In this document: piece by piece, positions 1 through 64,000 of the stretch | How the letters are laid out: each line of letters begins with the position of its first letter | Numbering within the stretch: the first letter of the stretch is position 1 | DNA from: Cyanodermella asteris | Taxonomy: Eukaryota; Ascomycota; Lecanoromycetes; Ostropales; Stictidaceae | Length of the DNA stretch: 64,000 bases | Direction: 5' to 3' | Assembly: GCA_900618795.1 (NCBI GenBank) | Contig: UYJD01000001.1 | Coordinates: forward strand, 2,560,823-2,624,822 | Notes under the pieces: generated by a model | What the model was told of the DNA's origin: nothing | Seen by the model: only the letters and a program-made list of their open reading frames with translations | Database searches by the model: none | Translations under genes and position numbers: made by a program

Positions 1-384
1 GAGGTGACCAATTAGGAACCCTCAGCCCGGTTGCAGCGGGGCGATTGCTGCGCGAGGTTAGTCGCATATGCTCGAGTTCCATCAACGGATGATACTGATC
101 TGTCAATAGCTCGAACCACAAGGCCGAACTAAGGCCTTCGGCAACGACCTTCGACTCAGCTTGCACCAGTGTAGCTGTCAGTAACTGACGACGACAACGA
201 CGATACTAACGACAACAATTCCAGGATTCCAGCACCCAGCACCACCGGATTTCGACAGTACTAACTAACGACAACATCGACAGCACCTAGATCGCGAGCA
301 GCGCAGCCCCCCAGCCCCAGCCGGGACAGACCCCCGAGAGTGAAGAGGTGAGAGGCGTCAGAGGAGACGTGGTTTTCTTTCATT
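1..384. other. Upstream and leader region of the zinc-finger gene
   Basis: No gene is visible. The stretch is rich in GAC/AAC triplets. It holds a possible leader intron at about 181-224 (GTAACT donor, GATACTAAC branch site, TTCCAG acceptor), with a second ACTAACTAACGAC motif about 50 bases later. This is consistent with a spliced 5' untranslated region for the gene starting at 385, but the intron is only about 44 bp and untested. Confidence 0.35.
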
Positions 385-2235
385 ATGGAACACAATAACG
401 TAATGGATCTTGTTACTTTATTTGAGCAGAAGCGCGATATGGCTCGGAGAACTGGCCAATTGATGCAACCTCGAGCTGTCCACCCTGGCACTGCAGACCA
501 AGCACTCAGTCTCGACAGATCGTTTGAGGAGGCAGCGATGGCCCATCTCCAGGCACAAACCCAACATAACCAGATGACACAAATACCTGCAACACCCCAT
601 TCGCAGGCGAGATATGGTACGGCATGCATGTCTTAGTTCAATTGGCTTTAGCACTAAAGTTTTTCAGGATTCCCAATCACGCCGCAGTCAATCCGTCGAA
701 ACGGAGCACCAAAGATCTTAACGATACCGAATCAGATTCCCAACTTGCCTGTGCATCAGGGCGTCTATGCGCCGACCGCAAGCCTGAACAATACGTCGCC
801 TACTTTCGCCCATTTTCCGCCTTCATCAGCTGACCGCGCATCTTTTCCTGACCTTGACTCGCCAAACCAGCAGAACAGCTACCAGGCTGCACCTGCGCAC
901 CGAGGTCATGCACGAAATCAGAGTACTATCTCGATTGCATCGTCTATTGGATCTGCAGGGAATCTGTTCTTCCCCGAAGATGTCAATCAGTTCCCTGTTG
1001 CAAGTACAAACTATACTCAGCACCTCGGAACGCCGCCCTGTTCTCCCAAGAAGCGCAAAAGCCCAACAAAGAGCCCGAGCAAAGGCAAAGACCGTCCAAA
1101 CTATCTCGACAAAGCCATCATGAGGAACACAGGTGTTACTCAAGAGCAAATCAGTGCACTCATTGGCGAACCGCTCGACTCGGACTTGAAGAACTGGCGG
1201 TGCTTGTGGGATGGCTGCAGTCATTTGGCAGCAAGAAAGGAAAACATCCGGGCCCATGTCCAGACACATCTTGGAGACCGGCCTTATGAATGCCCGGAAT
1301 GTCACGCTGATTTTGTCCGCTCGCATGATTTCACTCGTCACTACACAACACATGTCGACAGCAGAGACTTCAAATGCCCCGACTGCCCTCAAGCCTTCAA
1401 TCGAGCCGACGCACTTCAGCGCCACCGGGATCGCGACTTTTGCAACGGACCGCCCCCTGACAGCCCCACCAAGGTCAGACGAACAATCGATGCAATCGGC
1501 AAGAAGAAGAATCCCGCTGGCCGCCGTTCCAAAAAGCAAGCCACGCGGCGGAAAACAACACGCCGTCAAGAATCGGAAGATTTGAGCGATGACTTCTGGT
1601 CCTCGTCTTCAGGGTCGCCGGAATATCTTACATCTGATGCTGGCTCTCCAGAAATGATTCTGGATAGTCTCGTTGAGAACACGTCACGCCGTGGTAGCAC
1701 GCAGCAGGCTTATGTACCCATGGACCAGGTGACTTATTCAACAAATGACATGAAGCGAGACGATGCAGCGCTGGAGCGAATTTTTGCAGCTCTGAGCGAA
1801 GGAAACTCGAGCCCCGTGCATTCGCAATCTCTGTCGCCGCCAATGTCTCCTCAGCAGCATCACCAGAGCCTCCAGCCATTCAGCCCAACGCCCCGGCCAG
1901 CAAGACACAAACAGCGTGAAATGACTCCACCTGCTAGCCGGGACTCTATGTTGAATTTTCTGAGCACGGCTTCGGTTCACGATGGGCAAACAGTCAATAG
2001 TGCACCTTCCCTTCCCGATCTGTCATCAACATCGACTTCGCCATTGGCATTTGAGCCTGTGGGTGACTTTGAAGACTTCTGCAACAGTCTGGGTGAGTCA
2101 AGCGCAAATTGGCTGGACCATCGATTTGGCAAATCGCAGGCCGAAGCACCTTTCGACTTTGGAGAGCTCATGGACTCGAAAGCGCCTCAGCCGACCTGGA
2201 TTGATTCGGCTGATGACTTATTCGGCGGTATGTGA
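385..2235 (+). CDS. C2H2 zinc-finger transcription factor, Swi5/Ace2 type
   Basis: Two exons, 385-616 and 668-2235, joined in phase over a 51-bp intron, give about 599 residues. Three consecutive C2H2 fingers lie near residues 258-345. Finger 1 has the CxxxxC form (CLWDGC), finger 2 carries DRPYECPEC, and finger 3 carries FNRADALQRHRDRDFC. The HVQTHLGDRPY linker and the NRxDALxRH third finger are typical of yeast Swi5 and Ace2, nuclear activators of cell-separation and G1 genes. A basic SPKKRKSPTKSPSK stretch before the fingers looks like a nuclear localisation signal. The rest is Ser/Pro-rich with several SP sites, as expected for cyclin-dependent-kinase or NDR-kinase control in this family. 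The 1568-bp second exon is open throughout. The family call is firm; which of Swi5 or Ace2 it corresponds to cannot be decided here. Confidence 0.85.
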
Positions 2236-3747
2236 GGCCTAGCAATATCGAGCGACAATCAACTTCAAAGGGGTGACATGTATAATATTATGACGGGCAA
2301 AGGGTCCGGGTTTGGACAGAGGGTAATCGGTGTTAAATGGGGTTCCGGCAACTGGGTATGCGGCGTTCTCGGCGCCTACAGGTAGGACGACAATTCGGTC
2401 AACGACGTTTTTCCAAGTTTGGTCGAAACGAAGGTCTGAAGCTGGTCCCGCAATGTGTAAGAATGACGATTGACGAGGCTGACGAGGACGACGGTAAATT
2501 GTGTGGAGGAAGCCTTAATCAGGAAGCGGATCAGTAGCTTAGCAGATCATTCTTTCAGACGAGGTCGAGGACCCGGACGATGTGACAGCGATAAAGGTCG
2601 TGCATATAGAACTAGTCAGTTGCAAAGCACGCCAGTCACTCGCTTTATTCTTGCTGAGACTGGCCCTCCCTTGAGAGTTTGATTATTTGCATCCTTCATT
2701 TCATTAGTAACGTAATGGCCGAACAGACCAGCCACTCTTTCTGCAGGCCAAAGGATGAGGATATCCTGGTAGCTTACCGTGATCAATCATGCAGATCGTC
2801 CTCCCACGAGTTGCTTTTGGTAGCCCACTTTTCTCGTGGGTTGCCGCCAGTCGTCGCCAGTCACCACAAGATTGAATATGCAAGATGCATGACCAGTGGC
2901 TCGCGGTGACCTCGTTATGCTCCTAGACACCACGCAGCGGTCGTGATGTTGGTAAGGTAGTTTAAAACAGATCACCTCAAGGCAGCTCATAATGGTCCTT
3001 AGAAAGCACACACAAACGCGGGCCAGGCCAACTGCTTCTCCGAAGTTGCCGTGTCGCAAAGAAGACAATTCAACCCTGCTTGCAGACACGCGACAATTTG
3101 CAGGTCGTCGAGCTTACCAGCCTTGCTGCAGAGGCTGGATGGAGGCAGATTATGGCTGAAGTTGTACCATCAAGTCAGCATGTTTGAGGTTACCCCCTGT
3201 TGCTGAGCTGAAACACGACGCTGCCTCGACGCTTCGCCATAATTGGCCCAGTCGCTTCGCGAGCACGGCCCTTTGCAATGTCCTGACAATCGCCCAGACA
3301 AGACAATGTCACTTCTTCACCTCAGATCCGGATCTATCGCAACCGCTGCTGTTTTACGGCTGCGAACCTGCGAATCGCATGGCGTCTGAACCTCTCCTGC
3401 CGTTTCGCTCTCTCTCCTTGGCCATGGCGTGTTGCAGTCTTGTGGTGCAGTTAACTCACGCGATGCATGTTGTTTCAATATCGTTTGAGCACCGCCGAGG
3501 CATGATTCAGCGCAAAATGGCGCTCTCATGATGCGGACCGGTTCCCTTCCTGGTGCTATCGTAGTCTAACCCGCTGCTCCTTTTCGCTTCGAGTCCTTTC
3601 TTCAGGCGCTGGTGTACTTCCTTTCATGCGACTCGAGAACGCAGGCAACGCCGGTTCTGTGGTGTAGGCTGTTGTTCGTCTCGTCGCTCGTTTTATTCTT
3701 TTCATTCGTTTTGTTTATCTTTCACCAAGAAGAGGCAGGAAGTACGA
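2236..3747. other. Intergenic region without recognisable genes
   Basis: About 1.5 kb between two rightward genes. The open frames on both strands are short, change frame often and resemble no family I know. The last 300 bases are T- and C-rich (for example around 3590-3720), as in fungal promoters and leaders, and probably serve the wall-protein gene starting at 3748. Confidence 0.5.
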
Positions 3748-5028
3748 ATGCTGGCCATCTCGATGCTTCTGCTCCCTGTGCTTGCATTCGTCGTGGGAGT
3801 GCGAGCACAGGGCCAGTTTATAACGCCCCCAGCCACTGGTATGAAGACATCGAACCTGCGCACAAGACGACAGATACTAACGTGTGTTCGCAGGGGCTGT
3901 TCATGATTATTCGGAGAACCCTACATACACTGTCGGAGACCATCTCGACATCCAATGGCAGTCAAACGCACCGATCATAAGCCTATGGCTCTGGCAGAAT
4001 GACAACCCGAACGCGGAGACGTTGCTTGACTCTGTCGAGAACACAGGTAGCCTGAGCTGGAAAATTAACACAGACAAGGACTACAGCAAGCAGTCTGGTA
4101 CCAATGGCACCGTATTCTTCATGCAACTAGTCGCCGGTGGGGGTGTGAGCGGACGAACAGGGTACGAGACTTCGAAGAAAGCCCACGTGGGCATCAGAAG
4201 ATGGCTGGCTGATTGCTCTATAGATCACACTACTTCAATCTGACTGGCCCGCTGTCTCCGTCTTCTTCAGGCTCAGCAACCTCAACAGCCACGGCAAATA
4301 GTCAGGTGGAAGTTAGCGAGAGCACTGCATCAACAGCTACTAGTAGCACTATCATGACGTCCTCTACCACATCTGTCTCGACGAGCAGTCCAACAGCTAC
4401 TAGTAGCACTATCATGACGTCCTCTACCACACCTGTCTCGACGAGCAGTCCAACAGCTGGTGCTGGTGGCAGCAACAAACCGTCTGCCGACTCCGCAAAC
4501 CAGTCCGCTACCCCAACACCTACCCCAGCCAGCAGCACAGCAGACCGTTCAGGCCTTGCCGCAGGACTGGGTGTTGCGTTCGGTCTAGTCTTCGCCGGCC
4601 TCATCGGCGCGATGATCTACATCTTTGTGCGACGTCGCAAAGCTAAAGCAGCCAAGCGACTGGCACAGCATCACGAAGAGATGGCGCAGCAGAGTCTGTA
4701 CCAGGGCATCGGCGCAGCAGGCGTCGCCGCCGCCGCAAGAACATCGAAATCGATCAGCCCTCCGGCGCCGACGTACTCGGGCGCGGGTGGCTATTTTGCA
4801 CCCACAGGCGAGAAGCAGCAACTTGCGCCAGTGGAGATGATGGACGGGAGACAAACGCAGGATTACGCGGTTGGCACAGAGAGTGGGCTGACAAGGGTGC
4901 ATGAAATGAGTGCCGGAGGCCAAGGTATTTCGCGAGGGTCAGGGAGCGTTCGGCATATCAGTGGTGTGCATGAGATGTCTGTTCGTACCAGGGGCAACAG
5001 TAATGGTATACACACCGAGGAAGGGTGA
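3748..5028 (+). CDS. Kre9/Knh-domain, Ser/Thr-rich single-pass membrane protein
   Basis: Three exons (3748-3838, 3894-4161, 4224-5028) give about 387 residues. Both introns (55 and 62 bp) keep frame, and the first has a perfect ACTAAC branch site. The start at 3748 opens a clear signal peptide (MLAISMLLLPVLAFVVG, ending near VRAQG). Residues about 25-125 match the Kre9/Knh1-like N-terminal domain, with the YTVGDHLDIQW and ISLWLWQND strands typical of that beta fold. A Ser/Thr-rich stalk follows, including a duplicated 20-residue unit. Then comes a transmembrane helix (LGVAFGLVFAGLIGAMIYIF) with an RRRKAK stop-transfer and a cytoplasmic tail of roughly 120 residues. Related proteins are cell-wall or plasma-membrane glycoproteins. 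This one is anchored by a helix rather than GPI. No enzymatic role is known for the domain, and a wall-sensor role is only a guess. Confidence 0.8.
4331..4450 (+). repeat. Two-copy 60-bp tandem repeat in the Ser/Thr stalk
   Basis: The units 4331-4390 and 4391-4450 are identical except for one base (acatct versus acacct), so one Ser becomes Pro. The repeat encodes two 20-residue Ser/Thr units of the extracellular stalk. Such near-identity implies a recent in-frame duplication of the kind that produces stalk-length polymorphism in fungal wall proteins. Confidence 0.95.
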
Positions 5029-6129
5029 CGAGGAGCTAGCCGTTCGAATTATTTCCTGTCAAAAAAGCAGAATTGACAAGCCAAAGTCTAGATCGAGATA
5101 TCACGACCCGTCTCTGGCAACTTGCATCAGCCGTATTTCGAAAGTATTGATTCAGACTGGGGCACATGCCGCTTTTGCGGCCCCTAGCTTGAGCTGGCAG
5201 GCTATTGTAAAGTTTGACTCGCACGCAGACGAGTCAGCAGTCTTCTCGCTGTGAATTCTTCTAGCCGGGTCACCTTTGTCAATGAATAAATATCCGCATT
5301 TCCCAAAAATGACCGAAAGGATACTTCCCTCCGAATGCCTTCTAAATGCTATTTTTACAAATATTCGACCGAGTCTTTCAGGACGCTTGAGATAGTAACG
5401 CTTGAAGTGGGTCTGTCGATGCTGTCTTGGAATGAGCGAGGGTGATTAGGCCAGGGTGTTCGTGCTCGACGGGAAAGATCTCCGACACCTTGGACGACTT
5501 GGCTACAAGAACCCTCACTATCGTTCCATGCCCAGGTACGACTGAAGCGACAAACAACCGATTGGATCAAGTTTTTTTCAACACAAGATGACTAAGCCAG
5601 ATCATGCCCGACTGAACTAAAACATGTGGAGAGCAACTTCTTATACCTCTACGGGTAGTTTACGTCCCACAGTTCTGCGAGAATGAGCTGAATCATGTTG
5701 CGGGCACTGGAGTCTGCGATACTGACTGCCTATCCAACTCAATTTGCTTCTGCTCGCTGCTGTTCGATTACGTGATTCGGAAGAGGAAAGCATGCAAGCC
5801 GTCCTGCCAAAATTGTTGAAAATGATTCATGTTTTGGAAGCTTGGACCTCAATTGATGTTGCCTGAGCATAAGTCTGAGTATGAGTAGGCGACCGAGACG
5901 CGCTTCAGGTCCTTCCATGTTGCTGGTGCTAACCAGATTGCGTCCCAGAAGCCTCAGCCCGTCAGAGCGAGGCAGCCTTGACAAAAACTCCCAAAACACC
6001 GCGCCTGATCAACGTGCCTTCGGGCTGCTGATGTTCCAATCACCGAGTACAGCCTCTACTCATAGTCTTCCCAAAGCGGGCTCCGAACCTCTATACACAG
6101 ACAAACTCTATTTCGATAATACTTTCAAA
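5029..6129. other. Intergenic region
   Basis: No supported gene is seen. An open frame begins upstream (5881) in frame with the coiled-coil gene start at 6130, but its composition is ordinary and the 6130 ATG has the better context. I treat it as leader sequence. Confidence 0.45.
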
Positions 6130-6706
6130 ATGAGCACCATCGATGCGCTGATTCAGTTGCTGCCTGCCAGATGGATAGACCGAGATGACATCCAGAGACC
6201 CTACTCATTCGAAGCGACGCTACTGCCCATATTTTCCGATGAGAACAATAACGGCGGTCAGTACTCTCGTCTCGTCCGTAACGTTCTCAATCCCAAACAG
6301 CTCTCCTGACACAACGCTCCAGCCAACACTCAAATTCTCCGCGATCGTCTGAAACTAGCCTCTCAGCGCCTTCGGGAGATTGAAAAGGAGCACGAGGACG
6401 CCATTGAGGATTTGAGCTACGTCGAAGAAGAAGAGGAAGCGTGGGAGGAGGAGAAGGAACACTGCCACGAAAAGCTACTGGACATTGGCTATCGCCTCGA
6501 AATGTACGTGTTTCACATTGTTTGCTTTGGGGTGATTCCCCGAGTCGTACTGACGCTTTGGTAGGTGGAAAGCCGAGTTCGTGGCTGTCATGGGCCATTT
6601 GATTATTATTGAGGGGGGCACGCTTGCTCGTCCGGCCGAACTTGAAGCTGTGATCAAGATGGGGCTGCCGAAATACCAAGGCCGGGATCAGTCGCCGCTT
6701 GCGTGA
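6130..6706 (+). CDS. Small acidic coiled-coil protein, function unknown
   Basis: Three small exons (6130-6256, 6323-6503, 6565-6706) join in phase and encode about 149 residues. Intron 1 has a GTCAGT donor and CTGAC branch site (66 bp). Intron 2 has a GTACGT donor, a TACTGAC branch site and a TAG acceptor (61 bp). No single open frame covers the gene. The middle exon is strongly heptad-like and Glu-rich (repeated EEEE, RLREIEKEHED), predicting a coiled coil. The last exon is mixed and ends with GRDQSPLA. I recognise no domain. The evidence is that three exons, each ending in good splice signals, stay open and form one coherent coiled-coil protein. The start could lie at 5881 in the same frame. 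Confidence 0.55.
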
Positions 6707-7070
6707 TTGGATCCATCCAGAGAAAGCGAGTGACAGGTTGTCTTTGACCGACCGATGGATTCCAACAATCGAGTGCGCCATAATTGCCTCTGTATGCTCT
6801 GATCATCGATACAGCTACGAGCCTCAGCCAATATGCCTTGCCAGGCTGCGGGGAATGGAAGGGCTCTACCAAGAAGTCGCGCAGCATGGACCTGAGCGGG
6901 TTGTGGATGTTGAAGCAAAAGGACTCAGATTAGACTTGCTAAGGGCTTACTCCTCTGACCATCCATGGGCATGGAGCGGGCCGAACATAATGTAATGTAA
7001 TGTTGAATTGAAAATACGGGCGGACAGTTGTTGCGAGGACGAATGTCTCCTGCATTCGAATAAAGGGGAG
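6707..7070. other. Intergenic region between convergent genes
   Basis: Short interval between the coiled-coil gene (rightward) and the GPI-signal extension behind the protease gene (leftward). Nothing else is recognised. It probably holds both 3' untranslated regions. Confidence 0.5.
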
Positions 7071-7271
7071 CTAGAGTCCTGCTAATAGAATCGAAATTAT
7101 GTACACAATTCCACCAACAGATGCCGCCGGTGCGACTTGATTCGACGACCCTGCATTTGAGCTAGCAGTCATGCTCGCCGTCGCGGACCCCGTCGTTTGC
7201 ACAGTCTCAGTAGGCGCGCTCGTCGACGCCGAAGTCGTCACCGGATTCGTTCCATTCTCACCGCCCTGAAG
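7071..7271 (-). other. In-frame GPI-anchor signal directly behind the protease stop codon
   Basis: Reading leftward from the TGA at 7274-7272, the same frame stays open for 66 more codons, to a TAG at 7073-7071. The extension is a textbook GPI-attachment tail. It has a Ser/Thr-rich linker (NPVTTSASTSAPTETVQTT), a small-residue cluster suited to the omega site (SSNAGSSN), a short spacer, and a hydrophobic C-terminus (GGIVYIISILLAGL) with no charged residue at the end. The flanking codons are TTG TGA CTT CAG. The only GT...AG that removes just the stop would be 10 bp, which is not a credible intron and would also break frame. The tail is either reached by stop-codon read-through or is a remnant cut off by a recent nonsense change. 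Confidence 0.7.
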
Positions 7272-8381
7272 TCACAATGAAGCTTTATCGGCGAATCCGA
7301 GGCGAGAGTTCTGGTGATCGAAAACAACAAATTTCTGGTCCAGGAGGCTTGCGCCAAGGTTGTATCCTGTCTGAACCGAGTCGTCCAATCGTCCGTTGCA
7401 CGTTCCCGTCTGACCCTTTTGGGGCGGTGTGACAAGGTACGTACCATTCAGCACAATCTTTCCACCGTCCTGCAGTTGCAGAGTGAGATCGGGCGGCGGA
7501 TAGTTTGCGCAAGGGTAGTCGTGCGAGTTGCCAGGGGACGGTTTGCCGCCAAAGGACTCAAAGTAGGGGTTCACAATCTCGGCAGGCAGGCCAATGTTCG
7601 GTCCGCCAGTGTCAACGATGCCAGTGAAGGTGTTGGCCTTCTGAATTGTCTTGTCACCGATGGCAAAGCCGGTGAAGTTGACGTTCCAGTTTGTCTTGCT
7701 GGTGTCAACCCTGCCCCATGAGATGTCGCCCTTATACTTGTTCTTGTCGATGTATCCAAAGTCAAAGGTCCCGTTGCGGTCACCGTAGAGGTTGACAGCG
7801 AAAAGGTATGGCATGGGCAGGTTGGCACCGGCCCGGTACCAAAAGGCTTGATCGCGCGGTAACCAGGTTTTGGGGTCGCCGCTTTGACGACCGAGGCCCA
7901 TGGTGGCTGCTTGGCCTGAAGAAAATGTGCCCGGACCGAGCCTGTTGGTGACCCCGAAAGCCATCTGCTTGGCAGTCAAGCCAGCAGTCGCAATGTCATC
8001 AAGTCCCATCGAGCAATTAGTTGGTGATCCACCGCAGTTATAAGCGTCCTTGGGATCATTCTCGTCGTGATAAGTGGATGAGGCGTCGGGGTTGTAGAGA
8101 GCGGGAAGCCCCTGGGTCTCCGTCTTGTTCTTGTCTCTTGTCGACGCGACATAGGTAAATGTAGAACCGGAATCCAATGCAACGGGAATCTTCTGCCCAC
8201 CAAAGGTGAAATCGACAACGACGTGGTTGGTCGCTGGCGATGAAGCGCTCGCTCGCTTCTCAAGATCGGAGTACGTGCGGCGAGCGGAAACGGAAAAGCC
8301 TTGAGGCTGAACAGGAGAGGAGAATGCAGTGCTTGCCAGCAAGCCCACAGCCAGACCCGATGTAAGTGAAACGGGCGGCAT
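7272..8381 (-). CDS. Secreted aspartic-protease-like protein (pepsin A1 family), atypical active site
   Basis: A single exon of 369 residues. It opens with a signal peptide (hydrophobic to about residue 20, then SSPVQPQGF) and a propeptide ending at the dibasic site LEKR, a Kex2-type processing point. The first active-site loop reads ALDSGSTFTYV and the second GIVDTGGPNIGLP. Both catalytic Asp residues are present, but the usual DTGS and DTGT/S have become DSGS and DTGG. The pepsin C-terminal strand (FVVFDHQNSRLGFA) is intact, followed at once by the stop. There is no convincing flap tyrosine motif (YxxGS) in the Cys-rich segment NCGGSPTNCSMG. Fungal relatives of the yapsin/OpsB type carry a GPI signal at this position, and here that signal sits just past the TGA. 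Whether it cleaves peptides is uncertain. Confidence 0.8.
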   Translation of the reverse strand: MPPVSLTSGLAVGLLASTAFSSPVQPQGFSVSARRTYSDLEKRASASSPATNHVVVDFTFGGQKIPVALDSGSTFTYVASTRDKNKTETQGLPALYNPDASSTYHDENDPKDAYNCGGSPTNCSMGLDDIATAGLTAKQMAFGVTNRLGPGTFSSGQAATMGLGRQSGDPKTWLPRDQAFWYRAGANLPMPYLFAVNLYGDRNGTFDFGYIDKNKYKGDISWGRVDTSKTNWNVNFTGFAIGDKTIQKANTFTGIVDTGGPNIGLPAEIVNPYFESFGGKPSPGNSHDYPCANYPPPDLTLQLQDGGKIVLNGTYLVTPPQKGQTGTCNGRLDDSVQTGYNLGASLLDQKFVVFDHQNSRLGFADKASL

Positions 8382-9516
8382 ACTTAAGACAGAGATAATA
8401 TGAGAGAATGGCGGGAGAGAGATAGAAATTGCTACATCACAAACGCAAGCAAGGCGATTCGACGATGCCTTATATCAGAAGCGCAACGCCAACCGGCTGT
8501 AAAGTCACCGCGTCGGAGAGGCATAGGGTGACATTCAGGACGGTTGAATCGTCATGTCCATAGTCAGAAGTTGGGGGCGCGGAGTAACGACACAGCATTG
8601 ACTCGCACAGCTTGTTCCGTTCGAGGGAGCCGGGTTTTGGTCGACAAAATGAGGTTCAGCTGGGTAAACATCTCTAACACTATTTCTGTGCAGCAGTGGG
8701 AATCGCGCGCCTTGGGAGAGGAGGGCGAGGTTGAAAGACACGCCATGCAAGACGATGGTCGCTGGCGACGAAACAAGCATCTTACACGGTGCATGCAGAG
8801 AAGCGGGATCGCATGCAGCTGACCTACAGTAGCATCGTGGCATCGAGATGGAACAAGGTTTGAAGGCTGTGTGGATGTTTCAGTCTCAAACGAGCTTCTG
8901 CGCCCAGGTTCCATGGTCGACAAGAGGCTGAGTAGCGAGTGAGGTTGCAGAAGCCGTCCGGGGGCTTGACGGCCGGGGGCCCGCCATAACCGCCTGGAAC
9001 GCTCGTGGATGCAGCGGCTTAGGTCAGCTGATTAGCCGCTGAGCCGCGAAGCTGCTGCGACTCACAGGGGTCATGGCATCTCGAAGGCAATACACACGTT
9101 CTATGTGTCGCGATCGAGCTCATGAGAGACTTCGGCTTACCCTCGATGTCTTGATTGCCGTCTAATCGGATTTGAGGGACATGAGCATCTCCGTGGCCGT
9201 CGATATCCAGGATCCGCCTTACTCCGTCCTCGCATGCCGTGCTGTTCTCCACACATGCGATGACGGGCGGGGCAAAGCTCACATACCCACGTCGAGCCAT
9301 GCTAGAATAGGGAGCTGCGTAAAGCTCTCTCGTCAACCGAATCAATTTTGCTGATCTTATAAGACTCGAGCATTGTCTACTGCTAACCAAGGTATCGACT
9401 TCCACTAGACCATTGCGTCAACAACCTCTAATCTCTTCACACCTCACTAGCAGGACCCAATATTACTCACATTCATATAACGTGCCTCCTGATTTTCTCA
9501 AGTCTATATACCGAAG
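8382..9516. other. Shared promoter region of two divergent genes
   Basis: About 1.1 kb between the protease (leftward) and the GGT-like gene (rightward). A TATA-like ATATAA on the minus strand (8470-8475), roughly 90 bases before the protease ATG, could be its core promoter. Scattered short open frames on both strands resemble nothing known. Confidence 0.45.
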
Positions 9517-11274
9517 ATGCCACAGACCAACGATGCGTCATACGACGACACTAGCAAGCTCATCCAATTTGGATCTCGCCGCTCAGTCGTCCATAGCACC
9601 AAAGGCATCGTGAGCGCGTCTCAACCTTTAGCAGCACGCTGCGGCCAAATCATACTCGAGAAGGGCGGCAATGCTGCCGATGCTGCGGTGGCCACGGCAG
9701 CTGGGCTGAACGTCACGGAGCCATGCATGACAGGTATCGGCGGTGATGCCTTCTGTCTCTTCTACGATGCCAAGCAGAAAAAGGTGCTCGGTCTGAACGG
9801 GTCAGGTCGAAGTGGGCAGGCCCACAGTCTCGAACAGATGCGAAAGGACCTGAACATGGCTGATGGCCAAGCTGGCGGCATTCCAACGCATAGCGTGCAT
9901 GCTGTAACAGTACCAGGCGCCGCTGCCGCTTGGGTTGATACTATTGAGAGATTCGGCAGTGGCAAGTTGACTCTGGCAGAGGTTTTGGAGCCGGCAATCA
10001 AGCTGGCAGAGGAGGGCTATCCGGTGAGTGAGTGGACGAGCTACCTGTGGAGTGTCAGTGAGGGTTTAATCAAGCGAGCGAGTCCCAATGGCAGTGAGAT
10101 GCTGAAGAATGGAACACGAAGACCGGAGACTGGAGAAATTTTCAAGAACCCCACCATGGCCAACACCTTCAGACTACTAGGCAAGAACGGCCGAAAAGGA
10201 TTCTACGAAGGGCCGGTGGCAGAGGCCATGGTCAAGGTGATGCACGACCTCGGCGGCAGGCTGACTCTCGAGGATCTCAAGAAGCATGGCGACGAAGGCA
10301 GCCAGAACACAGAACCCGTCAGTGTCGATTACGACATCTACCCAGATCACCCGGTTCGCCTGTGGGAGCATCCACCGAATGGACAAGGCTTGGTTGCGCT
10401 GCTGGCCATCGGAATTCTGAAGCAGCTGCAGAAGGATGGCAAGGTCAAAAAGTTCGGCAGGGGCGATCATCTATCGACCGAGTACCTTCATGCCTTGATC
10501 GAGTGTCTGCGTATTGCATTTGCGGATGGCAGCTGGTTCATCACGGACCCGGATGTTGAGAAAGTACCAGTCTCGTCACTTCTCGAGCCCGCCTACCTTT
10601 CGGAACGTGCCAAACTTTTCGATGCAAGCAAAGCCTCAGAGCCCCTCGAGCACGGGTCGCCTGCTCACAACGCGTCTGACACGGTTTATTTCAGCGTGAC
10701 GGATTCAGAGGGCAATGGATGCAGCTTCATCAACAGCAACTACGGAGGTTTCGGTACGGCAATAATCCCCAAGGGCTGCGGCTTCACGCTACAGAACCGA
10801 GGGGCGAACTTCTCTTTACAGCCCGGCCACCCGAATGCTCTGGCTCCCAACAAGAGGCCATATCACACAATCATCCCGGCTATGCTGACGAACCCACACG
10901 ATGACAGTCTACACAGCGTCTACGGCGTCATGGGAGGTTTCATGCAGCCCCAAGGACACGTTCAAGTGCTGCTGAACATGGTCACTTTCGACTTGGATTC
11001 TCAACTAGCTCTCGATGCACCCAGGTTCTGCATCGGAGCAGGCAGTGGCACGGCAAAGGACTATGATCGTACGGTGTACCTTGAAGAGGGGATGCCAAGC
11101 ACCACCGTTGAGGGGCTGAAAAAGCTAGGACATAAGGTGGAAGTTCTTACGGGCAAGCAAAGGGGAATGTTCGGCCGAGGGCAGCTGATCAGGTGTAAAA
11201 AAGAGGACGGGCAGCTGGTATACAGCGCAGGTAGCGACATGAGGGCCGACGGCCATGCTGTACCCTTGCTTTGA
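9517..11274 (+). CDS. Gamma-glutamyltranspeptidase-like enzyme (Ntn hydrolase family T3)
   Basis: An intronless gene of 585 residues. The large-subunit part carries the family signature (GGNAADAAVATAAGLNVTEPCMTGIGGDAF, here residues about 50-80). The autoprocessing site precedes Thr389 in SDTVYFSVTD, the position of the N-terminal nucleophile, and is followed by DSEGNGCSFINSNYGGFGT and the small-subunit glycine-rich segments (GVMGGFMQPQGH). The length fits the family. There is no signal peptide or membrane anchor, unlike secreted GGTs of glutathione breakdown, so it should be a cytosolic member. Fungal genomes hold several such paralogues of unknown substrate. It would cleave gamma-glutamyl bonds after self-cleavage into two subunits. 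The family call is firm; the substrate is open. Confidence 0.9.
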   Translation: MPQTNDASYDDTSKLIQFGSRRSVVHSTKGIVSASQPLAARCGQIILEKGGNAADAAVATAAGLNVTEPCMTGIGGDAFCLFYDAKQKKVLGLNGSGRSGQAHSLEQMRKDLNMADGQAGGIPTHSVHAVTVPGAAAAWVDTIERFGSGKLTLAEVLEPAIKLAEEGYPVSEWTSYLWSVSEGLIKRASPNGSEMLKNGTRRPETGEIFKNPTMANTFRLLGKNGRKGFYEGPVAEAMVKVMHDLGGRLTLEDLKKHGDEGSQNTEPVSVDYDIYPDHPVRLWEHPPNGQGLVALLAIGILKQLQKDGKVKKFGRGDHLSTEYLHALIECLRIAFADGSWFITDPDVEKVPVSSLLEPAYLSERAKLFDASKASEPLEHGSPAHNASDTVYFSVTDSEGNGCSFINSNYGGFGTAIIPKGCGFTLQNRGANFSLQPGHPNALAPNKRPYHTIIPAMLTNPHDDSLHSVYGVMGGFMQPQGHVQVLLNMVTFDLDSQLALDAPRFCIGAGSGTAKDYDRTVYLEEGMPSTTVEGLKKLGHKVEVLTGKQRGMFGRGQLIRCKKEDGQLVYSAGSDMRADGHAVPLL

Positions 11275-12220
11275 TGTGGTGACACAGTTGATCGATTCGG
11301 CTCTCGAGCTCAGCCTGAGGAAGTATGCATGTGTTCTGTATGAATATGGACCTTCATCTCATCTCCTTCTCATGCGCAATAGATTGTGGGAGCGTGTCGG
11401 AGACTTGTTCTTGTGTTGATCTGAGCCAATGGATATTCACTACTACCATTATATGACACAAGCTGCGAAAAGTCATGGCAGAGCCGAAACCAGTGGCCTG
11501 ACTGAACACCAAGTATTGAGATCCGCTTGACATGCTCCCGCCCCAGGGAACAACCAAGGTCTAGCACATGCTGCCACTCGTCCAAAATCCGGGATGCGCG
11601 AACTTTGTGGTTCCCGACGGTAGCGTCAAACGGTATGCTCGTCCGTCTTTCAAGGCCACTGGGTCGGGATGCATTTTCCACTCCACAGTCAAGCTGCGTG
11701 ACATTTTGGGGAACAACCTGCCGTCTAAATCACCTCGATTGTTTGCTGCCAGCTGTTTGCTTTCGAGAAGTCGTCTGATCAGCACCCTATATATGAAGAT
11801 AAAGCTTAGCCGTCTGTGTCGAACCCGAGAAAAAAGTGAGAGACCATCGCAAGAACCTTTCTCCATAAATACGTTGAAACTTACCACAATCCTATGTCCA
11901 TCCTCTTTGTCGTTGAGCTCAACCGACTCTGATACCCAGAGAATTGTTAAAGACCCATGGCTCAATGCGCAAGAGTTGCTGGGGAGGCACGACCGCTCCG
12001 GGGCGAGGATACAGCTGGTCTGGATCAGAACCAGACTGCTTCGTTCTTTTGTATCCATCTCTCAAGACAGGACTTTTTCTTCCTTCCTTCCCATCATACG
12101 CCAGACGTGCTTTAACGACAGAGTCCTCACAACACCTTTGCACTGGTCTTAGCGGCATTGCTAGCAAGTCATTCATCATTTATTCAGTGCACTTCTTTCT
12201 CAGCACTTCTGTCTTCCAAG
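11275..12220. other. Intergenic region
   Basis: Overlapping open frames of 165-194 codons occur on both strands around 11560-12150, but neither has a recognisable motif, and they mirror each other as chance frames do. A transcript could still exist here. The 3' half is presumably promoter and leader for the kinase gene starting at 12221. Confidence 0.4.
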
Positions 12221-13195
12221 ATGTCGAGCACCTCTTCGATACCGACATTCTCTTCTCTCCACCCATCCAAGACCAGCCACAAGATCCCATCACGCCAAGT
12301 CACTCTCAACAAGGATCCGTTCGCCGATCTGCTCACCTCACGTCCAACCACTCCTACCACGTCGACACCGGTGTTCAATTATGAAGAGCATGAGGAGCTC
12401 TCTCATGGCGGTTATGGAAGAATTCACAAGGTCTCTCGCTCAACAGACAAGCAGCTCTTTGCGGCCAAAACGGTATATATCGACAACGCCAAGTACATAC
12501 CAGACACAGCTGGCTGGCGAAAAGGATTCAAAGCGGTAGCATACCAGCTAGAAGATGAGGTCAGAAACATACGGCTATTCGACCATGAGAACATCATCAA
12601 AATCGTGGAAGTCGTCGGCCACCGAGTTATATTGCCTCTCATGGATGGAGATGCTACGGCCATGTTCGGTTGGGACGTACCGCAGTGCGTTGTTTTGTCC
12701 CTCTTCACTGACATGTGCCATGCTCTCACCCACATCCACAGGAAAGGATACCTTCACATGGACATCAAACCTCAGAACATCCTCGTCAGACGAAACGTGG
12801 GTGTAGCCAGCCGACCCACCTTTGTCCTCTGCGATTTTGGCGGACTCATTAGGACCGACGAAAATATCAAGACCTTGACTCCCATGTACGCGGCACCTGA
12901 AGTCCTAGCAGAAGGAGGGTGGTACATCTATGCAGCCGACATGTGGTCTCTGATGGTCACGGTCATGTGGCTTCTCAATGACGGAGACATCAACACTGCC
13001 CTCAACAACGCCACGGGTACGAATCAAAGCATCATCGACACGGTTGTCAGCACCATGAGGAAATCCGAACGCCTGACAGATTTCAAAGACTGTGTGGCCA
13101 TGTCTCCGAGAAACCGGCCTACAGCAGCGAATTGTCTGAGACGCATTCAGAAAGGAACACACTCATTTCGAAACGTTGGTGATATGCTTAAATGA
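12221..13195 (+). CDS. Protein kinase, divergent orphan Ser/Thr type
   Basis: A single-exon gene of 324 residues, counted from the first ATG (12221, context CAAGATG). Kinase motifs are in order. The glycine loop is degenerate (SHGGYGRIHKV), the ATP-anchoring Lys83 sits in FAAKTV, the catalytic loop is HMDIKPQN with Asp181, DFG Asp205 lies in LCDFGG, and the APE motif is YAAPEVL. HRD has become HMD and the glycine loop is reduced, but every residue needed for phosphotransfer is there, so it may be active. The first 55 residues are a Ser/Thr/Pro-rich tail. The C-lobe is short and ends soon after RNRPTAANCLRR. No regulatory domain or signal peptide is present. I cannot tie it to a named subfamily. 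Confidence 0.75.
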   Translation: MSSTSSIPTFSSLHPSKTSHKIPSRQVTLNKDPFADLLTSRPTTPTTSTPVFNYEEHEELSHGGYGRIHKVSRSTDKQLFAAKTVYIDNAKYIPDTAGWRKGFKAVAYQLEDEVRNIRLFDHENIIKIVEVVGHRVILPLMDGDATAMFGWDVPQCVVLSLFTDMCHALTHIHRKGYLHMDIKPQNILVRRNVGVASRPTFVLCDFGGLIRTDENIKTLTPMYAAPEVLAEGGWYIYAADMWSLMVTVMWLLNDGDINTALNNATGTNQSIIDTVVSTMRKSERLTDFKDCVAMSPRNRPTAANCLRRIQKGTHSFRNVGDMLK

Positions 13196-14196
13196 GGGAC
13201 TGCGCGTTGCTGCCAGGTCCCCGGGGGCGCTGAAGTGATTAGCAACCGCGACTTGCCATTTTATTGGGATGATGCGCGGTTTTGACGTCAGGTTGTGGAA
13301 CACATGATGAGGAGGAAGATGGTGTTGGAGAGAGAGAAAAAAAAGGGATCTTGCAAAAAAGGCATTTTTAGGAGTCGGTCATTGGGGAGCAGTAAAGAAG
13401 ATGGCGAAAGGGGGTTGGGAGCAGGGAATCCTTAGCAAAGATAGACTCAATAGTAATTAATTCATTATCTCATACACCGTCGAGAATGAGAACAGGCCAT
13501 GGGCATGCTGGCTACTTGATTGTGCGAGTCGACGTGAACGCTTTCCCAACCTTTGAAGGGGCTGACGCGATGAGGGTCAGAGTGTCGTGACAGCTGGTCG
13601 AGGCAGAGTTAATGATTCGCTGGCCCTACAGCAAGTGTGATAGGCATGATTGAAGCGTTGATTGGAGGATGGCGGGTGATTGCAGTGGAGGAGCAGCTGG
13701 CGGCCGCTGGACTCGGACGCGGCCCCGTTCCCGCATGTGTTCGTTGTGCTGCTGCCCCTCTTCCGCCCTGACTCGTTCAGCTGGTCAAGATACGAGATAT
13801 TTCCTCCATCTTCCCCTTCTGAGCCCTTGATTTGCCTGTTGTCTCTTCGCTTGATCGACTACGTCCTTGCTCTGACGCCTTTGCTTCACGGTCGCTCCTT
13901 GGTCCATCCACCTTGTGCGGGCATCATTTGCTCATTACCTACCCCCACTGTCCAGCAACTCCCCTGACTCAGGCTTTGACGACGAGGCGCGTTGCATGGC
14001 CCAATTGGCGCACTGAATATCTCACATTTGACGACCTACCCTCTGCCAGCAATTGCAGCTTGCGAGAAGCCCTTGCACAGCTCACGTCGAACAAAGAAAG
14101 GAGGAGCCGAGCTTCCACCTTCCGCAGTCACAAGTTCGACCAGCTACCTACTGTCGCCTCTTTCACCAGTTTCCCGCCCGCTCGTCCCTAACCATC
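13196..14196. other. Promoter and leader of the MAP kinase gene
   Basis: No gene is recognised. The first half is purine-rich (GGAGAGAGAGAAAAAAAAGGG near 13326). The second half (about 13730-14190) is CT-rich, typical of a long fungal 5' leader. A CT-rich run followed by CAG acceptors suggests a leader intron may be present, but I cannot place it. Confidence 0.4.
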
Positions 14197-15576
<1,380 letters not shown>

Positions 15577-16417
15577 GCGGATCGAGACAATTTACCCACT
15601 TGGTATGGGCATGGGAACGATGATATGTGAGGATCTCTAGGCTGGACCAAGTGACGATGACACAGCCGGCATACTGTAATGAAGATAGTTGTCAGAGATG
15701 TCTCAGGAAAAGTTATCTCTGGGCTGAATTTCGTCAATGGCTGCGACAATGATTTTCGGAACGCGAAGGTAAGCAGAACTCTGATACTCCTTCTTGGTTC
15801 TGCCAGCAAAATCTTACAAGTTCGCTCCGTGATATACGTCTAAGATCTCTAACAAAGGAACGTCGTGCGTTCAACGATTGTATCATTGCCCTAGGCAGCT
15901 GCTTGGAGACAAGCGGGCCAGTAGGTACGAAAGCCTTGCGAAGTGTTGTCCCAAACACCGATCAACCAGCCACGATCCTATAGACGATCGAGAGTCTCCT
16001 ACTGAGCCATTTCGGACGTTCCATGTGAATTACAGCCCTGTGCAGGGAGGTATTTTAGGTCGGAGTCGGCTCAGAGTCCTGCGAGCATAGACATCGACGT
16101 CATAAGCGCGCTCTAGCGTGGCAATGCCCCCATCCGAGCCACCCCAAAGTCCTTAAAAGGGTCCAAACGTGTTGCAGTCGCGGAGTTCATCCATGTGCAC
16201 CGGAAGGACTTCTGGAAGAATTGATTGGCATGCTTTCTCGCATGATGTCTCACAACACGGTCACCGGGGAACACAGTATTTTGAGGTGCCCGGGGCACCG
16301 TAATATATAAGCAGGTAGGTGCCTTAGCAGCCAAGGTGGACATGTCCATCCATGTAGCAACATATATTTCAACGTCACTAAATTTCACCCGTTCGCATCA
16401 CACATTTACATCCCGTG
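15577..16417. other. Intergenic region with a TATA-like promoter
   Basis: No gene is seen. A TATA-like TAATATATAAG lies at about 16302-16312, roughly 105 bases before the ATG at 16418. It is a plausible core promoter for the small gene that follows. Strong TATA boxes in filamentous fungi often mark regulated genes. Confidence 0.5.
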
Positions 16418-16951
16418 ATGGCTCTCATCAATGCCACGGACGTCTTCTACAGCACGAAAGACAAGGAAGTCATCGCCAGATTACGATCCGAGAAAGAGGC
16501 CCGTGATACCGGCAGATTTGAGACCATGTCCACGGTATCCACTCTCGCACCATCTACACAAGAGCCGGTGAATCCCAAGACGGCGTGTGGCAAGGTCCAC
16601 TCGGCCAACAGACCCTGCGATGCGCCCGAATGCAAGGGAACCAAGTTGACCACCGCTCAGAGGCTGGGCAGGAAGTTCGGTTTCGGTCGCAAGGAAAGCG
16701 TGGACCCGAAAATTGCTGAAGCTCGTCGGAATCTGGACAACATGAGTGTAGAGCAGAAGCAGGAGCTCAGGAACAATATAAGAAATCGGCCGGTGCAGAT
16801 GGACGCCGGTGTTGTTGGAGGCTGCGGAGCGTTCGGTGGAGCTTCGGCTGGCGGGAACAGTACGTGGATGTCTGACGAAGAATTTCTGTCGATTGGCAAG
16901 GAACAGAAGCCAGGCAGTGGTCCCGATGGATCAGGCGAGTCGCTTGTTTGA
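16418..16951 (+). CDS. Hypothetical protein, 177 residues
   Basis: An open frame without introns starting at the ATG at 16418. The protein is hydrophilic with no signal peptide or membrane segment. A central Cys-containing stretch (ACGKVHSANRPCDAPECKG) could bind a metal but matches no finger consensus I know. It is followed by a basic segment (RLGRKFGFGRKE), a short amphipathic helix (EARRNLDNMSVEQKQELRNNI) and a Gly-rich C-terminus (GGCGAFGGASAGGN) ending in an acidic/Ser tail. The TATA-like box upstream and sustained coding composition support a real gene. No function can be assigned. It converges on the TMEM234-family gene, with only 91 bp between stop codons. Confidence 0.7.
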   Translation: MALINATDVFYSTKDKEVIARLRSEKEARDTGRFETMSTVSTLAPSTQEPVNPKTACGKVHSANRPCDAPECKGTKLTTAQRLGRKFGFGRKESVDPKIAEARRNLDNMSVEQKQELRNNIRNRPVQMDAGVVGGCGAFGGASAGGNSTWMSDEEFLSIGKEQKPGSGPDGSGESLV

Positions 16952-17042
16952 AAGACGCAGATTGGCGTCGGAAGGTTTCATCGGTAGTCATGCGTAGCGG
17001 ACTGGCGCTTCGATACCCATTGAATTGTATCATTAGATTTCG

Positions 17043-17553
17043 TCATCGGCTCTTTGACCAGACGCATAAGCCAATGCCTCCCAGCACGAGTGCCATGCCA
17101 GCCCACGTATTCCTGGATATAGCTCTTCCTTCCGCCCACCACTCCCCAATTACGGTGAATAGGAACGCGAGCGAATTGACAATCGGTACCGTTAAACTCA
17201 ACTCTGTAGAACTCGTCAGCATATCCACTCGCTCGATCCGGATGCCGTCTCGTACCTGCACTACCGACCAAGATGAAGAACCAAACAGATCCGGTCATGT
17301 TCAGGAGCAGCGGCACGGAATAGCCGGGACTTCGTAACAGGTCCCATACCGTGAAGATCGCTTTGGCGACCTTCCGATATACCCAGCTCCTTTCCGGATC
17401 GTCGACTGATGGATGCTCGCTCGGCTTGAAGTTAACTGCGCCGCGGCGTATGAAGGGCGTCGTGAAGCCCCATGCTATGCCGACACAGATGAAGCCGAGA
17501 ATCCAGCGCAGGGCGGACGGGGACTGCTCGGGGACTGGGGTTTCTGGATCCAT
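17043..17553 (-). CDS. TMEM234-family multi-pass membrane protein
   Basis: Two exons read leftward, 17553-17256 and 17203-17043, joined in phase over a 52-bp intron with a GTACGA donor and GCTGAC branch site, giving about 152 residues. Exon 1 begins with a short polar tail and then the helix ILGFICVGIAWGFTTPFIRRG, and ends with LLNMTGSVWFFILVGSA. Exon 2 gives VPIVNSLAFLFTVIGEWW and WAGMALVLGGIGLCVWSK. The GxxWGxTxPFIRRG and NSLAFLFTxxGEWW motifs are characteristic of the TMEM234/UPF0546 family, small four-helix proteins distantly related to EamA-type transporters. The molecular function is not established. A longer N-terminus in the same frame (from 17760) exists, but family length favours 17553. 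Confidence 0.85.
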
Positions 17554-19421
17554 GATGCGGCTTTGAGACTTTTGCAAACAGATGCCAGCATCTGGTGAGA
17601 GAGGGTTGTGAGAGCGGAATGTGAGGGACTGTGTTCCTGGCGTTACGAGCTCCGGCGGGACTGCCGCGCGTGCTCGTTTCAGCCACTGGCTGGCGCACGT
17701 GAAACGTCCATATGCATCACGCTCAGGACCGTGGAAGATAGTCTCGCCAGCGCTTGGCAATACTCATTTCTTCTGCCACTAGAATGGACGATATCTCGGA
17801 TGATATCATTCCACTTTCTAACCGAACACAACGGACACAAATTCCACTAAGAGGACCTCTTCACAATGCGATATTGACCTGATTCGCTTCTCTCTTAGAG
17901 GTGCCTCGACTATCGACCTGACTAGAGGCCGCTCGGATGGACCTTCATCATGATTACTTCGGAAAGACAGTGGCTTCGAGTTGGGCTCGAAGGCTTAAGC
18001 ACTATCTGTAACGTGACCTTCCAAGCAGGCAAGTAAGCCGGCTAACTAGCATGTTTCCAACGCCAGTTGGAGTCTCAGACTACGTCAGCAAGATAGCTAC
18101 AGTATCGGTATTTGAACCTTCGAGTTTATCGAACTTCATGAGGTACATTGCGTTTGTCAGCGATGCTAACCGCAAAACACGAGCAGAAATCTCCGGAGGG
18201 TTCGCTTGTTGATTGGTCGCCACATAGACTACTGGCAACACCAACACAAGAACAGCCGATAACACAACTGGCGGGAAACAATGAAGCGTAACGAAAGTCA
18301 TCGGCGCTCACAGTCTTTAGCCTATCGCGGAGGCTGAGAACAGTTGGTCCTGCAGGGAACCGCTGATACAATATGAAGGTGGGCTCGGCAGAACTTTGAA
18401 AGCCACTTGTGCACTAGGCCAAAGGACTGGGTCAGTGCTCCCACTTTTACCTCTTCAGGAAGCTCAAGGCTCAACACACAGGCCCCTTGCGAAGCGCTCG
18501 AGGCCATCGCGGTGGTTCTGGGGCCTTGCAATGTTTGAAGCCAGGATATGTTGACTAGCTCTACTCTCTACCACACCTCGGCAGGCATGTAGAACGTTTG
18601 TTATACCATTTGGAAGCTCGAATTCCCTCCAATCGCACCACTTCTGACGAGTCGAAATCGCTTCACTTGCGCCCTCGTTTGAACCGAATTTTATGGTGCC
18701 CGCAAGTTTGGCTCACCCTGCAATGAGGTCTGGGATCATGACACCAGGCCCAAAAGCATATTGATAATCCGTTGCAGTCGATTAGTAGGCGTTTCGGAGG
18801 TCTCAGGTGCAAGGGGTATTTATTCGTCCTTGGAATTCACGCAGTGTGATCGTACTGGAAGGCCAGAGGTGCGACGCTTCCCTTTCAGTCTTCTCCCCTT
18901 TGGAATTACCAAGTAGCTTCAAAAGATAGGTCGGAAGTGATCGGCCATGCGTCTTGAGCATCAGTCACTCGAGGCAAACGGCACAAGCGAGCGCCTTCGT
19001 GATGAAGCATCCTGCATCGACTGGACCGTCCACATCTGAACTCTTACATTCCAGCGCGTTTTCTCCAGGTTGATTGGAGGAGTCATAACGGCAGTACGTC
19101 CTTGTGTGCCGAACATGGTGAGTAGTTTTCTGAGCCAGACTTGCTTTTCAGATCATCCCAAGATAGTCCGTTTGTCGAATTGCGGGGAGAACACCCTTAT
19201 ATATCGCCTGAATGGGCGCCTTCGTTCGCCAGATTTCTCCAGATAGTTCATCCTCACTTCATTTACATATTCGGTAGCACTCGCGTTGCAATATGTGTTC
19301 CATCGACTTCAGGCATCAGAGTCACTTCGACCATCCACAGCAAGAACATGAGAGTCATCAATTTCGGGTGAACAGGGAGCTCGTGTCCTCTCGCGGGCTG
19401 GGGCTCTACTTCTTTGGCTGT
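17554..19421. other. Gene-poor intergenic region
   Basis: About 1.9 kb with no supported gene. Open frames are short, base composition is more AT-rich than in neighbouring genes, and no repeats or transposon ends are obvious. The right end runs into the decayed kinase segment. Confidence 0.45.
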
Positions 19422-19819
19422 GTTCACAAGAAGGTGAATCTGCTTTGCTCTGGAACGGCTTTGATACATGCAGCTTCCAGTATATTGGCCAGCAAACGCT
19501 TAGTTGCAGTCAAACATGTGAACAAGGACGACGATAAATCGGACGCAGGGGGAACGGGCCACGCTAGGAGGTGGCATCTCGTCAAGAAAAGACTGCGGCG
19601 ATAGCCGCCGTTACTGGAAGATTTGAAACATGACAACATCATAAAGTCTGTTGGTTGGTGGGAGGAGCCTGGAGAAGGTCGGCTGGTGATAGGCGACATA
19701 TGAGTCAAGAACCTTGACGAAGGCAATCTGGCCGACCTCCTATGCGAAGAAATACCCGGGACGTCCATTCGTGAGCACACAGAGAAATCACATGTAGAAG
19801 TTCCTCTCGCAAAGACTTG
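19422..19819 (+). pseudogene. Decayed protein-kinase N-lobe fragment
   Basis: One reading frame (positions divisible by three) shows successive kinase landmarks. There is a beta1/glycine-loop-like segment (VNLLCSGTALIHAAS), the beta3 Lys (RLVAVKHVNKDDDK), then LEDLKHDNIIKSVGWWEEPGEGRLVIGD, matching the alphaC-beta4-beta5 region (the usual LxHxNIIxxxGW), then NLDEGNLADLL. The frame is interrupted by several stop codons (about 19602, 19692, 19815), each one C-to-T change from a sense codon (CAG or CGA to TAG or TGA). No catalytic loop or DFG is found downstream, so the C-lobe is missing. This reads as the relic of a Ser/Thr kinase gene, unrelated in sequence to the intact kinase at 12221. Conventional introns do not explain the stops. 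Confidence 0.55.
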
Positions 19820-20788
19820 AGATAAATGACCCAGTCCAGAATCGGTGCAATGCTGTCGAATTGGAATATTTGAGCATGACAAGCTAATGGAAAGACGGTC
19901 TGAGATGAACAAACGGGAGGCTTCGCAACGTTTCGTTCTGGGATGGTCTTCTCTGGAACAGGGATTGTTAGCAAAATCAACATTGTTTCGACGGATCGAA
20001 CGGACGAATAAAATCGTGACTAAAGAGACGACCAGCGCATAAATACAGATCGAAGGACTCTAAACGCACGGAGTGGTCGCATTTGCAGCAGCCTCCACTT
20101 TTATAAGCGTTTAAACCAGCTGCTGGTAGCTTTATGCTGTCATCTTGCGCAGTCAAGCAATGCAAAGCCATGGAGATGCCTTGACAAGCTTCTAGGCTGC
20201 ACCGAAGCATCGATAGAGAGCGTAGCGTAATAGGGTGACTCTCGGCAATTCAAGGTTTCGTGGAGGCATGAGCCATTCCCGCTGAGCGTTTAGACCATTC
20301 TGGACGCCCATATTTCCCTGAGGCGACGACATCTGTCCTTGTGGCGACGGCGCGACAAGGACCCAGCGCCACTGCGAGAATCTGGCTACTCCGCAGAAGG
20401 AACATCAGTTCATCGGCTTGCAGAGTGCTCCGCTGTGCCAGGGCCGCGTCAGCGCAAGCAGTTGGTATCTTTCCCGGCGCGTCTCTCCGTCGGTCTTCGG
20501 TCGTCAGTCGTCAGGGACCTCTTCACATCTCTCCTCTCCGGTACGTCACAAGATTCCCATCCCTGGTCTGCAAGCACGCGACAGATCTTGCAGGCCAACA
20601 TTCTAGCTTGGTGCCACGCAAATTTACGCTGCCTGGCTATTGCTTACCACCACCATCGCTTCTCCACTCGCCAGTTAGAGCTGACATTGAGCTCAAGCCT
20701 CTCCACAGATCGCACCCCAGTCGTGTACCACATCTCCCGGGCGGCCGCGCATTATCCCCTCACCGAGAACTCCCTTAACGCCGCTACA
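19820..20788. other. Intergenic region and leader of the Orm gene
   Basis: No gene is supported. From about 20340 an open frame runs into the Orm start in the same frame, but its sequence (Arg/Ser/His-rich, with no resemblance to Orm N-termini) fits a GC-rich leader better than protein. Confidence 0.5.
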
Positions 20789-21466
20789 ATGACTACGATA
20801 CACCTCCACCGCACCGTGTCCTACGCCGAGGACACCAAACCGCCTCCGGAAGACCCGTCCACCAGCAGCATGTCAGCTACGGCCACGAAAGGAAGGCGGA
20901 GGAGGTCTTCGTCTCTCATCTACAAAGAGCCCCCGGAGTCGCCTGAACAGCTTTCCGATCAGGCCATTCTCCCAAACGTCAACGCGACCTGGGTCAACGC
21001 CAAGGGCGCATGGCTGATACACTTCTTCCTCATCTTCGTCCTCAAGATCATTTACGATGCCCTCCCTTCCATTACCCAGGAGACCAGCTGGACGCTGACG
21101 AACGTCACGTACATGGCCTGCAGCTACACCATGTTCCACTACGTTCGCGGTGTTCCCTTCGACTTCAACGCTGGGGCATACGACAACCTGAACATGTGGG
21201 AACAGATCGATAATGGGGACCAATACACTCCGGCCAAGAAGTTCTTGCTGGCAATGCCTGTTGGACTGTTCCTGTTAAGCACGCATTATACCCACTATGA
21301 CTTGACCTATTTCTCAATCAACTTTCTGGCAACGCTAGCCGTTGTCATTCCGAAATTGCCCTTTGTAAGTTGCCACGGATACAGGCAGCCTTTCTCTTGC
21401 TAACGCACACCGCAGTCGCATAGGATGCGGATCGGATTGTTTTCCGGGCCCCCAGAGGATGCTTGA
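20789..21466 (+). CDS. ORM1: ORMDL/Orm family regulator of sphingolipid synthesis
   Basis: Exons 20789-21364 and 21416-21466, with a 51-bp intron (GTAAGT donor, GCTAAC branch site), give 208 residues. The N-terminal tail is Ser-rich with RRRRSSS, corresponding to the segment phosphorylated in yeast Orm1/2. The conserved core follows: NATWVNAKGAWLIH, four hydrophobic helices, ETSWTLTNVTY, YTMFHYVRGVPFDFNAGAYD, LNMWEQID, and STHYTHYDLTYFSIN. Orm proteins sit in the ER membrane bound to serine palmitoyltransferase and restrain the first step of sphingolipid synthesis until phosphorylated. The short last exon (SHRMRIGLFSG...) gives the expected C-terminus. The start at 20789 is chosen because it begins just before the conserved tail. 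Very secure. Confidence 0.95.
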
Positions 21467-21699
21467 AACGGCGGGAAGAGATGGAAATTCGGCACACTCA
21501 GAGAAGCGATTGGCGATGGAGTTAATGGCTTGCAACCGGTCACGTCGTGCTACCATGTGGGGGTGGCATATCTATTTGTTGGGCTAGAGGAAACCTTGCG
21601 CAATGTCGCGCGAGCTACAGCCAGGGTATCACGGTCGTGGCCGTCACACTCCTTTATGAAATCTATCCCTAAACGCCCAAGAACGTTCATGGCGGGTTC

Positions 21700-23322
21700 T
21701 CATGTCTTGCCTCTGATAAAAGCTTTCTGAGCTCCAATCTTACCTGGGCGGACGGCTGCCGGGCCTGGCTTTGACTTTGGTGCTTTCGGTTTCTTCTTTT
21801 TCTTGTTGGCCGGTCCTTTTCCAGGCGCCGAAGCCTTGTTCGAAGTTTTGGTGTTTGTGCTTTCGCCGGGTCTGCCCTGCAGATCTGTACGTCCTTTGGC
21901 AATATTGCTTCCGATCTTAATGGGGGCATTCTTCGCCTTTGCCGCCTTGGCAGCTGCCAGAGGTGGCCCGCTTTGCTCTTTCTCGTTTCTCGCCTGATCG
22001 TGCAGTCTCTGCTGTCTCTTGGACATTGGTGGCGGCGCGGGAATAGGTCCTCCCGTCGAGACCGGTATGGGTCCACCAGGCATGGTTCTTCTCGACCACA
22101 TACTTGTGCCCAGCGGTTTTTGGGGATCTCTCGATTGGCAGTCGTTGCCAAGGTGTCCAGCATATCCGCATTCATAGCAGTACATGCGAACACTTTCCGA
22201 AAGTGCGCTCGGCGGGAACTTGGTAGTCCGCCACTGAGCCTCACAATTGATGCTGGTGTGTTGTCGGCAGCCACAAATTTCACATATCAAGTCGTCCGCA
22301 GCGGCACGTAATTTCGACTTGCAAGCGTTGCTGTCATGGCCTCTCTGCCCACATCTCGGGCATTCTTTATATTGGTCGCAGTCAATACTGAAATGGCCAC
22401 CGCGCTTCCCACAATAACGGCAGGTCAGCTCCGGGCAGTCTTGAGACATGTGTCCTGATACGGTGCACGTCAGGCATCTCACAAGCTCGGTCAGAGGGAT
22501 ATTGGCTGGGTCCCGGCCAAAGTGGTAATATCGTAGTTGTAGACGGAGATCATCCACATCGACGTCAGCTAAAGTCGTTGGCGCTGAGCCAAAAGGCTTT
22601 CCCGCAGCGGATTCTGAAACCATGTTGACGCGTGATCCCTTTGGGTCATGTCCCATCATTGAGCCGTCATCAGCATCGAGGTCGATGATGAAAGGCTCTG
22701 CGCCGTCCAAAGTTGCTGCTTGTGGCAGCCTTGAAGATTTGTCAGCCTCGCCGTCACTAACGTCCATATCCTGACTTTCATCATCACTGGACGCTTCGGC
22801 TGGTTCCTGGTCATCTGAAATTTCTCCGCTCTCAAGTTCAGATTCGGAGTCCTGATCAGTTCCGTTGCCAGCTTTGGCCTCGCCGGAATCAGCGATATTG
22901 ATCACAACAGCTTCATCATCGCCAGAAAATGCACTTTGGATTTCTCCCTCCTCGCTGCTCGAGTATTCTGGAGCAGCAGGCTGTACAACGGGCTCGACGC
23001 TTGCGCGTGCCTTTGCGACGGCTGCATCAGGTCCGCTCCGATGATGGAGCTGTGCGGATGGAGACGGGGAGCGCCTTACGATGCCTCCGGCAGACTCGAT
23101 TTTGTCCGCGGCTGACGGTACGTTCTGGTGGGAACTGAGGCGTGGTCTACCCAGGGAAGGGCGAATACTTGATTTGACACCGCGATTCCACCCGGCAAAA
23201 GCAGAGGATCGTCCGTTCGGAGATCTTGGTCTTTTGCTCGGTACGCCTTCTGATGGAAGCTCTTCATCTGCCGCTCTTTTACGCGAGAACGCGGCATTGC
23301 ACGAGTCGGCCTCCTCATCCAT
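21700..23322 (-). CDS. Zinc-knuckle RNA-binding protein, Air1/Air2 type (TRAMP complex)
   Basis: An intronless 540-residue frame. Five CCHC zinc knuckles (CxxCxxxGHxxxxC-like) lie between residues about 280 and 400: CLTCTVSGHMSQDC, CRYCGKRGGHFSIDC, CPRCGQRGHDSNAC, CEICGCRQHTSINC and CYECGYAGHLGNDC. Five tandem knuckles of this spacing are the hallmark of Air1/Air2, which deliver nuclear RNA to the Trf4/5 poly(A) polymerase and Mtr4 helicase for exosome decay. The N-terminal half is disordered and acidic/Ser-rich (EEGEI, SESELESGEISDD). The C-terminus is Lys-rich (KKKKKPKAPKSKP), longer than in yeast, as is common in filamentous fungi. The second knuckle carries one extra residue. Convergent with the Orm gene, 233 bp apart. 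Confidence 0.88.
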   Translation of the reverse strand: MDEEADSCNAAFSRKRAADEELPSEGVPSKRPRSPNGRSSAFAGWNRGVKSSIRPSLGRPRLSSHQNVPSAADKIESAGGIVRRSPSPSAQLHHRSGPDAAVAKARASVEPVVQPAAPEYSSSEEGEIQSAFSGDDEAVVINIADSGEAKAGNGTDQDSESELESGEISDDQEPAEASSDDESQDMDVSDGEADKSSRLPQAATLDGAEPFIIDLDADDGSMMGHDPKGSRVNMVSESAAGKPFGSAPTTLADVDVDDLRLQLRYYHFGRDPANIPLTELVRCLTCTVSGHMSQDCPELTCRYCGKRGGHFSIDCDQYKECPRCGQRGHDSNACKSKLRAAADDLICEICGCRQHTSINCEAQWRTTKFPPSALSESVRMYCYECGYAGHLGNDCQSRDPQKPLGTSMWSRRTMPGGPIPVSTGGPIPAPPPMSKRQQRLHDQARNEKEQSGPPLAAAKAAKAKNAPIKIGSNIAKGRTDLQGRPGESTNTKTSNKASAPGKGPANKKKKKPKAPKSKPGPAAVRPGKIGAQKAFIRGKT

Positions 23323-23621
23323 CCTAGAACTGCCTGACCAATAACGCGAGGAAGCCGCGATTCGACAAGCGGAGTCACACAGCTGTTCCGCTAGTTGTAG
23401 GTCACTTTGCTGTAGTCATTGACCAGGTAAACTGTCTTTGCGAAGATTGGATACATCAAGGCCGGAAAATGGTCATGATCAGCGGAAATAGATGGCCACT
23501 ACACGGAAGAAACTCCGTTTTAATTGCATCACGCCGTCACCAACTTGAGAAGTTGATCTACGTCAAATCATAAGGAATTATAAACATTTGATCTTTCAGA
23601 CTTCCGGAGCTGGAGATTGTA

Positions 23622-24426
23622 ATGTCATCTAGAACAACTGCATCGAAGCTACTGCGGGCAGCTAACTCCAGGCCGAGCCCTGTTTTGAGGCTGGCCGCGG
23701 GTCGCCGCTGGCAGTCGACTCTAAATACCAATAAATGCAATCCGCACATCGTGAGTGAATTGCGAGGGACGACCACGTTCCATTAGCTGACCTTGAACCC
23801 TTTAGTATGTCTTTCCGGATGAGCGCACGTTATCCAACCAGCTTCTAACTCTATTGCCAACATCACCTCCCGACCCGAATCTCGCTCTGGGGTCTACAAC
23901 ACACATGCCCCCTACACCTGACTCTATTCGGCCCAACCCTCGTTTCTTATCTATACTCCATGAGGTTCTTCGTGACCATGCTCATGAAGACCAGCTAGTC
24001 ATCGGATCCGCATCCGCGTATGCATCGTCGGCAGGCTCCTCACTGGGCTCTGGGGGTGCGTTCTTCCCCAACCAACCTCCCAGGAGACGGAAGAGGGGCA
24101 CCGAGTATGGCGGTGGCGGAGGAGCTGGAGGTGATGGCGCTGGGGGTGCCTCTTCTCAGGGTGGCGCTGGCGGCGCAGGACGAGGTGGCTACATACATGT
24201 TTACGACGTGCGACATCCACCAGACTTCGGCCGCATTCCTGACCCCGAAGACATTTTTGGGAGTCTTGAAGTCGATGGTCATGGAAACTTCGTCGATGGT
24301 AACGGCAGATATCAGGAGAGTGGAACTTATCGCCTTATAACGCCCGATGGTATACTGGGCTTGACCGATTTCCTGCGCCAGAAGGTCGTTGAAAGGTTAG
24401 AGCGGGAAGCCAAGAGTGGCCAGTAA
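23622..24426 (+). CDS. Mitochondrial protein of unknown function
   Basis: Exons 23622-23750 and 23806-24426, joined in phase 0 over a 55-bp intron (GTGAGT, TAGCTGAC, TTTAG), give 249 residues. The first exon encodes a classic mitochondrial presequence: Arg/Ser-rich, no acids, ending GRRWQST, which fits matrix-processing-peptidase cleavage. The mature part contains NPRFLSILHEVLRDHA, a Gly-rich linker, and a conserved-looking C-terminal block with GGYIHVYDVRHPPDFGRIPDPEDIFGSLEVDG and SGTYRLITPDGILGLTDFLR, written here only to mark its position. I believe related proteins occur across filamentous ascomycetes, but I know no function. The presequence is visible only when the first exon is included. 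Confidence 0.8.
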
Positions 24427-25311
24427 CGTTGATGATAGAACGAATCCGCCTCAAGAGGTCGATGCTTGACCTATCCAAGCCCGCTCCAACATTCTTGTTT
24501 CATCTTTCGAAGGCCTGAAACGAGGGCATCATCAGCGTGCGAACGGCGACCGAGAGCAGTGGGAGGCCCTGCAAGTCTACACACACGGCTTCCTACAATT
24601 GTGAACCGGACAGGCTCATTCGAACGTACCTGGTCATGGAAAGTGGTCACAAAATGGGGGTTGCAGCATGTTACAAGTTTCAGGAAAGGTCGCCCCATCA
24701 GTCGAGCACACGTAGCCCAGTCTGGTATAACCAGCCAAAGTCTCAGGCCTATGATCCCGCCCCTGTATCAGGATATGTTTCGATCTGAGTCGGAGGGAAG
24801 GCTGATTTACGGCCTGAACCTGGAACATATTCCCGTCTAAGGACTGCGTGCGTTTCAGAGCATCCCCGCAGACCGTTTTCATAGCCAACATCTAGCGCCG
24901 ACCGTGGCGGACCGTGCTTCATAAGGCATGACCTTTTCGGCGGCCTGTTCCCCTACGATCATCGAACGCCGACAAATTTTTATGAGAGGCCGTTTGTCGA
25001 TAGCCAAGGTCGAGCTGCTTCAATATACTCGCGTATACTATGGTAACGTTCTTCCCATGCTCAAGAATCCGCCCGGTCTAGCATCAGCTACTTTGGCTTG
25101 GGCCGCTGACATGCAGCCCTGGGATAATGTGTCGCAGCAAATGTCTCCAGCATGTGAGAAAATCAATTGAGAAGCTTTCGTTGGTACTCATCCCGATAAC
25201 AGTTCACCAAAGTGCGAAGGCTGAATTTTCACCCAGCGGAGGCTATGAAACTGGCGACTGCTTTGATCAAGCATGCCCGCATGTCAACAGCTCCCTACCT
25301 GGCTCTACTAA
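24427..25311. other. Intergenic region
   Basis: No supported gene. This stretch should contain the missing 5' end of the subtilase gene that becomes open at 25312, but I could not identify an exon with a signal peptide and a matching splice donor. Confidence 0.4.
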
Positions 25312-28300
25312 GGTCAGAATGTTGAGATTAGTGCTGGCCTGTATCTAAGACCATATTTGCCGTCTTCAGGACTAGCATCGATTTCTATAGACACGTCTTC
25401 ATCACAGGTTTCATCATCGTCGACTGCTTCCGAATCGGCGTCATCCTTAGCGACCGCGACGGACAAGTCTTCAGGACCAGCACCGATTTCTGCGAGCACG
25501 TCGTTGGGCTCAGACTCAACTGCTTCATCAGATCTCGGAAGCCCCTCGCAATCCACTTCCGAATCGGCTCCACAATTCTTTGCCAGCCCGGGCTCCAGAA
25601 CAATCGTTGATGCAGCGTATCTCACGACCGGATTCGTCGTCGCTGGCTCGATTACCGTCCCAGCCCAAGCATCGCCAGCTCAGGGCAAATTCATCACCGC
25701 GACCTTGCCCGTGGCTACTGGTCTTCGCAACACCTATTCAGCAACGACGGTGACTCGATCAGATGGTCCACCAATAATCGTGCCTATTTGGTGGGGTAAG
25801 GATGGACATGGTATAGTCATCTACCCAGAGCAGATTGACGTCGGAGGCCACATCGGCCCTCCAGGCCTTGACTTTCCCGAAATTGTCATCGGTGAGCAAG
25901 GCCAGGCTCTTGTAGCTGAAGACGCGGGTTCTGGTGACGAAGACGACGATGAGCAATCCAAATCACAAGACTCGACGTCTCACGAATCGACTACCATGAC
26001 CACTACGAGCACATGTACTCAGTCAGTTGTCATAAAGGAGTTTGTAAGCTGTCTTACAGTCATAGCCTCTGGAACCACCAACACCATGTCCTGCACCACT
26101 CAAGACTTGACAGTCACAGGCTGTGAGCAGACAGCTCTTGCTTCAACCACTGTCGCCACATCAATGGCCGGATACACTGGCTATGTCATCCTTGCCCAAG
26201 ATGATGCAAGCGCTGATGATAGAAAAAGCTTCGATTCGGCGTTGAAAGACGAGTTTGGCCAGGACCACGTGAATGCGAGGGGGCACGAAGACGGTGCTCC
26301 TGTATTCTGGTTGGCAACACTTGAAGCCGACCAGGCTTCGAAAATTGCATCAAGCACTGCGGTGGTGTCCACTGTTGTTGCTGATGAGCCAATTACTATC
26401 ACTGATCCACCACCCAGCGCGGGTAGCGGCGTATCTGCCATGGCCACACAATCGAGCGCCTCTAGTGCGCAAAGCAATCAGGCCCGCGACGTTGTCGGGC
26501 CTTCGAGTCGACCCAATAGCTCATCTGATCACGTGGAAGACAATTACAAACGCCAAGTTCAAATGCCGTGGAGCGTAAGGCCCGGCTCTATGTATCGTGC
26601 TATTCAGCCATGCTAACTTGCGTAGAAAATCTGACAGAAAGACGCCCCTTTTGATCTGAGAATGTTATCTCAACGTGGACGGGCACAAGCACGACCCGAA
26701 GACCTTGCTAAAGCTGATTTCAAATATGACAAAACAGCTGGAAAAGGAGTCACCGTCTATGTTCTCGAAAAGGGTGCCAATATTCATCACCCGGAATACA
26801 AATCTGACAAAATCAGATGGTTGGCATGGGATTATTCTGCGACAGGGGATCAAAATATTCCGTTAGCGGATCGAACCGACGACGGTTATGGCCATGGGAG
26901 CTGCGTGCTCTCGAAGATAAACACAAATACATGGGGCGCTGCAAAGGAAGCCGATGTTGGCATGGTCAAGCTTCCGTGGCGGGCAGTCACAAAACTTAAC
27001 GAACAGGGGCAACCAATGATTCGGGGCGACGGGAGGCCGGAACTCGAGTTCTTGGCCGACACCGACCAGTTCTTGACTGTGTTACAGAGCGTGTACGATG
27101 ACATTGAGCAGAAGAACCTGCAGAACCGGGCCGTTATCAACATATCTTGGGGGTGTGAGTATTCTATCAATCGCAGTCTACGCAGAGTTCTGGCCATCGG
27201 AGCTCTATTCTGATGGGCCGCAAAAGCTCTCGGGACGCTACAATTTCCATTTTCTTCCACTAACAACTACTAGCTGAGATTGTAGGCAGTGGGTCGATTG
27301 CCTTGGTTAAGAATCGCATCAGCCAGTTTGTGCGCCTTGGAGTGCCTATAGTTGTTGCCGCCGGGAACAATGGCGCAGGGGCTCCGGTAAATTCCTATCC
27401 CGGTCTTTTTGCTTTGAGCCCCCAAATAGAGGGAATATTTCTGGTTGGCTCAGTAGATGTCATGGGTCAAAAATCCAGGTTTTCGCAGGGTAGCACAGAA
27501 GTGGACTTCTACGCGCCTGGTGAGATCAAGAATGGTGAAGGTGTTGAGTGCATGGCAGAACATGGGCCCGAGACAGTGAAAGCTGTTGGCACCTCGTTTT
27601 CCGCACCGCTTGTATCGGGGCTGGTAGCGTACGTTCTGGGTCTGAAGGACAACAACTTGCCGTCCAATCCGGCGCAGATGATCAAGGCGCTGTGGATCCT
27701 TCTGATTCAACTATCCTGGCAGCGGTTACCAACAATATCGACGGGGTTCTTCCAAGGTACGATTCGAGCTTTCAGCCCCCCGTTGAGAACTGTGGGTTCT
27801 TTAGGAGAGACGCGCCAACTGGGGCTTGCTCGTTCCCGAGCGAGACGATGGGTACATTCATCACGTCCACATATACAGGGAGTACGTTGCTGGACTCATC
27901 GCAGCTTTCTTCTGATGACCATACCTCCAGTACTTTATTTTTCACGCAGATTACGACTACAGAGGGAATAACGTCAACACCATCTTCGATCCAGCCGTCA
28001 AGTGCCGAGACTACTACTCCTACGACTACCGTCGGAACTGTGGATGTCATGTCGCCGTCTTGCGCGCCTACCGTAATGGCAGATATCACCTTGGCACCCG
28101 CGAAACAGGATGTGGTCACGTTCTGCACCAGTGCTATGGGGACGTGTTCTTGTATTCTTCTCCATAACAGCACTGCCCCTGAAGGTGGATGGTGTGGGAG
28201 CCTCGATAGCAACTCTAAAAGCTCTCCATTCACGGATGCGGTTGGATCAGGATATCAGATGAAGCTTCGGATACAGCTCACTCGAGGTGAATCCATGGAC

Positions 28301-28453
28301 ATAGCTAACGAAACTTGCGTGGAAATGTTCGACACAATCCTGGATGGATGTCCAAGCTCCATCACGGGAGTCTCGGGAGGAGGTTCGCTAATTTGGCGGA
28401 ATAGTACTTCGGCAGCCAACTTCTCAGTGGCCCAGGTATTTCAATCTGATTGA
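25312..28453 (+). CDS. Subtilisin-like serine protease (S8), aberrant and possibly inactive
   Basis: Exons about 25312-26574, 26638-27154 and 27286 to about 27690 join in phase over 63- and 131-bp introns; the coding potential then continues to 28453 in another frame. The order is a Ser/Thr-rich region, a Cys-containing segment, an I9-like propeptide (GYTGYVILAQDD...HVNARG), and the S8 core. The His (GHGSC, 26893), oxyanion Asn (AAGNNG, 27366) and Ser (GTSFSAP, 27594) are present. The catalytic Asp of the DTG motif is replaced: VYVLEKGANIHH, Glu at 26767. No ATG opens the first exon. After NPAQMIKAL the frame shifts by one base near 27690, unless a very short (38-bp) intron is used. The tail is Thr-rich with a Cys cluster. 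It is either a pseudoprotease or a gene in decay. Confidence 0.65.
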
Positions 28454-28644
28454 AAGCTTGCAGCAGATCAAGCAAGGTAGCCTGAGGCGAAGGTAATACA
28501 GCTTCTCCAACGCTTCCAGCATTCATTACTGTGTTGCAAATAGAACTGCTTGTGTCGAGTGTTTGCATTCATTGCCTCTGCCCTTCATGTCCCGTGCTGT
28601 CTGTTGCCTTTGTAGGGGTTGTCGTTCTCATCCATGTCGTAATG

Positions 28645-29010
28645 CTAGCCAATGCGAACCAGGACGATTTTGTCTTGACGATCCAGGTGAATAGTCAATC
28701 TGTCGGGCTGGTAATCGAAATAGATCTCGGAACCTGGACTAATCAATCTAATGAAGTCGGGCAGTTCTGAAAGTAAACAACATTCATCGCGAGACCTGCC
28801 ATCAGGGATAGAATCTTCATTGACAATGAGGTATTTCCCAAGCAAGAGTCGCTCCCATTCAGCGTTGCGAGCGTTCCACTCTGCGCGGGATACCTCTGAT
28901 TGTTCCATACTATCGAGAATAGCCTGCGGAAACGGCGCTGGTACCCTATTGGGACGATACGCTTTCTTTGGACGGACTCGGCCACAGAAGCTTCGGAGGC
29001 ACTTGTGCAT
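28645..29010 (-). CDS. I78-type peptidase-inhibitor domain protein
   Basis: A 121-residue frame. The C-terminal 45 residues match the I78 inhibitor fold seen in Aspergillus elastase inhibitor AfuEI: a hydrophobic lead-in (LSELPDFIRLISPGSEIYFDY), then QPDRLTIHLDRQDKIVLVRIG, corresponding to the family pattern RVIxPGxxVTxDYxPDRLNxxxDxxGxIxxVxCG. The final CG is IG here, so the usual C-terminal Cys is missing. The N-terminal part (NAEWERLLLGKYLIVNED) fits the LVGK segment preceding the inhibitor loop. There is no signal peptide from this start, so it would be intracellular unless an upstream exon was missed. I78 proteins inhibit serine proteases. The gene faces the subtilase gene, with 191 bp between stops. 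Confidence 0.6.
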   Translation of the reverse strand: MHKCLRSFCGRVRPKKAYRPNRVPAPFPQAILDSMEQSEVSRAEWNARNAEWERLLLGKYLIVNEDSIPDGRSRDECCLLSELPDFIRLISPGSEIYFDYQPDRLTIHLDRQDKIVLVRIG

Positions 29011-30406
29011 ATTGTGAGTTCGACCTGCCTAACGATCAATCCTCGAAAGTAGTTACAACAATCGTGTGTCGCGCTGTATCGGCTGTTCTGATGCTCTCAT
29101 AGGACAGACTGAGCGTCGAGAAGGCTGAGGAGATAGAAAGAACAAAGAATGGAGGGAGGGTGCCCCGCTGAGAAAATGACAATAGAAATCTAGCTGCCCA
29201 GATTATGCATGCATACGGCCGCCAATCCGGCTACATCTGAAACGGCAGCCCGCGTCAAGTGAAGTCGCTCCACAAGGTCTNNNNNNNNNNNNNNNNNNNN
29301 NNNNNCGTTACACTCGAGGTCTTGGAATCTGAGCAGAGCACCACAACAACCATAGTCAGTCGCTTAGACTGATACCAACGCTCGGTGCGATTCAGGCCGC
29401 CCTACCGCCCCTGCCCAGGGCTCAGAGTCGTCGCAGCAGGATAACCTTAGTGTTCCCATCAGACTGGATAGGCCATTTGGTGCACGAGCTTGGCAGGACC
29501 ACGAAGCAGTTCTACAATTTCAGTCATATAATCGCAAACTAGGTACACAATCTTGTGATGCTTCAACAACACTCAATCAGACCTTGCTTCAAAACTATGG
29601 TTGATCTCTTGCAGTGGCACAAACGGGGACACCTTTGACTTTGCTGCTCTTGTCCAAGCGGATATTCAATCTGCTTACTTTGAAGTCGCAATTACTACAT
29701 GAACCATGGTGAACAACTCGTGTGTTCATCGGCATACTAGACCGAAAACAGCACTGTTCCGCTGAGTAGCCCTCAGCTATAGCTCCGGGCCACGAACGAT
29801 AATATTTACCCAGTATCGGTTTCGTCACTCTGCTAGCCGCTCTTCGTATGTATGGGGAGCTGACAGCGTTGTTGGAACTAGTCGTTGGAAAAGATGAGTT
29901 ATCATTTGCGCAGGGCAGAAGGAGAACAGTGACCTTGTTAAGCATTCGTAGACAAAGATGGATGCTACTGTCATCAAAATTATTTGCAAGGAGCTCGAAG
30001 TGTTCAAACGTTTCCTAATTATATGCAGAGGACAGTGAGATTCGCGGGGCCTGCCAAAACCCAGGTCCCTGTCAGCGGCCGGCGAGGAGGTCGGCTTCGG
30101 GGACCAATATTTGCACATCTAGACACAATGCGCCGCGCCGGATGAGTAGACGAAGCTTAATCATGAGACCGTATTACTCGCAGACCTTAAACACTTTGCA
30201 GATGTTCGGGTTTGAGATGAACCCTTTCTGCCACCGATGCAGGTTTGGAAGTCAGGAGCTTCGATGCCTTGACTCGACTGTTCGGCGTCGCCCTGGGCCT
30301 AGGCACTGATATAAGGAACGCACTCGATGACAGTGAGTGTTCGTTACGCCATCTTCATGAAGACAATTGTACGTGCGTGAGGCTTTAGACCACGCAGAGC
30401 TGTAAA
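29011..30406. other. Intergenic region containing the assembly gap
   Basis: About 1.4 kb with no recognised gene. A 117-codon open frame on the minus strand (29595-29945) has several Cys but no signal peptide or motif and is not supported. Part of the interval is unknown because of the N run. Confidence 0.4.
29281..29305. other. Assembly gap of 25 N
   Basis: Twenty-five consecutive N. The true length is unknown, since a fixed-length filler may have been used. A gap this close to a fold-back element and a decaying gene may reflect a repeat that did not assemble. Confidence 0.99.
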
Positions 30407-30501
30407 TAAGACCAGTTGAAAAAAGTCGTTACTCACCTCCCTGGGGGGTCTGCGGTGTGATGTCCGGGGTGGTGGGTAACGACTTTTTTCAACTGGCCTT
30501 A
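30407..30501. mobile_element. Fold-back MITE-like element, 31-bp terminal inverted repeats, TA ends
   Basis: Arms 30407-30437 and 30471-30501 are inverted copies differing at two positions, separated by a 33-base GC-rich spacer. Each arm ends in TA, as expected for insertion into TA by Tc1/mariner-type elements. The whole is 95 bp, with no coding capacity. As RNA it would form one long hairpin. The size, long perfect arms and TA flanks suggest a non-autonomous mariner-type MITE. A single copy in this window cannot prove transposition. Confidence 0.7.
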
Positions 30502-30633
30502 AAAAGTTCTGTTTCCTCTACAAGCTATTGGTGCTTGCCGTGCTGAGTGAGCTGACATAAGCAGCCGAATCATCTATACTCAAGCAACTTGCGGAGGGAG
30601 CATTCACGCTTAAGTTGTAAAGACAACCCTACC

Positions 30634-31565
30634 ATGGCTACACTACCAACCCTCTCAAGGGCTCCCAATTGCCTCAATTGTCTCCGGCGAACACTTCTCG
30701 ACGATGGTGTAGCAGTATTTCAATCTCCCTCTCGCATGCAGTGGCGCGGCAAGAAGAAACTCCCGAAAGCCACCACCATTCCAATCAGATTACTCCGTGA
30801 CATCCCCAGATATGGACGAAAAGGTACAGTGAGCTCCTAATATATTGCAAATGTATCATCTAAGCCATCTACTTAGGCTCGCTCATCGCTGTTCCGCCCG
30901 CGACAATGCGCAACCAATTCTTCCCCAGTCAAAGCGCCGCCTACCTAACAATGCAAGAAAGAAAGCAACTCAAAGACCAAGTCACGGAACGAGAACATAC
31001 ATTCGGCGTCAAGCAGGCACCCGGGACTAAATCGAAAGAGGACGAAATACTCGCACAGCTGGGGAGCACCGGTTCGAACCGTACCCGCCGCTTCGAAATT
31101 TCCGCAGAACGAACGCTGGAGCTACTACAAAAGTTTGTGCCGCCGACCTTGGAGTACTTCCGCGCCGTTATCCAGACGCCTGCCATCTCGCCCGCAGGCG
31201 CTGCGAATCGCAATATACCAGATTCCGCTGTTCCCACGACGGCACTGCTGGGAGCGGTAACGACGCGGGAGATCGCGAACAGCATCGGGTCTTATCTGAA
31301 TGACGGAGCGAAAGCACAGGGCGAGAAACAGGCTGCGCAGGTCGTGATACAGCCGGAGGATATTGAGATTGCCGGCGTGCAGAACATCTTGGGGAGGACT
31401 GGGGAGGAAGCGGATGGAGAGGCGGACCGGGTTACGAACTTGGGCGTCTATGATATTTTGATAAAGATATCGGGGGGCGAGAAACTCAAGAGGAGGATCA
31501 GAGTCTCGCCTGAGGTTGCTCCCGAGTCATTGATGTCTCAGCCTTCCATCGACGCTTCTCTGTAG
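30634..31565 (+). CDS. MRPL50: Mitochondrial ribosomal protein bL9m
   Basis: Exons 30634-30823 and 30877-31565 (53-bp intron, TAG acceptor) give 292 residues. The bL9 N-terminal signature spans the splice: IPIRLLRDIPRYGRKG, then SLIAVPPATMRNQFFPSQSAAYLT, equivalent to VxLLxDVxxLGKKGDVVxVxxGYxRNxLxPxxxA of bacterial L9. The first 45 residues are rich in Arg/Ser and Cys and act as presequence (APNCLNCLRRTLLDDG is a typical fungal mitochondrial ribosomal N-terminus). The remainder is a fungal extension replacing the bacterial C-terminal lobe, with a late conserved block (GVYDILIKISGGEKLKRRIRV). It binds the large mitoribosomal subunit near the L1 stalk. The family call is secure. Confidence 0.9.
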
Positions 31566-32780
31566 GATATATGTGCTGGAAGTTGGTTGCGAGTGGCACC
31601 GCAATGGTTCTCGCACGATTCGTTCATGTGCAACGCGTTGGACGACTATCTGAGTGCTGGGGGTTTCAACTCCTTCATTAGGAAGCTATCCCTGTTCAGT
31701 CTCCGACACCTACGCCGCAATGTCTCAAACAGAGATTTGATGCTTTTCGATTCGTGTACCTTATAACTTTTGGAGACAGGGGCTCATACGGCTTCAGATC
31801 GGAACGCACGGCAAATTGCCGATCAACATATAGAGACATGTACAACACATTGGGGATGGGAAAGCAACCCATTCATATATTTATTCCCTGTCACGTCGAT
31901 GCTTTCCTACAGCCGCCGTAGACTTTGCTTGCTGGCAACCATTGGAAGCTCTGGTTTCAAGCAACCTTGTTGAGTAGCTCGGGCTAATTGCCAGCGAAAC
32001 AGTATACAAGTCAGGGTCGAGCGGCAGCAACCAGCAAGCCGTCGTCACTTTACACGTATGCCATCTCGCATCGGAGGAGGCAGGATCGCGTTTGAAGTGC
32101 CGTGCCCCGACCGCGCCGAGGTGACGGTGTAACCTCGTACTTTCCATCAGCCAGCAGGACCGTCACCCCGGGACGCCTGTTCGCCTGTTTGACAGCTATC
32201 CGGACAAATCACAAACGCTTCGAACATGTATCCAACCAACCAACATCATTTATCATGAAACACAGCTCCAGGTCGGCAGATGTCGCGACTCGCAAAAAAA
32301 GCGGAGTTAGCTTCCCAGCCAACACGAGACTTATCCCGTGCTTCATCTCGCGGTCACGTAAAGCACATCCGCTGCGGCCTACACCACAGTCCGCTTCTCC
32401 TTATTCGTGGCTTACTCTACCTGCCTTCGTATCCGCTCTGTTCTCTTCTCCTTCGCACCGTCGAGTCTCCTTATTCTTGTTTGCCTCCAGATTGAGCCTG
32501 AGCTCTTCGTTTGATGTCTCTTCATTTCTAATTACCTTCAATTTTGTCCACTCACCCTAGTCGTTTGATCCCAATCCAAAGGTGTTTCAGCGTCGCCGGA
32601 CGACGACAAACAGCTTGAAGATTCTCTCGCGCTAAATCCGAACATGTCAACAGTTTTCTTACCTTTATTCAGTCCATTCGACATTTCAGTTACTAGCTTA
32701 AGACGCCTTCGGGTCTGCTGCGCACGGACGAGCTCGAAGTCAAGCTAGCAAAGTGCCACCTCCTCGGACTACCGAACATC
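31566..32780. other. Intergenic region
   Basis: About 1.2 kb without a supported gene. A 152-codon frame (32102-32560) is Ser/Phe-rich and ends in a CT-rich tract, and looks like leader rather than protein. The interval probably contains the promoter and a long leader of the small membrane protein gene at 32781. Confidence 0.4.
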
Positions 32781-33245
32781 ATGAGCTCGGGAAATAATGC
32801 CAAAGCTGCTCAGAAGCCCCCTACTGGAACCATCGCCGCCGTTTGCATCACAGCTGCCGTTGTCGGGGCTCTTTTGTGGACGGTGATCGTGTACTTCATT
32901 TATCGCAATCGGAAGCAAAGAATGCTTAAACAGCACAAAAGACAAAACAGTCTGCTCGACTCTTCAGGCGCACCTAAGAGAATGTCAGCTTCCGATAAGC
33001 AGGAAGTAGATAACCGGGGTCTGCACCAACGCACCGCAAGCAAGGCCACAAATCCGACTGCGCCAATGACCGTCATGACGCCGGACTGGGAACCGAAATC
33101 GCACAGAAGCTCACATACTGTGCCACCGCCAGCAATACCCGACGAGCCGATTGAGCTTATGGATAAACACTATTCGCAGCAATTTGGGAAGTTCAAGACA
33201 GTGGATTGGCAAGTCACCAGAGGTGACGAGAAACATGGACCTTGA
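32781..33245 (+). CDS. Small single-pass membrane protein, function unknown
   Basis: A 154-residue intronless frame beginning at the ATG at 32781. A hydrophobic helix lies at residues about 17-41 (TIAAVCITAAVVGALLWTVI followed by VYFIY), followed by RNRKQRMLKQHKRQ, a strong positive-inside stop-transfer. The N-terminus is short, so the protein is likely anchored with a cytosolic tail of about 110 residues. The tail is polar, with Ser/Pro-rich patches (SHRSSHTVPPPAIPDEPIELMD), and ends with a KFKTVDWQV segment. No domain is recognised. The layout resembles many fungal small type III membrane proteins of unknown role. Confidence 0.7.
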   Translation: MSSGNNAKAAQKPPTGTIAAVCITAAVVGALLWTVIVYFIYRNRKQRMLKQHKRQNSLLDSSGAPKRMSASDKQEVDNRGLHQRTASKATNPTAPMTVMTPDWEPKSHRSSHTVPPPAIPDEPIELMDKHYSQQFGKFKTVDWQVTRGDEKHGP

Positions 33246-34154
33246 CACAATAGCGAAATGAGTCGATCGTCCAAGAAAGGCTCGCAACTATGGGAGTGTC
33301 TTCATTTTGTGGTTTAGCGTGGAGTTACGGTTTTCGATGTTCTGCAATTGATCTTTCGTGGCCAGCTCAGCTCTCCGATGCATCCCATGAACCTCTCAAG
33401 CTCATGTGTCACTTCCTGGCCACCCAAAGCTCCGAGGAGTCTGTTGCTCAGTACGTGAATTTTAAGGTGATAGGGTGTACCTTGCGAGATGTCACCAATA
33501 GCAAATTTCGCGATCCGAACCATAGTCGGGAAGCGGTAAAGAAGCTTCGAAGGTACAGTACTGTTGGTTCCAGCATGCCCTTGCGCCGCGAATTCAGCCG
33601 GGCAACCGGAAGTCACTCATGCTCATGGGAAGCTGAAGCAGATCAATGCCGAGCCACAAGTCACGATGAGGATGACCTCGGAGGTACGAGGAAAAATCGG
33701 GATGGTTTACTGTAGAGAAACGTGACTGGCATGGGATGTGTGAGGGGCGGCAATTCCGGCCTTGCGACTCGAACAATTGGGAAAGCGCACAAGCAACCAA
33801 GTAAGTAGAGCGCAGTGCTCCAATGGTAAAAAGCCGAGTGCAGCTCAACAAATATTGCACTAGGCGCCCAGCAATGGATAAGCAATGAATTGATGGGAGC
33901 AGGTTGGATTTTGCTGTGTAAGAAGAAGTTGGAAGCGGGGCGGCACCGGACGACTTCGGATCTGCTCAGGCTGGCGACAGAAATCGAAAACACCTCCATC
34001 TATATTGTCTCCTGCCCCTCACTTTTCTCCCCTATCCGACCATCCCGTTCCATTGAAACTTGCTCACCAACTCACGCACGCCTGCGTCTTCTGGAATCGT
34101 TCCTAGCCTATCACATCTACACCAATCTACACACCAGCCGAAGCCCTGTCCGTC
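33246..34154. other. Intergenic region and FBA1 promoter
   Basis: No gene is seen. The last 150 bases are CT-rich with CACC/ATCTACACC motifs next to the aldolase ATG, as expected for the leader of a highly expressed glycolytic gene. Short frames on both strands resemble nothing known. Confidence 0.5.
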
Positions 34155-35448
34155 ATGGCCACTGCCGGACTGAAGCGCAAGACCGGCGTCATTGTCGGCG
34201 ACGATGTCCTGACCCTCTTCCAGTACGCCAAGGAGAAGAAGTTTGCCATTCCGGCCATTAATGTTACCTCCTCTTCCACCGTCGTTGCTGCTCTCGAGGC
34301 CGCGCGTGATGCGAAGGCTCCCATCATTCTGCAAATGAGCCAGGGTGGCGCCGCTTACTTTGCCGGAAAGGGCGTGTAAGTCAGCTTGACAGTCATTCCT
34401 CTTCAAATGGTTGACCAGCGATTGCAGTGACAACAAGGACCAGGCTGCCAGCATTGCTGGTTCTATTGCTGGTGCTCACTACATTCGCAGCGTCGCCCCC
34501 GCCTACGGTATCCCCGTGATTCTACACACGGATCACTGCGCGAAGAAGCTCCTCCCGTGGTTGGATGGTATGCTTGCTGAGGATGAGCGCTACTTCAAGG
34601 AGCACGGCGAGCCTCTGTTCAGCTCTCACATGATCGATCTGAGTGAAGAGGAGGTTGATTGGAATATCTCGACCACCGCCAAGTACTTGGAGCGGGCAGC
34701 TCCGATGAAGCAGTGGCTTGAAATGGTGAGTGGCTCCTTTGCTCCCAACTTTTGCATCTGGCAAGCGGTCATCCCGGTCCTGCGTCAAGCTTCAACCAGC
34801 TCCAGGGCGCGGTGAAAGCCGCGCGAAGCAGAGGCTGTTCTGATCTCGATTCGTCACCGTTGGATCCGAGACTAATCGTCATGACAGGAAATTGGTATCA
34901 CCGGCGGCGAAGAGGATGGCGTGAACAACGAGGATGTCGACAATAACTCGCTCTACACCCAGCCGGAGGACATCTACAACATCTACGCCGCCCTCTCCAA
35001 GATCAGCCCCTACTTCAGTATCGCGGCAGGTTTCGGCAACGTCCACGGTGTCTACAAGCCCGGCAACGTGCGCCTCCACCCCGAACTCCTCGGCAAGCAT
35101 CAGGCCTACGTCAAGGAGAAGATCGGCAGCAAGGATGACAAGCCCGTCTACCTCGTCTTCCACGGCGGATCCGGATCCAGCAAGCAGGAGTACCTCGATG
35201 CCATCTCGTACGGTGTCGTCAAGGTCAACCTCGACACGGATCTGCAGTACGCCTACATGGCCGGTATCCGTGACTACATACTCGGCAAGCAGGATTACCT
35301 CAAGACTGCCGTTGGCAACCCGGACGGCGAGGATAAGCCGAACAAGAAATACTTTGACCCGCGTGTCTGGGTGCGCGAGGGCGAGAAGAGCATGAGCAAG
35401 CGGGTCGCCGAAGGCTTGAAGGACTTCAACACCGCCGGCCAGTTATAA
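34155..35448 (+). CDS. FBA1: Fructose-bisphosphate aldolase, class II
   Basis: Three exons (34155-34375, 34428-34725, 34888-35448; introns 52 and 162 bp) give 359 residues, the standard fungal length. The enzyme splits fructose 1,6-bisphosphate into dihydroxyacetone phosphate and glyceraldehyde 3-phosphate in the cytosol, using Zn. Visible landmarks are HTDHC with catalytic Asp109 and Zn ligand His110, the EIGITGGEEDGV segment starting exon 3, GNVHGVYKPGNV carrying a Zn-binding His, FHGGSGS for phosphate binding, and VKVNLDTDLQYA. Codon use is strongly biased to C-ending codons in exon 3, as for a highly expressed gene. The 162-bp intron is three times longer than the local norm. Secure. Confidence 0.97.
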
Positions 35449-36136
35449 AGGCGGATATCGCCGATGACCGAACGTATAACAGCAATTCGGCAATGAAAGG
35501 CCTGGAAAATTGCTATCCCGGTTCAAGTTCAGGCACCCCGATGGACGTACTTCATTGACCTGACAGGAACATCATCATGTGCATCTCTGCGTGCTTGGAC
35601 AGATCTTGTGGCTTGCATCAATTCGTCCAGCTCAGAGAGTTCTAGATCGGTTAACGGGCCATTAACACAGCCCGGCTTCATCACCACATGTTTTAACATC
35701 AGTTTCTACACGTTATTCCCACAAGAGATTCCTAAGGTGCGATGCATCACACACAACCTTCGCAGTGAAATGGAGCAGTGCATGCATTTGGGTATTTATG
35801 ACACATGTAAGGTGACCTCGCTTCCTTTCCTTCTTGTTGCTGGTCCAAATCTGCTTGGTGACCTATGTATGAATAATGCCTCGATGTGTTTCGCACCAAG
35901 TCTCTGTCATGATCTCCACTGAAACGCCGCCAATCAAAAAATCTCGACCTCGTGTGACCTCATGATGTGCTTGCGAGAAAGCTGACCAAAACTCCGTTGC
36001 TGGTTATGCTTTGAAAGACACTCACCCCATTACCACCCAATCAAATGCATCGATACTACACAAACTCCATATCATAATTTGGCGGAACCTTTTGTACCAG
36101 CCAATCACCCGGTACCGCTCTCAATGTCATGCTTCC
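35449..36136. other. Convergent 3' region
   Basis: Between the aldolase and histidine-kinase stop codons. A 104-codon frame (35608-35922) has no motif or supportive context. This stretch likely holds the two 3' untranslated regions. Confidence 0.5.
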
Positions 36137-39100
36137 TCATGCTTCCTCGTGTTCGCTCTCGTCGCTCGACTCGTCTTTTTCGCCGCTCAACTCCCTTGGC
36201 AGCGGCCGATCCCTCAAGAAGACATGCGGCCGGCCCGGCTCGGTTATCTGCAAAAGCACATTACCCAGGTCCCGAAAGTTGACAGGCTTGGGACTGTAGT
36301 GAGTGAAGCCAGCGTCGGCACTCGCATGCCAACCCTCCTTGACCGTGTTTGCGCTCAGGCTGACCGTTGGTACGGGCGGGTAACCCATCTGTGTCTCCCA
36401 CGCTCGTATGCGACGAACCATATCATAGCCTCCGACCAGGGGCATCTCGATGTCGCTGACAATCACGCTGTACCACATTGGCGGGCGTGCAAACAACAGA
36501 TCCAGACACTCCTGGCCATTCCACGCACACTCAACCTCCAGGCCACAAATTTTGTGGAGAAAGTTGGTGAGCACATTCATTTGCACCCGATTGTCTTCCA
36601 CGGCCAAGATTCGTAATTGACGAGTTCCCAACACTTGTTTGAAAAGGGCATAGCTCTCTTTTTGAAGTCTCTTTTCCTCCTTTCGTTTTGTCGTCAGAGC
36701 ATCGTCTGCGTTAGCTTCGTTCTCCTTCAGTGGATCAAAAACTTTGCACAGCTTGTACGTATGACAAGGGCGCTGCAGGACTATAAGCTTCTCCTGCCGT
36801 TGAAGTGCCCGGATATCCAACTCGGGCCGAAGATCCTTGAGCGATCGTAATTGTGTTTGATCTGTGATCAGCACAAGTGCAGTGTGCATGTGTTGGTCAG
36901 ATGCTATGACTCTATCAACAAACTCCAGCGCTTCAGCGTCACGGGTCGTGCGAACAACAACATGGGTGAACGTTACTGCGTCTTCTCCAGACAGTAAACC
37001 TAGAGCCCGTCCCAGGCTCGCTTCTGCTGTGGTCTGACAGGGGACGCTTTTAGGCACAACATGTTGGATCTGAGCAGCTGTGATCCGCCGAGCATTTTCG
37101 ACGGGGCAATAGAGTAGAAGCGAGTACATTGGCGGTCTAAAGGTGACGCTCTCGATACTGGGAGTGACACCTTCGTTGCTAGGGCGAAGCGTGTCTGTGC
37201 ACGGCGGCAAGCTCGACTTCTCCGATGATGCTTCACTGGTGTCCGGCAGAGTGAGCTTCATTGTTGCAGGCCTAGCGTCGTTCGTAGAGACGGAGCTCGC
37301 AGAATTTATCGATCGAGCAAAAGTTGCGGAGATTCCAGACAGTACAGAGCTACCTGCAGAGGATACTGCGGGAGAAGTGAGCGTTGAAGAGCTCGGAAGC
37401 CTGGCAGTGCTAGAAGGCGGTCCTTTGTGAGCGCTGACAGGGCTTCCGGGAGCTCCTGATATTGCCCTCACAAATGGCGCAGTAGACCTCATTGGAGAAG
37501 TTGGTTCGATGCTGGCAAGCGAGGGAGATCTGGGGACCCCGCTGCCGAATGCTGGGCCGGCATGATGTTGCAGACCTTCAAGCACTTTTGATGTGGTTTT
37601 GTGCTTTGGTCTGTCTTTCCGCAACTTGAAGCGACAGAAAAACTCGAAACATGCCCCTCGGCCAAGCTCACCACTAGCAGTGATTCGTCCGCCGTGAAGC
37701 TCAACCATCGTCTTGCAAAGAATCAGTCCCAGACCAGTCCCGCCGATATCTTTGTCGTTGCGTCGCTTTATCTGGCTGTATTCCTTGAAAAGGAGATCCT
37801 TGTCTTGCTCCGTGAATCCTTTGCCCGTGTCGTGAATTTTCCATTGCACATAGCGCTCGTTCTCGCCGAGCTGTGGCACGTCGAAAGGTGGAAAATGCAG
37901 CACGTCGCAGGATATCCAGATCTCGCCTTGTGGCGTGAATTTGACAGCATTGTTGACAAGATTGAGCAAAACCTGACGGATCCGGCCAGAGTCACCCCGC
38001 ACGTATTGCGGCACTCGCTCGTCGAACTCGGCGGACAATTCAAGTTTCTTCTCCGCTGTCCGCGAATTGAGCTGATCCAAGACATTCTCGGTGATTTCAC
38101 GTGGCGAGAAGGTGTGGATCGACAAAGTCAGCATGTTTGCCTCAGCTTTGCTGAGATCTAGGATGTCGTTGATGAGTTCGCTCATATTCGTGGCAGCGTC
38201 TTTTGCGCCATGCGCCCATTCATAGGCCTCCTCGGCAAGACCCGTATTTATCAGGAATTGTAGGTTGCCAATTATTCCGTTAAGTGGCGTCCTGATCTCG
38301 TGAGACATTGAGCTCAGATATGACATTTTGGACTTAACTTCCTGTGCGAGCTTCGTGTTCGCGTCCTCGAGGGCTACCTTGGCATCCTGCATTCGAGCTT
38401 CAGTGAGCTTCTGGGAAGTGATATCCGTGCAAGCAATAAACCATTGCGCTTCGCCGTTGCCAAAATTGACCGCATCCATGTATGATCCGGAAACCACGTG
38501 CCATCTGTACTCGCCAGTCTTGCTTTTCAGGCGAAGTTCGGTCGAAATGGAGAGGTTGCCTTGTCCGTCTGTCTCGCACATGACGATTCCGTCCTCAGTC
38601 AACTGGCGCAAAAGCTCGCTTTCCAGGCCGAGAATCTTAGCCGCATCACCACCTGGACTTGGCTTTGGGCGAGCGGTGAGCTCGGTAACATTAGTACCGT
38701 CAGAGTCGTGTGACGAAGTCGTCGAGGTTCCTGAGTCGTGTCGAAACAGCGGATTCCTCGACCCGGGGCCGGTTGCTTCGGTCGCGGAAGGACTTGCGCT
38801 GAAACCTGGGAACCGGCACTTCTTCAAGTCGTCAGCATGAACGTGGTCCAGGAAGCCAAAGCCCAATGCCTCCTCTGTGCTCTGACCGGAGTAAGATAGC
38901 CATTGCGTGTTGGCAAAGGTCACACCCGCAGGAACGTGAGCAGCAAAGACAATGACCGGTAGGGAATTTGCCAAGGCTCGATACTTGGCCTCTGATGTGC
39001 GGTACATCTTGGCCTTCAAGGCGGATTGCTCGTCTTCATGCTGCTCATGTATATCCATTGCTTGACCATGGAAAAATTTCGTAGCACCATGGCGGTCTTT

Positions 39101-41791
39101 GATCGGAATTATGCGTACATGGAACCATCGATACTGTCCATTAAAGCGCTTGAGACGGCAACTGTAGGCAAATTGGTCTCCGGTCTGCAGCGCCTTCGCC
39201 CACTCGTTCCGAAAAGCCTGTCTTTCTTTTGGAAGAATGCTCTCCCAGAAGTCACTGTCAAGCTCTTCTCCTTGAGACTGCCTGTATACCAAGAATTTGG
39301 CGTTAGCCCAAAGGATCGAGCCATCATGGCCTGCAGCGATCCACTGCTGCGTAGCTCCGTTATCGATCATAGTTTTGAGCATGTTATTCCCGGGCTGAAT
39401 GGCGGTATGAGTCTGGATTGATGTGTATGGTGTGCCTGGTTGTGATAGCTCTGCGGGGCCAGCTTCTGTAGGCTGAACGGCAGCAATCGCAGTTGGCAGA
39501 GCAGGATGCGTCGCGGCAAAGCTGGCTCCTCCAGAGTGCAATTTCGTCTTATGCTTTTCCTCCCTCTTCTTCAGGTCACTCTTTGCAGCCGCCAACTTGG
39601 CCGCCGAGGCCGCCGTGTCATCCGCCTTTGGCTTCTGTTCTTTCTTTGGTGCTTCTCTTGCGGCTTCCTGAACAAAATAGCTCTCGCCGACTTCCAACGC
39701 AGCGGATGGTGTTTTTGGCGTATTAGGACGACCCGTTCTCTTTGGATCCACAGCGACAAAGCCTGGTGTCACAGCTGGTCGAGACTCTTCGACGGCAACT
39801 TCCGACGGACTGCTGGGATACTTCGAACCTTGACTGGTGGTGCTAGTGGGTGAAAGAGCCCTGCTCAAGCTACCTGCATCCTCAAAGTCGCGGTCCGTAA
39901 AAAATTGGGAAGCATCGGATTGCTCAGTCCCGAGACTAATTTCGGAGGCCATCCCAGCGCCCATGCGTCGTTTTCTGGACAAGGTTTCTATCCGGTTGGC
40001 CATACTTGTATGCTGCCGTGCCGTTACAAAGCTCGTAGCTAATAACGGAGCTATCTCGGTCAAGGAGTTGGTCAGATACATCGGATAAGGCACAAAGGGG
40101 ACAAGTAGCGAAAGGATAGCCACCGGAACTCGCTTGTATCGATCAGCGGAGTGAACCGACTCGTCTACGATACGAGATGCTGTGGAGACCGACGCCGATC
40201 GATTCGACTTGGAATCACCAATTGTACTGGTTGTGTCTCGACGACGATCGTTTCGCCGTCGCGTACGTTGCGATACTCGTGTACTTGGATGTATCAATGG
40301 AATTTGAATAATTGTTGCTGCTTTGTCGGTGCCAATCGCCGGTATCTGGCCCGAGCTGGTTTGTTCTCGATCTGCTCGATTCGCAGCCTCCGAATCGAAA
40401 GCGGCCTCGTCGATAGTGCCTGTGAGCGGAAAGAAGGGATTTTCGTCCGTTTCAGCACGACCTGCGGGCGAAGGAGCTGGGCTTTGCGACCAAGGTGAAG
40501 CCGGAACCTGTTCAAAGTCTTCATAGGGTGCTTCATGCGGGCCCTTCTCCGGGGATTCTTCTAATGTCCGCAAGCTAGACTTGGTCATCTGACTTTTCCC
40601 TCTAGGTCCAATCGGAGGCCTTGTTTTGGGATGGGTTTTTGCTGGACCTCTTTTAGAGAGCGATTCTTTTGCGGTCGATCGTTCCTTCTTGAGATCGTCT
40701 GCCGGGTCTTGATACTGTCGTGTTAGCAATATTGGCAGACCACGATGAACAACCCTGAAGACCCCAGCGCCGTCGATCAAGGCATCTGCTTCGTTTTCCA
40801 GCGGCTGTACCACATCCAAGACCGTGCCCAATGCCCTGTCAATCTGGTATGTGCTATCTATCACATGCCCAGAAAACGCTTGATCATGTTGCTCCAACGA
40901 TTCTTCGTTAAGCTCCACCGGTAGCTGTTGCCTGTCGGCCGCAGCAGCAGAACTACTGGCTCTGTTATATCTTGGTCGCGAGAGATTACTTTTCGCCTCT
41001 GGTTGCGGGTACTTCTCCTTCAAAGGATATCCAGCGTATGAATGGCGCATTTCCAACTTGGGTCGTGCAGATAGCAATGATTGGACGGCAGACTTTGTTG
41101 GAGACAGTTCTTCCGGAGGGATCAAAGGACTCTGCGAGGGTCTGAATGCCGATGTCTGGCTGCCAACGTCTTGCTGTCTCGACTTGAAAGACACCTCGGT
41201 TAAATTTGAGCGGTCAGAGGTCCGATCATTTGTCATTCTAGAAAAGAGATCGTCCTCAGCAGCCCGATATGTGCCCAGCTGCGCCCATGGCACGTTCTCG
41301 ATGTCTGTTATGTCCGAGGGGACCGCAAGCGTAGCTCTTTCCGCACCAAAGTTCTCCCTGACAACTTTACAGACACCGTTCCACCAGCCCTGCAAACCTG
41401 ATTCCGTCTGGATCTCGATGGCCAGTTTGAGGTTGTCGGGGGGCGAGGGAGGTAGTATACCGCTTCCAGATCTCGAGGCCGTACCCATAGCCACCTTCAT
41501 GTGCCCCGAAGCCTTAAAGTCTTCGGCCAATTTTGCCTTTGCCATTTTGATGGAGGGTGGCTCGACTGTCGGCGACAGGGCGGTAAAGGGTTTGAACTGC
41601 TGCTGAACATCCGGAGTCGCAAGAGGAGAGCCGACAGAGACGGTCATGCGAGGAAAGGGATACGCCGGTGTCATCGGAGCCACATAGGGCGTGTTGATGG
41701 TGGAGCCTTTGACGGTGACATCAGAGCGAGTTGAAGCGGTGTTCGTAGTGGGAGGAGGCAGCGGACTGGGAGAGGCAAAGGCCTCGTCCAT
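36137..41791 (-). CDS. Hybrid sensor histidine kinase with GAF-like, PAS-PAS, kinase and receiver domains
   Basis: An open frame of about 1884 residues from the first in-frame ATG (41791); the frame is open further to a GTG at 41830. The N-terminus is a disordered tail, then a GAF-like domain in pieces (LQGWWNGVCKVVRENFGAERATL; VVHRGLPILL; LSLLVPFVPYP) separated by long Ser/Pro-rich inserts. Two PAS domains begin near residue 810 (QQWIAAGHDGSILWAN; then YRALANSLPVIVFAAH). The H-box has phospho-acceptor His1164 (MSHEIRTPLNG). The ATPase follows (NLVNNAVKFT, GKGFTEQD, GGTGLGL), then a long linker and a C-terminal receiver (AVEDNRVQMN, SDIEMPLVGG with Asp near 1780, SPKPV). There is no transmembrane segment, so it is a cytosolic sensor feeding the phosphorelay to Ypd1 and Ssk1/Skn7. 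Fungal HHK group not assigned. Confidence 0.93.
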   Translation of the reverse strand: MDEAFASPSPLPPPTTNTASTRSDVTVKGSTINTPYVAPMTPAYPFPRMTVSVGSPLATPDVQQQFKPFTALSPTVEPPSIKMAKAKLAEDFKASGHMKVAMGTASRSGSGILPPSPPDNLKLAIEIQTESGLQGWWNGVCKVVRENFGAERATLAVPSDITDIENVPWAQLGTYRAAEDDLFSRMTNDRTSDRSNLTEVSFKSRQQDVGSQTSAFRPSQSPLIPPEELSPTKSAVQSLLSARPKLEMRHSYAGYPLKEKYPQPEAKSNLSRPRYNRASSSAAAADRQQLPVELNEESLEQHDQAFSGHVIDSTYQIDRALGTVLDVVQPLENEADALIDGAGVFRVVHRGLPILLTRQYQDPADDLKKERSTAKESLSKRGPAKTHPKTRPPIGPRGKSQMTKSSLRTLEESPEKGPHEAPYEDFEQVPASPWSQSPAPSPAGRAETDENPFFPLTGTIDEAAFDSEAANRADREQTSSGQIPAIGTDKAATIIQIPLIHPSTRVSQRTRRRNDRRRDTTSTIGDSKSNRSASVSTASRIVDESVHSADRYKRVPVAILSLLVPFVPYPMYLTNSLTEIAPLLATSFVTARQHTSMANRIETLSRKRRMGAGMASEISLGTEQSDASQFFTDRDFEDAGSLSRALSPTSTTSQGSKYPSSPSEVAVEESRPAVTPGFVAVDPKRTGRPNTPKTPSAALEVGESYFVQEAAREAPKKEQKPKADDTAASAAKLAAAKSDLKKREEKHKTKLHSGGASFAATHPALPTAIAAVQPTEAGPAELSQPGTPYTSIQTHTAIQPGNNMLKTMIDNGATQQWIAAGHDGSILWANAKFLVYRQSQGEELDSDFWESILPKERQAFRNEWAKALQTGDQFAYSCRLKRFNGQYRWFHVRIIPIKDRHGATKFFHGQAMDIHEQHEDEQSALKAKMYRTSEAKYRALANSLPVIVFAAHVPAGVTFANTQWLSYSGQSTEEALGFGFLDHVHADDLKKCRFPGFSASPSATEATGPGSRNPLFRHDSGTSTTSSHDSDGTNVTELTARPKPSPGGDAAKILGLESELLRQLTEDGIVMCETDGQGNLSISTELRLKSKTGEYRWHVVSGSYMDAVNFGNGEAQWFIACTDITSQKLTEARMQDAKVALEDANTKLAQEVKSKMSYLSSMSHEIRTPLNGIIGNLQFLINTGLAEEAYEWAHGAKDAATNMSELINDILDLSKAEANMLTLSIHTFSPREITENVLDQLNSRTAEKKLELSAEFDERVPQYVRGDSGRIRQVLLNLVNNAVKFTPQGEIWISCDVLHFPPFDVPQLGENERYVQWKIHDTGKGFTEQDKDLLFKEYSQIKRRNDKDIGGTGLGLILCKTMVELHGGRITASGELGRGACFEFFCRFKLRKDRPKHKTTSKVLEGLQHHAGPAFGSGVPRSPSLASIEPTSPMRSTAPFVRAISGAPGSPVSAHKGPPSSTARLPSSSTLTSPAVSSAGSSVLSGISATFARSINSASSVSTNDARPATMKLTLPDTSEASSEKSSLPPCTDTLRPSNEGVTPSIESVTFRPPMYSLLLYCPVENARRITAAQIQHVVPKSVPCQTTAEASLGRALGLLSGEDAVTFTHVVVRTTRDAEALEFVDRVIASDQHMHTALVLITDQTQLRSLKDLRPELDIRALQRQEKLIVLQRPCHTYKLCKVFDPLKENEANADDALTTKRKEEKRLQKESYALFKQVLGTRQLRILAVEDNRVQMNVLTNFLHKICGLEVECAWNGQECLDLLFARPPMWYSVIVSDIEMPLVGGYDMVRRIRAWETQMGYPPVPTVSLSANTVKEGWHASADAGFTHYSPKPVNFRDLGNVLLQITEPGRPHVFLRDRPLPRELSGEKDESSDESEHEEA

Positions 41792-43763
41792 GTCTGGTGT
41801 ATTTCGCTCTGGCGGTGGGCGATTCGACACATGCCAGCGCCGGCGCCGGCGGGAGGAGTTGAAGGGGATGCACAGCTACGGTGGATAGGGTGCGGCTTGT
41901 GGTTAGCCAAATTGGAGCATGGAATGCCGGTGTGCAGCATGCGTCAAGGTCAGATAGCGACAGGCGTGGTGTGGAGGATGGGGGAAGGCGCGGCAAAGTT
42001 GGCGGCACTGCAGGGCCTGGAGAGGGCTAGGATGGGCGGGCTATTGAGGAGTATCATGGAGAGGCAGAAAGCAGCAGAGCGTTAGAAGCGCGCGGAGTGA
42101 TTGTGTGGTGTGTGGTGAGAAGTTGGGTGGACGGGTATGAAGGGCGTCGCCGGCAGCAGCAGCCAGTCAAGGGAAGGCACCACCGAACTCACCTGTTTTG
42201 GCGGCTGCGGGATGACGACACGCAAATCCTGCAGCTGAATGCGAGGTAGTAGGTAAAGACGTCAGGCTCGGCGTGCGGCTTTGCTCCAGCAAACGTCCGT
42301 CATTCCGCCGCTACCCTGCGAGCCGACTAGGTAGGTAGGTACCTACCCAACTAAGTACCCACCTACTTGCCGACGTACTGAACCACCTCTTTCTGGCTAC
42401 GGGCCCCGTAAGGCTTCACCCTGTGCTCAAAGCGATATGTATTGTTCTCCCAAACGTCCAGACTTCCTCTGCGCTTTCACCGACGGAGACGCTGAATGCC
42501 GGGCGCAGGCGTACCGCACAGTATTGCCTGGCGGCAGGGTGAACGTGACCGCGCCTCCAGCCCGAGTCCGGCGTGATCCGGTCGCCAACTCGTCAGACGA
42601 GCGGTCGGAGCGCTATTCTGCACGCGACCAGCTGTTAGCAATGGGCCCTGGATCCCCCACCCGTACCCTGTTGCGAGCATGATTCGGCGTGTGGTCAGCA
42701 TGCCGACTGAGTGACGAGCTCCACCGGGGCTTTTCGAAGTTTTGGTGGGTGCGCCGCGTGCGCTACATCCCTAACCCCTAACAGGGGCGGCGAAGCCTGA
42801 AATCCGGGACACAACCCGCCCTGCCTGACGCAGCAGATCATCCGCTGTCAGAAAAAAGCTAGAAGCTTATTCTGCGAAGACTTCGTTCAAGCACCCCGGC
42901 CCGGTCAGAATGACAATGTTATCGTCGCCTCCCTTGCAAGCGACCCAACGCCAACACCGGGCAGACAGCTTCCCTCCGTCCTTCGTCGTCGCACGCACTG
43001 CTGCCGCTGCGCCTGTCATCGACCCCCTGGGTATCTGGCTGACCCCGGCTGGCCGGTCGCAAAAGCCTCGTCACAGCAGCACCTGGTCTCGGCAACTTGT
43101 CACGGTACAACCATATACGAGCAAAGTCGACCGGCTTGCCGTTCTTCCACCAGCTCTTGACGTGACCCTACCTACCTAGATACGCACGAAGCAACACACT
43201 GCGGGTCTTTGGAAGGCCTTCGCAGATGCAGGTACGCATTGCTTAGGAGCTTGCGAGCCTCATCACGCTTGTCTGCCTCTGCTCCCTGGACCCACCCACA
43301 AGCGACTGCTCAGCATCGAAGATCTACCTTTACTCTGAGATTGTATCGCTCCCTGCTAGTCATTCGACATCCCACCGAACCCACGTCGTCCCGGTCATAG
43401 CGCCTGGTTCGCGCGTCATACTCCAAACGTTTGCCTGTGCTGTTTCGCTTTGCAATATAGAGACGGGCCGTGAGGCAAGGGATGCAGCCAACCTCGCCGC
43501 TTGGCATGAGCTGCTACATGTCAGCTTGAATATTCCACTTTCACCTCGGACGAGCCATGGACAGAATTGCTAGCACTGTGGTGCCGTGCCGCTTTCACAC
43601 CGGACCACCATGACCCAGCATTGTCAAAGGGAAGTTGATTGACTTCCGGCCTCGTTGCGTGGTACGGAACGATGCTAAGCTCGTTCTTGAGGCTATCCCA
43701 GAACCGTGCGGCCGCACAAACTGTTCATTCCGTGGCTCGCTATCTAGCCTCAGGCTCGCCGAT
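41792..43763. other. Long intergenic region
   Basis: About 2 kb. The first 300 bases are the G-rich leader and promoter of the histidine kinase. The rest contains no supported gene: the frames at 42437-42682 and 42910-43179 are chance open frames in GC-rich sequence. A palindromic TAGG tract lies at 42327-42365, and a related CTACCTACCTAG lies near 43168. Confidence 0.5.
42327..42365. repeat. Palindromic (TAGG)n/(CCTA)n tract
   Basis: The tract reads TAGGTAGGTAGGTACCTACCC and continues with TACCCACCTACTT. Bases 42334-42347 form a perfect 14-base palindrome centred on GGTACC. It lies about 540 bases upstream of the histidine-kinase start. Similar TAGG/CCTA runs are common upstream of genes in filamentous ascomycetes. 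The role is not established. Confidence 0.8.
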
Positions 43764-45488
43764 TCAGGCCAGCTCCCACTTTTGGTGCGTCTCCTTTCCT
43801 TCGTCGACTCGCCACTTCACATCTATATCGAGTTGCCTGTCGTTCTCTTCTCGGCGCTCATAGCCGACACTTCCCTCGATTCTTGACCCTTTGCCGACGA
43901 GATCTTTGCCTCCAGCTTGGCTCTTCAGTCGGTTGAACAGCAGCACAGCCTGCATCCAATGCGTCGTGTTCTTCGCCGTTGTGTCTTTTCCGGGGCCAGT
44001 CGTGAAGGCTACGCCCTTGTTCCAATCTCTTGCTTGCACTCCTTTCTCCATCTTCTCGTCAGGACTTCGGGCAAAGAACATGTCAAACCAGACAGCAAAC
44101 CCGTCAATATTCTCCACATCCTTCTCCACGCGGGTCTGGAACGTATGGCTGCTGAAGATCGTATCCTGCACCGAGCAGGTGTGAAGCGGCAGCTCCAAGA
44201 ACGCCGAAGGAGCTCCAACAACGTCCGCTTCAACGAGATTACGAAGCAGGACCTCGTCATATATGCCTTCGAGCATCGCCTGCATCTTGAACCCGTACAC
44301 GTCGTCCCAGAAGTTGATCCTGTCTGTGACAATATCCGGCACGGAAACTGGTGCCATGAAGATTGTGGCATGGCTGGGCACCATCAATCCACCCTGGACC
44401 AGGTACTTGTCCCTGGCATAGATGACCGAATCCAACATGCTCTCATAGAGCAAGGCATAGCCCATCCATTCGCTGACGATGATGTCGACACGCTCGACCG
44501 GCAGTGTAACGTCTTCTACCTTCCCATGCAAGCAGATTACAACCTCTTGCAGCTGATTTTCGAAGACATTGGCACGCGCCTTGTTGATGATGTCCGAGTT
44601 GTCTACTGCTAGCACCTTCTTCGCGCCAGCCTTTGCGCACATCATCGAAAGAATACCTGTGCCACACCCGACGTCTAAGACTGTCTTGCCAGCAAAGAGG
44701 TCTTTGTGGTCATATATGAAGTCTCGGTAAGCGTCCGTCCGTACCGTGTCCTTCAGCATGATGTCGTGGATATCATTGTATGCGTACGACTTGAAATATG
44801 CAGTGTCGTTCTCGCGCTTCTCAGCGAGTGCCTTCTCCTTGCGGTTGGCTTGAGTCGTCGACGGCTCCGGCTCGCTATCGGCTTCGGCCAGGGTTCTTTG
44901 AGAGAGCAGGCGGAGCTCCGCAATCATTTCCTGGGCGCGGGAAAGCTCCTGCTCTAGGTTTGCAATCTTCGAGTCGGACGCCTCCACTTGTCCAGAGCTA
45001 GTAGCCGCATTCTCGTCTTCCTCATCGAGATCTCCAAGGCTGAATAGCACCGCATCGTCTTCGAGGACCGGCTGTAAATACTTATCGTCGGCGAAGTCAT
45101 CTGCTTTGAAGACTGTAGGCAACGTCTTGCCTGCTTTGACCTCGGAACGGACAAAGTTGACCAACTTGATGGTGCCAAGAAAGTCGAGCCCTGTGCGAAT
45201 GTCAGATTTTAGGATCGTGCCGATTATTGATCGACCTCGCTTACCATGCGCTTTTTTGACCTCGCGCAGGTCAAAGTTATGCTTCTTCAGATCGTAAGCC
45301 GTCAGTGCCGAGAGGGACGGCAGCGTCGTCTCATCGAATAGGCTTTGGAAAGCTACGACTTCCTCCTCATCAGGTTCGGCATCTTCCCAACCCTCGTCAT
45401 CCTTCGCATCGATGTTGAGAGGGTCGAAGCTATCACTTGCGCTGTCGCTGAGGTCGTCATCGCGATTGTCGCTGCTGCGGTGGCTCAT
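43764..45488 (-). CDS. Protein arginine N-methyltransferase, PRMT3 type
   Basis: An intronless 574-residue frame. A class I SAM methyltransferase core starts near residue 235 (YFKSYAYNDIHDIMLKDTVRT), with motif I VLDVGCGTGILSM (about 268), the double-E loop SEWMGYALLYESM (about 338), and the beta-barrel with THW near the end (NTTHWMQAVL). It makes asymmetric dimethylarginine, typically on ribosomal protein uS5 in the cytosol. The N-terminus has the PRMT3 layout (WEDAEPDEEEV, then a zinc-finger-like segment, then KKHNFDL), but the zinc ligands are gone: the CLFC and HC pairs read QSLFDE and AYD. A coiled coil (IANLEQELSRAQEMIAELR) bridges the halves. This supports PRMT3 over PRMT1. Confidence 0.92.
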   Translation of the reverse strand: MSHRSSDNRDDDLSDSASDSFDPLNIDAKDDEGWEDAEPDEEEVVAFQSLFDETTLPSLSALTAYDLKKHNFDLREVKKAHGKRGRSIIGTILKSDIRTGLDFLGTIKLVNFVRSEVKAGKTLPTVFKADDFADDKYLQPVLEDDAVLFSLGDLDEEDENAATSSGQVEASDSKIANLEQELSRAQEMIAELRLLSQRTLAEADSEPEPSTTQANRKEKALAEKRENDTAYFKSYAYNDIHDIMLKDTVRTDAYRDFIYDHKDLFAGKTVLDVGCGTGILSMMCAKAGAKKVLAVDNSDIINKARANVFENQLQEVVICLHGKVEDVTLPVERVDIIVSEWMGYALLYESMLDSVIYARDKYLVQGGLMVPSHATIFMAPVSVPDIVTDRINFWDDVYGFKMQAMLEGIYDEVLLRNLVEADVVGAPSAFLELPLHTCSVQDTIFSSHTFQTRVEKDVENIDGFAVWFDMFFARSPDEKMEKGVQARDWNKGVAFTTGPGKDTTAKNTTHWMQAVLLFNRLKSQAGGKDLVGKGSRIEGSVGYERREENDRQLDIDVKWRVDEGKETHQKWELA

Positions 45489-46055
45489 TTTGTGTTATGT
45501 ACTGAGCCAAGACCCTCGCCTCACGGTCAAAAGCTGAACGGTAAAAGTGAAAAGAAAAAAAACAGTTTCAATCTTTGGTTCTGTCGCGACTGCAATGAGT
45601 CGGCACAACAAGGTCCAGTAGTTCTGCCTTTGTAGTGATTACAGGATACGGGTTTTCACCACACAACAGGGTTGGATCGTGTCTCACAATTTGCGTCAAA
45701 CCAAGTCCGCGTGGTGAGGTTTCAGCCCAGTAAAATCTGAGGCTCTGGTTTGAGATTGAATGTTCCTGGCGGGGCTCACAGGGATGTCGCTCCGACGGGC
45801 CTCCACTTCAGTGCACTACCCGTGGACAGTCAAGCGACCCCATCCAGTGTCGATGAGCGTGCCCAATTAACCCATACTTCACTGCCCAAAGTAATTCCTA
45901 TCGACGCGAGGTGGGTCTCTCGTCATGACACTCATCTCTTCACCTTCAGCTCTGTCCCTATAGTAATGGGGAATCAGGGACATCCTGAGATTCACCCCAC
46001 TTATCTTCCGCCTCAGTCTCGAGTCTCCGCTGCCGAGCTGGCCTAGGTCGCCGAA
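45489..46055. promoter_or_regulatory. Bidirectional promoter between PRMT3-like and MO25 genes
   Basis: A 567-bp interval separating two divergent start codons, with no gene of its own. It contains an A-rich run next to the methyltransferase start (AAAAGAAAAAAAACAG near 45549) and CT-rich sequence toward the MO25 start. No TATA box is obvious. Confidence 0.5.
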
Positions 46056-47332
46056 ATGTCTCTGCTCTTCAGCAAAAGCGGCCCTACCATTCGATCCGAC
46101 GATGTACAGAATGCTTGTGAACACATGCGTGCTTGGAGGGAGAAGGGACTGGACGACAAGGTGAGGCGGCTGCTTGCTATGGGACTCGACAACGAACGTG
46201 GCTGACTTCGGTGGTAGGACACTAAGAAGGTTTCCGAGATCATTGCACGGATGAAGGTGGTGCTGCAAGGGACAACAGGTGGGTTGGAGTGCCAGAGACA
46301 CATTCGAAGCAATAAGCCCTGACGTACCCGACAAACAGAACGGGATAGCGACCCAGCCCAAATTGACGAACTCGTCAACAGCATAATTCAACATGACCTC
46401 CTCCACGACCTCGCCTCCACAATCCACCTTTTCCCCTTCGAAGCGCGCAAAGACGCTCAAATCATCTTCACCTGCACCATTCGATGGAAGAAGACTCAAG
46501 ACCCCGACCGCCTGCCCGCTGCCGTCGAGCACATTCTGGTGGAGCGCCCGGAAGTCATTGGTGCACTATGCCGCTGCTACGACCACAAAGCCTCCATTGT
46601 GCAGTGCGGAAACATGCTTCGGGAAGCTCTCAAACAAGAAGACATCACAATCCTCATCCTTTACGACGAGCCGCCCGCTCGCTTCGATATCAACGCCATC
46701 CAAGATCAGCAGCCCTCGAACGGCAGAGGCTTGTTCTGGCAATTCTTCGGCTGGATCGAAGCGCCGAGTTTCGAAATCAGCGCGGATGCCTTCACGACCT
46801 TTCGGGAGATTTTGACGAAGCACAAACAGCTGGTGGTTCACTGGTTAAGCATCAATTTCGACATGTTCTTCGAGCGGTATGCAGAGACGCTGATGAAGAG
46901 CCAGAGCTACGTGACCAAGAGACAGAGCATCAAGTTGCTAGGAGAAATACTTCTGGAGCGCACAAATTACCCGGTCATGACCAGATACGTCGACAACCCG
47001 GATTATCTCAAGACGTGCATGAACTTGCTGAGGGATGACCGAAAAATGGTCCAATATGAAGGGTTCCACGTTTTCAAGGTGAGGCCTCAGCGCGCACTCC
47101 GACGAGATGACTGACATTGGCTAACGATGTGCGCCAGGTCTTCGTTGCCAATCCTAACAAGGCTGTTGCCGTGCAGAGGATTCTGATCAACAACAGAGAG
47201 AAGCTGCTGAAGTTCTTACCGAATTTTCTGGCCGAGAGAACGGAGGACCAGCAGTTCAAGGACGAGAAGCTGTTTCTGATAAGGCAGATAGAAGCATTAC
47301 CACAGCAACCAGTCGAGCCTCCGCCGAGGTAG
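46056..47332 (+). CDS. HYM1: MO25/Hym1 scaffold protein
   Basis: Four exons (46056-46160, 46218-46278, 46339-47078, 47138-47332) joined over introns of 57, 60 and 59 bp give 366 residues. The start is MSLLFSKSGPTIRSDD. The MO25 helical-repeat fold is recognisable throughout: [101 protein letters not shown] (each a family landmark, position given only). MO25 binds and activates STE20/GCK-type kinases. In yeasts Hym1 belongs to the RAM network with Kic1 and Cbk1, which controls polarity, cell separation and the Ace2 factor. Length and sequence are typical. Divergent from the PRMT3-like gene. Confidence 0.95.
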
Positions 47333-48058
47333 TCACCAGTGACCCGGCGATATTGCCAGGACCGAACTTTGCCTCTCAGCGGGGCGAGACTTTGGTATAT
47401 GACGCGACGGAGTCGGCAGAATTGTGTTCTGAGCTCTATGCTGGTTTATGCGGAAGCACCGAGCACTGTGAAGGGATTCTGGAATACACATACATCGATT
47501 GGCGACGGCGTTGGGGCTCAAAACAGCAATGTCTAGCCAGTGGCGTCTTTTGGTTTCTTTGCCTTGGACAATCGACAAAAGCTCGAAACAAGCAATTTTA
47601 GCATATAGTATCGATTTCGGAGCGCAAATAAGCGCGAGCATTTCCAAAACCAGCTTACATGTGATAGAATGGAAGCTTTCGGTATTACCCTAGTTCAACG
47701 TGTATTCATTAAGGCGCGCGATCGCACTTTTAGTCACGAGCATGGCATAATAATACTTAGTGACTACAGGATGGAAGTGAGACGTCAGGCGCATTATGTC
47801 ATTAATGCTTCCGACCCTGATGCTTGTTCCTCCTGCATTTACCAGCATGTCTATCGAGACATAAAAGATGATGCCAAAACCTGCGCCTGCACCTTTCCAG
47901 CTATGCAGTCAGCGATGGAAACTTCAAATGCCATTCCCCACGCAACATTGCTCTGATGCCAAACTTTGCAGAAGAAGACACGCCCATTTTCACCCTAATG
48001 CTTCTGCCTCTTCGCATTCACTGCTTTCCAGGATTGTGGTCCGTCTTCGGTACAGTTT
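47333..48058. other. Convergent 3' region
   Basis: The interval between the MO25 and Tps2 stop codons. Short open frames only. AT-rich patches around 47600-47640 and 47740-47760 could include polyadenylation signals. Confidence 0.5.
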
Positions 48059-50932
48059 CTAAGCCGTATTCGTTCCATTCAACCTCGCCTCCACGGCTTC
48101 GAGAGCCACTGCATCGGTCGCACTTGGTCTACCGTTCAAGAACGCGACGGTCGCAATGACGTCGCTCGGTTCAAGGAGGTGCCAGTACGCCAACGTCTTT
48201 TTGCTGCTAGCCCCAACCGTACAGCTGAAGACCGTTTCGCGGGGCAGGCCACTGTTCATTAGGGAGCGGAACATGTCCTCGTCGGTCAAGTCGTCTCCGA
48301 GACACAACACAAAGTCCGGACCCGTCTGGTCGACGGAAGCGTTTGGGCTCGCGCCTTCTCGATAGCTTTCGACGAGGCGCTTTGCAATCTCGCCCTTGTT
48401 GACGAAGCGCGGACGGACCTCGAGATTGGCTTTGCCGTTCATGACCTCCACGTCCCATTGCTTGGCGACGGTCTGCTCGAGCACCTTTCGGCATTCTCTT
48501 GCTTGGAAGGCGCCGAACTCCGGGTCGGTGCGGCGGTAGTGCCAGGTAAGTGCAATTTTCTTGCGCTCGATAAAGGAGCCCTGCGTGCGGTCTGTGTAGT
48601 ATTGGAAGACTTTCAAGACCTCGGACTGCCAGGCCATATCGATCGTCTCCGTCAAATTCTCCCAGTTGTCGGATTGCGGATGACGAATGAAGCTGCCGTG
48701 CTCCGCAGATAGACCAAGTTCTGGGATGTGCCCCCACCATTCGGCCAGGAAGTTTTGGTCTCGACCGGATATGATCCAAACATTGTTCCTCGGGTCTTGT
48801 GCAAGCTTTTTGATGGTTCGAATCACTCGATCAGATGGTACTGCCGCCTGAGGGTCTTTGACGATCGGTGTTAGTGTGCCATCGTAGTCGAACATGAAGA
48901 GACGACGCTTTGCTGTTCGGTACTGCAGCAACAATTCGACTTTGTTGAGCAGGGGTGTGGCAATTGACTGGTTGAATGTGTTTAGATTTATCAGAAGGCT
49001 GTCTAGGTAAGATTGCGACCAGGCCTGAACGGTCTCGGTTGTGACGCAGTGATATAGTTTTTGGTGTTGGCTGGCCTTTTCCTTTGGTGATCTTACCAAG
49101 GCTTCATGAATCTCACTCGCGACGCCATCTAGATCCCACGGATTCACATGGTTGGCACCTTTAGACATTGTAAGTTTGGTTGCTGTTCCGGAGAACTCGG
49201 ACAATATGAGTGGGCCATGATTGTCCCTTTGTGCTATGACGAATTCCAAAGCAGTCGTGTTCATTCCGTCACGTACGCTAGTGACAAGACCAACGTCAGC
49301 AATTCGAAGCAGAGCAAAATATTCTTGTCGTGACAAGTGCTGAGGGAAATGGATGACTGGAGTGTAGTTGATGTTGCCGTATAGACCATTGATGTGAGCG
49401 ACCAAGCCGGAGACCTTCTTGTCAATCTTGTTTTCGATGTCTTCTTTGCCTTCCTCGATACTGATTGGGTTTGTGATCTGTATCAGCACAACCTTTCCCC
49501 TCCATTCAGGGCGCTGTCGGAGGAAGACCTCGTATGCCATGAGTTTCTGAGAGACACCACGGACCGTGTCTAGGCGGTCTCGGCCGACTATTATTTTCAT
49601 GTTGGAGTACTGCTCTCGGATGTTCTTTGCCATCTCATCAATCTCCTTCCCACTGAAAGCCTCACTTTCGACCATCTTTGTATCGATGCCGACTGGAAAG
49701 TAATCAACAGCAATGTGGGCACCATACGCATCGATACCCGAGCTAAGTGCATCAAACCCACACACACGGCTGGCACAAGAAGAGAAGTGTCTCGCATAGT
49801 TGAAGCTCTGGAAGCCCACCATATTCGCCCCTAAAGGACCAGTGATCAGTTGTTTCCGAGGAGGCAAGCACCTGAACAGCTCGCTCGTTGGAAAGGGGGT
49901 GTGAAGGAAGAAGCCGATGTAGATGTTGGGTATCCGTTGTCGAAGCAAGCTGGGCAGTAGCATGAGATGGTAGTCGTGGACCCAGACAATATCGCCGGGC
50001 TGGTAGACTTCAAGGATGCGATCGGCAAATTTCTGGTTCATGCGACAATAGTCAGCCCACCACTTGCGCTCACTTCGGCCATCGGTCGGCACGCTCATCT
50101 TGTAGTGAAACAGCGTGTACAGCTCGCTCTCGGCGAATCGGCGCCAACGATACTGGTCTGTCAGGACAATGGCATCTTTGCTCTCTTCAGCCTCGTCATA
50201 TAGCCATACAGGAACAGTGCGAACAGCTGGGTCATTCCACAGCTTGCTCTCGAGTTCTTGCCTGTTTCGCTTCGTGAGTCGCACTCCTTCTGTGGGTTGT
50301 TCGGCGCGTTCTCTAGGCACAGATTTGAGGGGCACCGGGGCAGATCCGGGATTCATAAACGTGGACTGCGCTCTTGCCAGATCAGGCCGACCAACGGAGC
50401 TCAGATCTGGTTGTTGGGATGATCTCGACTCGATCTCGCCCGTCCATGCGACCAAAGTGTGATGCCAGTTGGAGTCCGGACGGGAGAGATTTACAAAATG
50501 ATCAAAGAGTGCTGAAGTACCTCGCCGCTGGCTGAGATCCTGAAGCTGTTAGTGATTCTGCAGAGGCACGTGACCGAGCACAGGCTGACATACCCATTCT
50601 GACTGGCTGCCGAAGCCCAGTGCATATCTGATACAAATGCTAGCGCTGATGATACGGCCACTGAGCTGGAGGTTGGGAAGTCGGTCTCGCGGGAGCTGTG
50701 GCTCTGGCAAAGGCTTGGTGCTCGTCTGCTTTTGAGCGACGGCGATAGTAGCCTGCCGCAAGAGCGTGGTTTCCTTCATGATCTGGTTGTTGCTCGGGGT
50801 TGGTGACTCGGACGGGGTAAGGGGGAAATAGGAATGATCGGTGGTTTGAAAGTGATCGATATAGGGCGTAGGGGCACGGTTGCTTTCGTAGGTCTCGAGA
50901 TCAAATTTGGGCGTGGGCGTGTCGACGACCAT
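48059..50932 (-). CDS. TPS2: Trehalose-6-phosphate phosphatase with synthase-like domain (Tps2/OrlA)
   Basis: Exons 50932-50594 and 50539-48059, joined in phase 0 over a 54-bp intron (GTATGT donor, ACTAAC branch site), give 939 residues. The first exon encodes a disordered Pro/Thr tail, then LPNLQLSGRIISAS, the start of the fold. A GT20 glycosyltransferase-like domain covers about 125-640 (VWVHDYHLMLLP, GFFLHTPFP, GANMVGFQS, YFPVGID). A HAD phosphatase follows from about 655 (FDYDGTLTPI, IISGRD, LGDDLTDEDMF). Tps2 dephosphorylates trehalose 6-phosphate in the Tps1/Tps2 complex. The HAD motifs are complete. In this class the synthase-like part is usually non-catalytic. STRE-like AGGGG/CCCCT elements occur upstream. 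Confidence 0.95.
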
Positions 50933-52131
50933 GTTTGCAGCGCAAATAATCCAAGTCGTTGCACAAAGCCGGAGGTGGTGTGGCAGAGATTTCTGGCTGG
51001 CCGTTGGGCGACTCTTGGGTGACTAGCAGGAGCTACCGCGTGCAGAGGCTATTCGCTGTGATGCCGAACTGCAGCTGTAGCTCGCGACGCGGACCGGGTA
51101 GTCTGGCTGCTAGCCCTCGGAGTGTACGGAGGGGAGGAGTGTCTCGCTTCGTCCGACTGGCGACTCCAAGCGTGTCACGAAGCTGATGGTGATGTTGCTT
51201 TTGAGGAGCAGGATCAGCCTGCCAGACCCCGCCACACAGTGTCAGAGGCCGATGGGCAGCACGAGGAGGTCGAGAAGGCTGCAGGCGATGCAGCTCGGCT
51301 GGTTCGGCGGCTGTCAGAGAGAAGGTTAAATGAAAGGTAGACGGATGACAGGGTGCGGGTGGTGCCAACGAGGAAAAGATTGAGCCACTGCTGGGAGGTG
51401 GTCTAGTATCCAACACGGCTCCGCGATGCTGATTCGAGGGCGGATGCAATAATAGTTGTAGCAGCAGAAACGAGCATCGGCAATTTCATGGGCCACCGCA
51501 GGGCTACGACATGGCAGTCACGACTGCTGACAACCCCTGCGTTTTTCGCGCTTCCATCGTCCTGGAATTGTGGCCGAAGTGGGGACCGTGAAGTGGGTGA
51601 GCGGACATGGCGGACGACAGAGTGACACTGAGTTTTGCCCTTTTCACTCCACCAACGCGGCATCGACGTATACTGGCGAAGCTACGGGCATCCCTCGTAG
51701 TACCTTACTGACTGTCATTGTTACTTACGTCCATAGTCTACTCCACCAGCTGAATGTGACACGTCTGAAACAGGCCTGCGATGGGCCGGGGGCAAGTCTG
51801 CGCGTATGCATCTGCTTCTGCAAATGTCATCGACGACTCAACTCAGCTAAGTATTGGTTCCAGACCAGAGCATGCATCATCGTACTGCCGGTTTGTTACT
51901 TTGGCTTGAGTTTATGCTTCTTCCACGTGCGCACGGCGACTTTCCACGCTGTAGCTGCTCACCTTGCTTGGCGCGACTCTTCAACTTCACAGCTTCTCGT
52001 CTCCCCCCTCGCGCCGAATTCACTTCATCCCCAGCTTGCGACAGCAACGCCCGAGACGTTCGACATTCCGTTCTCCCGCTGACTCGCTCCTGGCCTTCGG
52101 CATCCGTTCTTCTTGCGTCCCTCAAAGGTGC
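50933..52131. promoter_or_regulatory. Bidirectional promoter region of TPS2 and the poly(A)-polymerase-like gene
   Basis: A 1.2-kb interval between divergent genes. Stress-response-element cores are visible: AGGGG at 51130-51134 and CCCCT at 51534-51538, on the TPS2 side. In fungi trehalose genes are often driven through STREs, so these are reasonable candidates, but such pentamers are also frequent by chance. The right part (51860-52130) is CT-rich leader. No gene is supported. Confidence 0.45.
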
Positions 52132-53946
52132 ATGAGCCTGTCGGTTTCAGCAACTCGCCGGCTGGCTTCGCCTGCTTCTGCAGCACATTTCGATCATGCC
52201 CCTCCTTTCCTTCGTCCACTTGTCCCTTTCCGCTCGCCAGTCTTTCGTATAAGACGCTCAGAATCATCCGCCGCGTCTGCACCGCCAGAACAGTCGGCAC
52301 AATCTGAGCCCGGCAATCGCCACCCCGAGCACGACAGCCACAGCGTCGAACCATCGCCTGAAAGTCCGACACCGTTTCGTCAAGCGGTTCAAAAAGCAAG
52401 ATGGCCGGAGCGCGTGAAGGCGGGGGATCTCCAGGGAACTCTTGAAGCACACAGAGCTGCGAATCGTGCGTCCGTCATCCGCAAGGTGCCGGCAGTTGGC
52501 GATAGACCCGAGAGTGCTGCACAAAAGCCGCCCGAGGCTCTGCCAGACACAAATGCCGACAACAAGAGCCAAGATGGCTCTGACCTCGATGCCCTGCTTG
52601 AAAGCGTAGGTGGGAAGCCTTTCGTCAGTGATCGCGATGCCAGAAAGATCTTGTCGGCCTTGCGCACAGAGCGGGCGTCTACAAAGTCCTCACCAAGCAC
52701 GGCGGCGGCAGCAGAAAGGATAAGCTTGCAGCTTCAAGCCGAATGGCGATTCCGGCCAGGATTTGAGCAGATCCAGGCTCGCACAACTGGTCCATGGATA
52801 TCTATAGCTTGGTATAACGTTACTGACGTCCGCGTCCGTATCGAACAAGAGCTGTTGGCGTTCACGTCCTACCTCCAGCCCAACGAACGCGAGCGTCAAT
52901 CGGCAGCAGATTCATACGAGTATATAGCTGGAAAAATTGGACTGCGCATGATGTCGCTGGAGATACACCCTCATGGGTCCCGCGCTACAGGACTGGCAGA
53001 AGCCACCTCGGATGTCGACATCTGTCTGGTGCATACACTATTCGATAGGCAGAAGGGGAGAGGTCCCAGTGCTAGTCACCCAGAAGCCAGGAAACTCGGG
53101 GTATTGGCTTTGAAACAACTTCGACACATCTTTTCTCACGATGAGCGAATCGAATTCAAAGCCTACGTTCCTGCTCTGGTGCCAGTCGCGATCCTGCATG
53201 ACAAGACGAGTGACCTCGAGGTCCAGGTCATTGCAAATGCTTCGACTCGGGCGACAGTGGAAGCAACAAAACACGCCATGCAGTCTCATCCTCAAATCGT
53301 TCCAATCTACATGGTTCTTCGCCAAGCCTTCCGGATGCGTGGCCTGTTCAACGTCCAAGCAGGCTATTTTGGTAGCTATCAGCTATTCATGATGATCACT
53401 GCAGCACTCAACCATGATCCTGCGCCATCGCGTGATCTTGCCACTGCCTTTGAAAATGTGCTCGGCTTTTGGGCAAACGCGGATCTTAGCTCGAATGGCT
53501 TTACTGTGCAGCCGCAGTTGATCTTCAACAAATGGGAGCAGGGTGCGGTGCAAAAGCTGCGGCAAGCATATCCGCACGACTACCATCTCGACGGCGTTTC
53601 CCATTTGATCGACGAAAGCAATCAGCGAAGGTCTGAAAAACTTGGCAGCACTCTGACCCGGCGTCTTTCGAGTCATTCAGAAAACTGGCACGAGGGAATG
53701 CTGGTGCTGCAAGATCCTGCCAATCCCACGAACGATCTTGGCAAGAAATGCTATCGTATCCAGGACGTCATGGAGGTCTGGCGAATTCTAAGGAGGAATT
53801 ATCTATCAAGCCTTCATGATTGGCGGAATTCAACCGAAGAACAGCGAAGGGATAGCGACAAGCTGCTTCTGGAGCCATTCATAATGGGAAATTACACGAA
53901 TTTCGATGCCAAACGTCAGCAGCTTGGTGGAGGATTACTTCGGTGA
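52132..53946 (+). CDS. Mitochondrial non-canonical poly(A)-polymerase-like nucleotidyltransferase
   Basis: A single-exon gene of 604 residues from the first ATG (52132). The N-terminus is a mitochondrial presequence (SLSVSATRRLASPASAA, many Arg and no acids to about residue 43). Residues about 280-300 hold the polymerase-beta motif HGSRATGLAEATSDVDICL with Asp294 and Asp296. The third carboxylate position, in SDLEVQVIANAS, is Gln365, where active family members have Asp (ECDIS). Then VPIYMVLRQAFRMRG and GGYGS-like FGSYQLFMMITAAL follow, with a PAP-associated C-terminal part. Relatives add A or U tails to RNA. The missing third metal ligand suggests a non-catalytic or altered enzyme. Target unknown. 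Confidence 0.8.
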   Translation: MSLSVSATRRLASPASAAHFDHAPPFLRPLVPFRSPVFRIRRSESSAASAPPEQSAQSEPGNRHPEHDSHSVEPSPESPTPFRQAVQKARWPERVKAGDLQGTLEAHRAANRASVIRKVPAVGDRPESAAQKPPEALPDTNADNKSQDGSDLDALLESVGGKPFVSDRDARKILSALRTERASTKSSPSTAAAAERISLQLQAEWRFRPGFEQIQARTTGPWISIAWYNVTDVRVRIEQELLAFTSYLQPNERERQSAADSYEYIAGKIGLRMMSLEIHPHGSRATGLAEATSDVDICLVHTLFDRQKGRGPSASHPEARKLGVLALKQLRHIFSHDERIEFKAYVPALVPVAILHDKTSDLEVQVIANASTRATVEATKHAMQSHPQIVPIYMVLRQAFRMRGLFNVQAGYFGSYQLFMMITAALNHDPAPSRDLATAFENVLGFWANADLSSNGFTVQPQLIFNKWEQGAVQKLRQAYPHDYHLDGVSHLIDESNQRRSEKLGSTLTRRLSSHSENWHEGMLVLQDPANPTNDLGKKCYRIQDVMEVWRILRRNYLSSLHDWRNSTEEQRRDSDKLLLEPFIMGNYTNFDAKRQQLGGGLLR

Positions 53947-56203
53947 AAGGTGTTGCTTCCAGGGACCACGTCAAAACACATGGCCTGTAGATGGTGGGCA
54001 CGAGAGTGCAGCCACAGTATCTTTTGCATTTACGCTTCTAGAGCGATGGTTGCGCCTTCAGTCTTCCGCACTCCATAATGGAGGTGGAAGGAATAATAGA
54101 AAAGCAGTGTCAAGTAACACTCCATATAATTCCGAATGGTTTGGCTTGAGTGCTCGAACAAGTACCTACATGGCTGATCATTTGCACAGCTATCTTTTCA
54201 AGTGCCTAGCTGAGCAATTGCGTGAGTACTTGACACAGTCTTTGACGAAGTTCCAATACATCGTTGACAGCCAAATGCTTAGGTTGATCTCCAACTGAAA
54301 AGACTGACAAGCACCGGATCATATATCTGGTCAAACGTCCAGCCATGAAGACATTCAAGCACGTCGAGTCGTAGATCGCCGAGCCAAGTGCGGTGGGGAA
54401 ACGAGGGCACACTTCCTCGTCCAGCAGCGTATGCAGTTGGCCACTTTCTGCAAGGGGCATTGATGACCTCGCTCGGCGAGACCTTGGGGATTATCACAAT
54501 GTCATGCTGCTAAAACCGTGCCTGCTCACCGCCTCGCGACAAAAGGACGGTACGGCTGAAGAAACGAACGGCAGCACTGCGGGTCTGCCGATGATATAAT
54601 AAGCTGACGGCCGCCAGTCTCACGCTCTCCTATTGATGCATTCTTGCTGATTTCCAAGGTCTGCTTTTTTTCTTTTCTTACTGACGTCTGCCCTGAGATC
54701 CTAGGACGCAATTCCTGGCGTCCTCCTCGATCGGTCAGCAACAATGCTCGTCGCAGGTTCTCACATCGTACACCTCGAGCGACTGACAGCCAAACGAAAG
54801 CGTTTCTCACGTGCATGGGCTGTCCGAGGCCCGAGGGAACACCCTGCAGTCAGGTAAGCCATTCACGACTTCTTCTCGACGCAAAAGCGACATGTTCTCG
54901 CAGCTCGAGGCAATGAATCGGCGATACTTCCGACTTTTCAGCCGGCGTCTGCGTAGCGTCCAAGCCGCCAGTCGACGGAGCAGCGTCTCTGCACGGACGA
55001 AACTTCTTGGGAATCAGGGCGCTCAATCACGCTTCGTCGTTCGGGGCGCACGCAGCGGGCCGACTCAGCGCCATGGAAGCGGGCTGCTGTGGGTTGGGCA
55101 GCCCGGCATAAGCTCGTCAAGAAAACGAAGCAGAGACGGCCAGTCGGAGCGACTCGAGACGCGAATTTGTACCTCGACGACCTACAGTACATGGTCTGCT
55201 CAGATACATCGCCTGGCTGCATTGCATGCTTTCGCACGAGGCCACCCGCCCTCCACATCGCCAAACTCCAAAGTCGCGCAGGCCGTCTCTCATCGGTCCA
55301 CTCGTCGCCGCCGAGTAACTGGACATTACTCATGCGGTGGCCGGTACCAATGTCAAGATCATCGAACCAACCCGGCCGGGGTTGACCAGGTCAAGCCCCA
55401 GATTCCATTTTCTGTGGCTTCCCGCACAGCTGTCGCATCGCCAGATTTCTGCTCAGCAAAAGCACAGGGGTCCAATTCGCTCTCTGACGTGGCTGCGTGG
55501 GATTGCACTGATGGTGAAAGCAAAATCATCATTCTACGTACTCTCTGCATGCCACCGCTGCATCCGCCGCTTTCCGGCCTCGCTCCTCCTTGCTCTGCTG
55601 CCCAAATGCTCCGATCACACTTGTCAAGCTGCTATCCACCGAGTCTGTGCCCAATTGGGCCTCTATGCCATCTTATCTGCCAACTATGTCGTCGCCGATG
55701 GACTCACTTGGCTTCGAGTCCCGGCACTACACCCTCTTGCCCTGAGGTCGACCGACCATCTCTGCCCTACCAACCTCTCCAATCTTGCATCCATCCCCAG
55801 TTCTTCGTCTAGGCCCCTGCCCTCACCTCTACTTTGTTGGCCTAGCTACAAGTCATCTCCACAGTCTTGTCACACTGCATTCGCATTGGTCGCTCGGCCA
55901 GACTTGCTCTCATTGGGGGCTAACCTGCCTTTCAATCTCTTCTCACCTACACCATTTGTCGCTCTGCACCTTGTATCATTATTTCCCACCTAATCCACCA
56001 CCCAAATCATTAAGCAGTAGTCCGTGGGTATGAAGAGAGTCGACGCCCTGCAGGTGTAGAAGTTCGAGCTCTCGTCGAGTGACACTCCGTGTGCTCACCC
56101 TCTCCAGGGACTCACCTCTGCTCGCCGGATAATACCGACTGGCCACACCTTCTATCCCACCTGTAGCAACGCATTATCGGTGCGAATTTGAGCACCATTC
56201 AGT
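53947..56203. other. Long intergenic region and leader of the giant disordered protein gene
   Basis: About 2.3 kb. A 333-codon frame (54811-55812) overlaps antisense and alternative frames of similar length in GC-rich sequence, lacks any motif, and changes character halfway (Arg/Ser-rich, then Leu/Cys/Pro-rich), so I do not call it. From about 55550 to 56180 the plus strand is CT-rich, as in fungal leaders. A small spliced gene near 54730-54860 (a GTAAGC donor at 54856) cannot be excluded. Confidence 0.4.
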
Positions 56204-59200
56204 ATGGCACCCAAGCCAAAATACGCAGCGCCTCCCGTCTGGTCATATCAACAGTTCAACTACGACAACGTCAAGTTCACCAACATCCCTCTATGGGAGG
56301 CAAACAAGAAGCCGAGGAAGTACGCTTTCGAAGATGATGCAAAGGACGATGACAGTGACGCGGAAACTGGCTCCGATTCGTCGGAAGCAGCTGATGCCGA
56401 GCCCAAGGAGGAGCCGTCACCAGCTGCCTCCGAGTCCCCGTCTGTTGATGCAAGCGGTGATGGCGGTGGCGACGGCGAAGCCAAGGATGGCGAGGATGAC
56501 AACAATGGTATTGCAAATGTCGCCTGTCGCATGAATGACCTCGAAGCTAATGCCAAACAGGTACGGAGAGCACAGAGACAAAGCCTACAGCCGACGAGAC
56601 GTCGCCGCCCGCCGACGCAGCGCCATTAGACCCTGCCAGTGACGCAAGTACTGCTCCCGATGCCGACACTTCTCCTGAAGAGGGAACTGCGGAAGAGAAG
56701 GTGCCAGAAGCAGACACACCGAGTGAAGATGCAACTGCTCCGACAGAGCCCTCGCCAGAGACGTCAGAACCAATAGACCAGAGTCCTGAAGAATCGACGA
56801 CGGGCGAGGCCGATTCTCCACCTCAAGAAGAAAAGGAACCTGCGGAGGAAGGTGCCAAACCCAAAGATGTCGTGAAGGCAGATGAGGGGGCTGCGGAAGC
56901 CTCCAACGCTGAGTCCCCTGTCGAGCAGAAGACGGATCCTGAACCTGATGCGTCTGCACCAGAAGCAACTCCCGCGGCACCAAGTGCAAGTGAAGAGGAC
57001 AAGGTAGAGGTTCAGGCCGACGATAAGCTTCAGGATTCTCTTGCCCCGGGTGACGCACAATCAGCTGAGCCTGAATCGAACGTGGACGCTCCGCCCCCGG
57101 CTCCCACCCCTCCAATCTCGGCCGAAGATGACACTCCGCCAGAACCGAAGCCGGAAAAGCACGTCACTATCGAAGAGCCTTCTAAGTCAAAGAAGTCGAA
57201 GCGACCTGGAAAGAAGAGTCGAGAACCAAAGTCCAAATCCAAGTCCAAAAACAAAGACCTCGAGCAGTCCCCAGACCAAGATGTCGACGATGCCGAAGAG
57301 ACCGTTGTTCTGAAGCAATCAAAGTCAAAGAAAAAGGCGAAGGCATTGATAAGAGAAAGGAAGAAGAAAGGTTCAAGCAAGTCTTCGACGGCCACGGTGG
57401 ACGAAGGCCCCGTTGAAACGTCGCCACCAGCCCAAGATGCACCAGCTGAGCCTGAAGAGGCCCAGTCAGTCAGTGGCGAAGTCAATGCCTCATCGACCAA
57501 GGATTCGAGCCCTTCAGACACACTTGAAAGCACCGGACCCAGCGAGACGCCTGAAGACCGTGCTGACGACAAGGTCTCCACCGAAGCAGAGGAGGTGACC
57601 ACTGACCCCACTTCCGGCGATGAGCCCAAATCTGAGACCGCAGAAGCGGACAAGGCTGACGAAGTTGACGAGAGCAAAGAAATAGGAGATCCAGATGACG
57701 TATCTGTGAAAGATGCTGCAAGCGAACCTGCCGCAGAAGAGCCGAAGACGGAGACTGCCGCCACCGAAGAGCCCACAACCGGCCTTGAAGACCAGCAAGC
57801 CGAAGCGACCGAAGCGAAATCAGAGGATGCAAATCTAGATTCTACGGAAAAGAACCCTGAAGAGGCATCAACTGATCCCTCACCCGTTGACGTACCAGAG
57901 GCGGAGAACGCATCAGACGACGCAGGGAAGCCCGAGAACACAGCTGAGGCGCCAGCAGAAACTGTCGCAGGAACTAAGGAGGAATCGACCAAACCCGATG
58001 CGCAGGATGCAGAAGAAATTACACCGGAAAATGCTCCCGAGCCTGGAGAGGAACCGCAGCCAACTGAACCTCCTTCAGCAACTGCTGGCGCTCCGACCGA
58101 GTGTGCGGAGGTACCTGCTCCTGATGACACGATAGTCGAGTCAGATGTCCCAGCTCCTTCGCAAGACGAGCCGGCACCTGCGACCACCGAAACAGAGAAT
58201 GTCAACGATGCGTCAAACGCTGCGATAAAGGACGCAGCAGAGGATGATAGCGTGGATGGCCCGGTCAACGAGCATCCCGAGGAAAATCCGGCTGGTGGGG
58301 ACAATGAATCCGAGTAAGTGATATTTCTTCCTCCTATACAGATCTGTGCTCCTGTTGCACACAACATGCGACGACTTTGTCCTTGTAATGACCGACATGT
58401 TGTTGAACGTGCGAGTCGACGAGATACTCAACAAAGCTCCTCCGTTTATCGCGGGTACACCCGCTCAGCACCGAGACATGTCTCGCGTTCGGATCGCAGC
58501 TGATCACTTACAACCAGGGACCCCACTCCACCCACCACATCTGAAGAAATCGACGATTCCGAGTCTCCTGAGGACAAAACTGCGAAGCTGCCAGGCGCAT
58601 TGCCCGAATCTGACGAAGAGCCTATGGAGCAAGAGAACAAGGCTGAGGCTAACGACGACAAGGCAGACGACAGCGGAAATACATCCAAGGACGAGCCTCC
58701 TGCTGAGGTTGCCGAATCAAAGGATGAGGACGCCACCGCAGTCGTAGTGGACGGTGATACAGCGGAGCAGGACAAAGAAAACACTTCTCCAGGTACTCTC
58801 GAGCTTGATACGGAGACAGCCGCGGAGGAAACACTTGAGGAAACGTCTAAGACGGACGTGTCTGAAAGCTCGCCTGTTGAGGAACCCGTCGAAGCAGCCG
58901 ACAAGCAAGTCGAGGACACCGGAGCATCACAAGAAGATACCTCAGCCAAGCCCGATCAATCGACGGAGATGCCTGACGAATCTCCCGCTGGAAATATTGC
59001 CGAGCCCCCTGCAGAGGAACCAGAGGCGACCACTGAGCAGCCCACCACCGAAAGCCCAGAGCATGCTCCTGAAGATGCAGCTGAGGACGTACCTGCCCCT
59101 ACTGGCGAGGCTGACGAGAAGGTCTCTGGGATCGAGAACCCGCCTCTCGATGACGCCACGGTTGAAGCTGTTGATGCCCAAGCCAGCGATGAGTCGGCTG

Positions 59201-61596
59201 CGCCAGCTCCAGAAGCCAGTAAGGAAGAAGCTGGCGAGACCGACGAGGTCGAGTCAGAAGCCAAGAATGCCGACTCGACGTCAGAGCCAGTAGACTCGCC
59301 TGACACGGAGCCTCAGCAGGATTCAGAAGATAAGCCTACAGATGAGGCGACTGCTGAGACTGATGCGCCAGCCGAAAAGTCGTCAGACGAGCCTCAACCC
59401 GAGGCGAAAGTCGAAGACGAAGGTCAAGATCTGGCAGAAGTCGCGGAGGTGCAGGACGACAAGACTAGCGCAGCAATCTCTGAGGAATCTACACCTGAGG
59501 ACCCAATGGCCGAGGCTAGCGAAGCAGAAAAGCCAACGGATGCTGCACCTGCAGAAGAGGATAAAGTCGCTTCCGTAGCTGTGGAAGAGCCAGACCCGCC
59601 TGAGACGGCTCCTGAGGTCAGCCCGGTAGAAGACGATCCAAAGCCGGCCGATGATGAGCAGGCTCCTGGTGAGGACAAGGCAGCAACTGAAGAGCCTGCA
59701 CCGGCCGAGGAACCAGCACTAGCTGAAAACTCAGCTCCTATTGAAGAGCCAGCATCCGCTGAAGATACGAATCCAGCTGGTCCGTTGACCGATGAACCTA
59801 GTGCTGCCGAGCAAGCACCTAGTGAACAGGCTACTGGCGAAGAAGCATCCCGGGACGCCCAAGAAGCAGCTGCTCCTGCTGGTGAAGACTCGTCTCCAAA
59901 AGACGACACTCCTACAGAGGAGGCCAAAGAATCCGAGCCAGAGACTCAAGAGCCTGCACAGGAAGAAGCGGCTGAAGTTCCGGCCGAACCAGGTACGCCC
60001 GCTTATCTCTACTTACCTGCTTGCGTACTCGGGCAGCTGCCGATATGGCTCTGCCTTTGCCTGTAAGCAGTCTAACATCCAGAATCTGTAATTCGCCCCA
60101 GTATTTGCTTTTACTATCAGACTGCCTTTGAGAGATATACCCAAGAATCCAATCCGTTCATCATAAAACTTGAGGTCTTGAATATTCCACGTAAACTGAC
60201 CGGCCGGGTAGCAGAGCCAGAGGCTTCAGAGCGCGTACCGTCAGTCGAAGACGTACCAGCCGGCCCAGAGGCTAGTAACGCGGCTCCCACGCCTCCGAGC
60301 GAAGACGAGCCTGTCGTCGAAGCCACGCCCGAGACCCCTCCAGGCCCTGACGCCCTCCCAACACCTCCGACCTCGCCGAAAGAACGCAAGTCCCACAGAC
60401 TCAAGACAGGCACGGATCGCGATCGTCGAAAGTCCTCCGCTCCATATGAGACACGACAAGTCCGGCGCCGTGACACCATGGACAGCGCCACACGGCCCAA
60501 GGAACTAAAGGCAAAAAGTTCCGCCATCATCCGAGACGGCCCACCTCGACTTCGAAGATCGTCAACCATGCAATCCTCCGAGCCGAGCAAAAAGGAAAAG
60601 GAAAAGGAAAAAGAACAGCCCAAGTCTGGTGGTGGTGGTGGTGGAGGAGGAGGAGGAGGGCTCTTCGGCCTCTTCAAATCGAACCCCAAACCAACTCCCA
60701 AGGTCAGCAAAGAAAAAGACAAGCACGCCGCATCGACCGAGAAACGTTCGTCAAAGGAGAAACTCCCGGAACGTCCTTCGACCGCCAAATCGAGTGGTTC
60801 CAAAAACGAAAAGCCCGAACCCGACGCCAAGCACCGCCGCCACGGGCCGCGCGAAGGCGAAACGGACGAAGCGTACTCGCGCCGAAAAGCCGAGCGACGC
60901 GCCGAAAAGGAGCGAGCACGGAAAGAGGAGGAGGAAGACAAGATCCGCCGGGCGGCGCGCGAGGCCGCCAAAGTCACGCTCGACGAACACAAGGCCACCG
61001 AAGAGGAGGCGCGTCGGAAACGGCACGAGGAGCGAAAGGCGCGCAAAGCCGCCGAGGAAGCTCGGAAAGTCGAAGGGGACGACGCCGTCGTCGTGGATGG
61101 CGGTGCTGCCGAAGCTTCACCGCCTGCTCTCGAGCCGGAAGCGCTCCCGCGCGAGGAGCCGAGTGGGAAGGAGAAGGAGAAGGAGAAGGAGAAGGAGCGC
61201 AAGCACCGTTCCTCTAATCATCATCATCACCACCACCACCATCGCAGATCCTCGCGCACCGATAAACCCGGCCAAGACCGCGACCGCGACCGCGAACCGC
61301 GTCGCCACCGGCGCTCGAGCCCCGACGACGCCGGGCCCAGCGAAGCCCGGCGCGTCGTCCGCAAGGAAGAGAGGCAGCGAGAGTCCGGCGGGAGCAGCCG
61401 TGGATCGCAGGGCGATGCGCGCGAAGCGAGCGAACAACGCAGGGAGAAGAGGAGGAGCGTGCGTCCCGTGGAGGGAGAAGGCAGCGGGAGTAAAGCGAGG
61501 GCCACACGGCACAGGAAGGTTGCGGAGCCGGTGAAGAAGGAAATGGACAAGGCGGGTTCGAAGCCGGGATTGTTCAAGAAGCTGTTTAGTGCTTGA
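56204..61596 (+). CDS. Giant intrinsically disordered polyampholyte protein
   Basis: Four exons, 56204-56507, 56561-58313, 58518-59992 and 60212-61596, all joined in phase (introns 53, 204 and 219 bp), give about 1638 residues. The N-terminal 45 residues are the only ordered-looking part (PPVWSYQQFNYDNVKFTNIPLWEANKKPRKYAF contains the landmark). About 1100 residues of Glu/Ala/Pro/Ser/Thr/Asp-rich sequence follow, with loose repeats (EEPxPAEE, SxEPTTG) and a Lys/Ser island (KSKKSKRPGKKSREPKSKSK) near residue 310. From about residue 1200 composition flips to basic: KKEKEKEKE, a nine-Gly run, RRKAERRAEKERARKEEEEDKIRRAAREAAK (a charged single helix), a His run and RDRDRDRE. It ends with LFKKLFSA. 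No family recognised. Confidence 0.75.
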
Positions 61597-62305
61597 TCAA
61601 ACTTTTTTTTTGGCATTTGGAGGATTGAGATTGGAGCGTTTTCGGCTTTGACGAACAGGAGGGTAATAAATGATGCACCTACGAGGTCACTGATTGATGA
61701 ATTATGATCGGGTCATGTAAAATACATGTTTCACGGCGTGTCTAATTATGGGTTTTGGATTGACTTGGGCCCCAGGGATTACATAATTGAAGCTCACGAT
61801 GGACCAATACTGATCCAAACAATACCTTTCACGGCAAGAGAACACGTTGCGACGTTGAGTGATAAGCATGTATAGAAAATAATATGGCTTCATATGTACA
61901 AAACGCCATGTGTCTGTCTGGCAGACAATTGGCAATGAAAGCTCATTATTGCCCTGAAGTTTGCAATCCAGTACCGCGAAACAAGAGTGTGCGCGATGAC
62001 TGTCCGCCGGATGTAAATGACCAATATGGTACAAGGAGTGAGCAAGTAGACGCTGAATAAGGCCAAAGCCACCCCGTGGATACCATTACCCCTTTTGGTC
62101 TGCCCGCACAGCTCATCAGCTCCCTGAGATGATGATGTTTGCCCCCCGAATTCTTAGTAATGCGCCTTTCTAACTCCGATCCTGTGTCAAATTCGTGATA
62201 TCGTTGGGATCATGAGTCACGCGGAACGCCGATCGCCTGGTTGATGTCTGGCTCTGATCTATCACGACTGGGTAGTCGTGGGTCGAGCGGATTCGGGTAG
62301 TCTCC
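61597..62305. other. Convergent 3' region
   Basis: About 0.7 kb between the giant disordered gene and the bZIP gene. It begins with an eight-T run (61604-61612 area) and is AT-rich. Only chance open frames occur. Confidence 0.5.
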
Positions 62306-64000
62306 CTAAGAGTACCGCCTTGGTCCTCCGGCACCCATGGGAACTTGGTTGACTTGGCCAGCCTGTGGAAAATTGCCGTAAGAATTTGGGTGGCCCCCGT
62401 AGTCTGGGCCTTGCGTGGGAATGTACTGTCCGACATGCTGCTGCTGCAGTGCAATGGGACAATCCTTGTGCGCGATAAGGATTGTCTTGAGGTTCAAGAT
62501 TTCTTCCCGCAATTGAGTCACCTGTGCGGAGAGGGCGTCATTCTCGCTCGAGAAGATCTCAACCTTGGCCTGAAGGTTGGCCAGCCATTGCTTCTTGCGC
62601 TGTCGACATTTCAAGGCAGCGACCCTGACCGAAGTTAGCATACATCACTAAGGGTGAGCGGAAGATTCGAACTTACCTGTTGCGCTCCAAGAAGTTCTTT
62701 CGCTTTTCCTCATCGGTCATCTTCTTCGTGTCTTTGCCGTCACCGTTATCATCCTCATCCTTCATGTCTTCGTCCGAGTCATCTTCGGGATCAAATTGAT
62801 TCAGCGACTGAGCGGAGCCGGTATTCGACTTGCCCTTCTTCTTGGGAGGCTGCTTGGACGGAGTCTCCTCCGCCTTGCGAGTGTTCTTTGCGCTGCCGCC
62901 CTTCTTACCCTTGTTTCTCGTGTTCGGCTTCTGATCAGCCTCTTCCGAGGCCAAGGACTCACGACCTTGAGTCGCGTCTGATATATTACTGATGGAACCA
63001 TTCGCGCGCGTGGCTCGCTTGTTCGAGTCCTGTTGGGTTTGGTTATAGCCGGCTCCTTGGTCCGTACCAGCTTGTGCTAGCATGAAAAGTCCGTTGGCGG
63101 CATCGTGTTGGTCACTGACAGAAGCCTGAGCGGCAGGATCGGCGGTAGCGGTTGTGCCTTGTGCTGTGGCAGAAGTGGAAGTAAAGGGGTCTGCTTTCTT
63201 GTTCGCGTTGATGTTAGCTGCTGTTCGGTGAAAGTCGAGGGTGCCAGGTGTAGCGAAGCCAGATCCCAGGTTGTTGAACATGGCTTGTGTGGCTGGACTC
63301 GGTGCTGGAGGGAACATGGACCCTCCGCCGCCAGGTGTAAGGCCAGTTCGCAATGACGACTCGTTGGGAGTGGGAAAGCCGCCTCTTATTGCATTGGTGG
63401 AGAAGTAATCTTCTCCAGCCGGACCGCTGAGCATAGCAGGACTTAAGGGGCCCGAACGCAACGAGCCGTTACCCCAATTGAAACCTCCAGTAGAATTAGC
63501 GGTCAACTGACCGGCGGGAGAGGTGAGGGAGGCGACGGGTGGCAGCTGTGTGCCGCCTGGTGTTTCCGGCAGCTTGGAAAAGGCGCTGTCGAAGAGGTTC
63601 TGTTCGTTGGTGTATGATTGATTGTTACCCTGGTGGTTCCCAGAGAAGTAGTCGCCGCCTTCGCCGCCTGACTGGCCTGGTTTAGGTGGTGGTGCGAGAG
63701 GTGCGGCGTTGTCGGCATTGGTCGCAGCAGGTTTCGTGTCGCTGGCGTTGGCCTCGCTGGGTTTCGAGGAGGCAGTGTTGGTGGAAGCTGCTACAGCACA
63801 GGGTTAGCATTCGTACACGAGCCAAAGTTGGCGCGCTGGCAGGTGTGTGGGACGTGCGCACTGGATGGTGATGACGGTCTTTGGGAATCAGTGGTGGTTG
63901 GGTTCTCGGTCGCGTTGGCTGTGCGGTGGCGAGTCAGTACGATGGGACTTGCGACAGAACGACGGACGCAAGCAAGTACCGGCAGATGGAAAGCGGTGAT
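62306..64000 (-). CDS. ATF1: bZIP transcription factor, Atf1/AtfA type (5' end outside window)
   Basis: Read leftward, the exons are beyond 64000 to 63980, then 63918-63862, 63790-62677 and 62624-62306, with in-phase introns of 61, 71 and 52 bp (branch sites CTGAC, GCTAAC, GCTAAC). The bZIP is split by the last intron: EEKRKNFLERNR, then VAALKCRQRKKQWL, followed by heptads of a leucine zipper (LQAKVEIF...LREEILNLKTIL). ERNRxAAxKCRQRKKxW is the Atf1/ATF-CREB signature. Upstream lie the Aft1-type N-terminal segments (FDSAFSKLPETPGGTQLPPVASLTSP; NWGNGSLRSGPLSPAML), phosphorylation regions of the Hog1/Sty1 target. An acidic stretch (DPEDDSDEDMKDEDD) precedes the basic region. It binds CRE-like sites in stress and sporulation programmes. 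The start codon is beyond the right edge. Confidence 0.93.

Follow-up and report, generated by a model that had tools for sequence, protein, structure and literature searches.

A UGA CUU stop codon between an aspartic protease and a GPI-like tail in Cyanodermella asteris: a possible case of stop-codon read-through

The GPI-anchored aspartic proteases of fungi, the yapsins and their relatives, carry an A1 (pepsin-like) domain, a Ser/Thr linker and a GPI-like hydrophobic end in one reading frame. The same order is found at a locus of Cyanodermella asteris, in the 64,000-nucleotide stretch of contig UYJD01000001.1 that was analysed here as a whole (the window), with the difference that only at the window locus does a stop codon stand between enzyme and tail. 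The aspergillopepsin-type proteases (1ibq, endothiapepsin, penicillopepsin) share with the window protease both the domain and the C-terminal end after a GFA motif; their solved chains finish there, tailless, though the window protein is only distantly related to them. A second comparison is with genes read past a UGA codon. Efficient read-through in U. maydis takes no more than a CU directly behind the UGA, and UGA CU is the minimal core in fungi (PMC4207609). The systems described there, U. maydis Tpi1, Rpe1 and Art1 and human LDHB and MDH1, resemble the window locus in having UGA-CU followed by an in-frame C-terminal targeting extension, and the dual location from one mRNA that is known there for cryptic PTS1 isoforms is the behavior we propose for the window locus. 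The extensions in those systems are short PTS1 signals, whereas that of the window locus is a GPI-like signal of 66 residues on a probably secreted protein; the window locus also has U as the third base after the stop and, unlike them, is known from sequence alone.

The window gene is on the minus strand. Its frame starts with ATG at 8381 and runs for 369 codons (7275-8381), the last residues being RLGFADKASL, so that the TGA at 7274-7272 lies five residues beyond the conserved GFA with which the protease fold closes, as judged from the sequence, phmmer and alignment. The codons around this stop are TTG TGA CTT CAG GGC, and beyond it the frame stays open for 66 codons (7271-7074) until a TAG at 7073-7071. 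The original prediction had described a protease frame with a GPI-like tail behind a single TGA; that observation is confirmed, and its coordinates, the TTG TGA, the CTT CAG and the 66 open residues match the sequence. Elsewhere in the window, a Ser/Thr-rich protein with one transmembrane-like stretch followed by a basic stretch is encoded on the plus strand at 4213-5028; it has no Pfam match at 1e-5 and resembles the wall-sensor type. The segment from 56000 to 62000 has a strong AT skew (0.28 to 0.35) and long overlapping open frames on both strands. No match to 5.8S rRNA was obtained in the assembly, where 39 of 1016 first-look candidates were scored, and the rDNA may be missing or have been missed.

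Sequence comparison shows that the body forms an entire A1 aspartic protease domain, both catalytic D-T/S-G motifs included, and proteolytic activity is predicted. Pfam Asp (PF00026) matches residues 62-365 of the 369 (E 4.6e-34; 118.7 bits against a cut-off of 19.9), and phmmer aligns residues 54-366 to aspergillopepsin 1ibq, up to residue 324 of the 325 in that chain. Membership in the A1 family takes a whole-domain match and two catalytic D-T/S-G motifs, and an alignment with 18 paralogues places both: DSG at residues 70-72 (8166-8174) and DTG at residues 257-259 (7605-7613), the latter followed by G. The N-terminus, judged by eye, has a signal-peptide-like start, a pro-region and a Kex2-like KR pair, and the protease is probably secreted. 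A single-sequence AlphaFold model of the protease (mean pLDDT 32.3) was uninformative on the fold, and searches of the protease body against prokaryote contigs and viral contigs gave 39 and 7 pattern matches, respectively, and no relative.

The tail (7074-7271) translates as LQGGENGTNPVTTSASTSAPTETVQTTGSATASMTASSNAGSSNQVAPAASVGGIVYIISILLAGL, and many of its codons end in G. A Ser/Thr-rich linker takes up tail residues 8-36 (7164-7250) and is followed at residues 37-44 (7140-7163) by SSNAGSSN, in which we infer a possible omega-site region; the peptide closes with an uncharged hydrophobic end, VGGIVYIISILLAGL, at residues 52-66 (7074-7118), the last 14 residues having a mean hydropathy of 2.29. 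The linker, the omega-like SSNAG cluster and the uncharged end that had been read from this DNA are all there. Might such a peptide arise by chance? We used a home-made rule, by which the last 24 residues must be without D, E, K or R, the last 14 must have a mean hydropathy of at least 1.2, at least 25% Ser/Thr must precede the hydrophobic end, and small residues must occupy a possible omega site. Among 2558 stop-to-stop segments of at least 40 residues, taken from the window and 30 non-overlapping loci that form a non-random sample because they were picked for protease and glycolytic genes, only three pass, of which two are the C-terminal ends of the protease paralogues L002 and L014 and the third is the window tail. 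Dinucleotide shuffling of the tail, repeated 20000 times, gave 1484 open frames, none of which passed, and 200000 random 66-codon windows, with the real tails left in, gave 40789 that were open and 39 that passed. The rule misses three of the five paralogue ends that look GPI-like by eye (L005, L007 and L015). A long open frame behind a stop is in itself ordinary here, as 5 of 57 closed ORFs of at least 200 amino acids, the window gene counted, have at least 66 open codons, and in one of the five (L013) the continuation is probably a further exon of the same protease domain; it is the GPI-like content that is rare. The features of a GPI-anchored protein, omega region, spacer and uncharged hydrophobic end, are present by the home-made rule, but behind a stop. 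In our view the tail has the appearance of genuine GPI-type coding sequence and not of a product of chance, and anchoring is predicted. A search of the own genome for a second copy of the tail matched only the tail itself.

How do the relatives of this protease end? A search of the own genome with the window protease gave 11 matches including itself, the other ten at 24-29% identity; against the 18 aligned paralogues the protein is 17-27% identical and sits on a long branch. We compared the C-termini of 23 paralogue loci whose frames reach the end (L018 is the window gene itself, and L021, L022, L027 and L028 were unusable), counting residues by eye onward from the counterpart of GFA in each. 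The stop comes 3-5 residues past the motif in ten (L001, L003, L006, L008, L009, L012, L016, L020, L024 and L025) and 7-8 residues past it in L023 and L011; in L026 the motif is changed and in L017 the end is ambiguous. Four loci run on without a GPI-like end (L004, L010, L013 and L019), and five run on into one (L002, L005, L007, L014 and L015). In L004 and L013 there are in-frame stops within the protease domain match, which are probably introns. Because ten of the 23 stop 3-5 residues past the motif and the window protein stops five past it, the window TGA marks an end of the tailless-protease type, the commonest one; 13 of the 23 do not stop in this interval.

A tree was made of 19 protease domains, one from the window and the rest from 18 of 27 further loci, leaving out L004, L012, L013, L020, L021, L022, L026, L027 and L028, which were split, partial or had no usable frame. 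FastTree places the window protein with L016, L014 and L015 (0.58), and the IQ-TREE supports nearby are 32 and 39. The G after the second catalytic motif is common to the window protein and only L014 and L015 among the 18 aligned paralogues, and both of these have uninterrupted frames with GPI-like ends; given the weakly supported tree position, the shared DTGG is only a hint. DTGG in three proteases is unusual, the other second motifs being DTGT, DSGT, DSGS or DTGS.

These comparisons bear on the chief rival to read-through, in which a GPI-anchored protease suffered a one-base change of a sense codon to TGA not long ago, only the soluble enzyme is now made, and the tail is fresh 3' UTR. Such a change would take a single substitution and call for no unfamiliar biology, five further loci for proteases have the uninterrupted GPI-like ends from which it would start (two of the five pass the GPI rule), and the divergence of the window protein, with its low identities and long branch, would fit relaxed constraint. 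Against it, some 72 codons after GFA were available to be struck, and the one struck was the sixth. We regard a young nonsense change as nearly as strong a reading as read-through, and as likewise falling short of probable.

The stop itself, with the bases that follow (TGA CTT, 7269-7274), has the UGA-CU read-through core, with U and not A as third base after the stop. The original prediction had appealed to UGA CUA as the fungal read-through signal; the published fungal core is shorter, UGA CU (PMC4207609), and CUU falls inside it. In human cells an A as the next base after UGA CU raises read-through further (PMC4207609), and the strongest contexts reported continue with A and G after UGA-CU (PMC4207609, PMC12233894); at the window stop U and C stand in these places. 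Among 66 ORFs a single TGA with CT behind it was counted, and the stops of 57 closed ORFs are TGA in 33, TAG in 12 and TAA in 12. On a plain nonsense change, CT would stand behind the TGA by chance in about 1/16 of cases with even bases. No stimulating RNA stem-loop was found after the stop: compared with shuffles, the z scores are +2.33 for 101 nt, where 199 of 200 shuffles fold at least as well, and +1.45 for 57 nt, and the mRNA behind the stop is less folded than shuffled sequence.

Do the codons of the tail look translated? Codon usage was scored as the mean log preference for synonymous codons, trained on ORFs from the sample. The protease body scores 0.117 and the tail -0.175, and scores as low as the tail's or lower occur in 3 of 511 coding windows of 66 codons, in none of 59 Ser/Thr-rich windows and in none of 5000 draws of the same peptide with genome usage. 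The last 66 codons of the five paralogues with GPI-like ends score -0.05 (L002), 0.08 (L005), 0.13 (L007), -0.03 (L014) and -0.02 (L015). Measured against the coding windows and the draws, the tail is unlike routinely translated sequence. Had it been fully translated until a short time ago, it should resemble these five ends; it scores below all of them, which tells against a young nonsense change. Nor does rare translation alone explain the tail codons, since it would give the non-coding level and the tail lies beneath that: with correction for composition, 98% of the 1601 open segments that are non-coding (mean -0.031, sd 0.074) score higher than its -0.175. Read in its other frames, the tail stretch scores between -0.056 and 0.061. 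As support for read-through the codon usage of the tail is a mixed result, and weak. The position, context and codon arguments against a nonsense change were, moreover, all formed after the case had been seen.

The age of a plain nonsense change is limited by neutral decay. The tail was mutated by random substitution, with or without 0.1 indels per substitution. Under substitution only, the share of runs that kept an open and GPI-like frame was 53%, 27% and 7% at divergences of 5%, 10% and 20%, and it fell to 20%, 3% and 0.05% once indels were added. It follows from this model that a plain nonsense change must be fairly recent, or else that the tail is under selection. A recent change of this kind is possible in any genome.

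Three further explanations dispense with both read-through and a nonsense change. The first is a one-base error of sequencing or assembly, the true gene being an uninterrupted GPI-anchored protease. One wrong base is enough for this, yet that base would have to lie close to where the domain ends and also create TGA-CT, and a genome of 28.5 Mb in 25 contigs suggests a good assembly; we think it improbable. Still less probable, to our minds, is alternative splicing that excises the TGA and joins the tail in frame. A scan of in-frame GT-AG pairs of 40-200 nt, with donors within 150 bases upstream, found 13 that would remove the TGA, and one donor, GTGACT, starts one base before it, with acceptors TGCTAG (114 nt), GGCGAG (102 nt) and GACGAG (57 nt). 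However, none of the five donors (GTGCAA, GTTCAG, GTTGTT, GTTTTC and GTGACT) has G at +5, no NCTRAY branch site occurs in any of the 13 pairs, and with ten of the 13 the excised piece would include part of the conserved final strands of the protease. Among these pairs we found none in which donor, branch site and acceptor all follow the consensus. The donor and NCTRAY consensus used are general fungal ones; a loose search of our own sample gave 16 noisy candidates, which were not used. One point on the side of splicing is the PGK stop with GTAAGTAG in the same genome, a possible splicing case. In that PGK gene (L041, minus strand) the sequence TCAA-GTAAGTAG puts the stop within a consensus donor and suggests that the C-terminus is alternatively spliced, as is known for Aspergillus PGK.

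The third is A-to-I editing of the mRNA, UGA to UGG, in sexual tissue, to which we give hardly any weight. Editing at stop codons is reported in some Pezizomycotina, and it has a strong preference for a U at -1 and for the loops of hairpins, which makes UAG and UAA its targets (PMC11156358). The A of the window stop is preceded by G and the stretch is poorly folded, which makes it a poor target. The stop correction of the PUK1 type in Fusarium likewise concerns a stop within a longer coding frame, but those stops are UAG with U at -1, whereas the window stop is UGA.

Is UGA-CU read-through used elsewhere in this genome? Five enzyme stops were compared, those of PGK (L041), RPE (L042), GAPDH (L047) and two TIM loci (L044 and L045), L043 and L046 being inner exons without a stop of their own. 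One of the five, L045, has a UGA-CU stop; the other four have TAG, or TGA in a different context. L045 is the canonical triosephosphate isomerase (TIGR00419, 137.8 bits against 130.6), its stop lies at 1933-1935 (contig C14, just past 751078), and it ends CTG TGA CTC GGG GCT AAG ATG TGA, an extension of LGAKM. The terminal AKM fits the PTS1 pattern [SAC][KRH][LM], and PTS1-like ends are found on 43 of 10933 stop-to-stop peptides. A peroxisomal read-through isoform of this triosephosphate isomerase is possible, and the combination, which would seldom come about by chance, suggests that this fungus makes use of UGA-CU read-through. The U. maydis enzyme, Tpi1, is the very one on which UGA-CU read-through was elucidated, and its gene is proven to be read through (PMC4207609).

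How, then, would one gene serve two sites? Most ribosomes would halt at the UGA (7274-7272), and the product would be a soluble protease whose terminus matches that of pepsins without a tail. A minority would decode the UGA of UGA CUU as sense and add the 66 residues; the Ser/Thr linker would extend out into the wall, and GPI transamidase would exchange the hydrophobic end for an anchor, giving a surface form. From what is observed (the frame, the complete protease domain, the GPI-like tail, the stop position and its context) we infer that read-through would occur, that the tail would function as a signal and that the proportion of the two forms would be of consequence. The dual soluble and anchored reading of the original prediction holds up in part: it is helped by the GPI-like tail, the stop position, the context and the triosephosphate isomerase case, and it is weakened by ambiguous codon usage and by a young nonsense change of almost equal standing. 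Also counting against read-through are the unusual tail codons, the missing stem-loop, the U and C after UGA-CU, the 13 of 23 paralogues that end otherwise and the single UGA-CU among five enzyme stops. Proven cases of functional read-through are, besides, rare, and this too counts against it. The stop position and the second UGA-CU case lean toward read-through, which accounts jointly for the stop position, the context and the intact tail. That one gene makes a soluble and a GPI-anchored form through read-through of UGA CUU is the reading we would choose, at a little under an even chance. The weights behind our ranking of the five explanations are judgements and were not computed.

More tentatively still, the leaky UGA CUU may set the shares of released and GPI-anchored protease, a translational switch on one mRNA that may respond to conditions affecting termination fidelity. 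The functional read-through known from fungi serves mainly peroxisomal targeting (PMC4207609), and the authors who defined UGA-CU speculated on roles beyond the known one (PMC4207609). Among the hits listed for the open-licence literature, judged by title and the start of the abstract, no report was found of read-through that adds a GPI signal, which also weighs against the read-through reading. If true, the present case would be a new use of a known mechanism, with the GPI signal as a clear second role for read-through, outside the cell, and further examples would be easy to search for in fungal genomes as TGA-CT ORFs with a GPI-like in-frame extension. If the TGA is instead a nonsense change, the locus would illustrate anew how one base may turn a surface enzyme into a free one.
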